DNA of 42,017 nt from a virus. A program made the translations under genes and the position numbers. A model generated the notes under the pieces. That model was not told where the DNA came from. It saw only the letters and a program-made list of their open reading frames with translations, and ran no database searches. Below, piece after piece: positions 1 to 42,017 of this stretch. Location: positions 1-42,017 of the IMG/VR virus record IMGVR_UViG_3300020453_000046, one strand, 5' to 3'. Position 1 is the stretch's first letter, and the number at the start of each line of letters is the position of its first letter.

Positions 1-785
1 TGTGTCCATCTAACTACATCTTCCCACTCTTGGTCGCCTTGTCTTACAAGTGGACCTAAAGGTTCTTTAGATATAATTTCTGGTAGAACAACCCATTTAC
101 TAGGGTCTTCAGCACCTGATCTTGCACTTGCTAAACCAGAGGCGTCTGTTGTGAATACATCACACTCACCACCAAATAGTTTTGCCTTTGCTTCTTTATT
201 ACCTTCAACATATATTGGTTTATATGCCATATTGTTTTCTGCAAAATAATCATTTAAGTTTAATTCAGATGTAGTTTCTTTTGTAATACAAACAAACGCA
301 CCATCTAAACCTTTAGCACTTTTAATTTCTAATTCTGTTGGTATTAAAAACCCTTGACCATCATAATAATTAACACCTGCAAATTCAAACATTAAGTTAA
401 CATCTCTACTAATTGTCCAAGTAGTATTTCTTGCAAGTAAATCAATCTCGCCAGACGCTAATGTTGGAAATCTTTGAGCAGCGTTTAATCCTACATACTC
501 TACTTTAGTTGCGTCACCAAATATAGCAGCGGAAACTGCCTTACAAAAATCAACATCTAAACCACTCCAGTTTCCATTTTCATCTTGTGCTGAAAATCCT
601 GGTAAGTTAGCATTAACTCCACAGATTAAATAACCTCTTTCTTTAACCTCTTGTAATAAACCTATTTCTTTTTTTACTTCTACTGATTGTTCTTTCTTGC
701 CAGTAAATACTACTGCTAATACTATAGCAACTAACATTACAACAGCAATAACATTTTGTATATTCTTTTTAAAATCAAATTTCAT
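1..785 (-). CDS. aapJ: AapJ-like general L-amino-acid-binding protein (3' end cut by window)
   Basis: Translation from the ATG at 785 stays open to the window edge (261 aa seen). After a hydrophobic N-terminal segment (about residues 12-28) comes a periplasmic binding protein type 2 domain with blocks typical of AapJ: RGYLICGVN (about 50-58), LPGFSAQD, NGNWSGLDVDFCKAV, RNTTWTISRD and GVNYYDGQGFL. AapJ delivers L-amino acids to the AapQMP ABC transporter in alphaproteobacteria. No clear signal-peptidase site follows the hydrophobic segment, so the protein may stay anchored in the inner membrane. The start has an AGGT ribosome site. It lies directly after a 99-aa gene and the spanin genes, as the last visible gene of the late region. 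Most likely host-derived. The C-terminal part lies outside the window. Confidence 0.9.
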   Translation of the reverse strand, partial: MKFDFKKNIQNVIAVVMLVAIVLAVVFTGKKEQSVEVKKEIGLLQEVKERGYLICGVNANLPGFSAQDENGNWSGLDVDFCKAVSAAIFGDATKVEYVGLNAAQRFPTLASGEIDLLARNTTWTISRDVNLMFEFAGVNYYDGQGFLIPTELEIKSAKGLDGAFVCITKETTSELNLNDYFAENNMAYKPIYVEGNKEAKAKLFGGECDVFTTDASGLASARSGAEDPSKWVVLPEIISKEPLGPLVRQGDQEWEDVVRWT

Positions 786-792
786 AATTTAC

Positions 793-1092
793 CTATTTCG
801 TTAATACTTTAGTTTTCTTTTCTTTCTTTTTTTCTGATAATGATTTAGCAGTTCCACCTAATTTTAAACTGCCTGATTGATCTGGCATTTTGTTTTTAAT
901 ACTGATAATATTGCCATCGGCGTCAACTTCAGCCATAGATGGACCACAAATAACTCGTCTTCCATCTTTTAATTTTTCAATTGCTCTTTTTTCTTTTAAG
1001 CAATCCATAAGTCCATCATACTTGACAAATTCAGATGATGTATCAGTTACAATAAACATTGTGATTATAGTAACTAGTGTTGTTGCGTCCAT
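793..1092 (-). CDS. small conserved-looking protein, hydrophobic N-terminus
   Basis: 99 aa with a strong ribosome site (GGAGG six bases before the ATG). The first 15 residues are hydrophobic (MDATTLVTIITMFIV), then a soluble part with a CLKEKRAIEK...RRVICGPSMAEV block and a lysine-rich tail. Two cysteines (in MDCLKE and VICGPS) could form a disulfide if exported. It sits between the coiled-coil membrane protein at 1095 and the AapJ-like gene. I do not recognise the family; a phage membrane or envelope protein is a guess from position. Confidence 0.75.
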   Translation of the reverse strand: MDATTLVTIITMFIVTDTSSEFVKYDGLMDCLKEKRAIEKLKDGRRVICGPSMAEVDADGNIISIKNKMPDQSGSLKLGGTAKSLSEKKKEKKTKVLTK

Positions 1093-1094
1093 TG

Positions 1095-1550
1095 TTATCC
1101 TCCGTGACCGTTTCCGTTCTTGGCTTCTCTAATTTTATCCTTTAATTCTTCCACATCAGATAAAACTTTATCCATATCTTTTTGCAATCTCTCAATGTTA
1201 ACTGCATTGTTCATCATATTCTGTAAATCTTTCTGAATTGCTTCCACTTGACCAGATAAAAATTCTATCAACATAAACTGCTCTGAATCAGCAGGTGGTG
1301 AACCTAAATCACCTCTTGGCCATTTGATCCTAAATTCATTGTTCTTATCTATATCAGCAGTTAAAGCTGCTTCTGCCTGTGTTAAATCTTTTTCTAATAA
1401 TGTTGTATTAGTTTCCAATTTATTAAGTCGCTCAATCACTCCAAAATATGCCCACACGCCAACAGCGACGGCGCCGATTATGGCAATTAAGTTCTTCATT
1501 GGCATACTTACTGCCGTTTGGTCTGATATATCCAATCTATTCTTACTCAT
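1095..1550 (-). CDS. membrane-anchored coiled-coil protein
   Basis: 151 aa. An N-terminal cytoplasmic stretch of about 18 residues is followed by one transmembrane helix (about 19-38, NLIAIIGAVAVGVWAYFGVI). Long heptad-like coiled-coil segments follow (about 40-70 and 100-145), ending in a glycine/histidine tail. The start overlaps the end of the lipoprotein gene by 8 bases, so the two are translationally coupled. Topology and position beside the spanin pair suggest a lysis or virion-associated membrane protein. No enzymatic motif is visible. Confidence 0.75.
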   Translation of the reverse strand: MSKNRLDISDQTAVSMPMKNLIAIIGAVAVGVWAYFGVIERLNKLETNTTLLEKDLTQAEAALTADIDKNNEFRIKWPRGDLGSPPADSEQFMLIEFLSGQVEAIQKDLQNMMNNAVNIERLQKDMDKVLSDVEELKDKIREAKNGNGHGG

Positions 1551-1932
1551 TATTTTTCTCTATCTTCTTTTCAGGTTCATAATACTCTTTATATTTATCA
1601 AGCAAATCGTTGGTGATTTTTAATTGATTACGAATCCTTGCAAAATTCTTGGCGATTAATTGAAAGTCTTTGTCTGTTAGACCAAATAGCACAGGATCAA
1701 TACCCTCTTCCTCTAGTCTTTTAAACACTTCCTCAGCGTTCTCACTAGTGATAATGATCCATCTCAATTGTTCTAATTGTAATGGTGTGGGTTTGTCTAT
1801 ATTGAGTTTTTCTCTCTCAACTTTTTTCTTAAATATCGTTAACTCTTTTACACCCGAACAACTAGTAAGGGATGTAATTAGGATTAGCGATACTAGGACA
1901 CTCCCTATTAATTTCAGACTTCTTTGTAGCAT
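1543..1932 (-). CDS. lipoprotein, candidate outer-membrane spanin (Rz1-like)
   Basis: 129 aa with a signal peptide ending in a lipobox (LTSC, Cys at about 25). This predicts lipidation and outer- or inner-membrane anchoring by LspA. Its ATG at 1932 has a clear GAGGAAATAA ribosome site and lies inside the preceding coiled-coil gene, in a different frame, overlapping its last 71 bases. A lipoprotein gene starting inside the end of a membrane-anchored coiled-coil gene is the classic Rz/Rz1 layout, where the two proteins bridge the periplasm to fuse inner and outer membranes at lysis. It is longer than classic Rz1 and not proline-rich, so the role is inferred from topology and overlap. Confidence 0.7.
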   Translation of the reverse strand: MLQRSLKLIGSVLVSLILITSLTSCSGVKELTIFKKKVEREKLNIDKPTPLQLEQLRWIIITSENAEEVFKRLEEEGIDPVLFGLTDKDFQLIAKNFARIRNQLKITNDLLDKYKEYYEPEKKIEKNNE

Positions 1933-2329
1933 TTATTTCCTCTTCAGTAAGTTCAGCACCACTAGCAATTTCTATACATCTAGCAGCCGCTACTGAACCT
2001 TTGTTAATTATTCTTTCAATGGCACCTGTTTTTTCTAAAGCAAGTTTACCAAAATCTCTATTGTTTTTATTAAACCTTTTATCAAGGTCTTCTAAATCTT
2101 TTTTAAGATTACCTACTAACTCATTCATCTTTTGATTAGCAGCCATAATCTCTTTAAAATCTTCTTTTTGTTGTGTGATTAGTTCTTGTTGATCTGAAAT
2201 TGCTTCTTCCATTTTCACAGCGTTTGCTTTTAAAATAGCATTATCTGATCTCAACTTCATCACATACACGCCAGCGCCTACTACGGCGCTAGCGAGTATT
2301 CCAATTAAAAATAATCTAATTCCTAACAT
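1862..2329 (-). CDS. candidate inner-membrane spanin (Rz-like)
   Basis: 155 aa. One N-terminal transmembrane helix (about 4-23, IRLFLIGILASAVVGAGVYV) is followed by a long charged coiled coil (about 28-110), then a C-terminal region with two cysteines (RCIEIASG and RECPS). This is the usual i-spanin architecture: N-in anchor with a periplasmic coiled coil. Its 3' end contains the start of the lipoprotein gene in another frame. Ribosome site GGAAG before the ATG at 2329. Called by architecture and neighbour, not by a family motif. Confidence 0.7.
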   Translation of the reverse strand: MLGIRLFLIGILASAVVGAGVYVMKLRSDNAILKANAVKMEEAISDQQELITQQKEDFKEIMAANQKMNELVGNLKKDLEDLDKRFNKNNRDFGKLALEKTGAIERIINKGSVAAARCIEIASGAELTEEEINATKKSEINRECPSIANPNYIPY

Positions 2330-2332
2330 AAT

Positions 2333-2434
2333 TTATTTCTTCCAAAATACAGCTTTGTCTTTGATCCAGTCCCATTTTTCGTTTGCAACCCAACCAATAA
2401 CAATGCCTATAATTATTCCTATTGTAAAAAACAT
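2333..2434 (-). CDS. 33-aa single-pass membrane peptide
   Basis: A short ORF (MFFTIGIIIGIVIGW then a charged, tryptophan-rich tail ending AVFWKK) with an excellent AAGGAG ribosome site. It fits exactly between the DUF1353-like gene and the i-spanin candidate. One N-terminal transmembrane helix of about 15-17 residues with a glycine zipper-like pattern. Placement with lysis-type genes makes a holin/antiholin-like or other small envelope role possible, but the sequence itself shows no more than a membrane segment. Confidence 0.6.
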   Translation of the reverse strand: MFFTIGIIIGIVIGWVANEKWDWIKDKAVFWKK

Positions 2435-2435
2435 A

Positions 2436-3026
2436 TTATTTTACTCCTTTTATTTTGGCATTTCTTTTTCTATGCCCATTCCACGCAACGAATCCACCTA
2501 CTCTTAATGACCAATATGCGAGGTAATTCATAAGATAGAAACCATTTACATTTATGTTTATATCTCTAAAGATTTCGTCTGCTCTTTTTTGAGATATAAC
2601 ACCTAAAGTTTCTTTCTTATTTTTCATTAATAGGGTTTGATACTTATACGCATAATCGTGTACAAGACCTCCCATTAATAGTACGCCAACAGGTGAAAAA
2701 AACGGATGCAAAAATTTAGGTATACTTGCACCGTCAAATTTAAATCCTGCTGGAATCACATAATCTTTGTCGTTTAATGTGTAGTTAAAATCTTCCGCTA
2801 GTTCCCAATGTCTAACACCGAGTAACCATAGAAGTATGCCTTTCCAAAATCCTTTACCTTTTGTTTTAATAGGTATAGGTCTTAAAACTGGCATTTTTGT
2901 ATGTTTGTATGTATAACATCTTGGTTTCTTTTTATCAAATAAATTGATAACTGCACCAAGAATAACAACTATAATTAATATAGTCCACATCCAAAACTTC
3001 ATTGCTAAACTTACTAATAGTTCCAT
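2436..3026 (-). CDS. DUF1353-like phage membrane protein
   Basis: 196 aa. One transmembrane helix near the N-terminus (about 9-28). The C-terminal domain carries the pattern I associate with DUF1353: a hydrophobic 'Y.IPAGFKFDGASIPKF' stretch (about 90-105), then GGLVHDYAYKY with a conserved histidine-aspartate pair, and basic residues. DUF1353 proteins are common in phages and unassigned; some lie in tail or lysis regions. Ribosome site AAGGAAT before the ATG at 3026. Expressed with the small membrane peptide that follows it by one base. Confidence 0.75.
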   Translation of the reverse strand: MELLVSLAMKFWMWTILIIVVILGAVINLFDKKKPRCYTYKHTKMPVLRPIPIKTKGKGFWKGILLWLLGVRHWELAEDFNYTLNDKDYVIPAGFKFDGASIPKFLHPFFSPVGVLLMGGLVHDYAYKYQTLLMKNKKETLGVISQKRADEIFRDININVNGFYLMNYLAYWSLRVGGFVAWNGHRKRNAKIKGVK

Positions 3027-3033
3027 AAATTCC

Positions 3034-3219
3034 TTATTTTGTTTTCTTTTTCTTTTTTTCTTTTGGTAAAGTAGAAGCGGCTAAAGTGCTTAGACCACGA
3101 GCCCTACCATTTTTAGGTCCAATATCTGTGCCTTTTCTACTTAACGAGGACATAGGTTTTATTAAACCTAAACCACCTATTGTTACCGTAGATAGATATT
3201 CTTTTAATGTCTTAACCAT
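3034..3219 (-). CDS. small basic protein, function unknown
   Basis: 61 aa, very basic, ending in a lysine run. It begins MVKTLKEYLSTV, an N-terminal style (short amphipathic helix after MVKTLK/MKTLK) that also occurs in the gene at 4388. The start overlaps the 3' end of the gene at 3212 by 8 bases and follows an AAGGAC site. No domain recognised. The body is rich in Gly, Ser and Arg with little predicted structure. Confidence 0.65.
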   Translation of the reverse strand: MVKTLKEYLSTVTIGGLGLIKPMSSLSRKGTDIGPKNGRARGLSTLAASTLPKEKKKKKTK

Positions 3220-3553
3220 TGTATTTGTCCTTAAATGTTTTATATTCTTCTTTATCTTCTATTTTAAATTCTGTTTTACCGTTTACTTTTTCATCTAATG
3301 CTTGTTCTATATTTTCTATCTTTTCAATAACACCTCTTAATACTACATTGTTATTGTCATCACTCTCTTTTATTTTTCTTTTAAGAGGTTTAGCATACAT
3401 TAACGGATCTATTTCTTTTCTTTTATTCTTAACACCTGGTTCGTGTTTAGGTGGTAATGCTACATTACCTCCATCACCAACAGCATTTGCTGGTGCGTCT
3501 TCATCAATCTTATTGATGAGTTCATCCATCATTTCTTTATAATGTTTCGGCAT
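3212..3553 (-). CDS. hypothetical charged protein
   Basis: 113 aa from the ATG at 3553, which I prefer over the in-frame TTG two codons upstream because GGAG lies 7 bases before this ATG. Acidic N-terminal helix (KHYKEMMDELINKIDED), a low-complexity middle, and a C-terminal coiled-coil-like region (NVVLRGVIEKIENIEQAL). Overlaps the preceding gene by 17 bases, suggesting coupled translation. Probable small accessory virion or scaffold protein by location; family not recognised. Confidence 0.65.
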   Translation of the reverse strand: MPKHYKEMMDELINKIDEDAPANAVGDGGNVALPPKHEPGVKNKRKEIDPLMYAKPLKRKIKESDDNNNVVLRGVIEKIENIEQALDEKVNGKTEFKIEDKEEYKTFKDKYNG

Positions 3554-4022
3554 AGTCAAACTCCGATCTTAATTCTCCATCTCTTTCAAATACATCAACA
3601 CCAAAACAAGTACAGAATAATTTATCATCTGTATATACTTCAGGTATTTCTCTGCTTTCATTTAATATTTCTTCGTAGAGATTGTTTTCTTTTAAATATG
3701 TAATAACAGCAGACTCTATTGTTTCTTTATGTATTGCATATCTTTTATCTTCTCTTAATAATAAAGCGGCTGCAACTGCAAATGATCCTAACTTACCTCT
3801 AATACCTACTTTTGATAGTATTCTTTTTAAATTAAAAACAAACCTATGTAAAATAGTATAAGAACGCTTTTCAGCAGTTCCTTTAATACTTGCATATTTC
3901 TTTAATACTTTACCTTTGTCATCAATGATACCATACTTAAAAGCAGGTTGATCTTTAAAGGGTGTTACTAGCATTTTAATAACTCTATATGCGATAAGTA
4001 AATCAACTGGTCTATTTGCCAT
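3537..4022 (-). CDS. conserved-looking phage protein, unknown
   Basis: 161 aa, mostly helical, starting MANRPVDLLIAYRVIKMLVTP. It contains a central LHRFVFNLKRILSKVG segment and a C-terminal acidic tail with two cysteines (FCTCFGVDVF). The start uses a TAATG overlap with the upstream gene and has GAGGAA as ribosome site. I have the impression that similar proteins occur in the late regions of marine T4-like phages, but I cannot name a function. No catalytic motif visible. Confidence 0.7.
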   Translation of the reverse strand: MANRPVDLLIAYRVIKMLVTPFKDQPAFKYGIIDDKGKVLKKYASIKGTAEKRSYTILHRFVFNLKRILSKVGIRGKLGSFAVAAALLLREDKRYAIHKETIESAVITYLKENNLYEEILNESREIPEVYTDDKLFCTCFGVDVFERDGELRSEFDYAETL

Positions 4023-4384
4023 TACATTTCCTCTAATAACTTTTTAATATTCTCATCTACTTGAACATCTTTTAGTTCGTGTGGATACAAGTAATCTAAA
4101 TGTTCTAAAACCGTTTTTAGTATTGGCCAATATTGTTCGTCTATCTTGTATAATAATAATACACAAGCGGCCTCTACACCAAAAACATTTTGTAAAACTA
4201 CAATGTGATTAACAATTAGTCTTACTTTTATTTCACCTGTTAAAGTGTATCTACGAAATAACCTTTTAAGATACTTGAATCTTTTTAAGTCGTCTAAAAA
4301 CTCCTGCTCTTTTGTAAAAGTAGGATTGTCATAGTTTTGCTGTGCATACAGCAACCAAGTATCTTTAGTTATCTCTTTGAACAT
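4022..4384 (-). CDS. conserved-looking helical phage protein, unknown
   Basis: 120 aa, all-helical in appearance, starting MFKEITKDTWLLYAQQNYDNP. It has a basic FKYLKRLFRRY stretch and a hydrophobic core (HIVVLQNVFGVEAACVLLLY) that is too interrupted for a certain membrane helix. It ends with TAATG coupling into the next gene. This and the following 161-aa gene probably work or are regulated as a pair. Function not recognised. Confidence 0.7.
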   Translation of the reverse strand: MFKEITKDTWLLYAQQNYDNPTFTKEQEFLDDLKRFKYLKRLFRRYTLTGEIKVRLIVNHIVVLQNVFGVEAACVLLLYKIDEQYWPILKTVLEHLDYLYPHELKDVQVDENIKKLLEEM

Positions 4385-4387
4385 TTA

Positions 4388-4822
4388 CTACACTAATTTA
4401 GCGTAGACCTTTGATGTTCCGTTTTTAAGAGTTTCATAAGATACTTCCATCTTTAATCCACCCTCTTTCTTATGAGATATACCATCATCATTTATATCGG
4501 AACCATCGGTATCTTTACCAAATCTTCCACCAAATTGTTTCAGTTCAACGGTTGTTTTTCCTGAGTCACCTTCTAGTACACAATCTCCACAAGAGAGACC
4601 TATTCTAGTTAGTTTTTCTTTTAATTCATCAATCGCAAATTGTGGTTTAATATATTCCCTTTCGGCAATAGAACCAACAAATGCGTTAACTCTTTTAAGG
4701 ACTGCAGGATCTTGTATATTAGCAGCACTAATTGAACCATCTTCAACTGCGTTTGAAGTATCTGATCCAACTTGTCCACCATTATAACTATGTTCTTTTA
4801 TATGTTGTTTTAAAGTTTTCAT
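4388..4822 (-). CDS. hypothetical protein
   Basis: 144 aa from the ATG at 4822 (MKTLKQHIKEHSYNGGQ). I chose this over the upstream in-frame start at 4870 because a GAGGAAAAGGA site precedes it and the longer form would overlap the upstream gene by 38 bases. Contains CGDC (a possible metal- or disulfide-forming pair), a glycine-rich GRFGKDTDGSDINDDG stretch resembling a Ca-binding loop only superficially, and a C-terminal beta-like segment. Probably a small accessory protein of the virion region. Confidence 0.65.
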   Translation of the reverse strand: MKTLKQHIKEHSYNGGQVGSDTSNAVEDGSISAANIQDPAVLKRVNAFVGSIAEREYIKPQFAIDELKEKLTRIGLSCGDCVLEGDSGKTTVELKQFGGRFGKDTDGSDINDDGISHKKEGGLKMEVSYETLKNGTSKVYAKLV

Positions 4823-4832
4823 TCCTTTTCCT

Positions 4833-5042
4833 CTATTTGTATTTGTCTGATACTTTCTTTTTACCATCACTACGAGGTATCAGTCCCTTAGCTTTTAAAT
4901 GGGTGATGTCTCCAAACCCTGCCTTGCCTGCCTTATGACGCTTCATTGCGTCAGCAGTATTAGGTGGAGTTTCTCCTAAAACATCTTCTTCAAAGTCTTC
5001 TATATCTTTTTGTTCTACAAAAGATTTAAACTTTTTTACCAT
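4833..5042 (-). CDS. small conserved-looking protein, unknown
   Basis: 69 aa with a strong AAGGGAG ribosome site; the start lies inside the end of the preceding coiled-coil gene (17 bases overlap). Acidic N-terminal half (FVEQKDIEDFEEDVLG), then a basic, glycine-rich half with TADAMKRHKAGKAGFGDI and a lysine-rich end. I recall this type of C-terminal pattern from other marine myoviruses but know no function. Confidence 0.65.
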   Translation of the reverse strand: MVKKFKSFVEQKDIEDFEEDVLGETPPNTADAMKRHKAGKAGFGDITHLKAKGLIPRSDGKKKVSDKYK

Positions 5043-5226
5043 CTGCTTCTCCCTTACTTAACTTCAAAAGTTTTTCAGTTTGTTGTATAGCACCATAGAT
5101 TGCATTTAAATTGTTTCTTCCATTTGCAATTTCTTTCTCCATAGTTTCTACACTTCTTTTTGTTTTATCAAAATCAACTTGTAGTATTTTTAATTCTTCT
5201 TCTAATACTTTTTCATTCAATGCCAT
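5026..5226 (-). CDS. small coiled-coil protein
   Basis: 66 aa, almost entirely a charged amphipathic helix with heptad spacing (ALNEKVLEEELKILQVDF...). It starts at an ATG with an AAGGAGTATAAATT leader. It is the first of a string of small overlapping genes running down to 3034. Likely a small structural or bridging protein. No family recognised. Confidence 0.65.
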   Translation of the reverse strand: MALNEKVLEEELKILQVDFDKTKRSVETMEKEIANGRNNLNAIYGAIQQTEKLLKLSKGEADGKKV

Positions 5227-5244
5227 AATTTATACTCCTTATTA

Positions 5245-5712
5245 TTAACTTATTACGAAACCATTTCCACCAATTATATTCCAATTGTTACTCTTAAACA
5301 TTAATGTAACACTTGTACCTGGTGAGTCTATATTTACTTTAGTATTTGTACCAACATTAAAATTTGCTGGTGTTATAGTTACATCATTATCTGCGTTTGC
5401 TGAATTATTAATTAAAATTTTAATTTGACCATCAGCGCCGTCTGCTAATGAAACAGGACAATCGCCTGCTGTTGCATTACACATTGATGTTGATTCAGTT
5501 AATGTTGCTTCTAAAGATGATGAACCATCACCTGTTAAAGTTTGTACCGTGTCTTTAAGTCCTAACCAAGAAGGTATATTATTAAATACATCTTCCGCTG
5601 TTACTTTTTTATTGATTGGTGTTCCCGAAGGATCGTCTATGATGTGGAAAAGATCCACACTTGCTAATGCGTCACCTAAATCGGTCAACGCCGTTATTTT
5701 TTTATCTGCCAT
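5245..5712 (-). CDS. predicted virion structural protein (beta-rich)
   Basis: 155 aa. The N-terminus [19 protein letters not shown] resembles the attachment segment often found in marine phage fibre and appendage proteins ('KITALT.L'). It is followed by beta-rich Gly/Ser/Thr/Asn sequence, a CNATAGDC pair of cysteines, and a C-terminal beta sandwich-like part ending [14 protein letters not shown]. Strong AGGAGATAAAA ribosome site. Follows an isolated leader with a UUCG hairpin, so it may be transcribed by read-through from the late promoter at 6163. Function inferred from composition and position. Confidence 0.65.
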
Positions 5713-5728
5713 TTTTATCTCCTATTAA

Positions 5729-5765
5729 CCCCTTATGGGGAATGCTATTCTAGGCATACACCTAG
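5729..5765. repeat. two small inverted repeats in the leader of the 5245-5712 gene
   Basis: CCCC-TTAT-GGGG lies at 5729-5740 and CTAGG-N6-CCTAG at 5750-5765. Both fall in the 110-base gap upstream of the structural gene. They could be weak mRNA hairpins in the leader; nothing ties them to a known element. Confidence 0.4.
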
Positions 5766-5792
5766 ACCACTTTGTTCATATAGTATATATAA

Positions 5793-5808
5793 GGGCGCCG
5801 AAGCGCCC
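5793..5808 (-). terminator. UUCG-loop hairpin, probable terminator or mRNA stabiliser
   Basis: A perfect 6-bp GC stem (GGGCGC / GCGCCC). Read on the transcribed strand, it closes a UUCG tetraloop, the most stable natural tetraloop. It sits 14 bases after the stop of the gene at 5823. Downstream is TTATATATA rather than a clean U-tract, so termination may be partial, with the hairpin protecting the 3' end. Confidence 0.65.
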
Positions 5809-5822
5809 CCATAAATTAATTA

Positions 5823-6107
5823 TTACGAGTTAGATGTTAAACATACTAGAGTTTGATAAGAAACTCTACCTGCTCGTCCACCTGAACCAGTAGTTTTTAG
5901 AACCCAACCTGTGTGAGCAACCTGTCCAGATTGCGTTTCAGATGTTGTGTAGTTAAACAAACCGTGTGTAGCACCAGATATAAAGGTACCAGCACTTGCG
6001 TTTTGATATAACGAAGTTCTATTAGCGCTTGATGGCGCTACATTCAACATAGTCGCTGCCCATAAAGGTGCTCCTGCTGCTGAATCTGCTTTAGTCCAAC
6101 TTGACAT
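5823..6107 (-). CDS. predicted small virion structural protein
   Basis: 94 aa, starting MSSWTKADSAAGAPLWAATM, rich in Ala, Ser, Thr and Gly, with GHTGWVLKTTGSGGRAGRV-like segments typical of small marine myovirus capsid or tail decoration proteins. It has its own exact late promoter (TATAAATA at 6163-6170), a strong GGGAGAG ribosome site and a UUCG hairpin after the stop. This monocistronic, well-expressed layout suggests an abundant virion protein. Structural role inferred. Confidence 0.7.
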   Translation of the reverse strand: MSSWTKADSAAGAPLWAATMLNVAPSSANRTSLYQNASAGTFISGATHGLFNYTTSETQSGQVAHTGWVLKTTGSGGRAGRVSYQTLVCLTSNS

Positions 6108-6162
6108 ATTATTCTCTCCCTTGTTAAATTGTTAAGGTACTCAATGTTGTTATATATGTGTA

Positions 6163-6170
6163 TATTTATA
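6163..6170 (-). promoter_or_regulatory. T4-type late promoter
   Basis: Exact TATAAATA on the minus strand, 56 bases before the ATG at 6107. The match is to the gp55-dependent late promoter of T4-like phages and has the right distance and direction. Confidence 0.75.
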
Positions 6171-6180
6171 AGAAAAGATA

Positions 6181-6669
6181 CTAGAAACCTAGTTTTTTGA
6201 GTTCTTTGATAGTGTTTGCTGTTGATGTATGATGTATACCAATACCACCTCTTTGTGTGAATTGTATAGTGTTTTTAGGGTAATCGTCTATTAATATTGC
6301 AGGTTGACCTGCTACTTTTGCGTAATTCTGTTTCTGTACTCTTTTGACTAGATTGATTCTGCCAGGTGCTATGCCTAATTTAGTTCTTGCCCAATGTGAT
6401 TTACCAGGTATACAATTAGGGTCAAAACTTTCTTCTACATATGCTGATAGAATGTGAGGTTGAAATTTAGAAATAAAAGACCATAGTTGTCTTCCACCTG
6501 CCTGCCAAGGTAAAGTGTGCCAAAATTTTGGAGTGTCTTTGATTGGTTGCCACTTTTCAGTTTTACTTGCGTATGACCATTTAGATATAGACATACCTGT
6601 TGCTTTTTCAGCGGCACTTTTAAAATCACAAAGAACACCATCCATATCACAATAGATACGAGGTTTCAT
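6181..6669 (-). CDS. HAD-superfamily phosphatase / 5'-nucleotidase-like
   Basis: 162 aa. HAD motif I is YCDMDGVLCDF with the nucleophile Asp8 and acid/base Asp10. Motif II is near ILSAY, and motif III/IV is the ILIDDYPKN block near residue 127, with a lysine (KNYAKVAG region) before it. The closest type I recognise is the small 5'(3')-deoxyribonucleotidase-like group carried by many T4-like phages, which removes phosphate from nucleotides or from polynucleotide ends. It follows the 265-aa gene by 4 bases and ends a late operon that also holds a P-loop kinase, a ligase-motif protein and a nucleotidyltransferase fusion. A role in 3'-end healing is possible but not shown. Confidence 0.85.
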   Translation of the reverse strand: MKPRIYCDMDGVLCDFKSAAEKATGMSISKWSYASKTEKWQPIKDTPKFWHTLPWQAGGRQLWSFISKFQPHILSAYVEESFDPNCIPGKSHWARTKLGIAPGRINLVKRVQKQNYAKVAGQPAILIDDYPKNTIQFTQRGGIGIHHTSTANTIKELKKLGF

Positions 6670-6673
6670 AATT

Positions 6674-7471
6674 TTAGTATTTGTAATCTACTTTCGGATT
6701 CATTTCAGGAGAAGTTGCAACTTGACCTGACATTGTTTTCTTTTTTGGATCTCTAGTATCTACACCTGCTTTTAGTTCTTTCTCACCTTTGTCAGCAGGA
6801 TTATCACCTTTGATCTTTGCGTCTTTATTAGGATATGAAGAGTCTTCATTCTTTGGTACACAATTAGGGACTTGTTTGCCACCTTTCATTTTAGTACCAA
6901 CTTGTTTATGAGAATCCCAACACGCCTCATCTATTTCTGCTCTCATTTGTGCGAAAGTCTTACCATCATTTTTAGTAATCTCGTCAATAGATTTATTTTT
7001 CATAAGACTTATAGGACTTTTCTCACCACCAGCAGCTCTTTGACTTGCATTTGCTTTAGCAGTTTGAGTAGTATGAGTTTCTTCTAGTTCTTTTCCTTTT
7101 GCAGGATCTTTTTCTGCAACTCTATATCCAAATCTATATTTTGGTTTTCTACTTTTAGCAAAACTACCTTGTTTTGAAGATGTATTAGCACCTCCTCTTT
7201 CAGAAATAGTTTCTTCTTTTTTCATACCTTGTTTTTTTAATCTATCAACATCTGGCATAGACATAGCGTTTTCATCTTTACCTTTGTGCATTTTATCTAC
7301 TTTATTAAAAAAAGATTTCTTTTCTGCACCTGTCATTTGACCTAAAGGTTTACCCTCTTTGTCTAATGCTTTTTTAAATTTATCTTGGTAGTCATTTTCC
7401 ATAACTTTGTTTTGCATTTGTTTTGCAACATCTTCAATACTACCTTCTTTTGTTTTTAAATATTTTGTCAT
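6674..7471 (-). CDS. predicted virion/prohead accessory protein
   Basis: 265 aa, highly charged and low in hydrophobic residues, rich in Lys, Gly and Ser. An IDEACWDSHKQVGTKMKGG element and the following VPNCVPK at about 180-205 form a Cys-containing signature that I recall from several marine phage proteins of unknown role. The rest looks disordered. Ribosome site AGAGGGA. Co-transcribed in the late operon. Probably packaged or scaffold-related; not an evident enzyme. Confidence 0.65.
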   Translation of the reverse strand: MTKYLKTKEGSIEDVAKQMQNKVMENDYQDKFKKALDKEGKPLGQMTGAEKKSFFNKVDKMHKGKDENAMSMPDVDRLKKQGMKKEETISERGGANTSSKQGSFAKSRKPKYRFGYRVAEKDPAKGKELEETHTTQTAKANASQRAAGGEKSPISLMKNKSIDEITKNDGKTFAQMRAEIDEACWDSHKQVGTKMKGGKQVPNCVPKNEDSSYPNKDAKIKGDNPADKGEKELKAGVDTRDPKKKTMSGQVATSPEMNPKVDYKY

Positions 7472-7472
7472 T

Positions 7473-9338
7473 TTAATTTTTCCCTCTTACTTGTTTTGCT
7501 AAATCTTTATCTGCACCACCCCAGGTACCAGATGATTTAGTTACAAAAGAGTTTACTCTAGCAAATGCCCATTGTTGTTGAGTTGTGCCTGGTCTATGAC
7601 CACCTCTCCACGCCGCCATACCTCTATCGTAAACTTTTTTTAATATTGAATAAGGCATACCTGTTTTGTCTGCCTTATTTTTTAGACCTTTAATTGTTTC
7701 ATAAACTAATTTCGCACCTTCGTGTACATTTTTATTTTCATTAGCAGTTTTTAATGCTCTCGCAATAGTAGATACTTTAGATAAACCTTTACCAATCTTT
7801 TCTATTTCTCTTACTGCACCACTATAATTACCATCACTCTTTACAGCAATTTTCATTGCCTTTGCAACTTTATCAGGACCGTATTGTGTAGGGTCTGACT
7901 CTACCATTCTTTTTGGTCTTATTCTTTGTTCTTTAACAGGTGATGTATTTCTACCCATTTTATTAATTACAAATCCTCTTTTTCTTAAATTAGCTGCCTT
8001 GTTTTGTAAATCTGCTAAAGTCTTTGCGTCTTCAAAACCAGCGTGTTTGCCGTATCTATCATCATAAGATAATCTAAAAGGTGCCTTACCTTCTTTAACT
8101 TCGGCAGGATTATATTCTGATACTCTATAAGTTGATGGTGCTTGTAATCTGTCAGATGTTCTTTCAATACTTTCTATATCAACATCTTCTACACTACCAC
8201 CGCCACCTGGACCAATTTTTTTTCTATCTCTTGCCTTATCTAATTCTTTATATGCTTTTTGTTCAGCGGCCTGTTCATTAGGTGCGTCTATCACCATATG
8301 AAAACCATCATAACTTCCTATGCCTCTATATCCTAATTGACCTTCTATTTGCCATCTTGCTTCTTTTGCAAGTATTTTTTTAGCAATTTCGTGTCCTTTA
8401 GTTATAGTTTTCTTTTCTAAAGGTTTCTCATCATTCATAGATTTTTTTGCCTGTGCCATACCAATAGCGTAAGCGTCATCTTTTGCCATCTCTTTAACTA
8501 CTTCTATTTTTTTAGTCGTTCTTAAATCGCCAGTTTTATACCACTTAACAAATTTTTCTGCTTCTTCTTTAGATTTGTATGTACCGTGTATAAATTTACC
8601 ACCGTCTTTTTTAGTTACCTGTACAGCAAATTTTTCTTCTAGTTTACCTGCCCAATTAATATCATCATTTTCTTTAACATCTTTTTTTTCTTTTTCTTTT
8701 TCTGCTTTATCTTTTAAATATTTGTGTGCAACACCTACCGTTAAAGGTACTTCACCTGTTTCTTTATTAGGTTCTGGTTTAACTGCTTTGTTCTTTTCGT
8801 TTTCTAATTTAGTTTTAAGAAGTTCTATCTGACCTTTAGCAGTAGTTAATTGTGCTTCTAAAGCGTCTGTATCTTTTTCTTTTGCAAGAGCAATCTTACC
8901 TGCAGGACCTATCTTACCATCTTTTCCAGGTTCTAATTTAGGTTCTTCTTTATCTTCTTTTACAGGCATTCCTTTTTGTACCATACGAGATAATGCAAGA
9001 CCTGATAAGAAAGGTATCTTTTTCTTTCTTAAAGCGTCCATAGCACTATCAGGTATTCTTTTGAATATCTGTCTTAATTTATTTGCGTTGTCAACTGAAA
9101 TTGTTTTACCTTTTAATCCAGCATATTGTCTTGCCAATACATCTAATTGACTATCAGAAAATTCTTGTAAGTCGTTGTCTTCACCTAAAATTTTCTTAAC
9201 CGTACCTAGTGGTAGTTTTAATGCCTTAGCAATTTCTTTAGCAGATTTACCTTCTTCGTCAGCAGTAAATATATCTTTCATTCTGCCTTCGTCAATCTGT
9301 ATCATTTGATCCATTAATGTTCTAATATGTGTTGTCAT
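7473..9338 (-). CDS. large lysine-rich modular protein, probable virion accessory
   Basis: 621 aa. N-terminal helix-turn-helix-like segment (SAKEIAKALKLPLGTVKKIL, about 33-52), then a long charged coiled-coil/low-complexity zone (about 130-230). Two short alpha/beta modules (about 230-300 and 330-390) follow, and a C-terminal module with GHRPGTTQQQWAFARVNSF (near 580-600). That last motif is one I recall from unassigned viral proteins. Ribosome site AAGGGAGAACA. It looks like a string of small domains, perhaps carrying DNA- or head-binding functions. No catalytic site seen. Confidence 0.65.
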   Translation of the reverse strand: MTTHIRTLMDQMIQIDEGRMKDIFTADEEGKSAKEIAKALKLPLGTVKKILGEDNDLQEFSDSQLDVLARQYAGLKGKTISVDNANKLRQIFKRIPDSAMDALRKKKIPFLSGLALSRMVQKGMPVKEDKEEPKLEPGKDGKIGPAGKIALAKEKDTDALEAQLTTAKGQIELLKTKLENEKNKAVKPEPNKETGEVPLTVGVAHKYLKDKAEKEKEKKDVKENDDINWAGKLEEKFAVQVTKKDGGKFIHGTYKSKEEAEKFVKWYKTGDLRTTKKIEVVKEMAKDDAYAIGMAQAKKSMNDEKPLEKKTITKGHEIAKKILAKEARWQIEGQLGYRGIGSYDGFHMVIDAPNEQAAEQKAYKELDKARDRKKIGPGGGGSVEDVDIESIERTSDRLQAPSTYRVSEYNPAEVKEGKAPFRLSYDDRYGKHAGFEDAKTLADLQNKAANLRKRGFVINKMGRNTSPVKEQRIRPKRMVESDPTQYGPDKVAKAMKIAVKSDGNYSGAVREIEKIGKGLSKVSTIARALKTANENKNVHEGAKLVYETIKGLKNKADKTGMPYSILKKVYDRGMAAWRGGHRPGTTQQQWAFARVNSFVTKSSGTWGGADKDLAKQVRGKN

Positions 9339-9347
9339 TGTTCTCCC

Positions 9348-9659
9348 TTATAGTGCCGAATAAATTTCGTCCCAATTTTTTACTTTTCTTTTTAAATCTG
9401 CCATCATCATTCTTTCAAGTCTTTGTCTAATAGTAATAGCGTCATTACCGATAACTCTAGCATATTTGTCGTGTATCATTTCAAGTGATGTATAAGTAGC
9501 TGCCAAATTAGTATCTCTTAAAATTTCTTTTGCAATATATCTTCTTGCCTCAAAATGATTATTACTTGCCGTTTTTGCTCTGATATATTGTAAATTAGTT
9601 TTAGACGCAACGGTAGCTTCTAATAAATTTTCTCTAACTTCTTTTAATGTTCTACTCAT
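9348..9659 (-). CDS. hypothetical helical protein
   Basis: 103 aa, all-helical and basic at the C-terminus (RLERMMMADLKRKVKNWDEIY). Starts MSRTLKEVRENLLEATV, the same 'short helix after TLKEV' opening as the neighbouring kinase gene (MKKTLQEV). The start overlaps the upstream gene by 8 bases. Not recognised. The shared N-terminal style in this operon could be a sorting or prohead-packaging signal (inference). Confidence 0.65.
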   Translation of the reverse strand: MSRTLKEVRENLLEATVASKTNLQYIRAKTASNNHFEARRYIAKEILRDTNLAATYTSLEMIHDKYARVIGNDAITIRQRLERMMMADLKRKVKNWDEIYSAL

Positions 9660-9942
9660 ATTCTTTTATCTCTAGTTTTAGTTCACCATTACCTTTATGT
9701 AATCTGTGAAACGACTCTTTGTTTATATAATAATTTTGTCCAACTTGTAATTCAGTAGGCAACTCATTATCATATTGTAATTTCCAACCTGTACCATATA
9801 CTACTTTAACTTTTCTATCTTTTTTATCTTTATGCCAAAGTAGTTGTTCTTTTTTCACACTCTTTTTAAAAACTCTAGTGAAGATGTTTTTAACACCTGC
9901 ATTATCAAAGTCTTCAAAAGGTTTATAATAATCTTCTAACAT
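9652..9942 (-). CDS. hypothetical protein
   Basis: 96 aa from the ATG at 9942, which shares bases with the stop of the preceding gene (TAATG). An in-frame TTG at 9948 is less likely. Basic central part (FTRVFKKSVKKEQLLWHKDKK) followed by beta-like segments. No motif recognised. Translationally coupled on both sides. Confidence 0.65.
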   Translation of the reverse strand: MLEDYYKPFEDFDNAGVKNIFTRVFKKSVKKEQLLWHKDKKDRKVKVVYGTGWKLQYDNELPTELQVGQNYYINKESFHRLHKGNGELKLEIKEYE

Positions 9943-10484
9943 TACCAAAAGAAATTTCCACCACCACTCATTCCTAAACTCTTTGCATATCTAGGCAAAT
10001 TACACGCCCAATAAGCAGCACTTGTTTTATCTTTTTGTTGAGCACATTTGTGCCTAGCAGCAAAAGATTTTCTTGCCTCAGGATCTTTTAACTTAACACT
10101 TAAACCAGTAGTGTCACCCCAAGTAACTTTCTTAATCTTATCTCCGTCTTTAACAAAGACATAAAACTTTTTAGGTCCACCTCTTTTAGGTTTATTAAGC
10201 GGTGGATCTTTTTCGTCTTCAGATACCTGTATAGGTACATCTAAAGGCACTTTTCTTTTTTCATACAGACCAAATTCACCAATATCTGTATTAAGTAATT
10301 CTTTATCAAAAGCAGTTAATTCAGTTAATAATCCTTCATTATATAACTCTCTTGCTTCTCTAAACAATTTGTAAAATTCTTCACTATGAACCCTATAAAT
10401 GTTCTCGGCGAACGGTATATTGTTCTCTATATGATAGTGTACCGATTTTGATATTCTATCTTTATAATCTGAAAAACTTAACAT
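9942..10484 (-). CDS. phage protein with C-terminal Cys module
   Basis: 180 aa. N-terminal helical part starting MLSFSDYKDRISKSV, acidic middle, then a C-terminal module. There GDTTGLSVKLKDPEARKSFA is followed by a histidine and two cysteines (RHKCAQQKDKTSAAYWAC) and a PRYAKSLG end. The His/Cys spacing could bind metal. Similar Cys modules occur in marine phage proteins of unknown role, here in the same operon as another Cys module at 6674-7471. TAATG overlaps at both ends. Confidence 0.65.
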   Translation of the reverse strand: MLSFSDYKDRISKSVHYHIENNIPFAENIYRVHSEEFYKLFREARELYNEGLLTELTAFDKELLNTDIGEFGLYEKRKVPLDVPIQVSEDEKDPPLNKPKRGGPKKFYVFVKDGDKIKKVTWGDTTGLSVKLKDPEARKSFAARHKCAQQKDKTSAAYWACNLPRYAKSLGMSGGGNFFW

Positions 10485-12919
10485 TACAAATTCCTTATCA
10501 TTTTAGATACAACTTCGGATAACTTTTTCTGCCATTCTTCTTTGTATCTTTCCTTATATTTATCTATTGTTTCACTTGAAGTTGCCCAATCGTTGACATC
10601 TTTTACAGAAATATCATCACTTATTGGTCTATTTACTACTTGATTTCCTGAAGTACCATCTACTGCTGGTTTGTATGAACCACCTTGATAATTAGGGTCA
10701 TATCCGTCTTGTCCAGGCGTAATTGATACAGCGTGTTGAGCATAATCGTGTCCTATATCGTATGACTCTTTAATCTTATCATAGTTCTTTTTAAACCAAG
10801 CGTGTGCTAGTGTCTTATCTCTAGTCTTAAATACTTCTTTTCCATCACCGTTTAATACACTATATACTCCGTTTGCTGATGATACATAAGGTTTTTGTTT
10901 TCTTTCAGTAACCTCTCCGTACATCTGTTTAAATTTCTTTGTATGTACACTTGGTTTTGTCTTTGCGTCTTTATCGCCAGGTGCAGGATCATTGTCATTT
11001 TTAGTAGTATCTGTCTTTTTAAAATGATCTGCTCTTTTATTCTTTGTGTCTTTTGACATATCTTTGTAATACTTTTTAGGTTGTGTTCCGTCTTTTTTCT
11101 TAACATCTTTGTCTTGTGGCAACCTATCCATATCTTCTTTAGTAGAAACTGCTGTAAAGCCGTAATCTACATCTAAATTGTGTTCTCTCACTTGTGCCTC
11201 TCTATCTGCTGGATTAGGTAAACAATCCCATATCCACGCTTTGTGTAAATTGTTGTTGTTATCTTCTAGTACAATATAATTTGTACCTTTTCTTATCACT
11301 TTTCCATCTATATCTTCTTTGACATATTTAATTTTATCTCCTATATTAAAGATCATTTCTCTAATATATAAATCTCTAATTTGATTTTGTTCAAATTCTT
11401 GTAAGGTTTTTATCGGTCTAAAGTTAGTATCGTATTCCATACTTGCTACTAATCTCATTCCTTTTCTTACATCTTTAAATAAATCATCTGCATTTCTGTA
11501 TGATGATGGTACACCTCTTTTGAAACTAGTAAAATCATCTTTACTAGCGGCATCCCTCATCTTACTTGCACTCATACCTGATACGCCTTCAGCGTCTGGA
11601 TCTCTTTCACCTGCTGATAGTACATTGATATTATCAAAGTTATAATATCCGTGCCTACTTCTTACATCATTATACTTGTTAAGTATTGTTTCAAACTCTC
11701 TAACTCTATCACTACCTACGACCATAAAGATTTCAGTATATCCTTGTCTATGTAATTTACTTGCTATATCTAAAATCATATTAGTGTTATTGATTTCAAT
11801 GTTTCTACTATATCTAGGAAACATCATTTTCATATGAGTTAGTTTTGTTCTAGGTGATAATGGATTCTTTTTAGGATCATTACTTCTACTTAAATATATT
11901 TTAAATGTATCTGCTCTGACACTTGCAACTTTATTAATTAGTTTTTCGTGTCCAGATGTTGGTGGATTAAATCTACCAAATGTAAATGCAATTGATTTTC
12001 TTCTCTTTTCATTTATACTTAAATCATCTATCTCTTTATCAGTTACCACACCATCATCTAATATCTTCTTACAATATTTGTAGAAAGTTATATAATGGTA
12101 TTTCTCTAACATCTTATAGATTACTGCTTTAGGTAATCTATTTTTAATTCCAAATTGTCTTATTTGTTCAGGCGACATATCACTATCAAATGCTTTTCTT
12201 CTATCTGCGATAACTACATCACCTATTTTTATTATGTCTTCTATACTATCTTCTATTTCTTCTAACTTATCTTTTACTTTGTCTTGTAAATTTAAAACAT
12301 CATTAGTTGTTAATCCTTTTAATTCTTTATAATCTATAATATCTCTTTTTAATTCACCTTTAATAACATCTATCTCTTGTACTTTTTTCTCAAAATCTTT
12401 TACATATAAAGAAGGATCAAATTCAAAATCTTCAGGTCTTTTTACAAATTTGTTTTTACCTATATCAAATACTGCGTCTGCCTTTTTATTCTGATCTTCG
12501 TAAGTTTGTTTATCTGTAATAAAATAATAGTTAATAGGATGTCGTGTGCCAGGTATTAGTTTACCATTTACACTATCTGGTGATTTAGCAGACAAATACT
12601 TTTGAGATAATCTTAATCTTTCTTCTTCTTGTTTTTCTTTTGGTACATCAAACAATACATTAATGTCAAGGTCAGCGTCATCTCTATATCTTCTAGTTAA
12701 GATAGAACCTATTAAAGAATAATCTAATATAGGATATTCTTTTTTAAATTCTGTAAATTGTTTCATAATCATACCTATAATTTCAGGTTTGATTTTAGGG
12801 TCTTTAGATTCTGGATTAGAGAATACACCTACAGCATAAGTCTGTCTAGGTATATCTATGACTGCCTCATCTTGTTGTTTATCTTTTAGATGTTTAAATA
12901 TGTAATCTTTAAATCTCAT
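10484..12919 (-). CDS. two-domain nucleotidyltransferase fusion (Pol-beta-type plus NMNAT/cytidylyltransferase-type)
   Basis: 811 aa. Residues about 60-90 carry a minimal Pol-beta nucleotidyltransferase signature: GS at 71-72, then RRYRDDADLDINV, with the DxD pair at 83/85. Residues about 308-460 carry a HIGH-superfamily adenylyl/cytidylyltransferase domain: GRFNPPTSGHEKLI (315-328, the TxGH equivalent), VVGSDR (about 401-406) and SGMSASKMR (447-455, the ISxTxxR equivalent). The C-terminal third is charged, with a DGTQPKKYYKDMSKDTK segment (about 620) and tandem basic stretches. Both catalytic signatures look intact. NMNAT-type enzymes move AMP or CMP onto a phosphate acceptor; Pol-beta types add nucleotides to RNA, DNA, proteins or antibiotics. 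Substrate unknown. Coupled by ATGA to the upstream kinase gene. Confidence 0.85.
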   Translation of the reverse strand: MRFKDYIFKHLKDKQQDEAVIDIPRQTYAVGVFSNPESKDPKIKPEIIGMIMKQFTEFKKEYPILDYSLIGSILTRRYRDDADLDINVLFDVPKEKQEEERLRLSQKYLSAKSPDSVNGKLIPGTRHPINYYFITDKQTYEDQNKKADAVFDIGKNKFVKRPEDFEFDPSLYVKDFEKKVQEIDVIKGELKRDIIDYKELKGLTTNDVLNLQDKVKDKLEEIEDSIEDIIKIGDVVIADRRKAFDSDMSPEQIRQFGIKNRLPKAVIYKMLEKYHYITFYKYCKKILDDGVVTDKEIDDLSINEKRRKSIAFTFGRFNPPTSGHEKLINKVASVRADTFKIYLSRSNDPKKNPLSPRTKLTHMKMMFPRYSRNIEINNTNMILDIASKLHRQGYTEIFMVVGSDRVREFETILNKYNDVRSRHGYYNFDNINVLSAGERDPDAEGVSGMSASKMRDAASKDDFTSFKRGVPSSYRNADDLFKDVRKGMRLVASMEYDTNFRPIKTLQEFEQNQIRDLYIREMIFNIGDKIKYVKEDIDGKVIRKGTNYIVLEDNNNNLHKAWIWDCLPNPADREAQVREHNLDVDYGFTAVSTKEDMDRLPQDKDVKKKDGTQPKKYYKDMSKDTKNKRADHFKKTDTTKNDNDPAPGDKDAKTKPSVHTKKFKQMYGEVTERKQKPYVSSANGVYSVLNGDGKEVFKTRDKTLAHAWFKKNYDKIKESYDIGHDYAQHAVSITPGQDGYDPNYQGGSYKPAVDGTSGNQVVNRPISDDISVKDVNDWATSSETIDKYKERYKEEWQKKLSEVVSKMIRNL

Positions 12920-13611
12920 ATTCTTTTCTTTGCCTCTAACTCTCTTTTAATCCACGACATTGCAATTTGTGTTTCTGGTTTAGTTCTCAATCTACTTCTA
13001 ATAAACCTTGAAGCAGTATTTAAAGTTTGTGTAACTAACTCTTTATCATCTTTATTGTTATCTACTATTAATAGTTTACTATGTCCAAATACTTTTTGAA
13101 ACGCACCCATATTTGCTTGAACACCTTTCCAACTTTTTTGTACTATGTATTCTGGTATTGATCTACTTCTAGTTCTATTTCTTTCTAACGCAACTTCTAA
13201 ACTTGTATTAACAAATACCATATAACAATCGTATCCAATATTTCTTAATAAATTATATTGTCTTTGTATTGAAGAATAATCTCTTGCTGTACTATCTATA
13301 ATCATACCTAGTCTGCCTTTTAAATATTGATCCATTTGTTTTCCAACAAATTCTTTTGCACCTTGTCTAATTCTATCTCTAAAATATTTTTCTTCATCTG
13401 GCATTTTTAATGATAGATTTGCCTTTCTTAAATCTCTTTCAAATTTAACATCTGAATTAACTAGTTTTAAACCTGTACCTGCAAATGCTGATTGAGTTAC
13501 AAAAGTCTTACCTGAACCAGGACCACCTGCAAGAAAAAATGCCTTGAAGATACCTGGATCGTAAACACCTTCGTTAATATAATCTCTAACTTCTTGTAAA
13601 GTTTTTTTCAT
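12916..13611 (-). CDS. P-loop kinase, zeta-toxin/polynucleotide-kinase-like
   Basis: 231 aa from the ATG at 13611, which overlaps the upstream stop by one base (TAATG). A start five codons earlier is possible but has no better site. Walker A is GGPGSGKT (29-36), followed by VNSDVKFE (acceptor-binding Asp) and IIDSTARD (Walker-B-like, about 105). A NRTRSRSIPEYIV lid with several arginines follows. This is the AAA_33/zeta-toxin-like kinase layout; T4 Pnk kinase and zeta toxins share it. No antitoxin gene is adjacent, so a nucleic-acid or small-molecule kinase is likelier than a toxin. Sits between the ligase-motif gene and the nucleotidyltransferase fusion. Confidence 0.85.
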   Translation of the reverse strand: MKKTLQEVRDYINEGVYDPGIFKAFFLAGGPGSGKTFVTQSAFAGTGLKLVNSDVKFERDLRKANLSLKMPDEEKYFRDRIRQGAKEFVGKQMDQYLKGRLGMIIDSTARDYSSIQRQYNLLRNIGYDCYMVFVNTSLEVALERNRTRSRSIPEYIVQKSWKGVQANMGAFQKVFGHSKLLIVDNNKDDKELVTQTLNTASRFIRSRLRTKPETQIAMSWIKRELEAKKRI

Positions 13612-14831
13612 TATCCTTTTACCCAATCTTTTGCAATAGTAAAGTTTGCTCTACTAAATTCTAATCTATCTACAAGTTTAACTGCACCTGCTTTTCTATC
13701 TACTGCAACAAATCCTTCTGGATTAGTTACTCTATAACCATTAGGTGTTCTAATAAAATGTCCTATTGATTGTATCTGTGATAGTTTTTGTATTAAAAAA
13801 TTCTTTGCATTTGCTAAACTCACGTGGGAGGCAATAGCAAAATATAAAGTAGTTCTATTTCTATCTATAAATCTCAAACCGTCTTTCTTTGCCTGAATAT
13901 ATTTCTCTTTACCTTTAGCAGTTTTTCTATCACTAATCTCAGCAGTTAATATCTGATCGTAATATTCTCTAAACATATCTTGTAAAGTTTTAACTTTACC
14001 CATATGACCTTGTGTGTTTCTAATATAATGATTGAAAAATGCTTTTAACCTAAACCCTACTGATAAAGGATCGTTTGATTTCATTACATTTAATAAAGGC
14101 GCTGCCTTTGATAATGAACCTTGTGCCATTCTTATTAGTCCATCAAATCTTGCTAACTCTCCAGATGTAAATGTAGATGATCCTGAAGTATCGGTATAAC
14201 CAGCACTTGCTAAATAAACTGCTGATGATCCTGACTTACCACTTATTGTACCAAACCCAGCAGTTAAAGATGACATAGTTTTGCCTGTATAGAAAGTATG
14301 AAATACTATTCCTATTCTTGCTCTCATTATTTGTCTGCCTAATTTTGATGATGTAGGTACTGCATATGTTATAGTATTAGGTGTAAAAGTAATCATCTTT
14401 TCACCATCAATAGCAGCAAGTTTTAAATCACCTTTAGTAAATAATAAATCACCTTGATAGACACCTCTAATACCTAATCTTTTTAAATCTCTTAAACAAG
14501 CAAGTAATTTATTTGCAACAGGACCAGAGTGATTTCTGCTTATGTCGCCAGGTGTATAATTGATTTTAGGTGTTTTGTTGAAGACTGATTTTGTACCGAC
14601 AAAGAATTTGCCGTTTTCAGGATTTGTGCCACAGACTATAGCAGGAGCACCGTCCCACTTAACTGACATATTAACTCTTCCGCTAGAAGAACCAGCTAGC
14701 ATATTTCTAACTGACTTTAAAAAATTTACTGCGTTTTCCCCACCTGCTGAACCACGATTAATTATATCGTCTTCTAGGTGTTCTAGGTGCGTATTCTTTT
14801 CTGTGGTAATAAAACCCTTAAAACTAAACAT
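13611..14831 (-). CDS. DUF6267-type protein with nucleic-acid ligase (covalent nucleotidyltransferase) motifs
   Basis: 406 aa; the family name is from memory. N-terminal THLEHLEDDIINRG, then KWDGAPAI with Lys58, matching ligase motif I (KxDG). GVYQGDLLF (123-131) sits where motif III is expected, and ITFTPNTITYAV (147-158) resembles motif IIIa. NPEGFVAV (370-377) matches motif IV (EGxV), and GAVKLVD (382-388) matches motif V. All five lie in the right order for DNA/RNA ligases and capping enzymes, though the III-IV gap is long and holds an inserted helical region (about 230-330). I infer an ATP-dependent nucleotidyl-transfer reaction. Ribosome site GGAGAG; late promoter at 14888 drives it. 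Confidence 0.75.
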   Translation of the reverse strand: MFSFKGFITTEKNTHLEHLEDDIINRGSAGGENAVNFLKSVRNMLAGSSSGRVNMSVKWDGAPAIVCGTNPENGKFFVGTKSVFNKTPKINYTPGDISRNHSGPVANKLLACLRDLKRLGIRGVYQGDLLFTKGDLKLAAIDGEKMITFTPNTITYAVPTSSKLGRQIMRARIGIVFHTFYTGKTMSSLTAGFGTISGKSGSSAVYLASAGYTDTSGSSTFTSGELARFDGLIRMAQGSLSKAAPLLNVMKSNDPLSVGFRLKAFFNHYIRNTQGHMGKVKTLQDMFREYYDQILTAEISDRKTAKGKEKYIQAKKDGLRFIDRNRTTLYFAIASHVSLANAKNFLIQKLSQIQSIGHFIRTPNGYRVTNPEGFVAVDRKAGAVKLVDRLEFSRANFTIAKDWVKG

Positions 14832-14887
14832 TTCTCTCCAATTTGTTCCATTAATATAATCACATTTTCCATATAAATCAATAATAC

Positions 14888-14895
14888 TATTTATA
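14888..14895 (-). promoter_or_regulatory. T4-type late promoter for the ligase-motif operon
   Basis: Exact TATAAATA on the minus strand in the 75-base gap, 57 bases before the ATG at 14831. Same distance as the late box at 6163 from its gene. Confidence 0.75.
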
Positions 14896-14906
14896 ATACT
14901 TTATCT

Positions 14907-16292
14907 CTAGTATATTTTAATAAAGAATCCGTTATTAGGATTGATTTTCTTAGCACCATTTATCATCTTATTCATAATAGTAGATAAGTCTTTTTTGTTT
15001 TTTACAAAAAAGTGCATTATTTTTAATCCTTGAATCTTCATAACCATATTTTCAGCAATACTTCTTTTAGATTTTGCAACTTCAATTAATTTTTTAAACT
15101 CTTTATAACTTATGTTTTTTTCATTTTTAACTTTTGATTCTTTAATAACGGTTTCATACATTCCATAAACTTCTTTACATTTATTTTCATCAAAATCTGA
15201 AAATGGTTTAGGTGTACCAAAATATCTTATACTATTAATTCTAGCGTCTTTATATAGACCCATAATATTATCAACCACTTTTGTAGAAACTTTTCCTAAA
15301 CGACCTCCTGTTGGTGTACCATCAGATGTAATTTCAGTTTGTGCAACACCATAACTATGAGGAAATCCTCTAACTTGCATATTGATTTGTTTTCTTGTGT
15401 CTGTATTATTAAAAGTAAATAAACCTATTTCTTTACCTTCTGAAGTTAAGTTACAATTAAATTTTGCTATTTCAATATTAAAGTTTGCTACTTTAACCGT
15501 TCCTGGTATATTATTTTTATCTACATTTGCTCTGTCTGCTGTTATCTGTTTAAGAGAAATAGGATACATAATTTTTTTCTCATAAAGTTTATATATTTTA
15601 TCGTTAAACATATTAACTAATCCTTCTGAAACATCATAAGTATCTACTATTTTTTTCAGATCGTCTGTTACTGATTTTCTTTTACTTTTATTAATTACAA
15701 AAATATCTGCTGGATTCCAGGAATCTTTTTTTGAGAGATTTGCTTTTTTTACAAATTTATCAATAGTAGATGTAAAATCTGATTTATCGGTAGCGTCGTG
15801 GATAATTTCATAGTTAGTTAAAGACCCTACAATTTTTACGACCGCTGGTTTTGTAAGTTGAAATGTGTTATACCAATCATCAAAAGCATCTGGATTTTTT
15901 TCAAATATAGGTTCTTTAGTATCTTTAGCAGTTTCAATTTTCTTTGATAAAGACATAACGGTTGCTAACTCGCCTGCGTCTGCTAATGCTTTACCTAAAA
16001 CATTCCTTGATCCACCACCCTTACCTGAAAATGGTGCTTTATCTATTTCTGTAAATGTAAAATATTTTTTACCATCTGTAAATATAGGTGCAAACTTGCC
16101 GTTAGGATCAAGTATTTTACTATACTTTTGAAAATTTGTTTGTGCTTTTTCTAACATATCAATATCTTTAGTTTTTTTAAACTTGTAGGACTTGCCGCCT
16201 TCTACTTTAATTGGCGTGCCTTTTTTAATTTTCGCTACAATAGATACGATATATTTTGATTTAGGTAAATCTTTCCTTTGAAATAATGCCAT
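14907..16292 (-). CDS. 461-aa late protein, unknown function
   Basis: Alpha/beta protein, basic. It has a GKGGGSRNVLGKALADAGEL stretch (about 90-110), a glycine loop followed by helix. SWNPADIFVINKSKR (about 191-205) has the form 'W.PAD....' that I have seen in phage proteins suspected of nuclease-like folds. Towards the C-terminus comes a glycine-containing HSYGVAQTEITSDG block. The ordering gly-loop / E / NPADI / K is reminiscent of PD-(D/E)XK-like cores, but I cannot assign the residues with confidence. It has its own promoter region (16302-16330) and an AGAGAGAGAA ribosome site. The gene stands alone between promoters. Confidence 0.7.
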   Translation of the reverse strand: MALFQRKDLPKSKYIVSIVAKIKKGTPIKVEGGKSYKFKKTKDIDMLEKAQTNFQKYSKILDPNGKFAPIFTDGKKYFTFTEIDKAPFSGKGGGSRNVLGKALADAGELATVMSLSKKIETAKDTKEPIFEKNPDAFDDWYNTFQLTKPAVVKIVGSLTNYEIIHDATDKSDFTSTIDKFVKKANLSKKDSWNPADIFVINKSKRKSVTDDLKKIVDTYDVSEGLVNMFNDKIYKLYEKKIMYPISLKQITADRANVDKNNIPGTVKVANFNIEIAKFNCNLTSEGKEIGLFTFNNTDTRKQINMQVRGFPHSYGVAQTEITSDGTPTGGRLGKVSTKVVDNIMGLYKDARINSIRYFGTPKPFSDFDENKCKEVYGMYETVIKESKVKNEKNISYKEFKKLIEVAKSKRSIAENMVMKIQGLKIMHFFVKNKKDLSTIMNKMINGAKKINPNNGFFIKIY

Positions 16293-16301
16293 AGTTCTCT
16301 C

Positions 16302-16330
16302 TCTATAACATATTTATAAAGGAGCGTCAA
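16302..16330 (-). promoter_or_regulatory. sigma70-like promoter overlapping a late box
   Basis: TTGACG at 16325-16330, 17 bases, TATAGA at 16302-16307 with TG one base upstream (extended -10). The spacer contains the exact late box TATAAATA (16311-16318). The -35 overlaps the stop codon of the preceding gene. Confidence 0.5.
16311..16318 (-). promoter_or_regulatory. T4-type late promoter box
   Basis: Exact TATAAATA on the minus strand, 19 bases before the ATG at 16292. This leaves a leader of about 12 bases that is almost entirely the AGAGAGAGAA ribosome site. Shorter spacing than the other late promoters. Confidence 0.6.
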
Positions 16331-16590
16331 GCCCTATGCCAGAGAAACCTTGGTATACCACCGTTTAATTGCCAGACACGGTGTTTGTTTTGGAAGTCTG
16401 CTAATTTTTGTGCGTCTTCTTCAAAGAAGTATTCCGCAATAGTATTTCTAGTAGGTTGTTCTATTACTTGCCAGAGAATTTTACGACCTTTCTTTTTCAT
16501 CTTAACTTTGTAAGATAGAGTATCATATTCTTTATCCGATTTAGGTTTTCTATCACCCTTATGAAATCTAACTCTTTGTTTTTTCGGCAT
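16327..16590 (-). CDS. small basic protein, unknown
   Basis: 87 aa, strongly basic at the N-terminus (MPKKQRVRFHKGDRKPKSDKEY), then a beta-beta-alpha-like body with WQVIEQPTRNTIAEYFFEED and a tryptophan-rich end. Good AAAGGAGACTA ribosome site; its start lies inside the 3' end of the oxygenase gene (23 bases overlap). Size and charge fit a nucleic-acid-binding regulator, but no family is recognised. Confidence 0.7.
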   Translation of the reverse strand: MPKKQRVRFHKGDRKPKSDKEYDTLSYKVKMKKKGRKILWQVIEQPTRNTIAEYFFEEDAQKLADFQNKHRVWQLNGGIPRFLWHRA

Positions 16591-17116
16591 TAGTCTCCTT
16601 TCTGTAATATGTATTAAAACTTACTACTATTCTTTCTGTACTCATATTCGTATCGTCACCTGAACCGTGTGCTAACCAACTCGGCCACATTAATAACAAT
16701 CCTGGTTCGGGTGTAATACATATATCGTCATCACATTTAACATATATGTTATTAGGATTTTGAAAATATAATTTACTACTTTTGTCATCTACTTGTAAAA
16801 ATATTATACCAGAGATAATTGAATCTGGATGCCTATGATAATCTAATTTACTATGTTCTCCTTGTACATTACACCAAGAATTACTAATTTCTAAACTAGG
16901 ATAATAAAGTTTTTCTTCTACTCTATGTTTTACTGAATGGTGTCTATCTAAAAAACCTTTTTTTGGAGTAAAAGTTGATTTTGCATTACCTACAAGAGCA
17001 GGGTGGTCTGTTAAGTCTTCTTTCTTTATATCTTTTATTAAACGATCTATAGCACCGCCTTTTAAAAAATTATATTGGGCGTGTATATTGGTTGTAAAGG
17101 CATTTAACTTTATCAT
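16568..17116 (-). CDS. 2OG-Fe(II) oxygenase-like protein (first of tandem pair)
   Basis: 182 aa. The double-stranded beta-helix core reads YHRHPDSIISGIIFLQVD, PEPGLLLMWPSWLAHGSG and ERIVVSFNTYY, which I associate with the putative 2OG-Fe(II) oxygenase family PF13759. The iron ligands are expected at the HxH block (about 110-116), the distal HGSG histidine (about 155) and the arginine of ERIVVSFN (2OG carboxylate). It starts within ATGA of its upstream paralogue and is clearly similar to it, so this is a tandem duplication. Substrate unknown. Confidence 0.85.
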   Translation of the reverse strand: MIKLNAFTTNIHAQYNFLKGGAIDRLIKDIKKEDLTDHPALVGNAKSTFTPKKGFLDRHHSVKHRVEEKLYYPSLEISNSWCNVQGEHSKLDYHRHPDSIISGIIFLQVDDKSSKLYFQNPNNIYVKCDDDICITPEPGLLLMWPSWLAHGSGDDTNMSTERIVVSFNTYYRKETNAEKTKS

Positions 17117-17631
17117 TTTTTATCCCAATAAGAATTAAATCCTATAATAATTCTTTCTTTACTTTTGTTTATTGTATTACCTGAACCGTGCATTAAAAAA
17201 CTTGGCCACATTAATAACATTCCAGGTGAAGGTTGTATTTCTGTTACTTCTCCTTGCATAGAAGTAGGATTTTGAAAGACCAACTTACTACTATTCCAAT
17301 CTACTTTTAGATATAGGATACCAGACAAAACTGAATTAGGATGATTGTGCCATTTTAATGTACTATTTTCTTTTTGTATAGTACACCAAGACTCTGCCAT
17401 TCTTTGATTTTTTAAAGGCATTTCTTTAACTATTCTTTCTTCTAAATCTTGGTGAAAATCTAAAAATTGATTTTGACTTACACCAATAGATGTTTTAGCA
17501 TTGCCTTTTATATAATCATAATCTATCAATGACTTTCTATCTATACTAGCACATATTTTATCTATTTCAGATTGATCTATAAAATCTTCTTTTAGGTAAT
17601 AGTCTATTGTAAATAATGTTTTCTTATTCAT
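17113..17631 (-). CDS. 2OG-Fe(II) oxygenase-like protein (second of tandem pair)
   Basis: 172 aa from the ATG at 17631 (MNKKTLFTIDYYLKEDF). The reading frame stays open 52 codons upstream, but that part runs antiparallel to no conserved block and overlaps the HNH gene in another frame. Core: WHNHPNSVLSGILYLKVD, PSPGMLLMWPSFLMHGSG and ERIIIGFNSYW, parallel to the downstream paralogue. Iron ligands predicted at HNH and HGSG, 2OG at the ERIIIGFN arginine. AGGAT ribosome site; 8-base overlap with the HNH gene. Confidence 0.85.
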   Translation of the reverse strand: MNKKTLFTIDYYLKEDFIDQSEIDKICASIDRKSLIDYDYIKGNAKTSIGVSQNQFLDFHQDLEERIVKEMPLKNQRMAESWCTIQKENSTLKWHNHPNSVLSGILYLKVDWNSSKLVFQNPTSMQGEVTEIQPSPGMLLMWPSFLMHGSGNTINKSKERIIIGFNSYWDKK

Positions 17632-17995
17632 ATCCTGGTAATATCGCCTCACTAGATTTATTTTTCCAATCTTGGCTTGTATGTGTTTTATCTTTATGAC
17701 AACCATAACAAAGTGTTTGTAAATTTGTAACCTGATTATTATTTTTATTGCCATCAATGTGGTCAACTTGTAGAATACTACCACCAATTACATTATCTTT
17801 TAAACCACATCTACAACAAAACTTTTTCTTGTGTCTTGTGTATTTGCCATTAGCGTAATTGTATGCTTCTTCATTATGTCTTTGACAATACTTTCCCCAT
17901 TTTTGCTTGCCTGTTTTAGGATCACGGCCTTTATTTTGTTGACCTTTTCCACATCCTACTATACAACAATTTCCTCTTATTTCACTAACTGGCAT
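17624..17995 (-). CDS. HNH endonuclease
   Basis: 123 aa. An N-terminal zinc-finger-like part (NCCIVGCGKGQ ... YCQRH) and a CCRCG pair precede the HNH core. The core is VDHIDGNKNNNQVTNLQTLC (about 77-96), with DH as the catalytic pair and N for the middle residue, and CYGCHKDKTH closing the finger. Free-standing HNH enzymes in T4-like phages are usually homing endonucleases or packaging/nicking enzymes. It lies 2 bases after the gp41 helicase gene, in a typical homing position, with no ribosome site evident. No intron or intein visible in gp41. Confidence 0.9.
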   Translation of the reverse strand: MPVSEIRGNCCIVGCGKGQQNKGRDPKTGKQKWGKYCQRHNEEAYNYANGKYTRHKKKFCCRCGLKDNVIGGSILQVDHIDGNKNNNQVTNLQTLCYGCHKDKTHTSQDWKNKSSEAILPGYE

Positions 17996-17997
17996 AA

Positions 17998-19368
17998 TTA
18001 TACTTTAAAATCTGAAAATTTATCGTAAGGGTCTTTATCATTATTTTCAACTTCCGTACCTTTATCAACTATATTTTGTGCTGTGTTTTCTACATCATAG
18101 AGTTTCATTTTTGCTCTATCTACACCTATAATAAACGATCTATTAATACCTGGATCATTATATCTATTCTTTAATTGTTTAACTTTCATTTGTCCTAGTT
18201 GTTCTAGTTCCTCATTTGATTGTAAAGCAAACATAAAGTCAGCAGTTGCAGGCAAACCAAAAGACTCTGCCGTATCTTCTAAACCAATATCAGTTGATAC
18301 ATAACCAGTTCTAGTTGTTTGTGTTGCACTAAAGATTGGTACATTAAACTCAACAGCAAGACCTCTTAATTCTTCAGCAATTGCCTTGATAAAGAAATAT
18401 GATCCTACATTGCCACCTTTAAATCTAGCACTAGTACATATGTTAAGATAATCTATAAAGACAACATCTGGTCTAAAACTTTTCTTTAATGATAGTTCAT
18501 TAAACAATGCTCTAAAATGACCTGCGTGAGCAGACGCAGTTGGATATTCTTTGATAATTAATTTACCAGTTGATCTGTTTTTTACTTTTAATATTTTAGA
18601 ATCATACAAATCTTTTGGTAAATGATGTAGGTCGTCCATAGATACATCTAATAAATTTGCGTCAATTCTTTCAGCAATTCTTTCTTCCGCCATTTCTAAA
18701 GTAATATACAATACATTTAAACCTTGTGCCAAATAAGCACTAGCACAATGACACATAAACAAAGACTTACCTACACCCGTACCTGCAAGAGCAATATTTA
18801 ATGTTTTACTTGGTACACCACCTTTTGTAATTCTGTTGAAGTAAGATAAATCAAATTGATACTTCTTCTCTTTTGTATGATAAAATTTAAATCTGTCGTC
18901 TGCGTCTTCTATATAATCGTGCCCTATATGTTTATCAAAACTAACTGCTAATGCGTCTGCAAGAATACTAGGTATTGCCTCTTGTGTTCTCTTTTTATCT
19001 TTACCATCTAAAATTTTTATACCGTCTAATACTGCATTATGAACAGCACGATCTTTACAAAACTTTTCTGTTGTATCTAACAACCATTGTTGATCTATTT
19101 CTTCAGGACTTAATGAGTTGATTAACTCTTTTACTATTCTATTTTCTTCTTCGTTTATATCTTTACGATTGCCTAGTTCAATTAATATTGATTCTTTTGA
19201 TGGCAGATTTTTATACTTCAATACAAAAGTATTAATTTCTTGGAATAAAATCTGTTCTTCTCTTTTAGTAAAAAAGATTTCGTTTATAAAAGGTAAAACT
19301 TTTCTAGTGTAATCTTCATTGAATATAAGATTTCTTAATATTGTATATTCTATTCTTTCATTATTCAT
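17998..19368 (-). CDS. 41: replicative DNA helicase (T4 gp41-like)
   Basis: 456 aa, close to T4 gp41. DnaB-type: N-terminal helical domain (about 1-140) and RecA-like C-terminal motor. Walker A is AGTGVGKS (195-202), then NVLYITLEMAEERIAER, Walker B VVFIDYLNI (about 300) and the ATQTTRTG block. It unwinds the lagging-strand template at the phage fork and partners primase and gp59-type loaders; neither is visible here. No ribosome site precedes the ATG at 19368, but it follows the oxygenase stop by 2 bases, so translation may be coupled. Confidence 0.95.
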   Translation of the reverse strand: MNNERIEYTILRNLIFNEDYTRKVLPFINEIFFTKREEQILFQEINTFVLKYKNLPSKESILIELGNRKDINEEENRIVKELINSLSPEEIDQQWLLDTTEKFCKDRAVHNAVLDGIKILDGKDKKRTQEAIPSILADALAVSFDKHIGHDYIEDADDRFKFYHTKEKKYQFDLSYFNRITKGGVPSKTLNIALAGTGVGKSLFMCHCASAYLAQGLNVLYITLEMAEERIAERIDANLLDVSMDDLHHLPKDLYDSKILKVKNRSTGKLIIKEYPTASAHAGHFRALFNELSLKKSFRPDVVFIDYLNICTSARFKGGNVGSYFFIKAIAEELRGLAVEFNVPIFSATQTTRTGYVSTDIGLEDTAESFGLPATADFMFALQSNEELEQLGQMKVKQLKNRYNDPGINRSFIIGVDRAKMKLYDVENTAQNIVDKGTEVENNDKDPYDKFSDFKV

Positions 19369-19370
19369 AA

Positions 19371-19919
19371 TTAAATGTAGTGTAGATAACTTCCTACTAT
19401 ATATTTTGGTTGTTCAATTGGTTTATGTCCTATATGTTTATAGTTCCACATAGGAGGAAACATTAATAATCTGCCAGTCTTTGGTTGTACTTTCATATCA
19501 TATTCAGGAAAAGATGTATGACCACCTTCATTATCTTTTAAATATAAAAAGAACACAAGAAATCTTTTGGCACTAGCATAATCCATAACATCCACGTGTT
19601 CCTGAAATTCATCTACATTATTAACTTCGTATTTTTTAAAACGGATTTGTTCAAACCCAAATTTTTCTGGCCATTGTTTAACTTTATCTATCTTGTTATC
19701 TGTTATATACTTGTCAACATATGGTCTTAATGTTTTATATAATATATCAACATACTCTTGCCAATCTTCATTTGAATTAATATTAATTTCTGTAAAAGAC
19801 CTATGACCTTTTAATTCTGTTTTCATCCATTGATGTTTTGAATCTTCAAACTTTTCAATCAAGTGTTGACATTGATTTGGTTTTAATACATCATCATATA
19901 CAGAAATATAATTACTCAA
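19371..19919 (-). CDS. 2OG-Fe(II) oxygenase, prolyl-4-hydroxylase-like
   Basis: 182 aa. It begins with TTG at 19919, decided by an AGGAG site 6 bases upstream and by overlap with the preceding stop; there is no ATG nearby. Ligand set: HVD in DEFQEHVDVMDYA (about 106-112) as HxD, distal histidine near MWNYKHIGHK (about 160), and a C-terminal KYIVGSYLHY. The RFLVFFLYLKDNEGGHTSFP stretch is the usual strand pattern of P4H-like phage oxygenases. Distinct from the HxH tandem pair at 16568-17631. Substrate not known; peptidyl, nucleobase or lipid are all possible. Confidence 0.85.
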   Translation of the reverse strand: MSNYISVYDDVLKPNQCQHLIEKFEDSKHQWMKTELKGHRSFTEININSNEDWQEYVDILYKTLRPYVDKYITDNKIDKVKQWPEKFGFEQIRFKKYEVNNVDEFQEHVDVMDYASAKRFLVFFLYLKDNEGGHTSFPEYDMKVQPKTGRLLMFPPMWNYKHIGHKPIEQPKYIVGSYLHYI

Positions 19920-20229
19920 TTGGTTCTCCTTTTTTCAATTTTTCATCTAAAAATTCTATTAACATATCACCAATATAGTCTATAAACTCTTTATTGTCAA
20001 GGTCCGTTTCGTGTGGATTGAAAAGTATATCGTAATCAAACTTCATTGATCTGGTGCCGTCAGGATTTTCTTTTTCTCCAAATCCTACTTTACCATATTT
20101 AAATATAACACCTTTGTACGGTGGTTGTAATAACTTTATACAAGTAAAGTCATCACCTTCTTTCTGTACAAAAGCGTATTTTTTATTCTTCGTCTGATCC
20201 GTATGTGAATTTTCTTTTGGCATATTCAT
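19912..20229 (-). CDS. conserved-looking phage protein, unknown
   Basis: 105 aa from the ATG at 20229; its first 16 codons lie inside the end of uvsX in another frame, and no usable start exists after the uvsX stop. The body ([20 protein letters not shown] ... GKVGFGEK ... [16 protein letters not shown]) looks beta-rich with an acidic C-terminal helix. Overlap with uvsX suggests coupled translation. Not UvsY by sequence. Function unknown. Confidence 0.7.
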
Positions 20230-21208
20230 CAATCTTATCTAATGTTTCCTTTGTATAATACTTGTCAGGATTCTCATTGATTGACTTACCGAATACTTTT
20301 GAACCATCAGGCATTTCGTATCTTGTAGATACTTTTTTAAATACACCTGCTTGTTCGCCAAGTTCTAATAAACCATAGTGTTTATCTAGTCCTTGTTTGT
20401 ATGTAAGTCTTACATCTATTTGAGCATTTTCTTTTGTTATCCGTGATTTATAATTTTTACAATGAATGATATTACCAACTACTTCGGTACCGTCTTTTTC
20501 TTTTCTCTTACCTAGATAGATGATTGATGAGGCAGCGTATTTCAAACCTGAACCGCCACCCATTTCTTTTTGTGGGAACATAGAACCAATAACATCATAA
20601 GTGTGATTGGTCATAATCATAGGCACATTTGCCTTGCCTAATTTAAGTGTTAAAACTCTAAATGTAGATTTGACTATTTGTGATCTAGTCATATCTCTTG
20701 TTTCTTTACCTTCTGCTGTGTCTGTCATTTCTTTAGTTGTAGATAACATACCTAAACTATCTAATACAAACATTAAAGGTTTTCTTTTATCCTCTGGTTG
20801 TTCCAGATACTTGTCTAAAATTTTTATTGATTGTGTTCTAAATTCTTGTACGGTTGCAACAGGCACTACAACCATTCTTGTTGAATCAACACCTCTATTC
20901 TCAATCATATCTTTTGAGATAGCACTTTCTGATTCAAAGTAAATTACGCCTGCGTCTTTATCTGTATCTAAAAAATGTTTTACAATTCCTAATGCAAAGA
21001 AAGTTTTACCTGTAGCGGCCTCACCTGCAATAGCAGTAATCTTATTACCTGGCATACCACCATAGATACTACCTGATAGTAAAGCGTTAAATGAATACGA
21101 ACCTGTATCAATAAAACTTGTTACATCTGCCGAATCAACACCATCACTAACTAGTGAAGCATATTCATTACCTGTTTCTTTAATTATGTCTTTTAGAAAA
21201 TTGTTCAT
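20183..21208 (-). CDS. uvsX: UvsX recombinase (RecA/RAD51-like)
   Basis: 341 aa, near T4 UvsX length. Walker A is GEAATGKT (62-69), the following FESESAIS block corresponds to the catalytic glutamate strand, Walker B is [10 protein letters not shown] (about 147), and the L2 region is [20 protein letters not shown]. It forms filaments on ssDNA for strand exchange and recombination-dependent replication. A strong sigma70-type promoter lies 53 bases upstream (21261-21289); the ribosome site is GAGGAG at about 10 bases. Confidence 0.95.
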
Positions 21209-21317
21209 ATTCTTTCATCTCCTCATCATTGTAAGATATTGTATACCATTTAATACCTAGATCATAACACACTTTCTTAATATTGTCAAGCTCCTTAGCA
21301 GGAAAATGATGTGTCAT
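21180..21317 (-). CDS. possible 45-aa upstream ORF overlapping uvsX start
   Basis: [20 protein letters not shown]... runs through the uvsX promoter and overlaps the uvsX start by 29 bases. It has no ribosome site, and the uvsX promoter lies inside it. It could be a leader peptide in transcripts that begin upstream, or chance. Listed because it fills the gap exactly. Confidence 0.25.
21261..21289 (-). promoter_or_regulatory. sigma70-type promoter of uvsX
   Basis: TTGACA at 21284-21289, a 17-base spacer, TATGAT at 21261-21266. Perfect -35 and near-perfect -10; predicted start about 45 bases before the uvsX ATG. Preceded by GC to give the GCTTGACA form shared with other promoters in the window. 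Confidence 0.75.
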
Positions 21318-21330
21318 TGTTTTTTGTTTA

Positions 21331-21693
21331 TTATATATCGTAATCATCATTTAATATATTAGGCACTTCATTAACTTTTGATTTTGCTCTCAATACAACC
21401 TTTCTCGCTTTTGGCGATAGTTTAGTTGAGTCTAATTGGTTTTCACTCCATAGTCTGTATTTAGGATCCTCTGGTACCCAATCTGCTGGTGGTTCTTCAT
21501 ATTCGTGTGGTTGTATTTTATTCCACAACATTTCTTTAACTTCATCAATATGTACAGGACCAAAGTCATTATAAGTCCTACCTTCAAATCTTTTTGCCAT
21601 AGCAAAAATTTGTTCTTTGTTGTATTGTACTTTTCTTTGATAGTCCCAATACTCTTGTTGGGCATTGTAATCTTTTTGTTCTATTGCCATCAT
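21331..21693 (-). CDS. hypothetical acidic protein
   Basis: 120 aa (two adjacent ATGs; either may start). Helical N-terminal half with many Gln and Tyr, then EEPPADWVPEDPKYRLWSEN and a basic KLSPKARKVVLRAKSK segment. It lies 5 bases after the SPPY methyltransferase gene and upstream of the uvsX promoter. No ribosome site before the start, suggesting coupling to the methyltransferase gene. Family not recognised. Confidence 0.7.
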   Translation of the reverse strand: MMAIEQKDYNAQQEYWDYQRKVQYNKEQIFAMAKRFEGRTYNDFGPVHIDEVKEMLWNKIQPHEYEEPPADWVPEDPKYRLWSENQLDSTKLSPKARKVVLRAKSKVNEVPNILNDDYDI

Positions 21694-21698
21694 AATAT

Positions 21699-22961
21699 TT
21701 ATTCAAAGAAACTATCTAAAGTACCTTTTCTTGCTGTGCTAAATAAATCAAAATTTTTATCTTTAGAAAAACACCAAACATTTTCTATAAATGTTTTATT
21801 CATAAACTCTTGCTTATCTTTTTCTGTTTCAAATAATTTATCTGATTTAGGTCTTTGCATTATTCTCATACCTATTTGTCCTATAAAATTATCTTTTAAC
21901 ATATCAACAACTTCATCACAACTTCTATATCTTTTACCTTTGACTTGTGGATCCATAATATTAATTATAGTATGTTTTGATCTTTCAAAACATTTTTTAG
22001 ATACAGGTAAAAAGAAATCATCACGCCACTTCTCGTACTCGTTGAATTTAAACCACGATTGATTTTCTTCTTTCTCACCACCTTTATTATATTCTTCAGT
22101 AGAAAAATATGGTGGACTTGTAAATGAACAATCAATATCTTTTATTTCATCCCAAGGTAAATCTTCAGCACCACAATTATATATCTTAACCTTTTTAGGT
22201 TTAGTTAAGAAACTATTATATACTTCTATCTGTTTCATATATTGTTTGTAAGTATTAGGGTTAGGATCACATCCTATATACTCCTCAGCGTCCGAGGCAA
22301 AGAAGCCAGCAAGTCTATCTCCCCATCCACAACTTGTGTCTAAAACTCTTTTTGCATTGGTTAATTGGTAAATTGTTTTAGCAACATTAGGTTTAAATTG
22401 AGTTGCAATATATGTGCCTAATCTAAATGCACTTAAATAACTTGCTTCAGATAATTCGCCACCTCTTAATTCTTCTTTACCTTCAACCATAACCTTTTTC
22501 ATATTGTTAATACCTCGCCATATAGGACCTAGACAACGCCATATATCTTTTGCAGTACCATTGTACCATACATCTAAAGGTGATTTGAAACTATAACTAG
22601 AACAATTTAATCTTAACTCTTGGTGAAAATAATTAGATACACTATTATAAGTTGATGGTGCGTCTATGATACCTAGACCATAATCTTTATAATTATATTT
22701 GTAGTCATCATATTTCTCCTTAACATTATTGTCATTAAGTTTACAATATTGTGTAGTGTCTTGTTTCTGTAAATCGTAAAATGAAGTTCTTACATCATCT
22801 AAAGTTATTTTCTTTAGAGGAAATTTAGGTCTATTCTTCTCAATGTATTCTGCTAAGTCTAATCTAAATTGTTCTTTGCCAATTTCATTTGTCATTCTCT
22901 CAAAAGAGAGTTGATCCATAATAGGCAATCCGTTTTCGTTAGCGTAATTACTTAATGTCAT
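21699..22961 (-). CDS. SPPY-type DNA amino-methyltransferase
   Basis: 420 aa from the ATG at 22961 (a TTG two codons earlier is weaker). SAM-binding motif I is VLDTSCGWGDRLAGF (206-220), acidic YIGCDPNPNTY (228-238, motif II), and motif IV is TSPPYF (281-286), the signature of N4-cytosine/N6-adenine exocyclic-amine methyltransferases. The long helical N-terminal region (about 1-200) is probably the target-recognition part. No restriction enzyme is adjacent, so it is orphan; anti-restriction or regulation of its own genome is likely. A paralogue lies at 37351-38433. Confidence 0.88.
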   Translation of the reverse strand: MTLSNYANENGLPIMDQLSFERMTNEIGKEQFRLDLAEYIEKNRPKFPLKKITLDDVRTSFYDLQKQDTTQYCKLNDNNVKEKYDDYKYNYKDYGLGIIDAPSTYNSVSNYFHQELRLNCSSYSFKSPLDVWYNGTAKDIWRCLGPIWRGINNMKKVMVEGKEELRGGELSEASYLSAFRLGTYIATQFKPNVAKTIYQLTNAKRVLDTSCGWGDRLAGFFASDAEEYIGCDPNPNTYKQYMKQIEVYNSFLTKPKKVKIYNCGAEDLPWDEIKDIDCSFTSPPYFSTEEYNKGGEKEENQSWFKFNEYEKWRDDFFLPVSKKCFERSKHTIINIMDPQVKGKRYRSCDEVVDMLKDNFIGQIGMRIMQRPKSDKLFETEKDKQEFMNKTFIENVWCFSKDKNFDLFSTARKGTLDSFFE

Positions 22962-23421
22962 ATTCAAAATTTTGTGTTTCTTCGTTTATATGTACTTGTT
23001 TAGCACCGTTCTTAATATGAAAGTGTGTTGCCATAGGTGTTAATGGTGATAGAGTTACAAGTCTTTCCATCTTGTTTTTCTTTGCCCACTCGCCTAATTT
23101 TTTTACTATCTCTTTACCTGCACCTCTTTTACGAGACCATACCGTATATGCAATGGCACATTTGCCATCTTTTACTCTGGACATATAATCCATTTCTCTA
23201 ACGGTGTAAGGTACTTCAGGACAAAATGCAACGCAAATAATTGCTTCTATCTCATTTTCATATTTTAATCCAAAGATTTTTCTACCGTTTGTAATTCTAA
23301 AACCTAAAGTTAATTCAGGTCTAACAGGATCCTCAGATACATCTATGTTGTCAAGTTCTACTAACTCGGTACCTTTTACCCATTTAAAAAAATCGTTTAC
23401 ACTATCTTTTAATATCTTCAT
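22948..23421 (-). CDS. GNAT-type acetyltransferase
   Basis: 157 aa. The acetyl-CoA loop is WSRKRGAGKEIVKKLGEWAK (R/Q-x-x-G-x-G/A type, about 105-124), preceded by a beta strand (KCAIAYTVWS). The ERLVTLSPLTPMATHFHIKNGA end is the usual strand-6/7 region. It probably transfers an acyl group to an amine, with substrate unknown. Position between two DNA methyltransferases and a DruA/Mom-like gene invites a nucleobase target, but protein or small-molecule targets are equally open. Strong promoter 42 bases upstream. Confidence 0.75.
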   Translation of the reverse strand: MKILKDSVNDFFKWVKGTELVELDNIDVSEDPVRPELTLGFRITNGRKIFGLKYENEIEAIICVAFCPEVPYTVREMDYMSRVKDGKCAIAYTVWSRKRGAGKEIVKKLGEWAKKNKMERLVTLSPLTPMATHFHIKNGAKQVHINEETQNFEYDIK

Positions 23422-23497
23422 TATTCCACTTTCTTAATAACCATACTATAAATGCGTAGATCATTATAACATAAAATATTGCTAAAGTCAATTCCAT
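23402..23497 (-). CDS. 31-aa membrane peptide
   Basis: MELTLAIFYVIMIYAFIVWL, then LRKWNNEDIKR: one transmembrane helix with a positively charged tail. A GAGGT ribosome site stands 7 bases before the ATG. It begins inside the end of the MT-A70 gene and ends inside the start of the GNAT gene. It also spans the 23463-23491 promoter, so it would only be translated from upstream transcripts. Plausible but short. Confidence 0.5.
   Translation of the reverse strand: MELTLAIFYVIMIYAFIVWLLRKWNNEDIKR
23463..23491 (-). promoter_or_regulatory. strong sigma70-type promoter before the GNAT/methyltransferase genes
   Basis: TTGACT at 23486-23491, 17-base spacer, exact TATAAT at 23463-23468, with TG one base before the -10. 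The best match of the promoter series in this window. Predicted start about 35 bases before the ATG at 23421. Confidence 0.8.
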
Positions 23498-24039
23498 TTT
23501 GTTACCTCATTTCCCCATACATCCCAACCAGGAAAACTCTCTCTAGCAAACAATTCTATTCTTGGTAAATCACCACAAAGTTTGACTATATCATTTCTGA
23601 TTCGATCTGGTTTTCTGCTATGTTCTCGTCTTTCACTTACAACTAGTCTATCAACATTACCACTTTCTCTTTTTGGTTTTCCTTTAGTTGCTAATATACA
23701 AGTTTCAGTATTTGCTCTAGTCCAATAACCTGGTCCTTTAAAGTAATAATTTTTAATTCTATCTTTATTAGTCTTCACCCAGGTAAATCCTACGGTCTTA
23801 TACTCAAAACCCCATTTCTCAATTATAGGTATTTGTTTATGTAATAATGGATCAGTACACCACATAAACAATACACAATCTTTATCTGCAATATCACCTA
23901 CTGGTAAATTTTCTATATCTTTCATAGTCATTGTTTTATAATGATTTGCTGGATTAGTTTGTGCCTTATCATTATTCCAATTTTGAAAATGCCAAGGTGG
24001 GTCAGCGTATATTATATTATATTTCTTTTTAATATCCAT
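23488..24039 (-). CDS. MT-A70-type adenine methyltransferase
   Basis: 183 aa. The catalytic DPPW (13-16, in YNIIYADPPWHFQNW) is followed by MTMKDIENLPVGDIADKDCVLFMW, the standard MT-A70/Ime4 arrangement. GYWTRANTETCILATKGKPKR and a RREHSRKPD block complete the family pattern. Phage members methylate adenine N6 in DNA. Small size fits the phage/bacterial single-domain group. It follows the 51-aa membrane peptide with an overlap. Orphan: no nuclease partner. Confidence 0.9.
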   Translation of the reverse strand: MDIKKKYNIIYADPPWHFQNWNNDKAQTNPANHYKTMTMKDIENLPVGDIADKDCVLFMWCTDPLLHKQIPIIEKWGFEYKTVGFTWVKTNKDRIKNYYFKGPGYWTRANTETCILATKGKPKRESGNVDRLVVSERREHSRKPDRIRNDIVKLCGDLPRIELFARESFPGWDVWGNEVTKWN

Positions 24040-24184
24040 AACTCATTATAAAATATCTCATCAATAAACATATGATTATAAATCTAGGTATTGACCAATC
24101 AGTTTTCATTGCTAAAAATCCACCTGTTGCAAATCCCCAATGTAAACTTATTGCAATTATCAATGTTACTTCTATTATATTCAT
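24029..24184 (-). CDS. 51-aa two-helix membrane peptide
   Basis: MNIIEVTLIIAISLHWGFAT, then GGFLAMKTDWSIPRFIIICLLMRYFIM and so on: two predicted membrane helices with a short polar turn. The ATG overlaps the stop of the DruA/Mom-like gene (ATGA), and its stop lies inside the start of the MT-A70 gene. It fills the only gap between them, which supports a real coupled gene despite its length. Confidence 0.6.
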   Translation of the reverse strand: MNIIEVTLIIAISLHWGFATGGFLAMKTDWSIPRFIIICLLMRYFIMSYGY

Positions 24185-24744
24185 ACACTCTTTATAAAAA
24201 TCATCTTCTTGTTTTCGCCTGTAGGTTTTACATACAATTCTTTTAATTCTTCTTTATTATGCCACTTCATAGATACTGACTCGTGTTTAGGTAAACCTGC
24301 AGTTTCTCCACAATAATTCCAGTTGTCTGCTTTATATACTGCACCGTTATTGCCACCTGCAACAAATGTAATTAAATATTTAAGTTCGTCATTATACTTT
24401 TGTTTCCAATGTAGTGGTGCTTGTCTTCTTAATTCTTTTAATATTTGTGTACCTGCGTTCTTAATCTTTTCTCTCATACAAAAACGCCAGTTATTAGCAA
24501 ATGAATTAAAGTTATTTTTATATTCTTCTTTTTTCATCTTAACATAATTAAGTATATCTTTTGGTGGTGGATATACAGATGATCCTATACCTATCATACC
24601 TACTGGTTTCCCTTCATTAAAAACAATCCAATCAATTCTTCTACCAACAGATTGAGTTGATGGCACATAACTATGAAACTTTTGTATAGTTTCTTTAACA
24701 TATTCTTTTGCGTTGTCATCATTAACTACTCTTAATTCTATCAT
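24181..24744 (-). CDS. DruA/Mom-like (GNAT-fold) protein, putative nucleic-acid modification
   Basis: 187 aa. Conserved blocks: GRRIDWIVFNEGKPVGMIGIG (about 34-54), NNWRFCMREKI with a long helix (LKELRRQAPLHWKQKY), ITFVAGG and GAVYKADNWNYCGETAG (134-150). This 'Y.A.NW...G.T.G' ending with the preceding strands matches what I know of DUF4338/DruA-type domains. It also resembles the GNAT-like fold proposed for Mu Mom, which makes a carbamoylmethyl-adenine. Flanked by polymerase and MT-A70. I infer DNA base modification or protection; a DNA-binding role is also possible. TAATG overlap with gp43. Confidence 0.65.
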   Translation of the reverse strand: MIELRVVNDDNAKEYVKETIQKFHSYVPSTQSVGRRIDWIVFNEGKPVGMIGIGSSVYPPPKDILNYVKMKKEEYKNNFNSFANNWRFCMREKIKNAGTQILKELRRQAPLHWKQKYNDELKYLITFVAGGNNGAVYKADNWNYCGETAGLPKHESVSMKWHNKEELKELYVKPTGENKKMIFIKSV

Positions 24745-27230
24745 TAAAAAAATGCCTCTAAACTTGCCTTTGGTTCAGGTGTCCACCCTATTGGTTGTAA
24801 TATAAATCTAATAGGATCAAGTAGTGTTTTTTCAAATTGTAATTCATAATCAACATACTCTTTTAATTTAAACTCTTTAGGTAGTTCAGTTACATAACTA
24901 ATTACATCAAACTTAAATGGATTTGCCTCTAGCAGTTTAACAAATTTAATCTTATCACCTTCTTGTATCAACGGATATTTCTTTTCTAATCCAAATTCTT
25001 TTATTTGATGATTATAAATTAAAGCACCTTTCACGTGAATAGGTGTACCTTTGATAAACACATCACTAGAAGAATAATATTTTTTCATATTATTACAACT
25101 TCTAGGAAACGATACTGCCTCAGCAGGTAGGTTTAAAAATTCTTCTTTAGTTTCTTTAATAAATTTATGTAAATCACTTTCTTGTTTAGACATTATAATC
25201 TTAATTGATTCTTTAATTTTGCCTCTACAATATTCAGGTGTTGATGATTTAACTGCCTCAATACCCATAATCTTTAGTTTAGGTTCGTCAAATGTAATAC
25301 CTTCTTCGTCTAATACATTTAACATATATCTTTTTTTAGCAGTCCATATACCTTTGTCAGCAATAACTTCTCGTTTCATTACCATTTTGTTTTTAAATGC
25401 GTTAGTATATTCTGCTAATTGTTTGAAACACTTATCTAGGAAAGGTTCTATTCTACTTTCAACAACTTTGTTTAGAAACTTTAATGTCTGTTCTTTTGTT
25501 TTATCTTTACATACTTGTTCAACAAGTTTATCCATTGTAAGATAAATTGAATCTGTATCAGACGCCACAATATAATCTATCTTATCGTGTGTCTTTAATA
25601 TCTTATTCATATATTCATTTACATTTTTCTCTATGAAACGAATAACAAATTGACCTGCAAGTGTAATTGCCATTGCCTGTCTTACATCATAATATCTAAA
25701 GTATTGATTACCGATGGCACCGTAAGCACTATTTAAGGCAATCTTCTTTGCCCATTGTATATTATGACAACGAGATATTTCTTTTGTTAAATTAGGATCT
25801 TTTGTTTTGTTATATTCTTTTTTCGCCTCTAACATTTTTTTCTTATAATATACACGATCATTATACATCTTACCTAATAGTTTAGGTAAAAAACCTTCAC
25901 TATCAGTTTTGAATAATGCGCCATTGGGTGTTATCGTTGCACCTTCAGTTTTAAGATATGTTAGAGGCGTTGATTCGTTCAACATCTTATTCACCGTAAT
26001 CCCATTTGATTTCATACCAATAATTTTTTCTGGAGAAATATTATACTGCATAATCAAATGTGGGTATAGTGAGTTGATGTCAAACGAAACAATCCAGTTG
26101 TGCATACCGACCAATGGGTCTTTTACATATGCACCAGGATACTTTTCATCTTTTATATTATCTTCTTTTGGTGGAATAACAATGTTATCTTTACGCAAGA
26201 AGTTATAGATTAATGTATCCCAAAATCTAACTTGTGAAAATACATCCTGATAATTAATCTTTGCCTCATAGGACATATTTAAGATTAATTCAATTAGTTT
26301 TAATTTGTCTTCTAGTTGGTCAACTATCTCAACATCTTTAATATTGTAATCTACAAACGATTGAAAGTCTTTAGTATACCATTCTCTAAATGTATCATAA
26401 GGGTTAGAGTCTTTTGCTAAACCTAATTCTACTTTACCGATATGATCTAACTTATAACTCTCTTGTCTTACTGGTATAAACTTTTTATATAAGTCAAGGT
26501 AATCTAGCATTGCAATACCATATAGATCATAATACAATTGCGATCTACCTCTTACCGTTATTTCTTCGGTGCCTACTAGATTCCAAGGCGATAATCTTCT
26601 TACAACTTTTTCATCTGTAAGTAATTTAATTCTATTACATAGATAAGGTAAATCAAAAAACTTTGTATTCCAACCTGTGATTACATCTGGATAGTTTTTC
26701 ATCCAAAACTTCATAAACTCCATAATCAAAGACTTTTCATTTCTACATTTTATATAAGTTATATCTGATCTATTAGTTTTATAGTCGCCTGTACCCCAAG
26801 TTATAATCTGTTTGTTAGATTGATTCTTAACCGTGATTGCTAATAATTCTTCTATTGGATTTTGTACATCTGGAAAACCGTTTTCGGCAGTACACTCTAT
26901 ATCAAGTGTGAATATTTTTATATGATCTTTTGACCATTCTATATCTTCAGGATAATTGTCAGCAATATATTGATATTGATAACGATCCATACCAAAGATA
27001 GGTGCATTATCTGTATTATAATTTCTTTTAAAATCTCTTGCTTTTTTGATACTACCGAATTGAATTGGTTTTAAATTTTGACCTGTTAGTGTTTTAAATT
27101 CTGTTTGTTGTTGTGAGATAGCATAAAGAGTAGGACTATAATCAATCTTCTCTTTAAACTCTTGTCCATTGTGTATACCTCTAACAAGAAGTTTGCCGTG
27201 ATGTTCTATTACTGATTTATAAAAGTTCAT
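24744..27230 (-). CDS. 43: DNA polymerase, family B (T4 gp43-like)
   Basis: 828 aa. Proofreading exonuclease motifs: TLDIEC with D110/E112 (Exo I), NTKFFD (188-193, Exo II) and YNIKDVE with Y295/D299 (Exo III). Polymerase motifs: DINSLYP (384-390, A), KKIALNSAYGAIGN (495-508, B) and ASDTDS (556-561, C) with catalytic D558/D560. All intact. Shorter than T4's 898 aa. It extends primers at the fork with the gp45 clamp. Start at 27230 overlaps the ferredoxin gene by 14 bases with an AGAGAT ribosome site. Confidence 0.97.
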   Translation of the reverse strand: MNFYKSVIEHHGKLLVRGIHNGQEFKEKIDYSPTLYAISQQQTEFKTLTGQNLKPIQFGSIKKARDFKRNYNTDNAPIFGMDRYQYQYIADNYPEDIEWSKDHIKIFTLDIECTAENGFPDVQNPIEELLAITVKNQSNKQIITWGTGDYKTNRSDITYIKCRNEKSLIMEFMKFWMKNYPDVITGWNTKFFDLPYLCNRIKLLTDEKVVRRLSPWNLVGTEEITVRGRSQLYYDLYGIAMLDYLDLYKKFIPVRQESYKLDHIGKVELGLAKDSNPYDTFREWYTKDFQSFVDYNIKDVEIVDQLEDKLKLIELILNMSYEAKINYQDVFSQVRFWDTLIYNFLRKDNIVIPPKEDNIKDEKYPGAYVKDPLVGMHNWIVSFDINSLYPHLIMQYNISPEKIIGMKSNGITVNKMLNESTPLTYLKTEGATITPNGALFKTDSEGFLPKLLGKMYNDRVYYKKKMLEAKKEYNKTKDPNLTKEISRCHNIQWAKKIALNSAYGAIGNQYFRYYDVRQAMAITLAGQFVIRFIEKNVNEYMNKILKTHDKIDYIVASDTDSIYLTMDKLVEQVCKDKTKEQTLKFLNKVVESRIEPFLDKCFKQLAEYTNAFKNKMVMKREVIADKGIWTAKKRYMLNVLDEEGITFDEPKLKIMGIEAVKSSTPEYCRGKIKESIKIIMSKQESDLHKFIKETKEEFLNLPAEAVSFPRSCNNMKKYYSSSDVFIKGTPIHVKGALIYNHQIKEFGLEKKYPLIQEGDKIKFVKLLEANPFKFDVISYVTELPKEFKLKEYVDYELQFEKTLLDPIRFILQPIGWTPEPKASLEAFF

Positions 27231-27546
27231 TATCTCTTAATCTCACCGTTAAATTATCTAATTCTTTTGTCAATTGTATTTGACAACTTAATCTACTTAC
27301 ACCTGGAATATAACCTCGTTCATATTCTAATAATGATTGTTCTAAACCATTTTCTTTTATAGGAAGAATATGTGTCCAAGCATTACTTAAATGTATATGA
27401 CAAGTAGCACACGCCATATTGCCACCACAATCAGCAGGGATTTCTTTTAAGTCTGCCTGCTTTGCTGCCTGCATTAAAGTGGTTCCTTCTTCTACTTCAA
27501 CACAGACTTTATCATTATTTGTCCGTATAAAGTTAACCGTTATCAC
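27217..27546 (-). CDS. 2Fe-2S ferredoxin (adrenodoxin-like)
   Basis: 109 aa. Cluster ligands Cys40, Cys46, Cys49 (DCGGNMACATCH) and Cys88 (RLSCQI): the CX5CX2CX38C spacing of vertebrate/bacterial-type ferredoxins. Starts with GTG at 27546, overlapping the previous stop (GTGA). Carries one electron; partners could be a ribonucleotide reductase or host or phage oxygenases, none of which is in the same operon here. Marine T4-like phages often carry such a gene near replication genes. Coupled to the small gene upstream and to gp43 downstream. Confidence 0.93.
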   Translation of the reverse strand: MITVNFIRTNNDKVCVEVEEGTTLMQAAKQADLKEIPADCGGNMACATCHIHLSNAWTHILPIKENGLEQSLLEYERGYIPGVSRLSCQIQLTKELDNLTVRLRDNELL

Positions 27547-27866
27547 TTCTTTAATGTTGGTATATTCGTTTCTGTTATTAAACTTGTTTTAGGTGTTAAT
27601 ATCTTACTTGTATTTGCTTCATAAGATTTTAATATCTCATCTTTAGGATCAGACATAAAAACAATTTTATCTTTAGATAAAGTAACCGTATCTCTTTTGC
27701 CATACGCATTATACAATGACATCATTAAAGATATTGGTTGTCCTGGTGCTGATTGTTGAGGTATTATTACGAAAGGATTTTTTAGACTAATCCCTTGGTC
27801 GTTCTCACCTACTTTAGCAATTACATCTTCGCCAGTAGAGAGTCTTAATATTTTCACTTCTTGCAT
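27543..27866 (-). CDS. small beta-rich protein (LSm-like pattern)
   Basis: 107 aa. The opening VKILRLSTGEDVIAKVGEND resembles an Sm1 motif (leader strand, then GE-V-GKV-type strand pair), with YGKRDTVTLSKDKIVFMSDP as a second strand group. This LSm-like reading is tentative. The C-terminal third is unstructured and Thr/Lys-rich. Strong AAGGAGAAATATA ribosome site and a well-formed promoter (27894-27922) directly upstream; it heads an operon with ferredoxin and gp43. Confidence 0.6.
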   Translation of the reverse strand: MQEVKILRLSTGEDVIAKVGENDQGISLKNPFVIIPQQSAPGQPISLMMSLYNAYGKRDTVTLSKDKIVFMSDPKDEILKSYEANTSKILTPKTSLITETNIPTLKK

Positions 27867-27893
27867 TATATTTCTCCTTATTGTTATAATATA

Positions 27894-27922
27894 GTTATAT
27901 CATACATTGACGCCAATGTCAA
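27894..27922 (-). promoter_or_regulatory. sigma70-type promoter with embedded inverted repeat
   Basis: TTGACA at 27917-27922, 17-base spacer, TATAAC at 27894-27899, with TG one base before the -10 (extended). The -35 lies in an 8-bp inverted repeat (27904-27925). Predicted start about 20 bases before the ATG at 27866. Confidence 0.75.
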
Positions 27923-27925
27923 TGT
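27904..27925. repeat. 8-bp inverted repeat over the -35 box
   Basis: ACATTGAC at 27904-27911, six bases, GTCAATGT at 27918-27925. It directly follows the stop codon of the ATP-grasp gene and includes the -35 of the next promoter. Either a transcript-end hairpin or an operator for a repressor, perhaps both. Confidence 0.6.
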
Positions 27926-29421
27926 TATTTCTTTTCAAATCCAACTTTGTCTTGTTTTCCTTCTTTTTCAATAGGTCTTAATCGTTTACTTAATACAAAA
28001 GTTCTATTAGGATTAACAGCAACATTCATCTGTCGCATTAAATCTCTATTAACTAATAAATCTGAACCTGATCTAGGTCTACTATCTAATCCTACTTCTA
28101 TATCTGGATATGTAAATCCATTAAATGTAAGTGCCATTTTTACGGTAGGTCTTGTTTCAGATGGTTCGTTAGTTGCATTTGATCTGAATACTTTACTTAC
28201 GCCAAATTTAGGTTTAGTATAAACTTTACCATTGTATTTCCATTTTACAATTTTGCCTTTAGATTCTATTATTTCATCTGCGTGTAAAGCACACGCTTCA
28301 GAACCATTACCTGTATCAAATTTAACTCTAACTTTTCCTAACTCATCTACATCCATAGTTTCTAACCAACCACATTCTATAAGTGATTGTCTATCCCAAT
28401 GAGTTCTATCTTCAATCCAATCAATTACATAAGACATCATAGTTTCACCATCTATTCTGCCTGATGGTTCTGGATCAGAATAATAATCTTTGTACTGATA
28501 ACCTTCATAGTCAGCACCTGATCCTGGACTTCCGTTTATTTCTAATACATAAGGTTTATTTTTATAAACTATGTGATCTACTCCACACATATATGCTCTG
28601 GATAATCTAGCAGTTTTTAAAACTAATTCTATTTCTTCTTCACTTAATTTGTATGGTTCTGCTTCAGCACCTCTATGTGTATTTGATCTAAAGTCATAAC
28701 TACTATGAGTTCTTTTTGTACTTGCAAATATTTTATTATCTACTACAAAAGTTCTTACATCAAAATCAGTTTTCATATATTCTTGTATTAACATTTCTGC
28801 TTCTAGTTTCCACATTGCTTGTACGGTTGCAACAAGACCTTCATAGTCATTTACTTTTATTACACCGACACCTTGTGTACCTGTTAATGTTTTTAATATG
28901 ACAGGAAACTTACCACCGATTTTATCTAATGCAGTTTTTAAATTCTTTTCGTTTGATACATACGCTGTTCTAGGTGTAGGTATACCAAACTTTTCAAATA
29001 ATAATGCTGAAGTTAATTTGTTATCACAAGTAAGCATTGCCGCTCTTGTGTTTAACATAAATGCTTGTGAGTTTTGAAAGGCAGATATTAAAGATAAACC
29101 ACCTTCATCTTGTAACGCACCACCTCTACAAATACAAACGGTATCTTTACCTATGAAAGTGTGTTTAGCACCTTCACCATCAAAGTTATATACCGTTAAT
29201 GTATTTTTATCTTCGTCTTTATCTGTTATGATTGAAGTTTTTGTATTTACTATAATACACTTTATGCCTTTTTTCTTACACGCTTTTGATATAAGATCAG
29301 CAGTTGTATTTTCTTTAGGGTCGTCTGAATCTGCTATTGTAATAATAGCAACCGTAATAGGTTTCTTTTTACGCTCTAAATCTTGTTCTACAAAAAATTC
29401 TTTAAACTTTGGTATTTGCAT
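27925..29421 (-). CDS. RimK-type ATP-grasp ligase fused to a retropepsin-like protease
   Basis: 498 aa. Residues about 20-340 form an ATP-grasp ligase: ICRGGA (97-102), FPVILKTLTGTQGVGVI (172-188, with the ATP-binding Lys177 and glycine loop), and VLEINGSPG (292-300, Mg-binding Glu/Asn). This is the RimK signature; RimK adds glutamate to ribosomal protein S6. Residues about 360-480 carry KFDTGNGSEACALHAD with the DTG triad (369-371) of aspartic proteases, and a later LLVNRDLMRQMNVAV block. This is the domain of PF05618, often called a 'zinc protease', which looks like a retropepsin. The fusion could add and remove a peptide tag. The start lies in the end of regA. Confidence 0.9.
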   Translation of the reverse strand: MQIPKFKEFFVEQDLERKKKPITVAIITIADSDDPKENTTADLISKACKKKGIKCIIVNTKTSIITDKDEDKNTLTVYNFDGEGAKHTFIGKDTVCICRGGALQDEGGLSLISAFQNSQAFMLNTRAAMLTCDNKLTSALLFEKFGIPTPRTAYVSNEKNLKTALDKIGGKFPVILKTLTGTQGVGVIKVNDYEGLVATVQAMWKLEAEMLIQEYMKTDFDVRTFVVDNKIFASTKRTHSSYDFRSNTHRGAEAEPYKLSEEEIELVLKTARLSRAYMCGVDHIVYKNKPYVLEINGSPGSGADYEGYQYKDYYSDPEPSGRIDGETMMSYVIDWIEDRTHWDRQSLIECGWLETMDVDELGKVRVKFDTGNGSEACALHADEIIESKGKIVKWKYNGKVYTKPKFGVSKVFRSNATNEPSETRPTVKMALTFNGFTYPDIEVGLDSRPRSGSDLLVNRDLMRQMNVAVNPNRTFVLSKRLRPIEKEGKQDKVGFEKK

Positions 29422-29845
29422 TTTCGCTATCTTCGTTTGTGACCTTTTTTCCTATATTATATTTAGCAGATAAATTCCATTCTTTTTTCTCTTTGAATGG
29501 TAAAACTTTTATCTGACTCAAAGGCGCCTTGTTATTTGCCTCGTCTTTGTTAACTATATCAATTAGGTTCCAGTCTTGTAATAAAATAGCGATTGTGTTT
29601 CTTCTTTGTATATCATTTTCAACTAAAGTTGCCTTCTTGCCATCTAAAGCAAAAAGTTCTTTAAAATGTACGATATAGTATTTACCTTGTTTGTGTAATA
29701 TATGGCACGATTGAAATAATGTCTTATCTTTTCTACTTGCCACACCAATTCTTGTAAGGGTTTCTCTAACTTTTAGGAAATCGTCAGGTTGTTTTATGGT
29801 GACCTCTAACATACTCTCTGGCGACCATTGTATTTCTTCACTCAT
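29402..29845 (-). CDS. regA: RegA translational repressor
   Basis: 147 aa, T4 RegA being 122. It matches T4 RegA across MLEVTIKQPDDFLKVRETLTRIG, SCHILHKQGKYYIVHFKE, RRNTIAILLQDWNLI and KKEWNLSAKYNIGKK. RegA binds the start regions of early mRNAs, including clamp and clamp-loader genes, and blocks ribosome access. It follows gp62 with an ATGA overlap and a GGGAGAAG site, as in T4. A C-terminal extension of about 25 residues is acidic. Confidence 0.95.
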   Translation of the reverse strand: MSEEIQWSPESMLEVTIKQPDDFLKVRETLTRIGVASRKDKTLFQSCHILHKQGKYYIVHFKELFALDGKKATLVENDIQRRNTIAILLQDWNLIDIVNKDEANNKAPLSQIKVLPFKEKKEWNLSAKYNIGKKVTNEDSENANTKV

Positions 29846-30234
29846 TTTCTTCTCCCACCTTTATATAAGGTTTCTTTAATATGTTCAATTTGTTTTGTTG
29901 TGAGTATGTTCAAAGCCTCTCTTGCTTTTTCATTACTATAACCAAAATACTCTTTAATATACTCTATGTCTTTCAATTTGGTCTGTTTTAACCATCTACC
30001 ACCAAACCGTTTTTTCTTTCTAACACTATTTATTAAAAACTGAAATTGGACCTGATTATCTAGGAAGTGATAACCGTTCATTTCATTTGCTTGTGGAAGA
30101 GTATCCCAAAACATAGATAAACAACGATTAATTATATACGCTGGATATTTCTTTATCCAGGTTTCGTCTGATTTCATCAAGTCTTCTTTAGACTCATTTA
30201 TCGCTTTTAGGTAATCTTTTAATTCGTATGCCAT
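29842..30234 (-). CDS. 62: clamp-loader small subunit (T4 gp62-like)
   Basis: 130 aa, shorter than T4 gp62 (187). Helical with AYIINRCLSMFWDTLPQANEMN and FQFLINSVRKKKRFGGRW, the basic segment typical for the family. It forms a complex with gp44 to load the gp45 clamp. Overlaps regA downstream by ATGA and is separated from gp44 by the 46-aa gene. Assigned by both sequence pattern and order. Confidence 0.9.
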   Translation of the reverse strand: MAYELKDYLKAINESKEDLMKSDETWIKKYPAYIINRCLSMFWDTLPQANEMNGYHFLDNQVQFQFLINSVRKKKRFGGRWLKQTKLKDIEYIKEYFGYSNEKAREALNILTTKQIEHIKETLYKGGRRK

Positions 30235-30374
30235 TATTTGTTGCGTCTGTTATGTCTGCCCATATACCAATCACCTGGTTCGTAATTATATCTTTTACCG
30301 TGATGTCCTCGTATATCCGCATACCACATTCGCAATTTGACTATGCAAGTTCGCCAAAATGTTCTTCGTGCCAT
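30234..30374 (-). CDS. 46-aa arginine-rich protein
   Basis: MARRTFWRTCIVKLRMWYAD, then RGHHGKRYNYEPGDWYMGRH and RRNK, very basic and tryptophan-rich. GAGGAT ribosome site, and its stop overlaps the gp62 start (TAATG). It occupies the whole gap between gp44 and gp62, which supports a real gene. I think similar short proteins stand at this place in other marine T4-like phages; function unknown, perhaps nucleic-acid-binding. Confidence 0.7.
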   Translation of the reverse strand: MARRTFWRTCIVKLRMWYADIRGHHGKRYNYEPGDWYMGRHNRRNK

Positions 30375-30393
30375 TGTATCCTCGTTAATTGTG

Positions 30394-31338
30394 TTATTTA
30401 AATTTGCAAGTCGCCATTATTTCAGTCAAACAAGCAACCATATTTATCTCTTGGTCTGCTACAAATGCTGATTTATATTGGTATCCTGCTAATAAAAGTA
30501 TTGCTTGAGGTACGGATTGAGGTTGTAGGTAGTCTTTAGATGATTCGTAAATCATTCTGAACAAGTCTGTTGGTTGTACACTTAAATTGTTTACGACCCA
30601 TTTTCTAGTTTCGTTAAAGTCTTTTTTCTTCAAAGACGCAAATAAACTCTTAATATCTGCCTCTTTTTGATTAAAGAATATACCACTATCAATCTTACCA
30701 TTTACTGAATATCTTTGTAATTCATTGATAGTTTTTCTGAAATCTGGAAAGTGCTTCTCAATTAGAGTTGCTAAGACTTTCTTATCATATGGTACTTTGT
30801 TCTCGTCAAGTATCATACCTAATCGTTTCATTAATGATTGTGCTGATTTTAGTTTCTGACCATTGACTATTTTAAAGTCAATTTGAGTTAATCTACTTCG
30901 TAATGGTCCAATAAACTTGTAAGGATAATTACAAGTCATTATAAATCTACAATTTTCAAAAAATGTTTCAATGAAATTACGCAAAGCAGGTTGTACTGAC
31001 TCAGCATTCATATAGTCTGCCTCGTCAATTATGACTACTTTGTGTTTAGATTCGGTATTGAAAGATACGGTTGACGCAAAATTTTTAATCTTGTTTCTTA
31101 ATGTATCAATATGTCTACCTTCATCTGAACCATTGATTATGATATAATCAGCGTTTAGTTGTTCACATAAAGCACGAGCAACGGTAGTTTTACCTGTACC
31201 TGCCGTACCTGATAACAACATATTAGGTATTTCTTTTTTCTTTAGAAACTCTAAAAATGTCTTTTTAGTTTGTTCTGGAAGAATACAATCCTGTATTGTT
31301 TTAGGTCGGTATTGTTCAACCCATAAAAAATCTGCCAT
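30394..31338 (-). CDS. 44: clamp-loader large subunit (T4 gp44-like)
   Basis: 314 aa, similar to T4 gp44 (319). AAA+ ATPase: Walker A SGTAGTGKT (43-51), Walker B VVIIDEADYM (about 105-114), sensor TCNYPYKFI and the arginine finger in LRSR (about 150). It hydrolyses ATP to open and load the gp45 ring at primer ends. Excellent AGGAGGTTC ribosome site. Follows gp45 by 11 bases. Confidence 0.96.
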   Translation of the reverse strand: MADFLWVEQYRPKTIQDCILPEQTKKTFLEFLKKKEIPNMLLSGTAGTGKTTVARALCEQLNADYIIINGSDEGRHIDTLRNKIKNFASTVSFNTESKHKVVIIDEADYMNAESVQPALRNFIETFFENCRFIMTCNYPYKFIGPLRSRLTQIDFKIVNGQKLKSAQSLMKRLGMILDENKVPYDKKVLATLIEKHFPDFRKTINELQRYSVNGKIDSGIFFNQKEADIKSLFASLKKKDFNETRKWVVNNLSVQPTDLFRMIYESSKDYLQPQSVPQAILLLAGYQYKSAFVADQEINMVACLTEIMATCKFK

Positions 31339-31349
31339 TTAGAACCTCC

Positions 31350-32015
31350 TTAAAATTCAGAGTCAGGTTCTAATGCGATCCAATACTTAACAGGTTTGTT
31401 CCTGTTTACAAAATGACTAATCTTTTGTTGAGATATTGCAACATCATAGTCATCACCAATAATTTTTAAGTTTTCTGCTTTGAAATAAGCATTAAACTTC
31501 TTATCAGTTTCACCTATGATTTCAGAATAATCATTTGAAGATTTGTTTTTCTTATCTGTAGCAACCAATTTAATGTTTTTGCCATCACCTACAACTGCTA
31601 CATCTGGTAAATTTAGTGTAGTAATTGCTCTTTGTAATCTAGCAAAGTCTTCTTTTTTCAATGTAAAAGATACATACTGATCTGGCATATTGATTGCTTT
31701 TGTTGGTGCAACAATAACTGATTTGTCAGCAAAGAAATATTTAATTGATTGTTTATTATTTGCGGATGCTATAGTTACATTTGATCCACCATTAAATTTT
31801 AAAGCAGGTTTTTCAAATAACTCAACTGCTCTTAAAAATTCTGGTAAGTCATATATAGCAAACTCACTATCAAACTTCTCCGTCACCTCTGCTTCTGCCA
31901 AGATGTTTTTCATTGTGGAGATTGTTTGAATTGTATTTCCAGGTTTAACTAGAATATTCTGGTTAATATCTGAAAAGTTTTTTAACACCGATAAAGTGTC
32001 TGTTGTTATGTTCAT
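31350..32015 (-). CDS. 45: sliding clamp (T4 gp45-like)
   Basis: 221 aa, near T4 gp45 (228). Two-domain beta-clamp with DTLSVLKNFSDINQNILVKPG at the N-terminus and a C-terminal part ending KYWIALEPDSEF. It tethers polymerase and also activates gp55-dependent late transcription, so it links replication to the TATAAATA promoters seen here. Ribosome site AAGGAG ten bases upstream; its own promoter lies at 32051-32079. Confidence 0.94.
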   Translation of the reverse strand: MNITTDTLSVLKNFSDINQNILVKPGNTIQTISTMKNILAEAEVTEKFDSEFAIYDLPEFLRAVELFEKPALKFNGGSNVTIASANNKQSIKYFFADKSVIVAPTKAINMPDQYVSFTLKKEDFARLQRAITTLNLPDVAVVGDGKNIKLVATDKKNKSSNDYSEIIGETDKKFNAYFKAENLKIIGDDYDVAISQQKISHFVNRNKPVKYWIALEPDSEF

Positions 32016-32050
32016 AATATATTCACTCCTTCATTAATATAATAGACTTC

Positions 32051-32079
32051 ATCTTATCACAAACAGGCGAGGAAGTCAA
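32051..32079 (-). promoter_or_regulatory. sigma70-type promoter of the gp45-44-62-regA operon
   Basis: TTGACT at 32074-32079, 17-base spacer, TAAGAT at 32051-32056 with TG one base before it (extended -10). Predicted start about 30 bases before the gp45 ATG. The -35 lies in the loop of the hairpin at 32065-32092. Confidence 0.65.
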
Positions 32080-32092
32080 TGCTGCCTCGCCT
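32065..32092 (-). terminator. hairpin after hsp20 with the next -35 box in its loop
   Basis: AGGCGAGG (32065-32072) pairs with CCTCGCCT (32085-32092), an 8-bp GC-rich stem with a 12-base loop that contains TTGACT. It begins 13 bases after the hsp20 stop. The U-tract after it is poor (GTTTGTG). Acts as a transcript end or barrier in hsp20 mRNA and overlaps the gp45 promoter in DNA. Confidence 0.6.
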
Positions 32093-32105
32093 ATGTGCGT
32101 TTAAA

Positions 32106-32555
32106 CTACTTGATTTTAATAGTTCTTGCCTTCTTATGTTCTGGAATTACTCTCTCCATAGACACTATTAGAAGACCATCTTTCAGTTCAGCACCTTTGA
32201 TTTCTACCTCATCAGCGATTGTGAAAGACTTTGTAAACATTCTTTTAGCGATACCTTTATGAAGTACGCCATCGTTATCCTCAACTTCCTTTTCTTCTTT
32301 GTCTTTTACAGACTTGATAGTTAGGATGCTGTTTTCAAACGATACATCTACATCTTTTTTACCATACCCTGCAAGTGCCACTTGTATATCATAAGTGTAC
32401 TTACCTGTCTTAATTATGTTGTATGGTGGATAGTTAGGAACATTTATAGAATCATATTGATGATTGAACATTGACTCAAAGTGGTCAAATACATCATCAA
32501 ATCCTACTGATAATGGTCTTAACTGATTAAAAATTGAAATTGCTTTATTGGTCAT
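32106..32555 (-). CDS. Hsp20/alpha-crystallin small heat-shock protein
   Basis: 149 aa. Alpha-crystallin domain (about 35-130): YPPYNIIKTGKYTYDIQVAL, AGYGKKDVDVSFENSILTI (the A-G-x-x-K-x-D core), GIAKRMFTKSFTIADEVE and LKDGLLIVSMERVIP. It ends TIKIK, a short I-x-I-like tail. It is an ATP-independent holdase. T4-like marine phages commonly carry it, apparently for virion assembly under stress. Very strong AGGAGG ribosome site and the most elaborate upstream region in the window. Confidence 0.96.
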   Translation of the reverse strand: MTNKAISIFNQLRPLSVGFDDVFDHFESMFNHQYDSINVPNYPPYNIIKTGKYTYDIQVALAGYGKKDVDVSFENSILTIKSVKDKEEKEVEDNDGVLHKGIAKRMFTKSFTIADEVEIKGAELKDGLLIVSMERVIPEHKKARTIKIK

Positions 32556-32591
32556 AAAAACCTCCTTTGTTTAAGCGAGTTTCATTTTGTA

Positions 32592-32609
32592 GAACCCATT
32601 ATGGCGTTC
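32592..32609 (-). repeat. hairpin in hsp20 leader
   Basis: GAACCCATTATGGCGTTC read on the plus strand folds to a 7-bp stem with one bulged base and a 3-base loop, located 37 bases before the hsp20 ATG. It lies in the leader downstream of the late box and could affect translation. Confidence 0.5.
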
Positions 32610-32615
32610 TATTAT

Positions 32616-32647
32616 TATTTATATAATCATTATTATATAAATGTCAA
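32616..32647 (-). promoter_or_regulatory. overlapping early and late promoters of hsp20
   Basis: TTGACA at 32642-32647, an 18-base spacer and TATAAA at 32618-32623 form a sigma70-like promoter. The exact late box TATAAATA occupies 32616-32623, so the -10 and the late box are the same bases. 61 bases before the hsp20 ATG. Confidence 0.7.
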
Positions 32648-32685
32648 GCCACTTTTTTGTTTACGCAGTAAGTGGCAAACCTGCG
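32648..32685 (-). ncRNA. predicted H-type pseudoknot in the hsp20 upstream region
   Basis: On the transcribed strand: CGCAG (32685-32681), GTTT, GCCACTT (32676-32670), A, CTGCG (32668-32664), an A-rich linker of 9 bases, AAGTGGC (32654-32648). CGCAG pairs with CTGCG, and GCCACTT in its loop pairs with the downstream AAGTGGC. This gives two stems of 5 and 7 bp with an A-rich third loop, the layout of compact riboswitches such as SAM-II or preQ1 types. Family not identified. Transcribed only from the upstream late box or S21 read-through. Confidence 0.45.
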
Positions 32686-32695
32686 TTTTGCGACA

Positions 32696-32713
32696 CCGAC
32701 ATAATTTTGTCGG
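32696..32713 (-). repeat. 6-bp hairpin after rpsU
   Basis: CCGACA at 32696-32701 and TGTCGG at 32708-32713 with a 6-base AT loop, 66 bases after the S21 stop. It has no U-tract. Flanking TTTTGCGT (32765-32772) and ACGCAAAA (on the transcribed strand, 32724-32717) could pair around the late box region as well. Confidence 0.5.
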
Positions 32714-32753
32714 ATCTTTTGCGTGAGGACTTACGAATAGCCTCAACATTATA

Positions 32754-32761
32754 TATTTATA
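32754..32761 (-). promoter_or_regulatory. T4-type late promoter box upstream of the hsp20 leader
   Basis: Exact TATAAATA on the minus strand, 18 bases after the S21 stop and about 200 bases before the hsp20 ATG. A transcript from here would contain all the folded elements at 32592-32713. Confidence 0.6.
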
Positions 32762-32778
32762 TCACCAACGCAAAACTC

Positions 32779-32988
32779 TTAATATCCTCTTAATCGTTCT
32801 AATTTTTTCTTTAATTTTTTAACATTAGCAATATTCTCTTTCTTTTTTCTTCTCTTTTTAGCAGAAGGTTTTTCATAATATTGTCTTTCTCTTAACTCTT
32901 TTACTATGCCTTCTTTTTGGACTTTACGCTTTAACACACGCATAGCCTGTTCAACATTGCCTTTTCTAACTTCAATAGTTATACTCAA
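32779..32988 (-). CDS. rpsU: ribosomal protein bS21
   Basis: 69 aa. Typical bS21: ITIEVRKGNVEQAMRVLKRK, then KEGIVKELRERQYYEKPSAK and a basic RRKKK tail. Starts with TTG at 32988, set by a GGGAGGTG site 7 bases upstream; no ATG fits. bS21 sits near the anti-Shine-Dalgarno region of 16S rRNA and helps initiation. Phage copies can enter host ribosomes. Known in several marine phages, including pelagiphages. Followed by the long structured spacer before hsp20. Confidence 0.95.
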   Translation of the reverse strand: MSITIEVRKGNVEQAMRVLKRKVQKEGIVKELRERQYYEKPSAKKRRKKKENIANVKKLKKKLERLRGY

Positions 32989-33007
32989 ATCTTAACACCT
33001 CCCTTCA

Positions 33008-33343
33008 TCATAATGGTATCATACAATTACTACAAGCGAGTAATTCCTTTAAAATGCCTGTTAATAAAACTGCTGATAATATTGCATTTAAAAATATCAA
33101 TGCCCTATCGTGCCATAAAAATCCTACTAGTAACCAACCTACCGTACCCATAAAACTAAAATACAAATCAAACATATGTGATACATCTGCTGCTCTAAAG
33201 CAAACAGCAATCATTAACATAATACTTGCAATCCATTTTATATACCAAGATAAGTCACCTTTAGGTGTTATCTTCTTAAAGACTCTTGTAGAGTTTAATT
33301 CTTTTATCTTATCATCTAATTTTTTATATTGTTCTTTTACCAT
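33008..33343 (-). CDS. membrane protein, DUF6552-like
   Basis: 111 aa from the ATG at 33343 (the frame is open 28 codons upstream, but that part overlaps the preceding gene). After a charged N-terminus and FKKITPKGDLSWYIKW come three predicted membrane helices (about 44-62, 70-85, 90-107) with GWLLVGFLWHDRALIFLNA between. The pattern matches what I remember as DUF6552, common in marine myoviruses; function unknown. Its start overlaps the end of the upstream membrane gene. Confidence 0.75.
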   Translation of the reverse strand: MVKEQYKKLDDKIKELNSTRVFKKITPKGDLSWYIKWIASIMLMIAVCFRAADVSHMFDLYFSFMGTVGWLLVGFLWHDRALIFLNAILSAVLLTGILKELLACSNCMIPL

Positions 33344-33585
33344 TGAAATACATTCGCCATCATAATTAATATTAACATACCAGGTACTACTATACTTAAC
33401 GGCCAGAAATCTAGTAATTCTTTCCAACCCATTTTATCTTGTTTACTTTTATTTTTCACTTCTTTTTTTATCTCTCTCATTAAGTTATTAATAGGTTCAC
33501 CTTTTGAAAAATTTGGAAAACCTAATTCTTCACACATCATAACTTGATTATAAACTTGATGTAGTGTTTTCTTTTTTAAAGTCAA
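33337..33585 (-). CDS. small protein with C-terminal membrane helix
   Basis: 82 aa if translation starts at the TTG at 33585, which has an AAAGGGA site 8 bases upstream. The first ATG pair (33540/33537) has no ribosome site, and the open frame further upstream runs through the hairpin at 33607-33626. Body: TLHQVYNQVMMCEELGFPNF, basic helix, then one membrane helix (FWPLSIVVPGMLILIMMANV). Coupled to the DUF6552-like gene by overlap. Function unknown. Confidence 0.6.
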   Translation of the reverse strand: MTLKKKTLHQVYNQVMMCEELGFPNFSKGEPINNLMREIKKEVKNKSKQDKMGWKELLDFWPLSIVVPGMLILIMMANVFQW

Positions 33586-33606
33586 AGTGATAGTCCCTTT
33601 AAGGTC

Positions 33607-33626
33607 AGGCGTCTTTTCAGACGCCT
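33607..33626 (-). terminator. hairpin after the CobS-like gene
   Basis: AGGCGTC (33607-33613) and GACGCCT (33620-33626) with a 6-base loop, a perfect 7-bp GC-rich stem, 29 bases after the stop at 33656. No U-tract, so more likely a stabiliser or partial terminator. It separates the AAA+ gene from the small membrane genes. Confidence 0.6.
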
Positions 33627-33655
33627 TTCCTGGACTAACACTATGATTGATAGAT

Positions 33656-34864
33656 TTAGATAGCATTGGAATCATCTTCCTCGTCATCTGACTCACTATC
33701 ATTGTCTTCTATTTGTGATTCAAGTTCCGCCTTTTTCTGCGACTCAATTATTTGGTCAGCAGAAGCACCAGCGTCAACTTTAGTATATAACTCCACAAAA
33801 GAATTTTTTGTATCATCATCAAATCTATTAGTACACATTGTTATAGACTTCATCTTATTATTAAAGATGGCATATGCCTGTGTAATATGTACAAGTCTTC
33901 TTGTAGATATAATCTCGTCAACACCACCGTCAAAGTAGGTTTTTCTAATTACATCTGCCCAAGTAGTTAACTTGTCAATAAATTTGACATCTGATTTACC
34001 ATAAGATTTTAAAGTATTATTTAAAATCTTTTTTTCAATCGCAACAGAAGGATATTTCTGTTCAAAAGTTACTGGAAATCTTTCCAGAAACGCCTCGTTA
34101 AGAACATTAGTACCGATAAACTTGCCGTCTTCGGATCCTTGCCCTTTAGTATTGGCAGTAGCGATTACATTGAAACCAGATTTAGGTTGTACCCATTTGT
34201 TAATCTTCTTAACAAAGATACCTGAACCTTCAAGGACTGGTTGTAAACACATTATCTTATTACTTGCAAGGTCAATCTCGTCAAGTAAAAGAACAGCGCC
34301 TCTCTCCATTGCCTCAATGATCGGACCATTAGACCAAACCGTTTGTCCGTCTTTAAGTCTGAAACCACCAAGCAAATCGTCCTCGTCTGTTTCAATTGTT
34401 ATGTTAACTCTAATTAGTTCTCTTTTCAAATCAGCACACGCCTGAGTCACCGCCAGAGTTTTACCGTTACCAGAGAGACCAGTAAGAAACACAGGATAAA
34501 ATCTATTAGATTTAATAATTGATTTTACATCTGGAAAGTTACCGAAACTTACAAAGTTTTTATCCTTGTTAGGAACAACATTGTCCGTTAGAGTAGAAAC
34601 GATATAAGCCGCCTCTTTTTTAGTTGTAGGTTTTACAACTTTCTCCATAGTAGTTGGTTTTGAAACATCTGTATCTGAACCAGATGGCATTTTGAATAGA
34701 CCTTTTGAAATTTTAAGGTCTTTATTAGACACTAACCATTGTGGAAAAGAAACTTTGTGTTTCTTCTCAACTTCAACAAGTTGTGTCCTAGTGATTTCTT
34801 TAATATCACCAAACTCTTTATAGCATAGTTCTATAAAGTTTCTTTGTTTATCATTTAACAACAT
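33656..34864 (-). CDS. cobS: MoxR/CobS-type AAA+ ATPase
   Basis: 402 aa. Walker A GLSGNGKT (129-136), Walker B GAVLLLDEIDLA (about 189-200), sensor NVIATANTKGQG (about 236-247), arginine-finger region EAFLERFPV (about 264-272), and an acidic low-complexity tail. CobS is the ATPase part of the aerobic cobaltochelatase; T4-like cyanophages carry a CobS. The neighbouring VWA/metalloprotease gene makes a MoxR-VWA chaperone pair the better reading: AAA+ ring acting with a MIDAS protein on a client. Literal cobalamin synthesis is not supported, since no CobN or other cob gene is visible. Confidence 0.9.
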   Translation of the reverse strand: MLLNDKQRNFIELCYKEFGDIKEITRTQLVEVEKKHKVSFPQWLVSNKDLKISKGLFKMPSGSDTDVSKPTTMEKVVKPTTKKEAAYIVSTLTDNVVPNKDKNFVSFGNFPDVKSIIKSNRFYPVFLTGLSGNGKTLAVTQACADLKRELIRVNITIETDEDDLLGGFRLKDGQTVWSNGPIIEAMERGAVLLLDEIDLASNKIMCLQPVLEGSGIFVKKINKWVQPKSGFNVIATANTKGQGSEDGKFIGTNVLNEAFLERFPVTFEQKYPSVAIEKKILNNTLKSYGKSDVKFIDKLTTWADVIRKTYFDGGVDEIISTRRLVHITQAYAIFNNKMKSITMCTNRFDDDTKNSFVELYTKVDAGASADQIIESQKKAELESQIEDNDSESDDEEDDSNAI

Positions 34865-34965
34865 TATATTAGTCCTTTCTCAATTGTTGATAAGTATAGG
34901 CTATCATAGATCGACTCTAAAGTCAAGCAGTAATAACCTTTGTTTTTATTGATGTTTTTGTCCAT
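34864..34965 (-). CDS. possible 33-aa ORF between the CobT-like and CobS-like genes
   Basis: MDKNINKNKGYYCLTLESIY... begins two bases after the CobT-like stop and ends in TAATG overlap with the CobS-like start, filling the 102-base gap exactly. It runs through the 34898-34926 promoter. An AAGG site lies about 10 bases upstream. No recognisable content; may be a coupling peptide or chance. Confidence 0.3.
   Translation of the reverse strand: MDKNINKNKGYYCLTLESIYDSLYLSTIEKGLI
34898..34926 (-). promoter_or_regulatory. sigma70-like promoter of the CobS-like gene
   Basis: TTGACT at 34921-34926, 17 bases, TAGCCT at 34898-34903 with TG one base upstream. The -10 is weak; the upstream context AAGGTTATT-GCTTGACTTT nearly repeats that before the CobT-like gene. 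Small inverted repeat GACT-CTAA-AGTC (34913-34924) overlaps the -35. Confidence 0.5.
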
Positions 34966-34966
34966 A

Positions 34967-37255
34967 TTATGCAACCTTCTCAATAAATTTGTTTAAAAGC
35001 ACTCTGGAAGTGATTCTTCCTTTCATACTCTTACTGAATAAAGATTTAATCTTACCAGTTTTCATAGTATCATTAATACCATCTAAATCAGTATTCTCAA
35101 CTTTCATATCTTTAGCATTAACAATATAATAATCATCATAACCTTTTTGAGGTACAGCACATACCTTCTCTTTATTAAATTTACTTCTATTCTGTAAATA
35201 AATTTGTTCTCTTTTAGTATAATCTCTTATATGTTGAGGTCTAAAATACATATCAGTTTCCCACCTTCTTATTCTTTTAACTAGATAGAAACCAATAGTA
35301 GTAATATTGTGGTAATTTCTTAACATATTTAATAGAGTACCTGTAATACCAGTTGATCTATAACCATAAAATTCATCTTTAACGGAATGATATTTCTTTT
35401 TATATATCATAACATCTGTACTACCTTGATTTTCAGGATGTGTACCAATCATTTGTTTTGATTCTGGATCATATGTCATTGTTTCTGAACAACCATAATT
35501 ACCACCACCATCAGTTAAAGTAATTAAATTCATTTTTTCAATCTTGTATTTGTTTTTAAATAAAGGTACTAATTTTAACATAACAATTAATGCCTCATTT
35601 AAAGGTGTAGAACCTAGATAATACTCACTAGGTATATGTACTGATTCAGGTCTATCAAAAGCAAACGGATCTCTATTACTTCTCCAACAATATCTAGTTT
35701 CATAATACAATGCCAAGTGATATAGATACATTAAAGACTCATCTAATTTTTGTTTTTTAAGTTTATGACTTGCAACATTAACTAGTTTAATTTTATCTAT
35801 TCCCATATCACCGTGTTTGTATTTAAAGTTTTTACTTCTTCTACAAGAATAATCTTCATCTTTTTTATCCATTTCACTAGAAAAGAAATATAACTCAAAA
35901 GGTATATTTGTTTTTTGACAAAATGATACTAATTGAATTGTTTGTTGTACCGTTTTAAAAATGGTATCACTCATACTACCTGACCAATCTAACAACATCA
36001 TCATACCGTGGTTTTTAGCGTCTGGTAATATAGTTAATCTTTTAAATATATCTTCATTAAATTTATAACTATGTAATTTAAGAGGATCAATAGTACCTGT
36101 TTTATCTTGTGTTGATCTCTTATAAGCAGTTGCCGCCTTTTTCATTTCAAATTCTTTAACTAGATACATTATAGTTTTTTTAGAATCATTAATAAACTTT
36201 TTATATTCTTTTTTAAGATAAGGTAAATATGTCTTAGCAGTTGCCTTATCAGAAATAAATGTTGCTTTCATATCATTAATAAAATCTTTATTTGAATGGA
36301 TAACTTTATCTAATATAGGTTCTGGAATTGATCTATAATAATAACTATTACTTGTATCTAATAATTTTTCTTTATGACCTTCAAAGTGATTATTAGTAAT
36401 AGATGAAAGTGGCATATCACCACCAGCACCTACTTCACCACCACCTGAATTATTGTCTTCATCTTTGGCAGTCTTATCACCTACAGCAGGTTTATCTTGT
36501 TTTGATTCTGATTCTGTTTTACCTTCTTCGCCGTCTTGTTTATCTTTAGACTCATTATCTTTATTATCATCTTTGTTACCATCACCATCAATATCTTTAC
36601 TATCTTTTGAATCGTTTTCTTTATTCTTTAAATCATAGTTTTCAACTAATATGTGATTATCAAAATCAGGTAATTTTTTCATCTTCTTAACTTCTTTTTT
36701 CTGCCAATCTAATAGTTCTTTAGCAAGTTTAACTACATCATTAAAAGTTTTTAATGCGTCAACTCTTTTTAACCATATACTATCAGCAGTTGAAAAGTTA
36801 AATAGTAATTTTTTTGAAGACTTATAAAAGATATTAATTTTATCAATTAACATTAAGTCTTTATCATAATCTTTATCTTTAAGACCAAAGAAATTTTGTC
36901 TGTTAAGTATTTCAAAACCATTTAGATAGTTATTGATAACACCTGGATATTTCTTTTGTATTTTTGCGTCAATTCTACAATCTTCTAATACATTAACATA
37001 TGATCTTAACTCATTATCATCAGCAATTCTTTTCCAACCATTAGTCGGTGTAAATAAAGCGTGAGCACATTCGTGTGCTACTAACATATCAGTTACATCT
37101 TTTGAATCTGTTTTGAATATTGGTAAAGTAAGTATTCTATTGACTACATCAAACGAAGCAGTCTTTACATTATTTTGTTGAACCGTAATGTTTTCGGTTG
37201 CAAGTAGTTTTGCTAATTGTGATTTTGAATCTATATTAAGTGTATCTTTGTCCAT
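34967..37255 (-). CDS. zinc-metalloprotease-like plus VWA protein (CobT-like)
   Basis: 762 aa. The N-terminal domain has HECAHALF (61-68), a HExxH zincin motif, with NVLEDCRID (88-96) providing the likely third ligand. A very acidic, repeat-like linker (about 210-285) joins it to a C-terminal VWA domain with MIDAS LLDWSGSMSD (421-430; D423, S425, S427), then a TDGGGNYG loop (about 575). Viral CobT-like proteins have this architecture. It probably works with the AAA+ partner downstream. Cutting or remodelling of a protein client is inferred. Own promoter 37265-37293; very short leader. Confidence 0.85.
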   Translation of the reverse strand: MDKDTLNIDSKSQLAKLLATENITVQQNNVKTASFDVVNRILTLPIFKTDSKDVTDMLVAHECAHALFTPTNGWKRIADDNELRSYVNVLEDCRIDAKIQKKYPGVINNYLNGFEILNRQNFFGLKDKDYDKDLMLIDKINIFYKSSKKLLFNFSTADSIWLKRVDALKTFNDVVKLAKELLDWQKKEVKKMKKLPDFDNHILVENYDLKNKENDSKDSKDIDGDGNKDDNKDNESKDKQDGEEGKTESESKQDKPAVGDKTAKDEDNNSGGGEVGAGGDMPLSSITNNHFEGHKEKLLDTSNSYYYRSIPEPILDKVIHSNKDFINDMKATFISDKATAKTYLPYLKKEYKKFINDSKKTIMYLVKEFEMKKAATAYKRSTQDKTGTIDPLKLHSYKFNEDIFKRLTILPDAKNHGMMMLLDWSGSMSDTIFKTVQQTIQLVSFCQKTNIPFELYFFSSEMDKKDEDYSCRRSKNFKYKHGDMGIDKIKLVNVASHKLKKQKLDESLMYLYHLALYYETRYCWRSNRDPFAFDRPESVHIPSEYYLGSTPLNEALIVMLKLVPLFKNKYKIEKMNLITLTDGGGNYGCSETMTYDPESKQMIGTHPENQGSTDVMIYKKKYHSVKDEFYGYRSTGITGTLLNMLRNYHNITTIGFYLVKRIRRWETDMYFRPQHIRDYTKREQIYLQNRSKFNKEKVCAVPQKGYDDYYIVNAKDMKVENTDLDGINDTMKTGKIKSLFSKSMKGRITSRVLLNKFIEKVA

Positions 37256-37264
37256 ATACTCTAT

Positions 37265-37293
37265 ATGCTAGGACATTTTCACTTAAAAGTCAA
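37265..37293 (-). promoter_or_regulatory. sigma70-like promoter of the CobT-like gene
   Basis: TTGACT at 37288-37293, 17 bases, TAGCAT at 37265-37270. Predicted start only a few bases before the ATG at 37255, implying a near-leaderless mRNA or an upstream start. The -35 region overlaps the palindrome ACTTAAAAGT. Context AAGGTTATT...GCTTGACTTT is shared with the CobS-like promoter. Confidence 0.45.
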
Positions 37294-37350
37294 GCGTTAA
37301 ATAACCTTGATTTTACTAGTTTTTTGAAGATTAATGTTCTCTTTTTGTTC

Positions 37351-38433
37351 TTATTTCGTAAAAATAAAGGTAGGTTCAAACTTTCTACCTGGTAGATTCG
37401 GTCTCTCAAACTTACCTAGATAACGATTCTCTTGTTTCTTTTCTTCTAAATTGCCATCTAAATTAAGATATTCTGAAGTACCTTGTTGTGTAGATAATGA
37501 TAACCACCAAGTATCTGTATGTTTAAAACCTACATCTAGTGCTAGTTGTACCGTGTCTTCTTCAAATGTTTTATATTGTTTTGTGTTAGCAACATTTAAT
37601 GCTAATTTTTTACCTGTTTTTAATCCTTTGTATGCGTTAGCAATAGTCTGTTTTAAAAACTTCTCTTTCCACATATCACTTGTATTAAACTTAATACTTG
37701 ATTGTTCAGGTTCATCGCCATATGCTTCCCAACCAAAGTAAGGTGGACTTGTAAATACAAAGTCTAAACTCTCATCTTCAGGTATATAAGTTTCACTACC
37801 TTGTCTTAATAATGTATATGATTTATGTTTATGACCATACATATCTCTTATTTGTTCTAATCCTTTATATGTAGGAATACAAGGATCAGTACCTATATAA
37901 TTTACACCAGCAGCGATTGCCCCTAATAAACGACCACCATAACCCATACTAGGATCCCATACCGTACCAGCAGATGTACCTTCTAGTGGACTATCTTTAT
38001 CTACAAAAATATCATATAAAGAAGCGGCAGCAGTTGGTCTAAAATTAGATACCATTTGAGTGCCAGAGTATCGTCTTAACATTGATCTCATATCTGAATC
38101 TGTTATAGAGTGTAGTTTTTTCTCTTTAAAGAAAGTACCTGAAAGTATCTTATTAATACCTTTAGTTAAATGTTTTTCATCATTCCATATTTCCATAGGT
38201 GTCTTCATCTTGCCACACTTAATACCCCAAGCGTGTTCCATAAAAGACCAAGCAAGATTTAATCCGTGAGGTGATTGACCTATTACTTTATTCTCGTGGT
38301 CAACCATAGTATCTCGTTTAAATGATAACAATTGATTATAGATTTTGTTTCTCCACTTATCATCTTTAGGGTAATAGGGAAACCCTTTAGACTTTATTGT
38401 ATCGTGTGCTTCTTTTAGATTATAATTATCCAT
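37351..38433 (-). CDS. SPPY-type DNA amino-methyltransferase (paralogue)
   Basis: 360 aa from the ATG at 38433 (MDNYNLKEAHDTI), chosen because it overlaps the upstream stop by only 8 bases and follows ACGGA; the frame is open 24 codons further. Motif I WDPSMGYGGRLLGA (159-172), acidic IGTDPCIPTYKG (180-191) and motif IV TSPPYF (228-233). Same layout as the methyltransferase at 21699-22961 but shorter; the two are probably ancient paralogues. No restriction partner. Confidence 0.88.
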   Translation of the reverse strand: MDNYNLKEAHDTIKSKGFPYYPKDDKWRNKIYNQLLSFKRDTMVDHENKVIGQSPHGLNLAWSFMEHAWGIKCGKMKTPMEIWNDEKHLTKGINKILSGTFFKEKKLHSITDSDMRSMLRRYSGTQMVSNFRPTAAASLYDIFVDKDSPLEGTSAGTVWDPSMGYGGRLLGAIAAGVNYIGTDPCIPTYKGLEQIRDMYGHKHKSYTLLRQGSETYIPEDESLDFVFTSPPYFGWEAYGDEPEQSSIKFNTSDMWKEKFLKQTIANAYKGLKTGKKLALNVANTKQYKTFEEDTVQLALDVGFKHTDTWWLSLSTQQGTSEYLNLDGNLEEKKQENRYLGKFERPNLPGRKFEPTFIFTK

Positions 38434-39181
38434 TAAATCCGTTAGGGTTATCTGATATATCGTCTGGCATTCCTGGTGCGTTAAAATATAAATTACCTGA
38501 CACACTTATTCTAGTTCCATCTGAATGAAACGGTATTACTTGATGTCTTAATTGTGCAGGAAACATCCACATATGATATTCTACTGGATCGTAATTAAAT
38601 GTATGATCTGCCCATTTAGGATGTTGTGGTTCTCCATAATGAAATACAAGTGTACCTGGTGGTGGTGATGTTCCTTCAAATGATTTTTGTTCTTTTTTTA
38701 TTTCTGGAGTTTTGCAAAATATAACCCAAGACAATTGACCACCGTGATAATGCTCTGGATTATATTCGTGTGCTTTCATATAATTAATCCATAAATCCAT
38801 TAATGTATATGATGTAGTATGTAATTCTGGTTTCATTTGGTGACCTGACCATTCTAAAGCACCTTTTACATACCAATCTACATATGGTTTAAATTCTTTT
38901 ATATACCATTCTTTGTCTTCTCTTGTATATCTTCTTTGATCCGCAAGATGACCTGCTAGAGTAGTATTAGCAGTTCCTGATTCTAATTTTTCACCTCTAT
39001 TTAAAAGTCCTCTAACTAAACTTTCGTGTACTTTACATAGTGCAACATATGGTCCAAAAAATAGTTGACCTTCTTTTTGTACATTTCTTTTAGGTGCTTC
39101 TTTGGGAATGTTTTTTTCAGCGTTATCTTGTATTTGTTTTGTTAATCTTTTTATCTCAGCGTCTTTTTCTTCTGGTGTCAT
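38426..39181 (-). CDS. 2OG-Fe(II) oxygenase-like protein with coiled N-terminus
   Basis: 251 aa. N-terminal charged helix (about 1-35), then an oxygenase core: LWINYMKAHEYNPEHYHGG (about 130-150) with the HxH iron-binding block, LSWVIFCKTPE, SPPPGTLVFHYGEP, and a distal HQVIPFHSDGTRISVSGNLY with the second histidine and the 2OG-binding arginine. This is the PF13759-type pattern. Strong AGGAGAATAA ribosome site. Its neighbours are a methyltransferase and a glycosyltransferase-like gene. Substrate unknown. Confidence 0.8.
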   Translation of the reverse strand: MTPEEKDAEIKRLTKQIQDNAEKNIPKEAPKRNVQKEGQLFFGPYVALCKVHESLVRGLLNRGEKLESGTANTTLAGHLADQRRYTREDKEWYIKEFKPYVDWYVKGALEWSGHQMKPELHTTSYTLMDLWINYMKAHEYNPEHYHGGQLSWVIFCKTPEIKKEQKSFEGTSPPPGTLVFHYGEPQHPKWADHTFNYDPVEYHMWMFPAQLRHQVIPFHSDGTRISVSGNLYFNAPGMPDDISDNPNGFNG

Positions 39182-40180
39182 TTATTCTCCTATTATTCTG
39201 AATAATGTAGATTCAAAGGTATCATATATTTGATCCTTTGTCAATAGTGATTGCTTATAAGCATTGTGGATTTGTGTATATTTTGTAAAATAATCACTAT
39301 TCATTATCTTTTGATGTAATTCTTCAGCACTTTCCACTCTTTGCCATTCATCTTTTACGAGTATTCCTGTCGAATCGTAATCTTTGTAAACCATAGGTAT
39401 AATGCCACAGGCAAGTGCCTCGTGGTATCTACTTGTAGTTGCCTTATTATCTTTCCAATTAAAACATAATGTATATTTTGATTTGTTTAATATAGGTAAT
39501 ATGTTTCTCATAGTATCTGATTTCATATCTCTTTTAACCGTAGAAAATCTACCAATAAATCTTGTATTAAATTTACCCATACCAACTTGTAGTTCTTTTA
39601 ATATTTCGTGTCTGTTATCGCCACTAGTTATGCCACCTACATCTCGTCTTTTTTCTGTTCCCCAATATGAAAATAGATAAGGTCTATTAGTTTCATTGTC
39701 TGGTATTTCATCTTTTATAAAATGATATTTTAATTGATGTATGTTTCCTGGTATATCTGTTTCATCTAATATAGATACTTTGCCAATAGGGTTATCTCTA
39801 AATGTATGATTTCTATATAAGTCTTCATCATCTCCTCTATCTGATCTTAATATTATAATGTGTTTATTTTTTAAATCTTTAAAGTGTTCTTTAATTGCTG
39901 TATTAGATTTCTCTAAATTTTTAGGATCAATATAATTAGGTATATGGTAATGAAATTCATTCTCACTAGGTATAATAATTATATCACTATCAGGTATATC
40001 ATCTGCTATTCTTCTATGTGCTTTGTCATAACCATAGTTATATACACCATATCTAAATTCACTATTCTTAATTTGAAATCTTTTTAATAGATAACAAAAT
40101 GAATCTATAATATGATCTAATGGTCGTTTATAATTAACACCACTTCTTAATCTAGCAATTGTTATTTTCCTACATTCCAA
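39182..40180 (-). CDS. glycosyltransferase-like (exostosin/GT-B type)
   Basis: 332 aa. The N-terminal half has no clear motif. The C-terminal half ends with TSRYHEALACGIIPMVYKDY (about 249-268), the 'R..EAL..G.IPV' nucleotide-sugar-binding pattern of exostosin (GT47)-like and related GT-B enzymes, with a preceding SKYTLCFNWKDN strand. It could glycosylate LPS, virion protein or modified DNA. Start overlaps the PLP-enzyme gene by 19 bases. Next to a 2OG oxygenase and a DNA methyltransferase, so DNA is one possible acceptor. Confidence 0.75.
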   Translation of the reverse strand: MECRKITIARLRSGVNYKRPLDHIIDSFCYLLKRFQIKNSEFRYGVYNYGYDKAHRRIADDIPDSDIIIIPSENEFHYHIPNYIDPKNLEKSNTAIKEHFKDLKNKHIIILRSDRGDDEDLYRNHTFRDNPIGKVSILDETDIPGNIHQLKYHFIKDEIPDNETNRPYLFSYWGTEKRRDVGGITSGDNRHEILKELQVGMGKFNTRFIGRFSTVKRDMKSDTMRNILPILNKSKYTLCFNWKDNKATTSRYHEALACGIIPMVYKDYDSTGILVKDEWQRVESAEELHQKIMNSDYFTKYTQIHNAYKQSLLTKDQIYDTFESTLFRIIGE

Positions 40181-40977
40181 AACAGACTTCCTTTCTTAGC
40201 ATATTTTTTCATTATTGACCACGCCTTTGCGTCATATGTAGGCACAGATGGAAAAGGTGGTTTGTCTTCTTCTTTTACTTCTTGCATAAATTTATATTTC
40301 GTTAGATATAATTTTGCTCTACCTATTTCGTGTTGTTTCATTTTGTGTCCTACTGAAACTACATTAACATCTTTATCAGGAAATGCCATCTGTAATCCTC
40401 TTGTTAATGTACCACTTGATCCTACTGACCATATTTCACTTATATTAATATTGTAATCTGTTTCTATATTCTTTGCTAAATCTCTTATATCTTCAAACAC
40501 TCTTTTTTCTTCTAAACCTAAAGGTAATAATCTTCTTCTTTTTGGGTCTTCATAAAAATAATCTCTTGCTCTTTTTTTCGTAACTGATAGCATACCATTT
40601 GGTACCCAACGAATATCTGCACCATATTCTAATGCTTGTTTTTGATATGGATGTAGGTTCTGCATAGACCTTTTTGCCATAAAGAATACTGCCTTTTTTC
40701 CATACTCTTTTGCTTGTAGTGTTAAAGATAATTGAGCATAACCATTTGCAGGACAACCACCATAAACAAATTCTTCAGCACCTTCAGCAATTTCTTCTCT
40801 AATCATTCTATCTACAAATCTTCTTTTAGAACCACCTTCTAATAAGTCATCACGCACCACATAAAATCCTTCGTGTTCTTCTATTACTAATTTAGGAAAA
40901 CTATAAGGCATAGTTGAACCTTGTCTAGGCCATCTTTCTTCAGCAGTAGGAAATCTATAAGGAACGCTATCTATCAT
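40162..40977 (-). CDS. PLP-dependent enzyme, ACC deaminase/D-cysteine desulfhydrase-like
   Basis: 271 aa, fold-type II. The cofactor-binding lysine is Lys51 in VRDDLLEGGSKRRFVD, with the family's 'RDD...GG.K.R' pattern. GGCPANGYAQ (about 73-82) is the N-loop for the carboxylate and VGSSGTLTRG (about 185-194) the phosphate cup. It is shorter than typical ACC deaminases (about 330), ending after the GT-cup domain. Likely substrate a small amino acid. Coupled to peptide deformylase by ATGA. I cannot tell whether it serves metabolism or a modification pathway. Confidence 0.82.
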   Translation of the reverse strand: MIDSVPYRFPTAEERWPRQGSTMPYSFPKLVIEEHEGFYVVRDDLLEGGSKRRFVDRMIREEIAEGAEEFVYGGCPANGYAQLSLTLQAKEYGKKAVFFMAKRSMQNLHPYQKQALEYGADIRWVPNGMLSVTKKRARDYFYEDPKRRRLLPLGLEEKRVFEDIRDLAKNIETDYNINISEIWSVGSSGTLTRGLQMAFPDKDVNVVSVGHKMKQHEIGRAKLYLTKYKFMQEVKEEDKPPFPSVPTYDAKAWSIMKKYAKKGSLFWNVGK

Positions 40978-41513
40978 TTTTTCTTTTTATATCTACTCAT
41001 CATTTTTTCTGCTTTTTTATACGCCATATCTAATTTTAATTTAGATACACCATCAACAAATGTTTTGCCTAACATATGATCGTATTCGTGTTGAAAGACT
41101 CTACTAATCATACCATCTAAACTACCTTCTTTTAGATCGCCATTTTCATCTTCGTATTTTACAACTACTTTACGAGGTCTTGTTATACTTAAAAATACAA
41201 ATGGAAAAGTTAAACAACCTTCTTTCATTGTTTCTTCCTCAACACTACTTGATATAATCATAGGATTAAAACAAGTCATCTTTAAATTTTTTTCAACATC
41301 AGGATGATCGCCTAGTACAAACATATTAAAAGGCAAACCTACTTGATTAGCAGATAAACCTATGCCACCGTATTTTTTCATTGTGTCAAACATTTTATCT
41401 GACAATTCTTTTCTATCTTTAAATCCTTCATCTTTTAACATATCATCACTAAAAGGTGCTATGGCACATTGTACTCTTGGATCAGTTGGTGGTATTAGTT
41501 TTAGTTCTTTCAT
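40974..41513 (-). CDS. def: peptide deformylase
   Basis: 179 aa from the ATG at 41513, preceded by AGGAGATAT; the open frame 16 codons upstream overlaps gp46. Three motifs: GIGLSANQ (50-57), EGCLTFP (98-104) and QHEYDHMLG (141-149), with Cys100, His142 and His146 as metal ligands and Glu143 catalytic. Removes the formyl group from new proteins. Marine T4-like phages often carry one, thought to favour phage or photosystem protein turnover. C-terminal extension short and basic. Confidence 0.96.
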   Translation of the reverse strand: MKELKLIPPTDPRVQCAIAPFSDDMLKDEGFKDRKELSDKMFDTMKKYGGIGLSANQVGLPFNMFVLGDHPDVEKNLKMTCFNPMIISSSVEEETMKEGCLTFPFVFLSITRPRKVVVKYEDENGDLKEGSLDGMISRVFQHEYDHMLGKTFVDGVSKLKLDMAYKKAEKMMSRYKKKK

Positions 41514-41520
41514 ATATCTC

Positions 41521-42017
41521 CTATGTATTTTGTAATCTAGTAAAGTTTTGATACTTCTCAAATTTTAATATGTTAGTAAACTTGTCAAATAATATATCTC
41601 CTTTATGTGATATAATAAAGACATTTTCATTTCTTAATTTATTTACTATCTTAAAGAAATCATCTGTGCCTTGTTGATCTAAACTAGAATCAAATATTTC
41701 ATCTAGTATTAATAAGTTTGTGTTCACACTATTTTTCATTTTTGCAATAGTTCTCCAAGTAAATAATATTGCAAGGTCTATTCTTAATTTTTCTCCTTCA
41801 CTAAAACTATTATAATTAAATGTATCTCTATGACGACTCTTTACCGTTTCGTTAAATTCTTCGTCTAAATGAAAAGATACAAAGAAGTCCATTGCTTGTA
41901 AGTGTTCATTAATTAAGTTGTTTATGATAGGTACATACTTTTTAATTATATGACCTCTAGCACCTTTATCACTTAATACTTCTCTTAATATATCAACATA
42001 TTTCTTTTGATTAACTA
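41521..42017 (-). CDS. 46: gp46 recombination nuclease subunit, C-terminal part (5' end cut)
   Basis: The frame is open from the window edge; 165 aa visible. It contains GARGHIIKKYVP, NSFSEGEKLRIDLAILF (ABC signature, FSEGEK), LLILDEIFDSSLD (Walker B and D-loop) and VFIISHK (H-loop): the C-terminal half of a RAD50/SbcC-type ATPase. With gp47 it resects DNA ends and is needed for recombination-dependent replication. The stop shares TAGGAG with the deformylase ribosome site. Confidence 0.94.
   Translation of the reverse strand, partial: VNQKKYVDILREVLSDKGARGHIIKKYVPIINNLINEHLQAMDFFVSFHLDEEFNETVKSRHRDTFNYNSFSEGEKLRIDLAILFTWRTIAKMKNSVNTNLLILDEIFDSSLDQQGTDDFFKIVNKLRNENVFIISHKGDILFDKFTNILKFEKYQNFTRLQNT

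Follow-up and report, generated by a model that had tools for sequence, protein, structure and literature searches.

Results

The DUF6267 gene and its family

The stretch of DNA analysed here (the window) comprises the 42,017 nucleotides of the IMG/VR virus record IMGVR_UViG_3300020453_000046. The genes and features that concern us are collected in Table 1. A single, complete open reading frame is read on the minus strand from an ATG at 14831 to 13611 with no internal stop; on the plus strand the same interval has no open frame, with stops throughout. The product belongs, as the original prediction had proposed from the letters of the DNA, to Pfam family PF19782 (DUF6267), which it matches over residues 13-401 with E = 1.8e-121, and it also matches phrog_455 of the PHROGs collection, annotated as of unknown function. 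Annotated phage records with a homologue number 471, nearly all of T4-like cyanophages, the remaining carriers being relatives on Pelagibacter, Methylophilales and Stenotrophomonas. Since the records with DUF6267 (371 Synechococcus and 61 Cyanophage) almost equal in number those with UvsX (375 and 61), the gene is close to a core gene in T4-like cyanophages. Another 35 matches lie in cellular genome assemblies, chiefly metagenome bins, and are probably phage contigs. A literature search retrieved no paper that deals with DUF6267 by name.

Table 1. Features of the DUF6267 locus, in window coordinates.
Feature	Position	Strand	Basis
811-aa protein: pol-beta-type nucleotidyltransferase and NMNAT/cytidylyltransferase-like domains	10484..12919	minus	profile matches; conserved downstream
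P-loop kinase, PNK / zeta-toxin / PSTK-like; likely start ATG 13611	12916..13626	minus	profile matches; recurrent downstream
DUF6267 protein, 406 aa, predicted covalent-nucleotidyltransferase (RNA-ligase-like) fold	13611..14831	minus	ORF, Pfam, AlphaFold2 model, structural alignment
Motif V, K385-L-V-D-R389	13665..13679	minus	K385, R389 invariant; 13 residues past E372
Motif IV, E372-G373	13713..13718	minus	invariant
Helical insertion, residues 223-351, between motifs IIIa and IV	13779..14165	minus	length variable across DUF6267
Probable motif IIIa, H178-T-F-Y181	14289..14300	minus	H178, T179, Y181 invariant; end of strand 173-182
P151-N-T153, family-specific conserved element (motif IIIa of the original prediction)	14373..14381	minus	invariant in 82-row alignment
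Motif III, Q126-G-D128	14448..14456	minus	Q126, D128 invariant, within core strand
Motif Ia, G79-T-K81-S	14586..14597	minus	K81 invariant; 23 residues past K58
Motif I, K58-W-D-G61, K58 the predicted adenylylated lysine	14649..14660	minus	K58, D60, G61 invariant; K58 terminates first core strand
CTS-like peptide MFSFKGFITTE; F4, F7, I8 fit, Glu at 11 not 10	14799..14831	minus	T4 CTS rules (PMC9026906)
TATAAATA, T4-type late-promoter-like element	14888..14895	minus	57 nt upstream of DUF6267 ATG
461-aa protein, homologue of S-SCSM1_90 (annotated virion protein)	14907..16292	minus	homology

Conserved motifs

The original prediction read the protein as carrying, in order, the motifs of nucleic-acid ligases. 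We have assessed this in an alignment of 82 diverse IMG/VR homologues, with 30-89% identity to the window protein, in which 33 columns are invariant. These include K58, D60, G61, K81, Q126, D128, P151, N152, T153, Y156, H178, T179, Y181, E372, G373, V375, K385 and R389. The residues on which the prediction chiefly relied, Lys58 in KWDG, Glu372 in PEGFVAV and Lys385 in GAVKLVD, had been numbered correctly, and none of the three varies among the homologues. All six of the residues K58, D60, G61, E372, G373 and K385 fall among the invariant columns (chance P ~2e-7, hypergeometric, a value that treats positions as independent and is indicative only).

Beyond motif I, motifs Ia, III, IIIa, IV and V are conserved in order, at K81, D128, H178-Y181, E372 and K385. 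The predicted list can be kept for motifs I, IV and V, and for motif III with D128 of QGD as its acidic residue, but it had missed motif Ia, which appears as VGTKS or VAKKG with K81 always present. The ITFTPNTITYAV block, which had been taken for motif IIIa, has to be reassigned: the strand end HTFY fits that motif better, and ITFTPNTITYAV is an extra conserved element (P151, N152, T153, Y156). The spacing is near that of T4 Rnl1 from motif I to Ia (23 residues vs ~20), from I to III (70 vs 60) and from IV to V (13 in both, E227-K240 in Rnl1); motifs IIIa and IV lie ~190 residues apart because of the helical insertion. Motif V itself is unusual, reading K-L-V-D-R where T4 Rnl1 has K-I-K: K385 is its single lysine, and the second lysine of the K-x-K common to T4 Rnl1 and Rnl2 is absent.

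Predicted fold and structural neighbours

The AlphaFold2 model of the window protein, built on the 82-row alignment, has a pLDDT of 86.8 and a pTM of 0.82. A short natural homologue of 298 aa (L260), folded separately, reached a pLDDT of 91.7, and both models show the core of the covalent nucleotidyltransferases. In the window model the first core strand terminates at K58, D128 sits within a strand, E372 comes before one and K385 is in the next. A plain Foldseek search of the PDB with the window model gave no match with E <1e-3 and was led by unrelated helical proteins, probably because of the helical insertion; with the short form, tRNA and DNA ligases lead and capping enzymes rank lower, all with E >0.05.

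The top 1000 Foldseek chains for the window model were then re-aligned structurally (VIA-align), and the top 15 rows are all RNA ligases. Bearing in mind the aligner's warning that Z <8 may mean little, and that a Z of about 8 is moderate only, the scores are 7.8 for the Naegleria RNA ligase (rmsd 3.9 over 183), 7.0 for TbREL1 and 6.8 for T4 Rnl1 with the window model, and 8.5 for the Naegleria enzyme, 8.1 for T4 Rnl1 (rmsd 3.6 over 154), 7.0 for Rnl2 and 6.9 for Trl1, followed by DNA ligases, with the short form. Among the best 50 rows listed for the short form, with Z up to 8.5, all 50 are ligases. The fold is assigned because every structure listed comes from a single superfamily, and because the residues that make up the motifs of that superfamily are those that never vary in DUF6267. 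In addition, the aligned ranges of the short form stop no more than one residue out of register with motif V in four enzymes, T4 Rnl1 and Rnl2, REL1 and the Naegleria ligase; the motif V positions of the last two are established knowledge. Thus the models and the unbroken conservation of the motif residues support the ligase core that had been predicted. Two of the findings that would have spoken against it, a fold lacking that core and motif residues that vary among homologues, did not arise, and on this basis DUF6267 almost certainly has the covalent-nucleotidyltransferase fold and motifs. The predicted structure also favours RNA ligases over capping enzymes.

Relationship to known ligases

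The kinship seen in the models is not recovered by sequence comparison. No known ligase family was matched by DUF6267 in searches of Pfam, PHROGs, NCBIfam and PADLOC, and neither phmmer against the PDB nor profile searches returned a ligase. There was no significant similarity to PF09511 and PF09414, the Rnl1 and Rnl2 families, and no Pfam match to the DNA ligases of PF01068 and PF01653. When DUF6267 was compared by hhalign with an Rnl1 alignment, the best local match fell on motifs IV-V, in register, with a score at the level of noise (8-10 of 60 column shuffles reach the same score); the score to Rnl2 is likewise noise (32-39 of 60). Since no sequence search ties it significantly to a ligase, DUF6267 is, as judged from sequence and models, a new divergent family of the nucleotidyltransferase superfamily, outside the Rnl1, Rnl2 and DNA-ligase families by sequence.

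The best structural match (Z 7.8-8.5), the nick-sealing RNA ligase of Naegleria gruberi (PDB 5cou/6vt0), shares the nucleotidyltransferase core, but has only ~10% identity in the aligned part, a different insertion and no kinship detectable by sequence; it aligns chiefly from chain residue 143, that is, without its N-terminal part. T4 Rnl1 (gp63) has motifs I, Ia, III, IV and V in the same order, but DUF6267 differs from it in the helical insertion between IIIa and IV and in the absence of the Rnl1 C-terminal domain. The core is shared also with T4 Rnl2 and REL1 (Z 6-7), again with no sequence match (PF09414 silent, hhalign at noise).

An alternative to an RNA ligase is that DUF6267 is a DNA ligase for replication, recombination or packaging, which would replace the gp30 absent from cyanophages. 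Gp30 has been listed as 'non-cyanophage core' (PMC5349666); DUF6267 is near-universal in T4-like cyanophages, most of which have no gp30, in many loci its gene comes immediately after gp41/UvsX, and DNA ligases match the predicted fold too. Against it, RNA ligases score higher, and the protein ends 21 residues past K385, with no OB domain after motif V. We have also scanned DUF6267-bearing genomes for other ligases, with T4 as a positive control that matched both RNA-ligase families. None of PF01068, PF01653, PF09414 and PF09511 was found in 13 of 16 genomes. The three exceptions (DLP6, G006, G007) carry a gp30-type ligase, and G006 and G007 additionally carry T4 Rnl1/Rnl2-type RNA ligases. 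Because these phages keep DUF6267 beside other ligases, it appears to have a role of its own, and the notion of a simple gp30 replacement is weakened. Together with the late promoter of the window clade described below, this makes a DNA ligase an unlikely reading, if the strongest of the alternatives.

Gene neighbourhood

Upstream of the DUF6267 gene lie those for clamp, clamp loader, gp43, UvsX and gp41. The gene had been placed in the virion region; as a location this must be abandoned, as the gene lies immediately behind the replication cluster. The kinase encoded downstream matches AAA_33 (E 3e-15), zeta toxin (E 1.5e-10), a polynucleotide-kinase phrog (E 7e-9) and a seryl-tRNA(Sec) kinase model (E 3e-9), and could be a P-loop kinase other than a PNK. 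The NMNAT-like domain of the 811-aa protein matches NMNAT models with E 6e-7. The upstream 461-aa family (phrog_1462) contains a D...(I/V)S-x-K arrangement (WNPADIFVI ... YPISLK) and looks like a degenerate PD-(D/E)xK nuclease.

In a survey of 311 DUF6267 loci, the most general partner is an NMNAT-like gene. It lies downstream of DUF6267 in 73 of the 80 short-form loci, and in 51/63 S-PM2-like loci (S-PM2 itself, L084:6013-7788, and L090-L151) the two are fused in frame. The window-like loci are often truncated; among 80 of them, the kinase is downstream in 62 and pol-beta in 60. Phage RNA repair typically combines a kinase, a pol-beta nucleotidyltransferase and a ligase (PMC7824862), which is the reason why we prefer RNA as the substrate of DUF6267.

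The NMNAT association can be interpreted differently. On this view DUF6267 might use ATP, or NAD+ made by the neighbouring or fused NMNAT, to place AMP on an acceptor other than a nucleic-acid end: a metabolite, a protein or an RNA cap. It is the NMNAT/cytidylyltransferase-like fusion or adjacency, more widespread than any other association, that speaks for such a function, along with the unusual motif V and the presence of capping enzymes among the Foldseek matches. The nearest structures are nonetheless end-joining ligases, and the PNK-like kinase and pol-beta that accompany the gene in the window clade suit end repair; we thus regard this alternative as rather improbable, slightly more so than a DNA ligase.

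Late promoter

The element TATAAATA in front of the gene is the T4 late-promoter consensus. The window contains ATAAATA 10 times vs 38.5 expected from dinucleotide shuffles, a depletion of about fourfold, and all 10 sites fall on the coding strand; a second one precedes the upstream gene, at 16311 (16311-16317). The element is present in 67/72 near homologues, mostly 60-79 nt upstream, compared to 54/2070 blocks of coding sequence, although these counts within the clade, like those for the N-terminus below, are phylogenetically non-independent, which makes the statistics weaker. It stands as an island of conservation amid diverged upstream sequence. No short form is preceded by it (0/78), and it is rare in the other DUF6267 groups. 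In the related phage HTVC008M it lies upstream of 9/27 structural vs 2/17 replication or early genes, and is not found directly upstream of the DUF6267 gene, for which reason we do not claim late expression across the family. Expression late rather than with replication, another element of the original prediction, thus finds support, for the window clade, in a conserved promoter-like element. Further ATAAATA sites at 21696-21702, 32616-32622 and 32754-32760, several of the sites being directly upstream of ORFs, provide a map of putative late promoters in the window.

A capsid-targeting-like N-terminus

In the capsid-targeting sequence (CTS) of T4, targeting depends on residues 4 and 7 and processing on residues 8 and 10, with cleavage by gp21 following L/I-x-E (PMC9026906). 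From this rule we defined a strict pattern, with aromatic residues at 4 and 7 and I/L-x-E ending at 10. Among 39 T4 genes it selects exactly IPII and IPIII, whose N-terminus is MKTYQEFIAE/A (the slash follows the Glu of I/L-x-E). It is found in 74/80 DUF6267 proteins of the DLP6-like group (for example MKTFKKFIAE/DK, MIRFKKFIAE/SK and MLRFKQYLSE/SK), and in 0/75 gp41, 0/135 short or S-PM2-like DUF6267 and 0/7245 internal methionines. Cultured phages whose DUF6267 carries the CTS include Melnitz, C48C1 and DLP6, as well as HTVC008M with a shorter variant. The NMNAT neighbours of the short clade have the strict pattern in 73/73 cases (L233-L312), and the NMNAT-like proteins at L382:8820-10049 and L380:5609-6469 begin with a CTS-like peptide. 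Other long ORFs of the same loci match in 58/515 cases, so that a CTS-like signal is common in the gene block. Within the window, an internal start in 4388-4870, a protein with no PHROG match, would also give a CTS-like beginning, MKTLKQHIKE/HSYNGG.

The N-terminus of the window clade, MFSFKGF(I/F)TxE, satisfies a relaxed pattern only (65/80; background 1%), and canonical gp21 processing is not predicted for the window protein because its Glu is at position 11 instead of 10. The CTS-like peptide sits ahead of the start of the CTS-less forms (MPNKHLEHLED, MATQNKHLEHLED), a placement that, on sequence grounds, is as expected of a removable tag, and residues 1-14 of the window model are disordered (pLDDT <50). 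Many DUF6267 proteins, both short and S-PM2-like, have neither a CTS nor a nearby late promoter. A gp21-type protease (PF03420) is encoded in all 11 related genomes tested, including T4; the window record is a 42-kb fragment.

The N-terminal pattern of IPII/IPIII and Alt, the CTS-targeted, injected head proteins of T4, thus recurs in the long DUF6267 proteins, in a weaker form in the window clade. These differ from the T4 internal proteins in that the cargo would be a ligase-fold enzyme, in the Glu at 11 of the window clade, and in that packaging is predicted from sequence. The late promoter and the T4-type CTS-like N-terminus, taken together, suggest that DUF6267 of the window clade is probably packed in the head and injected.

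Virion proteomes

NMNAT-like homologues have been detected in the virions of S-CREM2, S-SCSM1 and S-SZBM1 (PMC10665884, PMC9602691, PMC9146016), although the authors of two of these studies caution that abundant non-virion proteins may co-purify. All three proteins begin CTS-like, which may be why NMNAT-like proteins recur in virion proteomes. In S-SZBM1, the sole proteome in which the point could be checked, the DUF6267 protein (SSZBM1_141, MAKNTHLEHLED), which has no CTS, is absent from the virion list, and its CTS-bearing, NMNAT-like neighbour _140 is present; detection that tracks the CTS in this way is consistent with the idea of DUF6267 packaging. In published virion proteomes we found no detection of DUF6267, and the search turned up no proteome for a CTS-bearing form. 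Three virion candidates were considered and rejected as DUF6267: the virion-detected S-CREM2 gp160 (297 aa), by profile, and S-SCSM1_89 and S-SCSM1_90. Overall, the link to the virion contained in the original prediction fails as a matter of location, but survives as an association, through the CTS-like N-terminus and the virion-detected homologues of neighbouring genes.

Discussion

These results can be brought together in the following account, in which we have moderate confidence: DUF6267 would be an RNA-ligase-like adenylyltransferase that, in the window lineage, acts beside a PNK-like kinase and a pol-beta/NMNAT protein, is expressed late and is probably packaged in the head. Its parts are not equally secure. 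Competence in adenylyl transfer is likely, judging from the models and the conserved residues: K58 would attack the alpha-phosphate of ATP (or NAD+) to give lysyl-AMP, a chemistry in which K81, D128, E372 and K385 would assist. For end joining, most likely of RNA, the case is evenly balanced. The AMP would pass to a 5'-phosphate end, which would then be joined to a 3'-OH, with RNA, such as a cleaved tRNA, as the likeliest substrate; in the window clade the kinase and the pol-beta/NMNAT nucleotidyltransferase would work alongside. Transcription from the late promoter, packing into the head by means of the CTS-like N-terminus and injection with the genome would complete the scheme. Packaging and injection may or may not hold, to about the same degree as end joining, in the CTS-bearing lineages as the N-termini are read here, and are somewhat less probable in the window clade. 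A catalytically dead ligase fold serving as a structural or assembly factor, after the example of T4 gp63, a protein annotated both for RNA ligation and for catalysing tail-fibre attachment and one of the best structural matches, is very improbable even for a gene block near virion-detected proteins, because every core motif residue, K58 included, is invariant in the 82 homologues.

A broader and more tentative proposal is that T4-like marine phages pack and inject a ligase-type enzyme as a member of an end-repair kit (NMNAT-like, PNK-like, pol-beta), and that the forms with no capsid signal have the NMNAT fusion instead. If such a kit is injected, repair of nucleic acids could start before any phage gene is expressed, and the NMNAT fusion could even regenerate NAD+ from NMN for a ligase that depends on it. 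If the CTS is read correctly, nucleic-acid repair enzymes would be added to the few enzymes that T4-like phages inject, and a simple N-terminal pattern would be available for spotting other injected cyanophage proteins. For a family so widespread and with no assigned function, the ligase-type fold offers an activity that can be tested; most T4-like cyanophages seem to be short of an end-joining enzyme, a gap that DUF6267 might fill.

Two other observations were made in the window. An HAD-type protein, similar to 5'(3')-deoxyribonucleotidases, is encoded at 6181-6669 and could contribute the 3'-phosphatase of an end-repair set. Within 17113-17995, an HNH-like ORF with zinc-finger cysteines (17624-17995) overlaps, in another frame, the start of a 2OG-Fe(II) oxygenase ORF.
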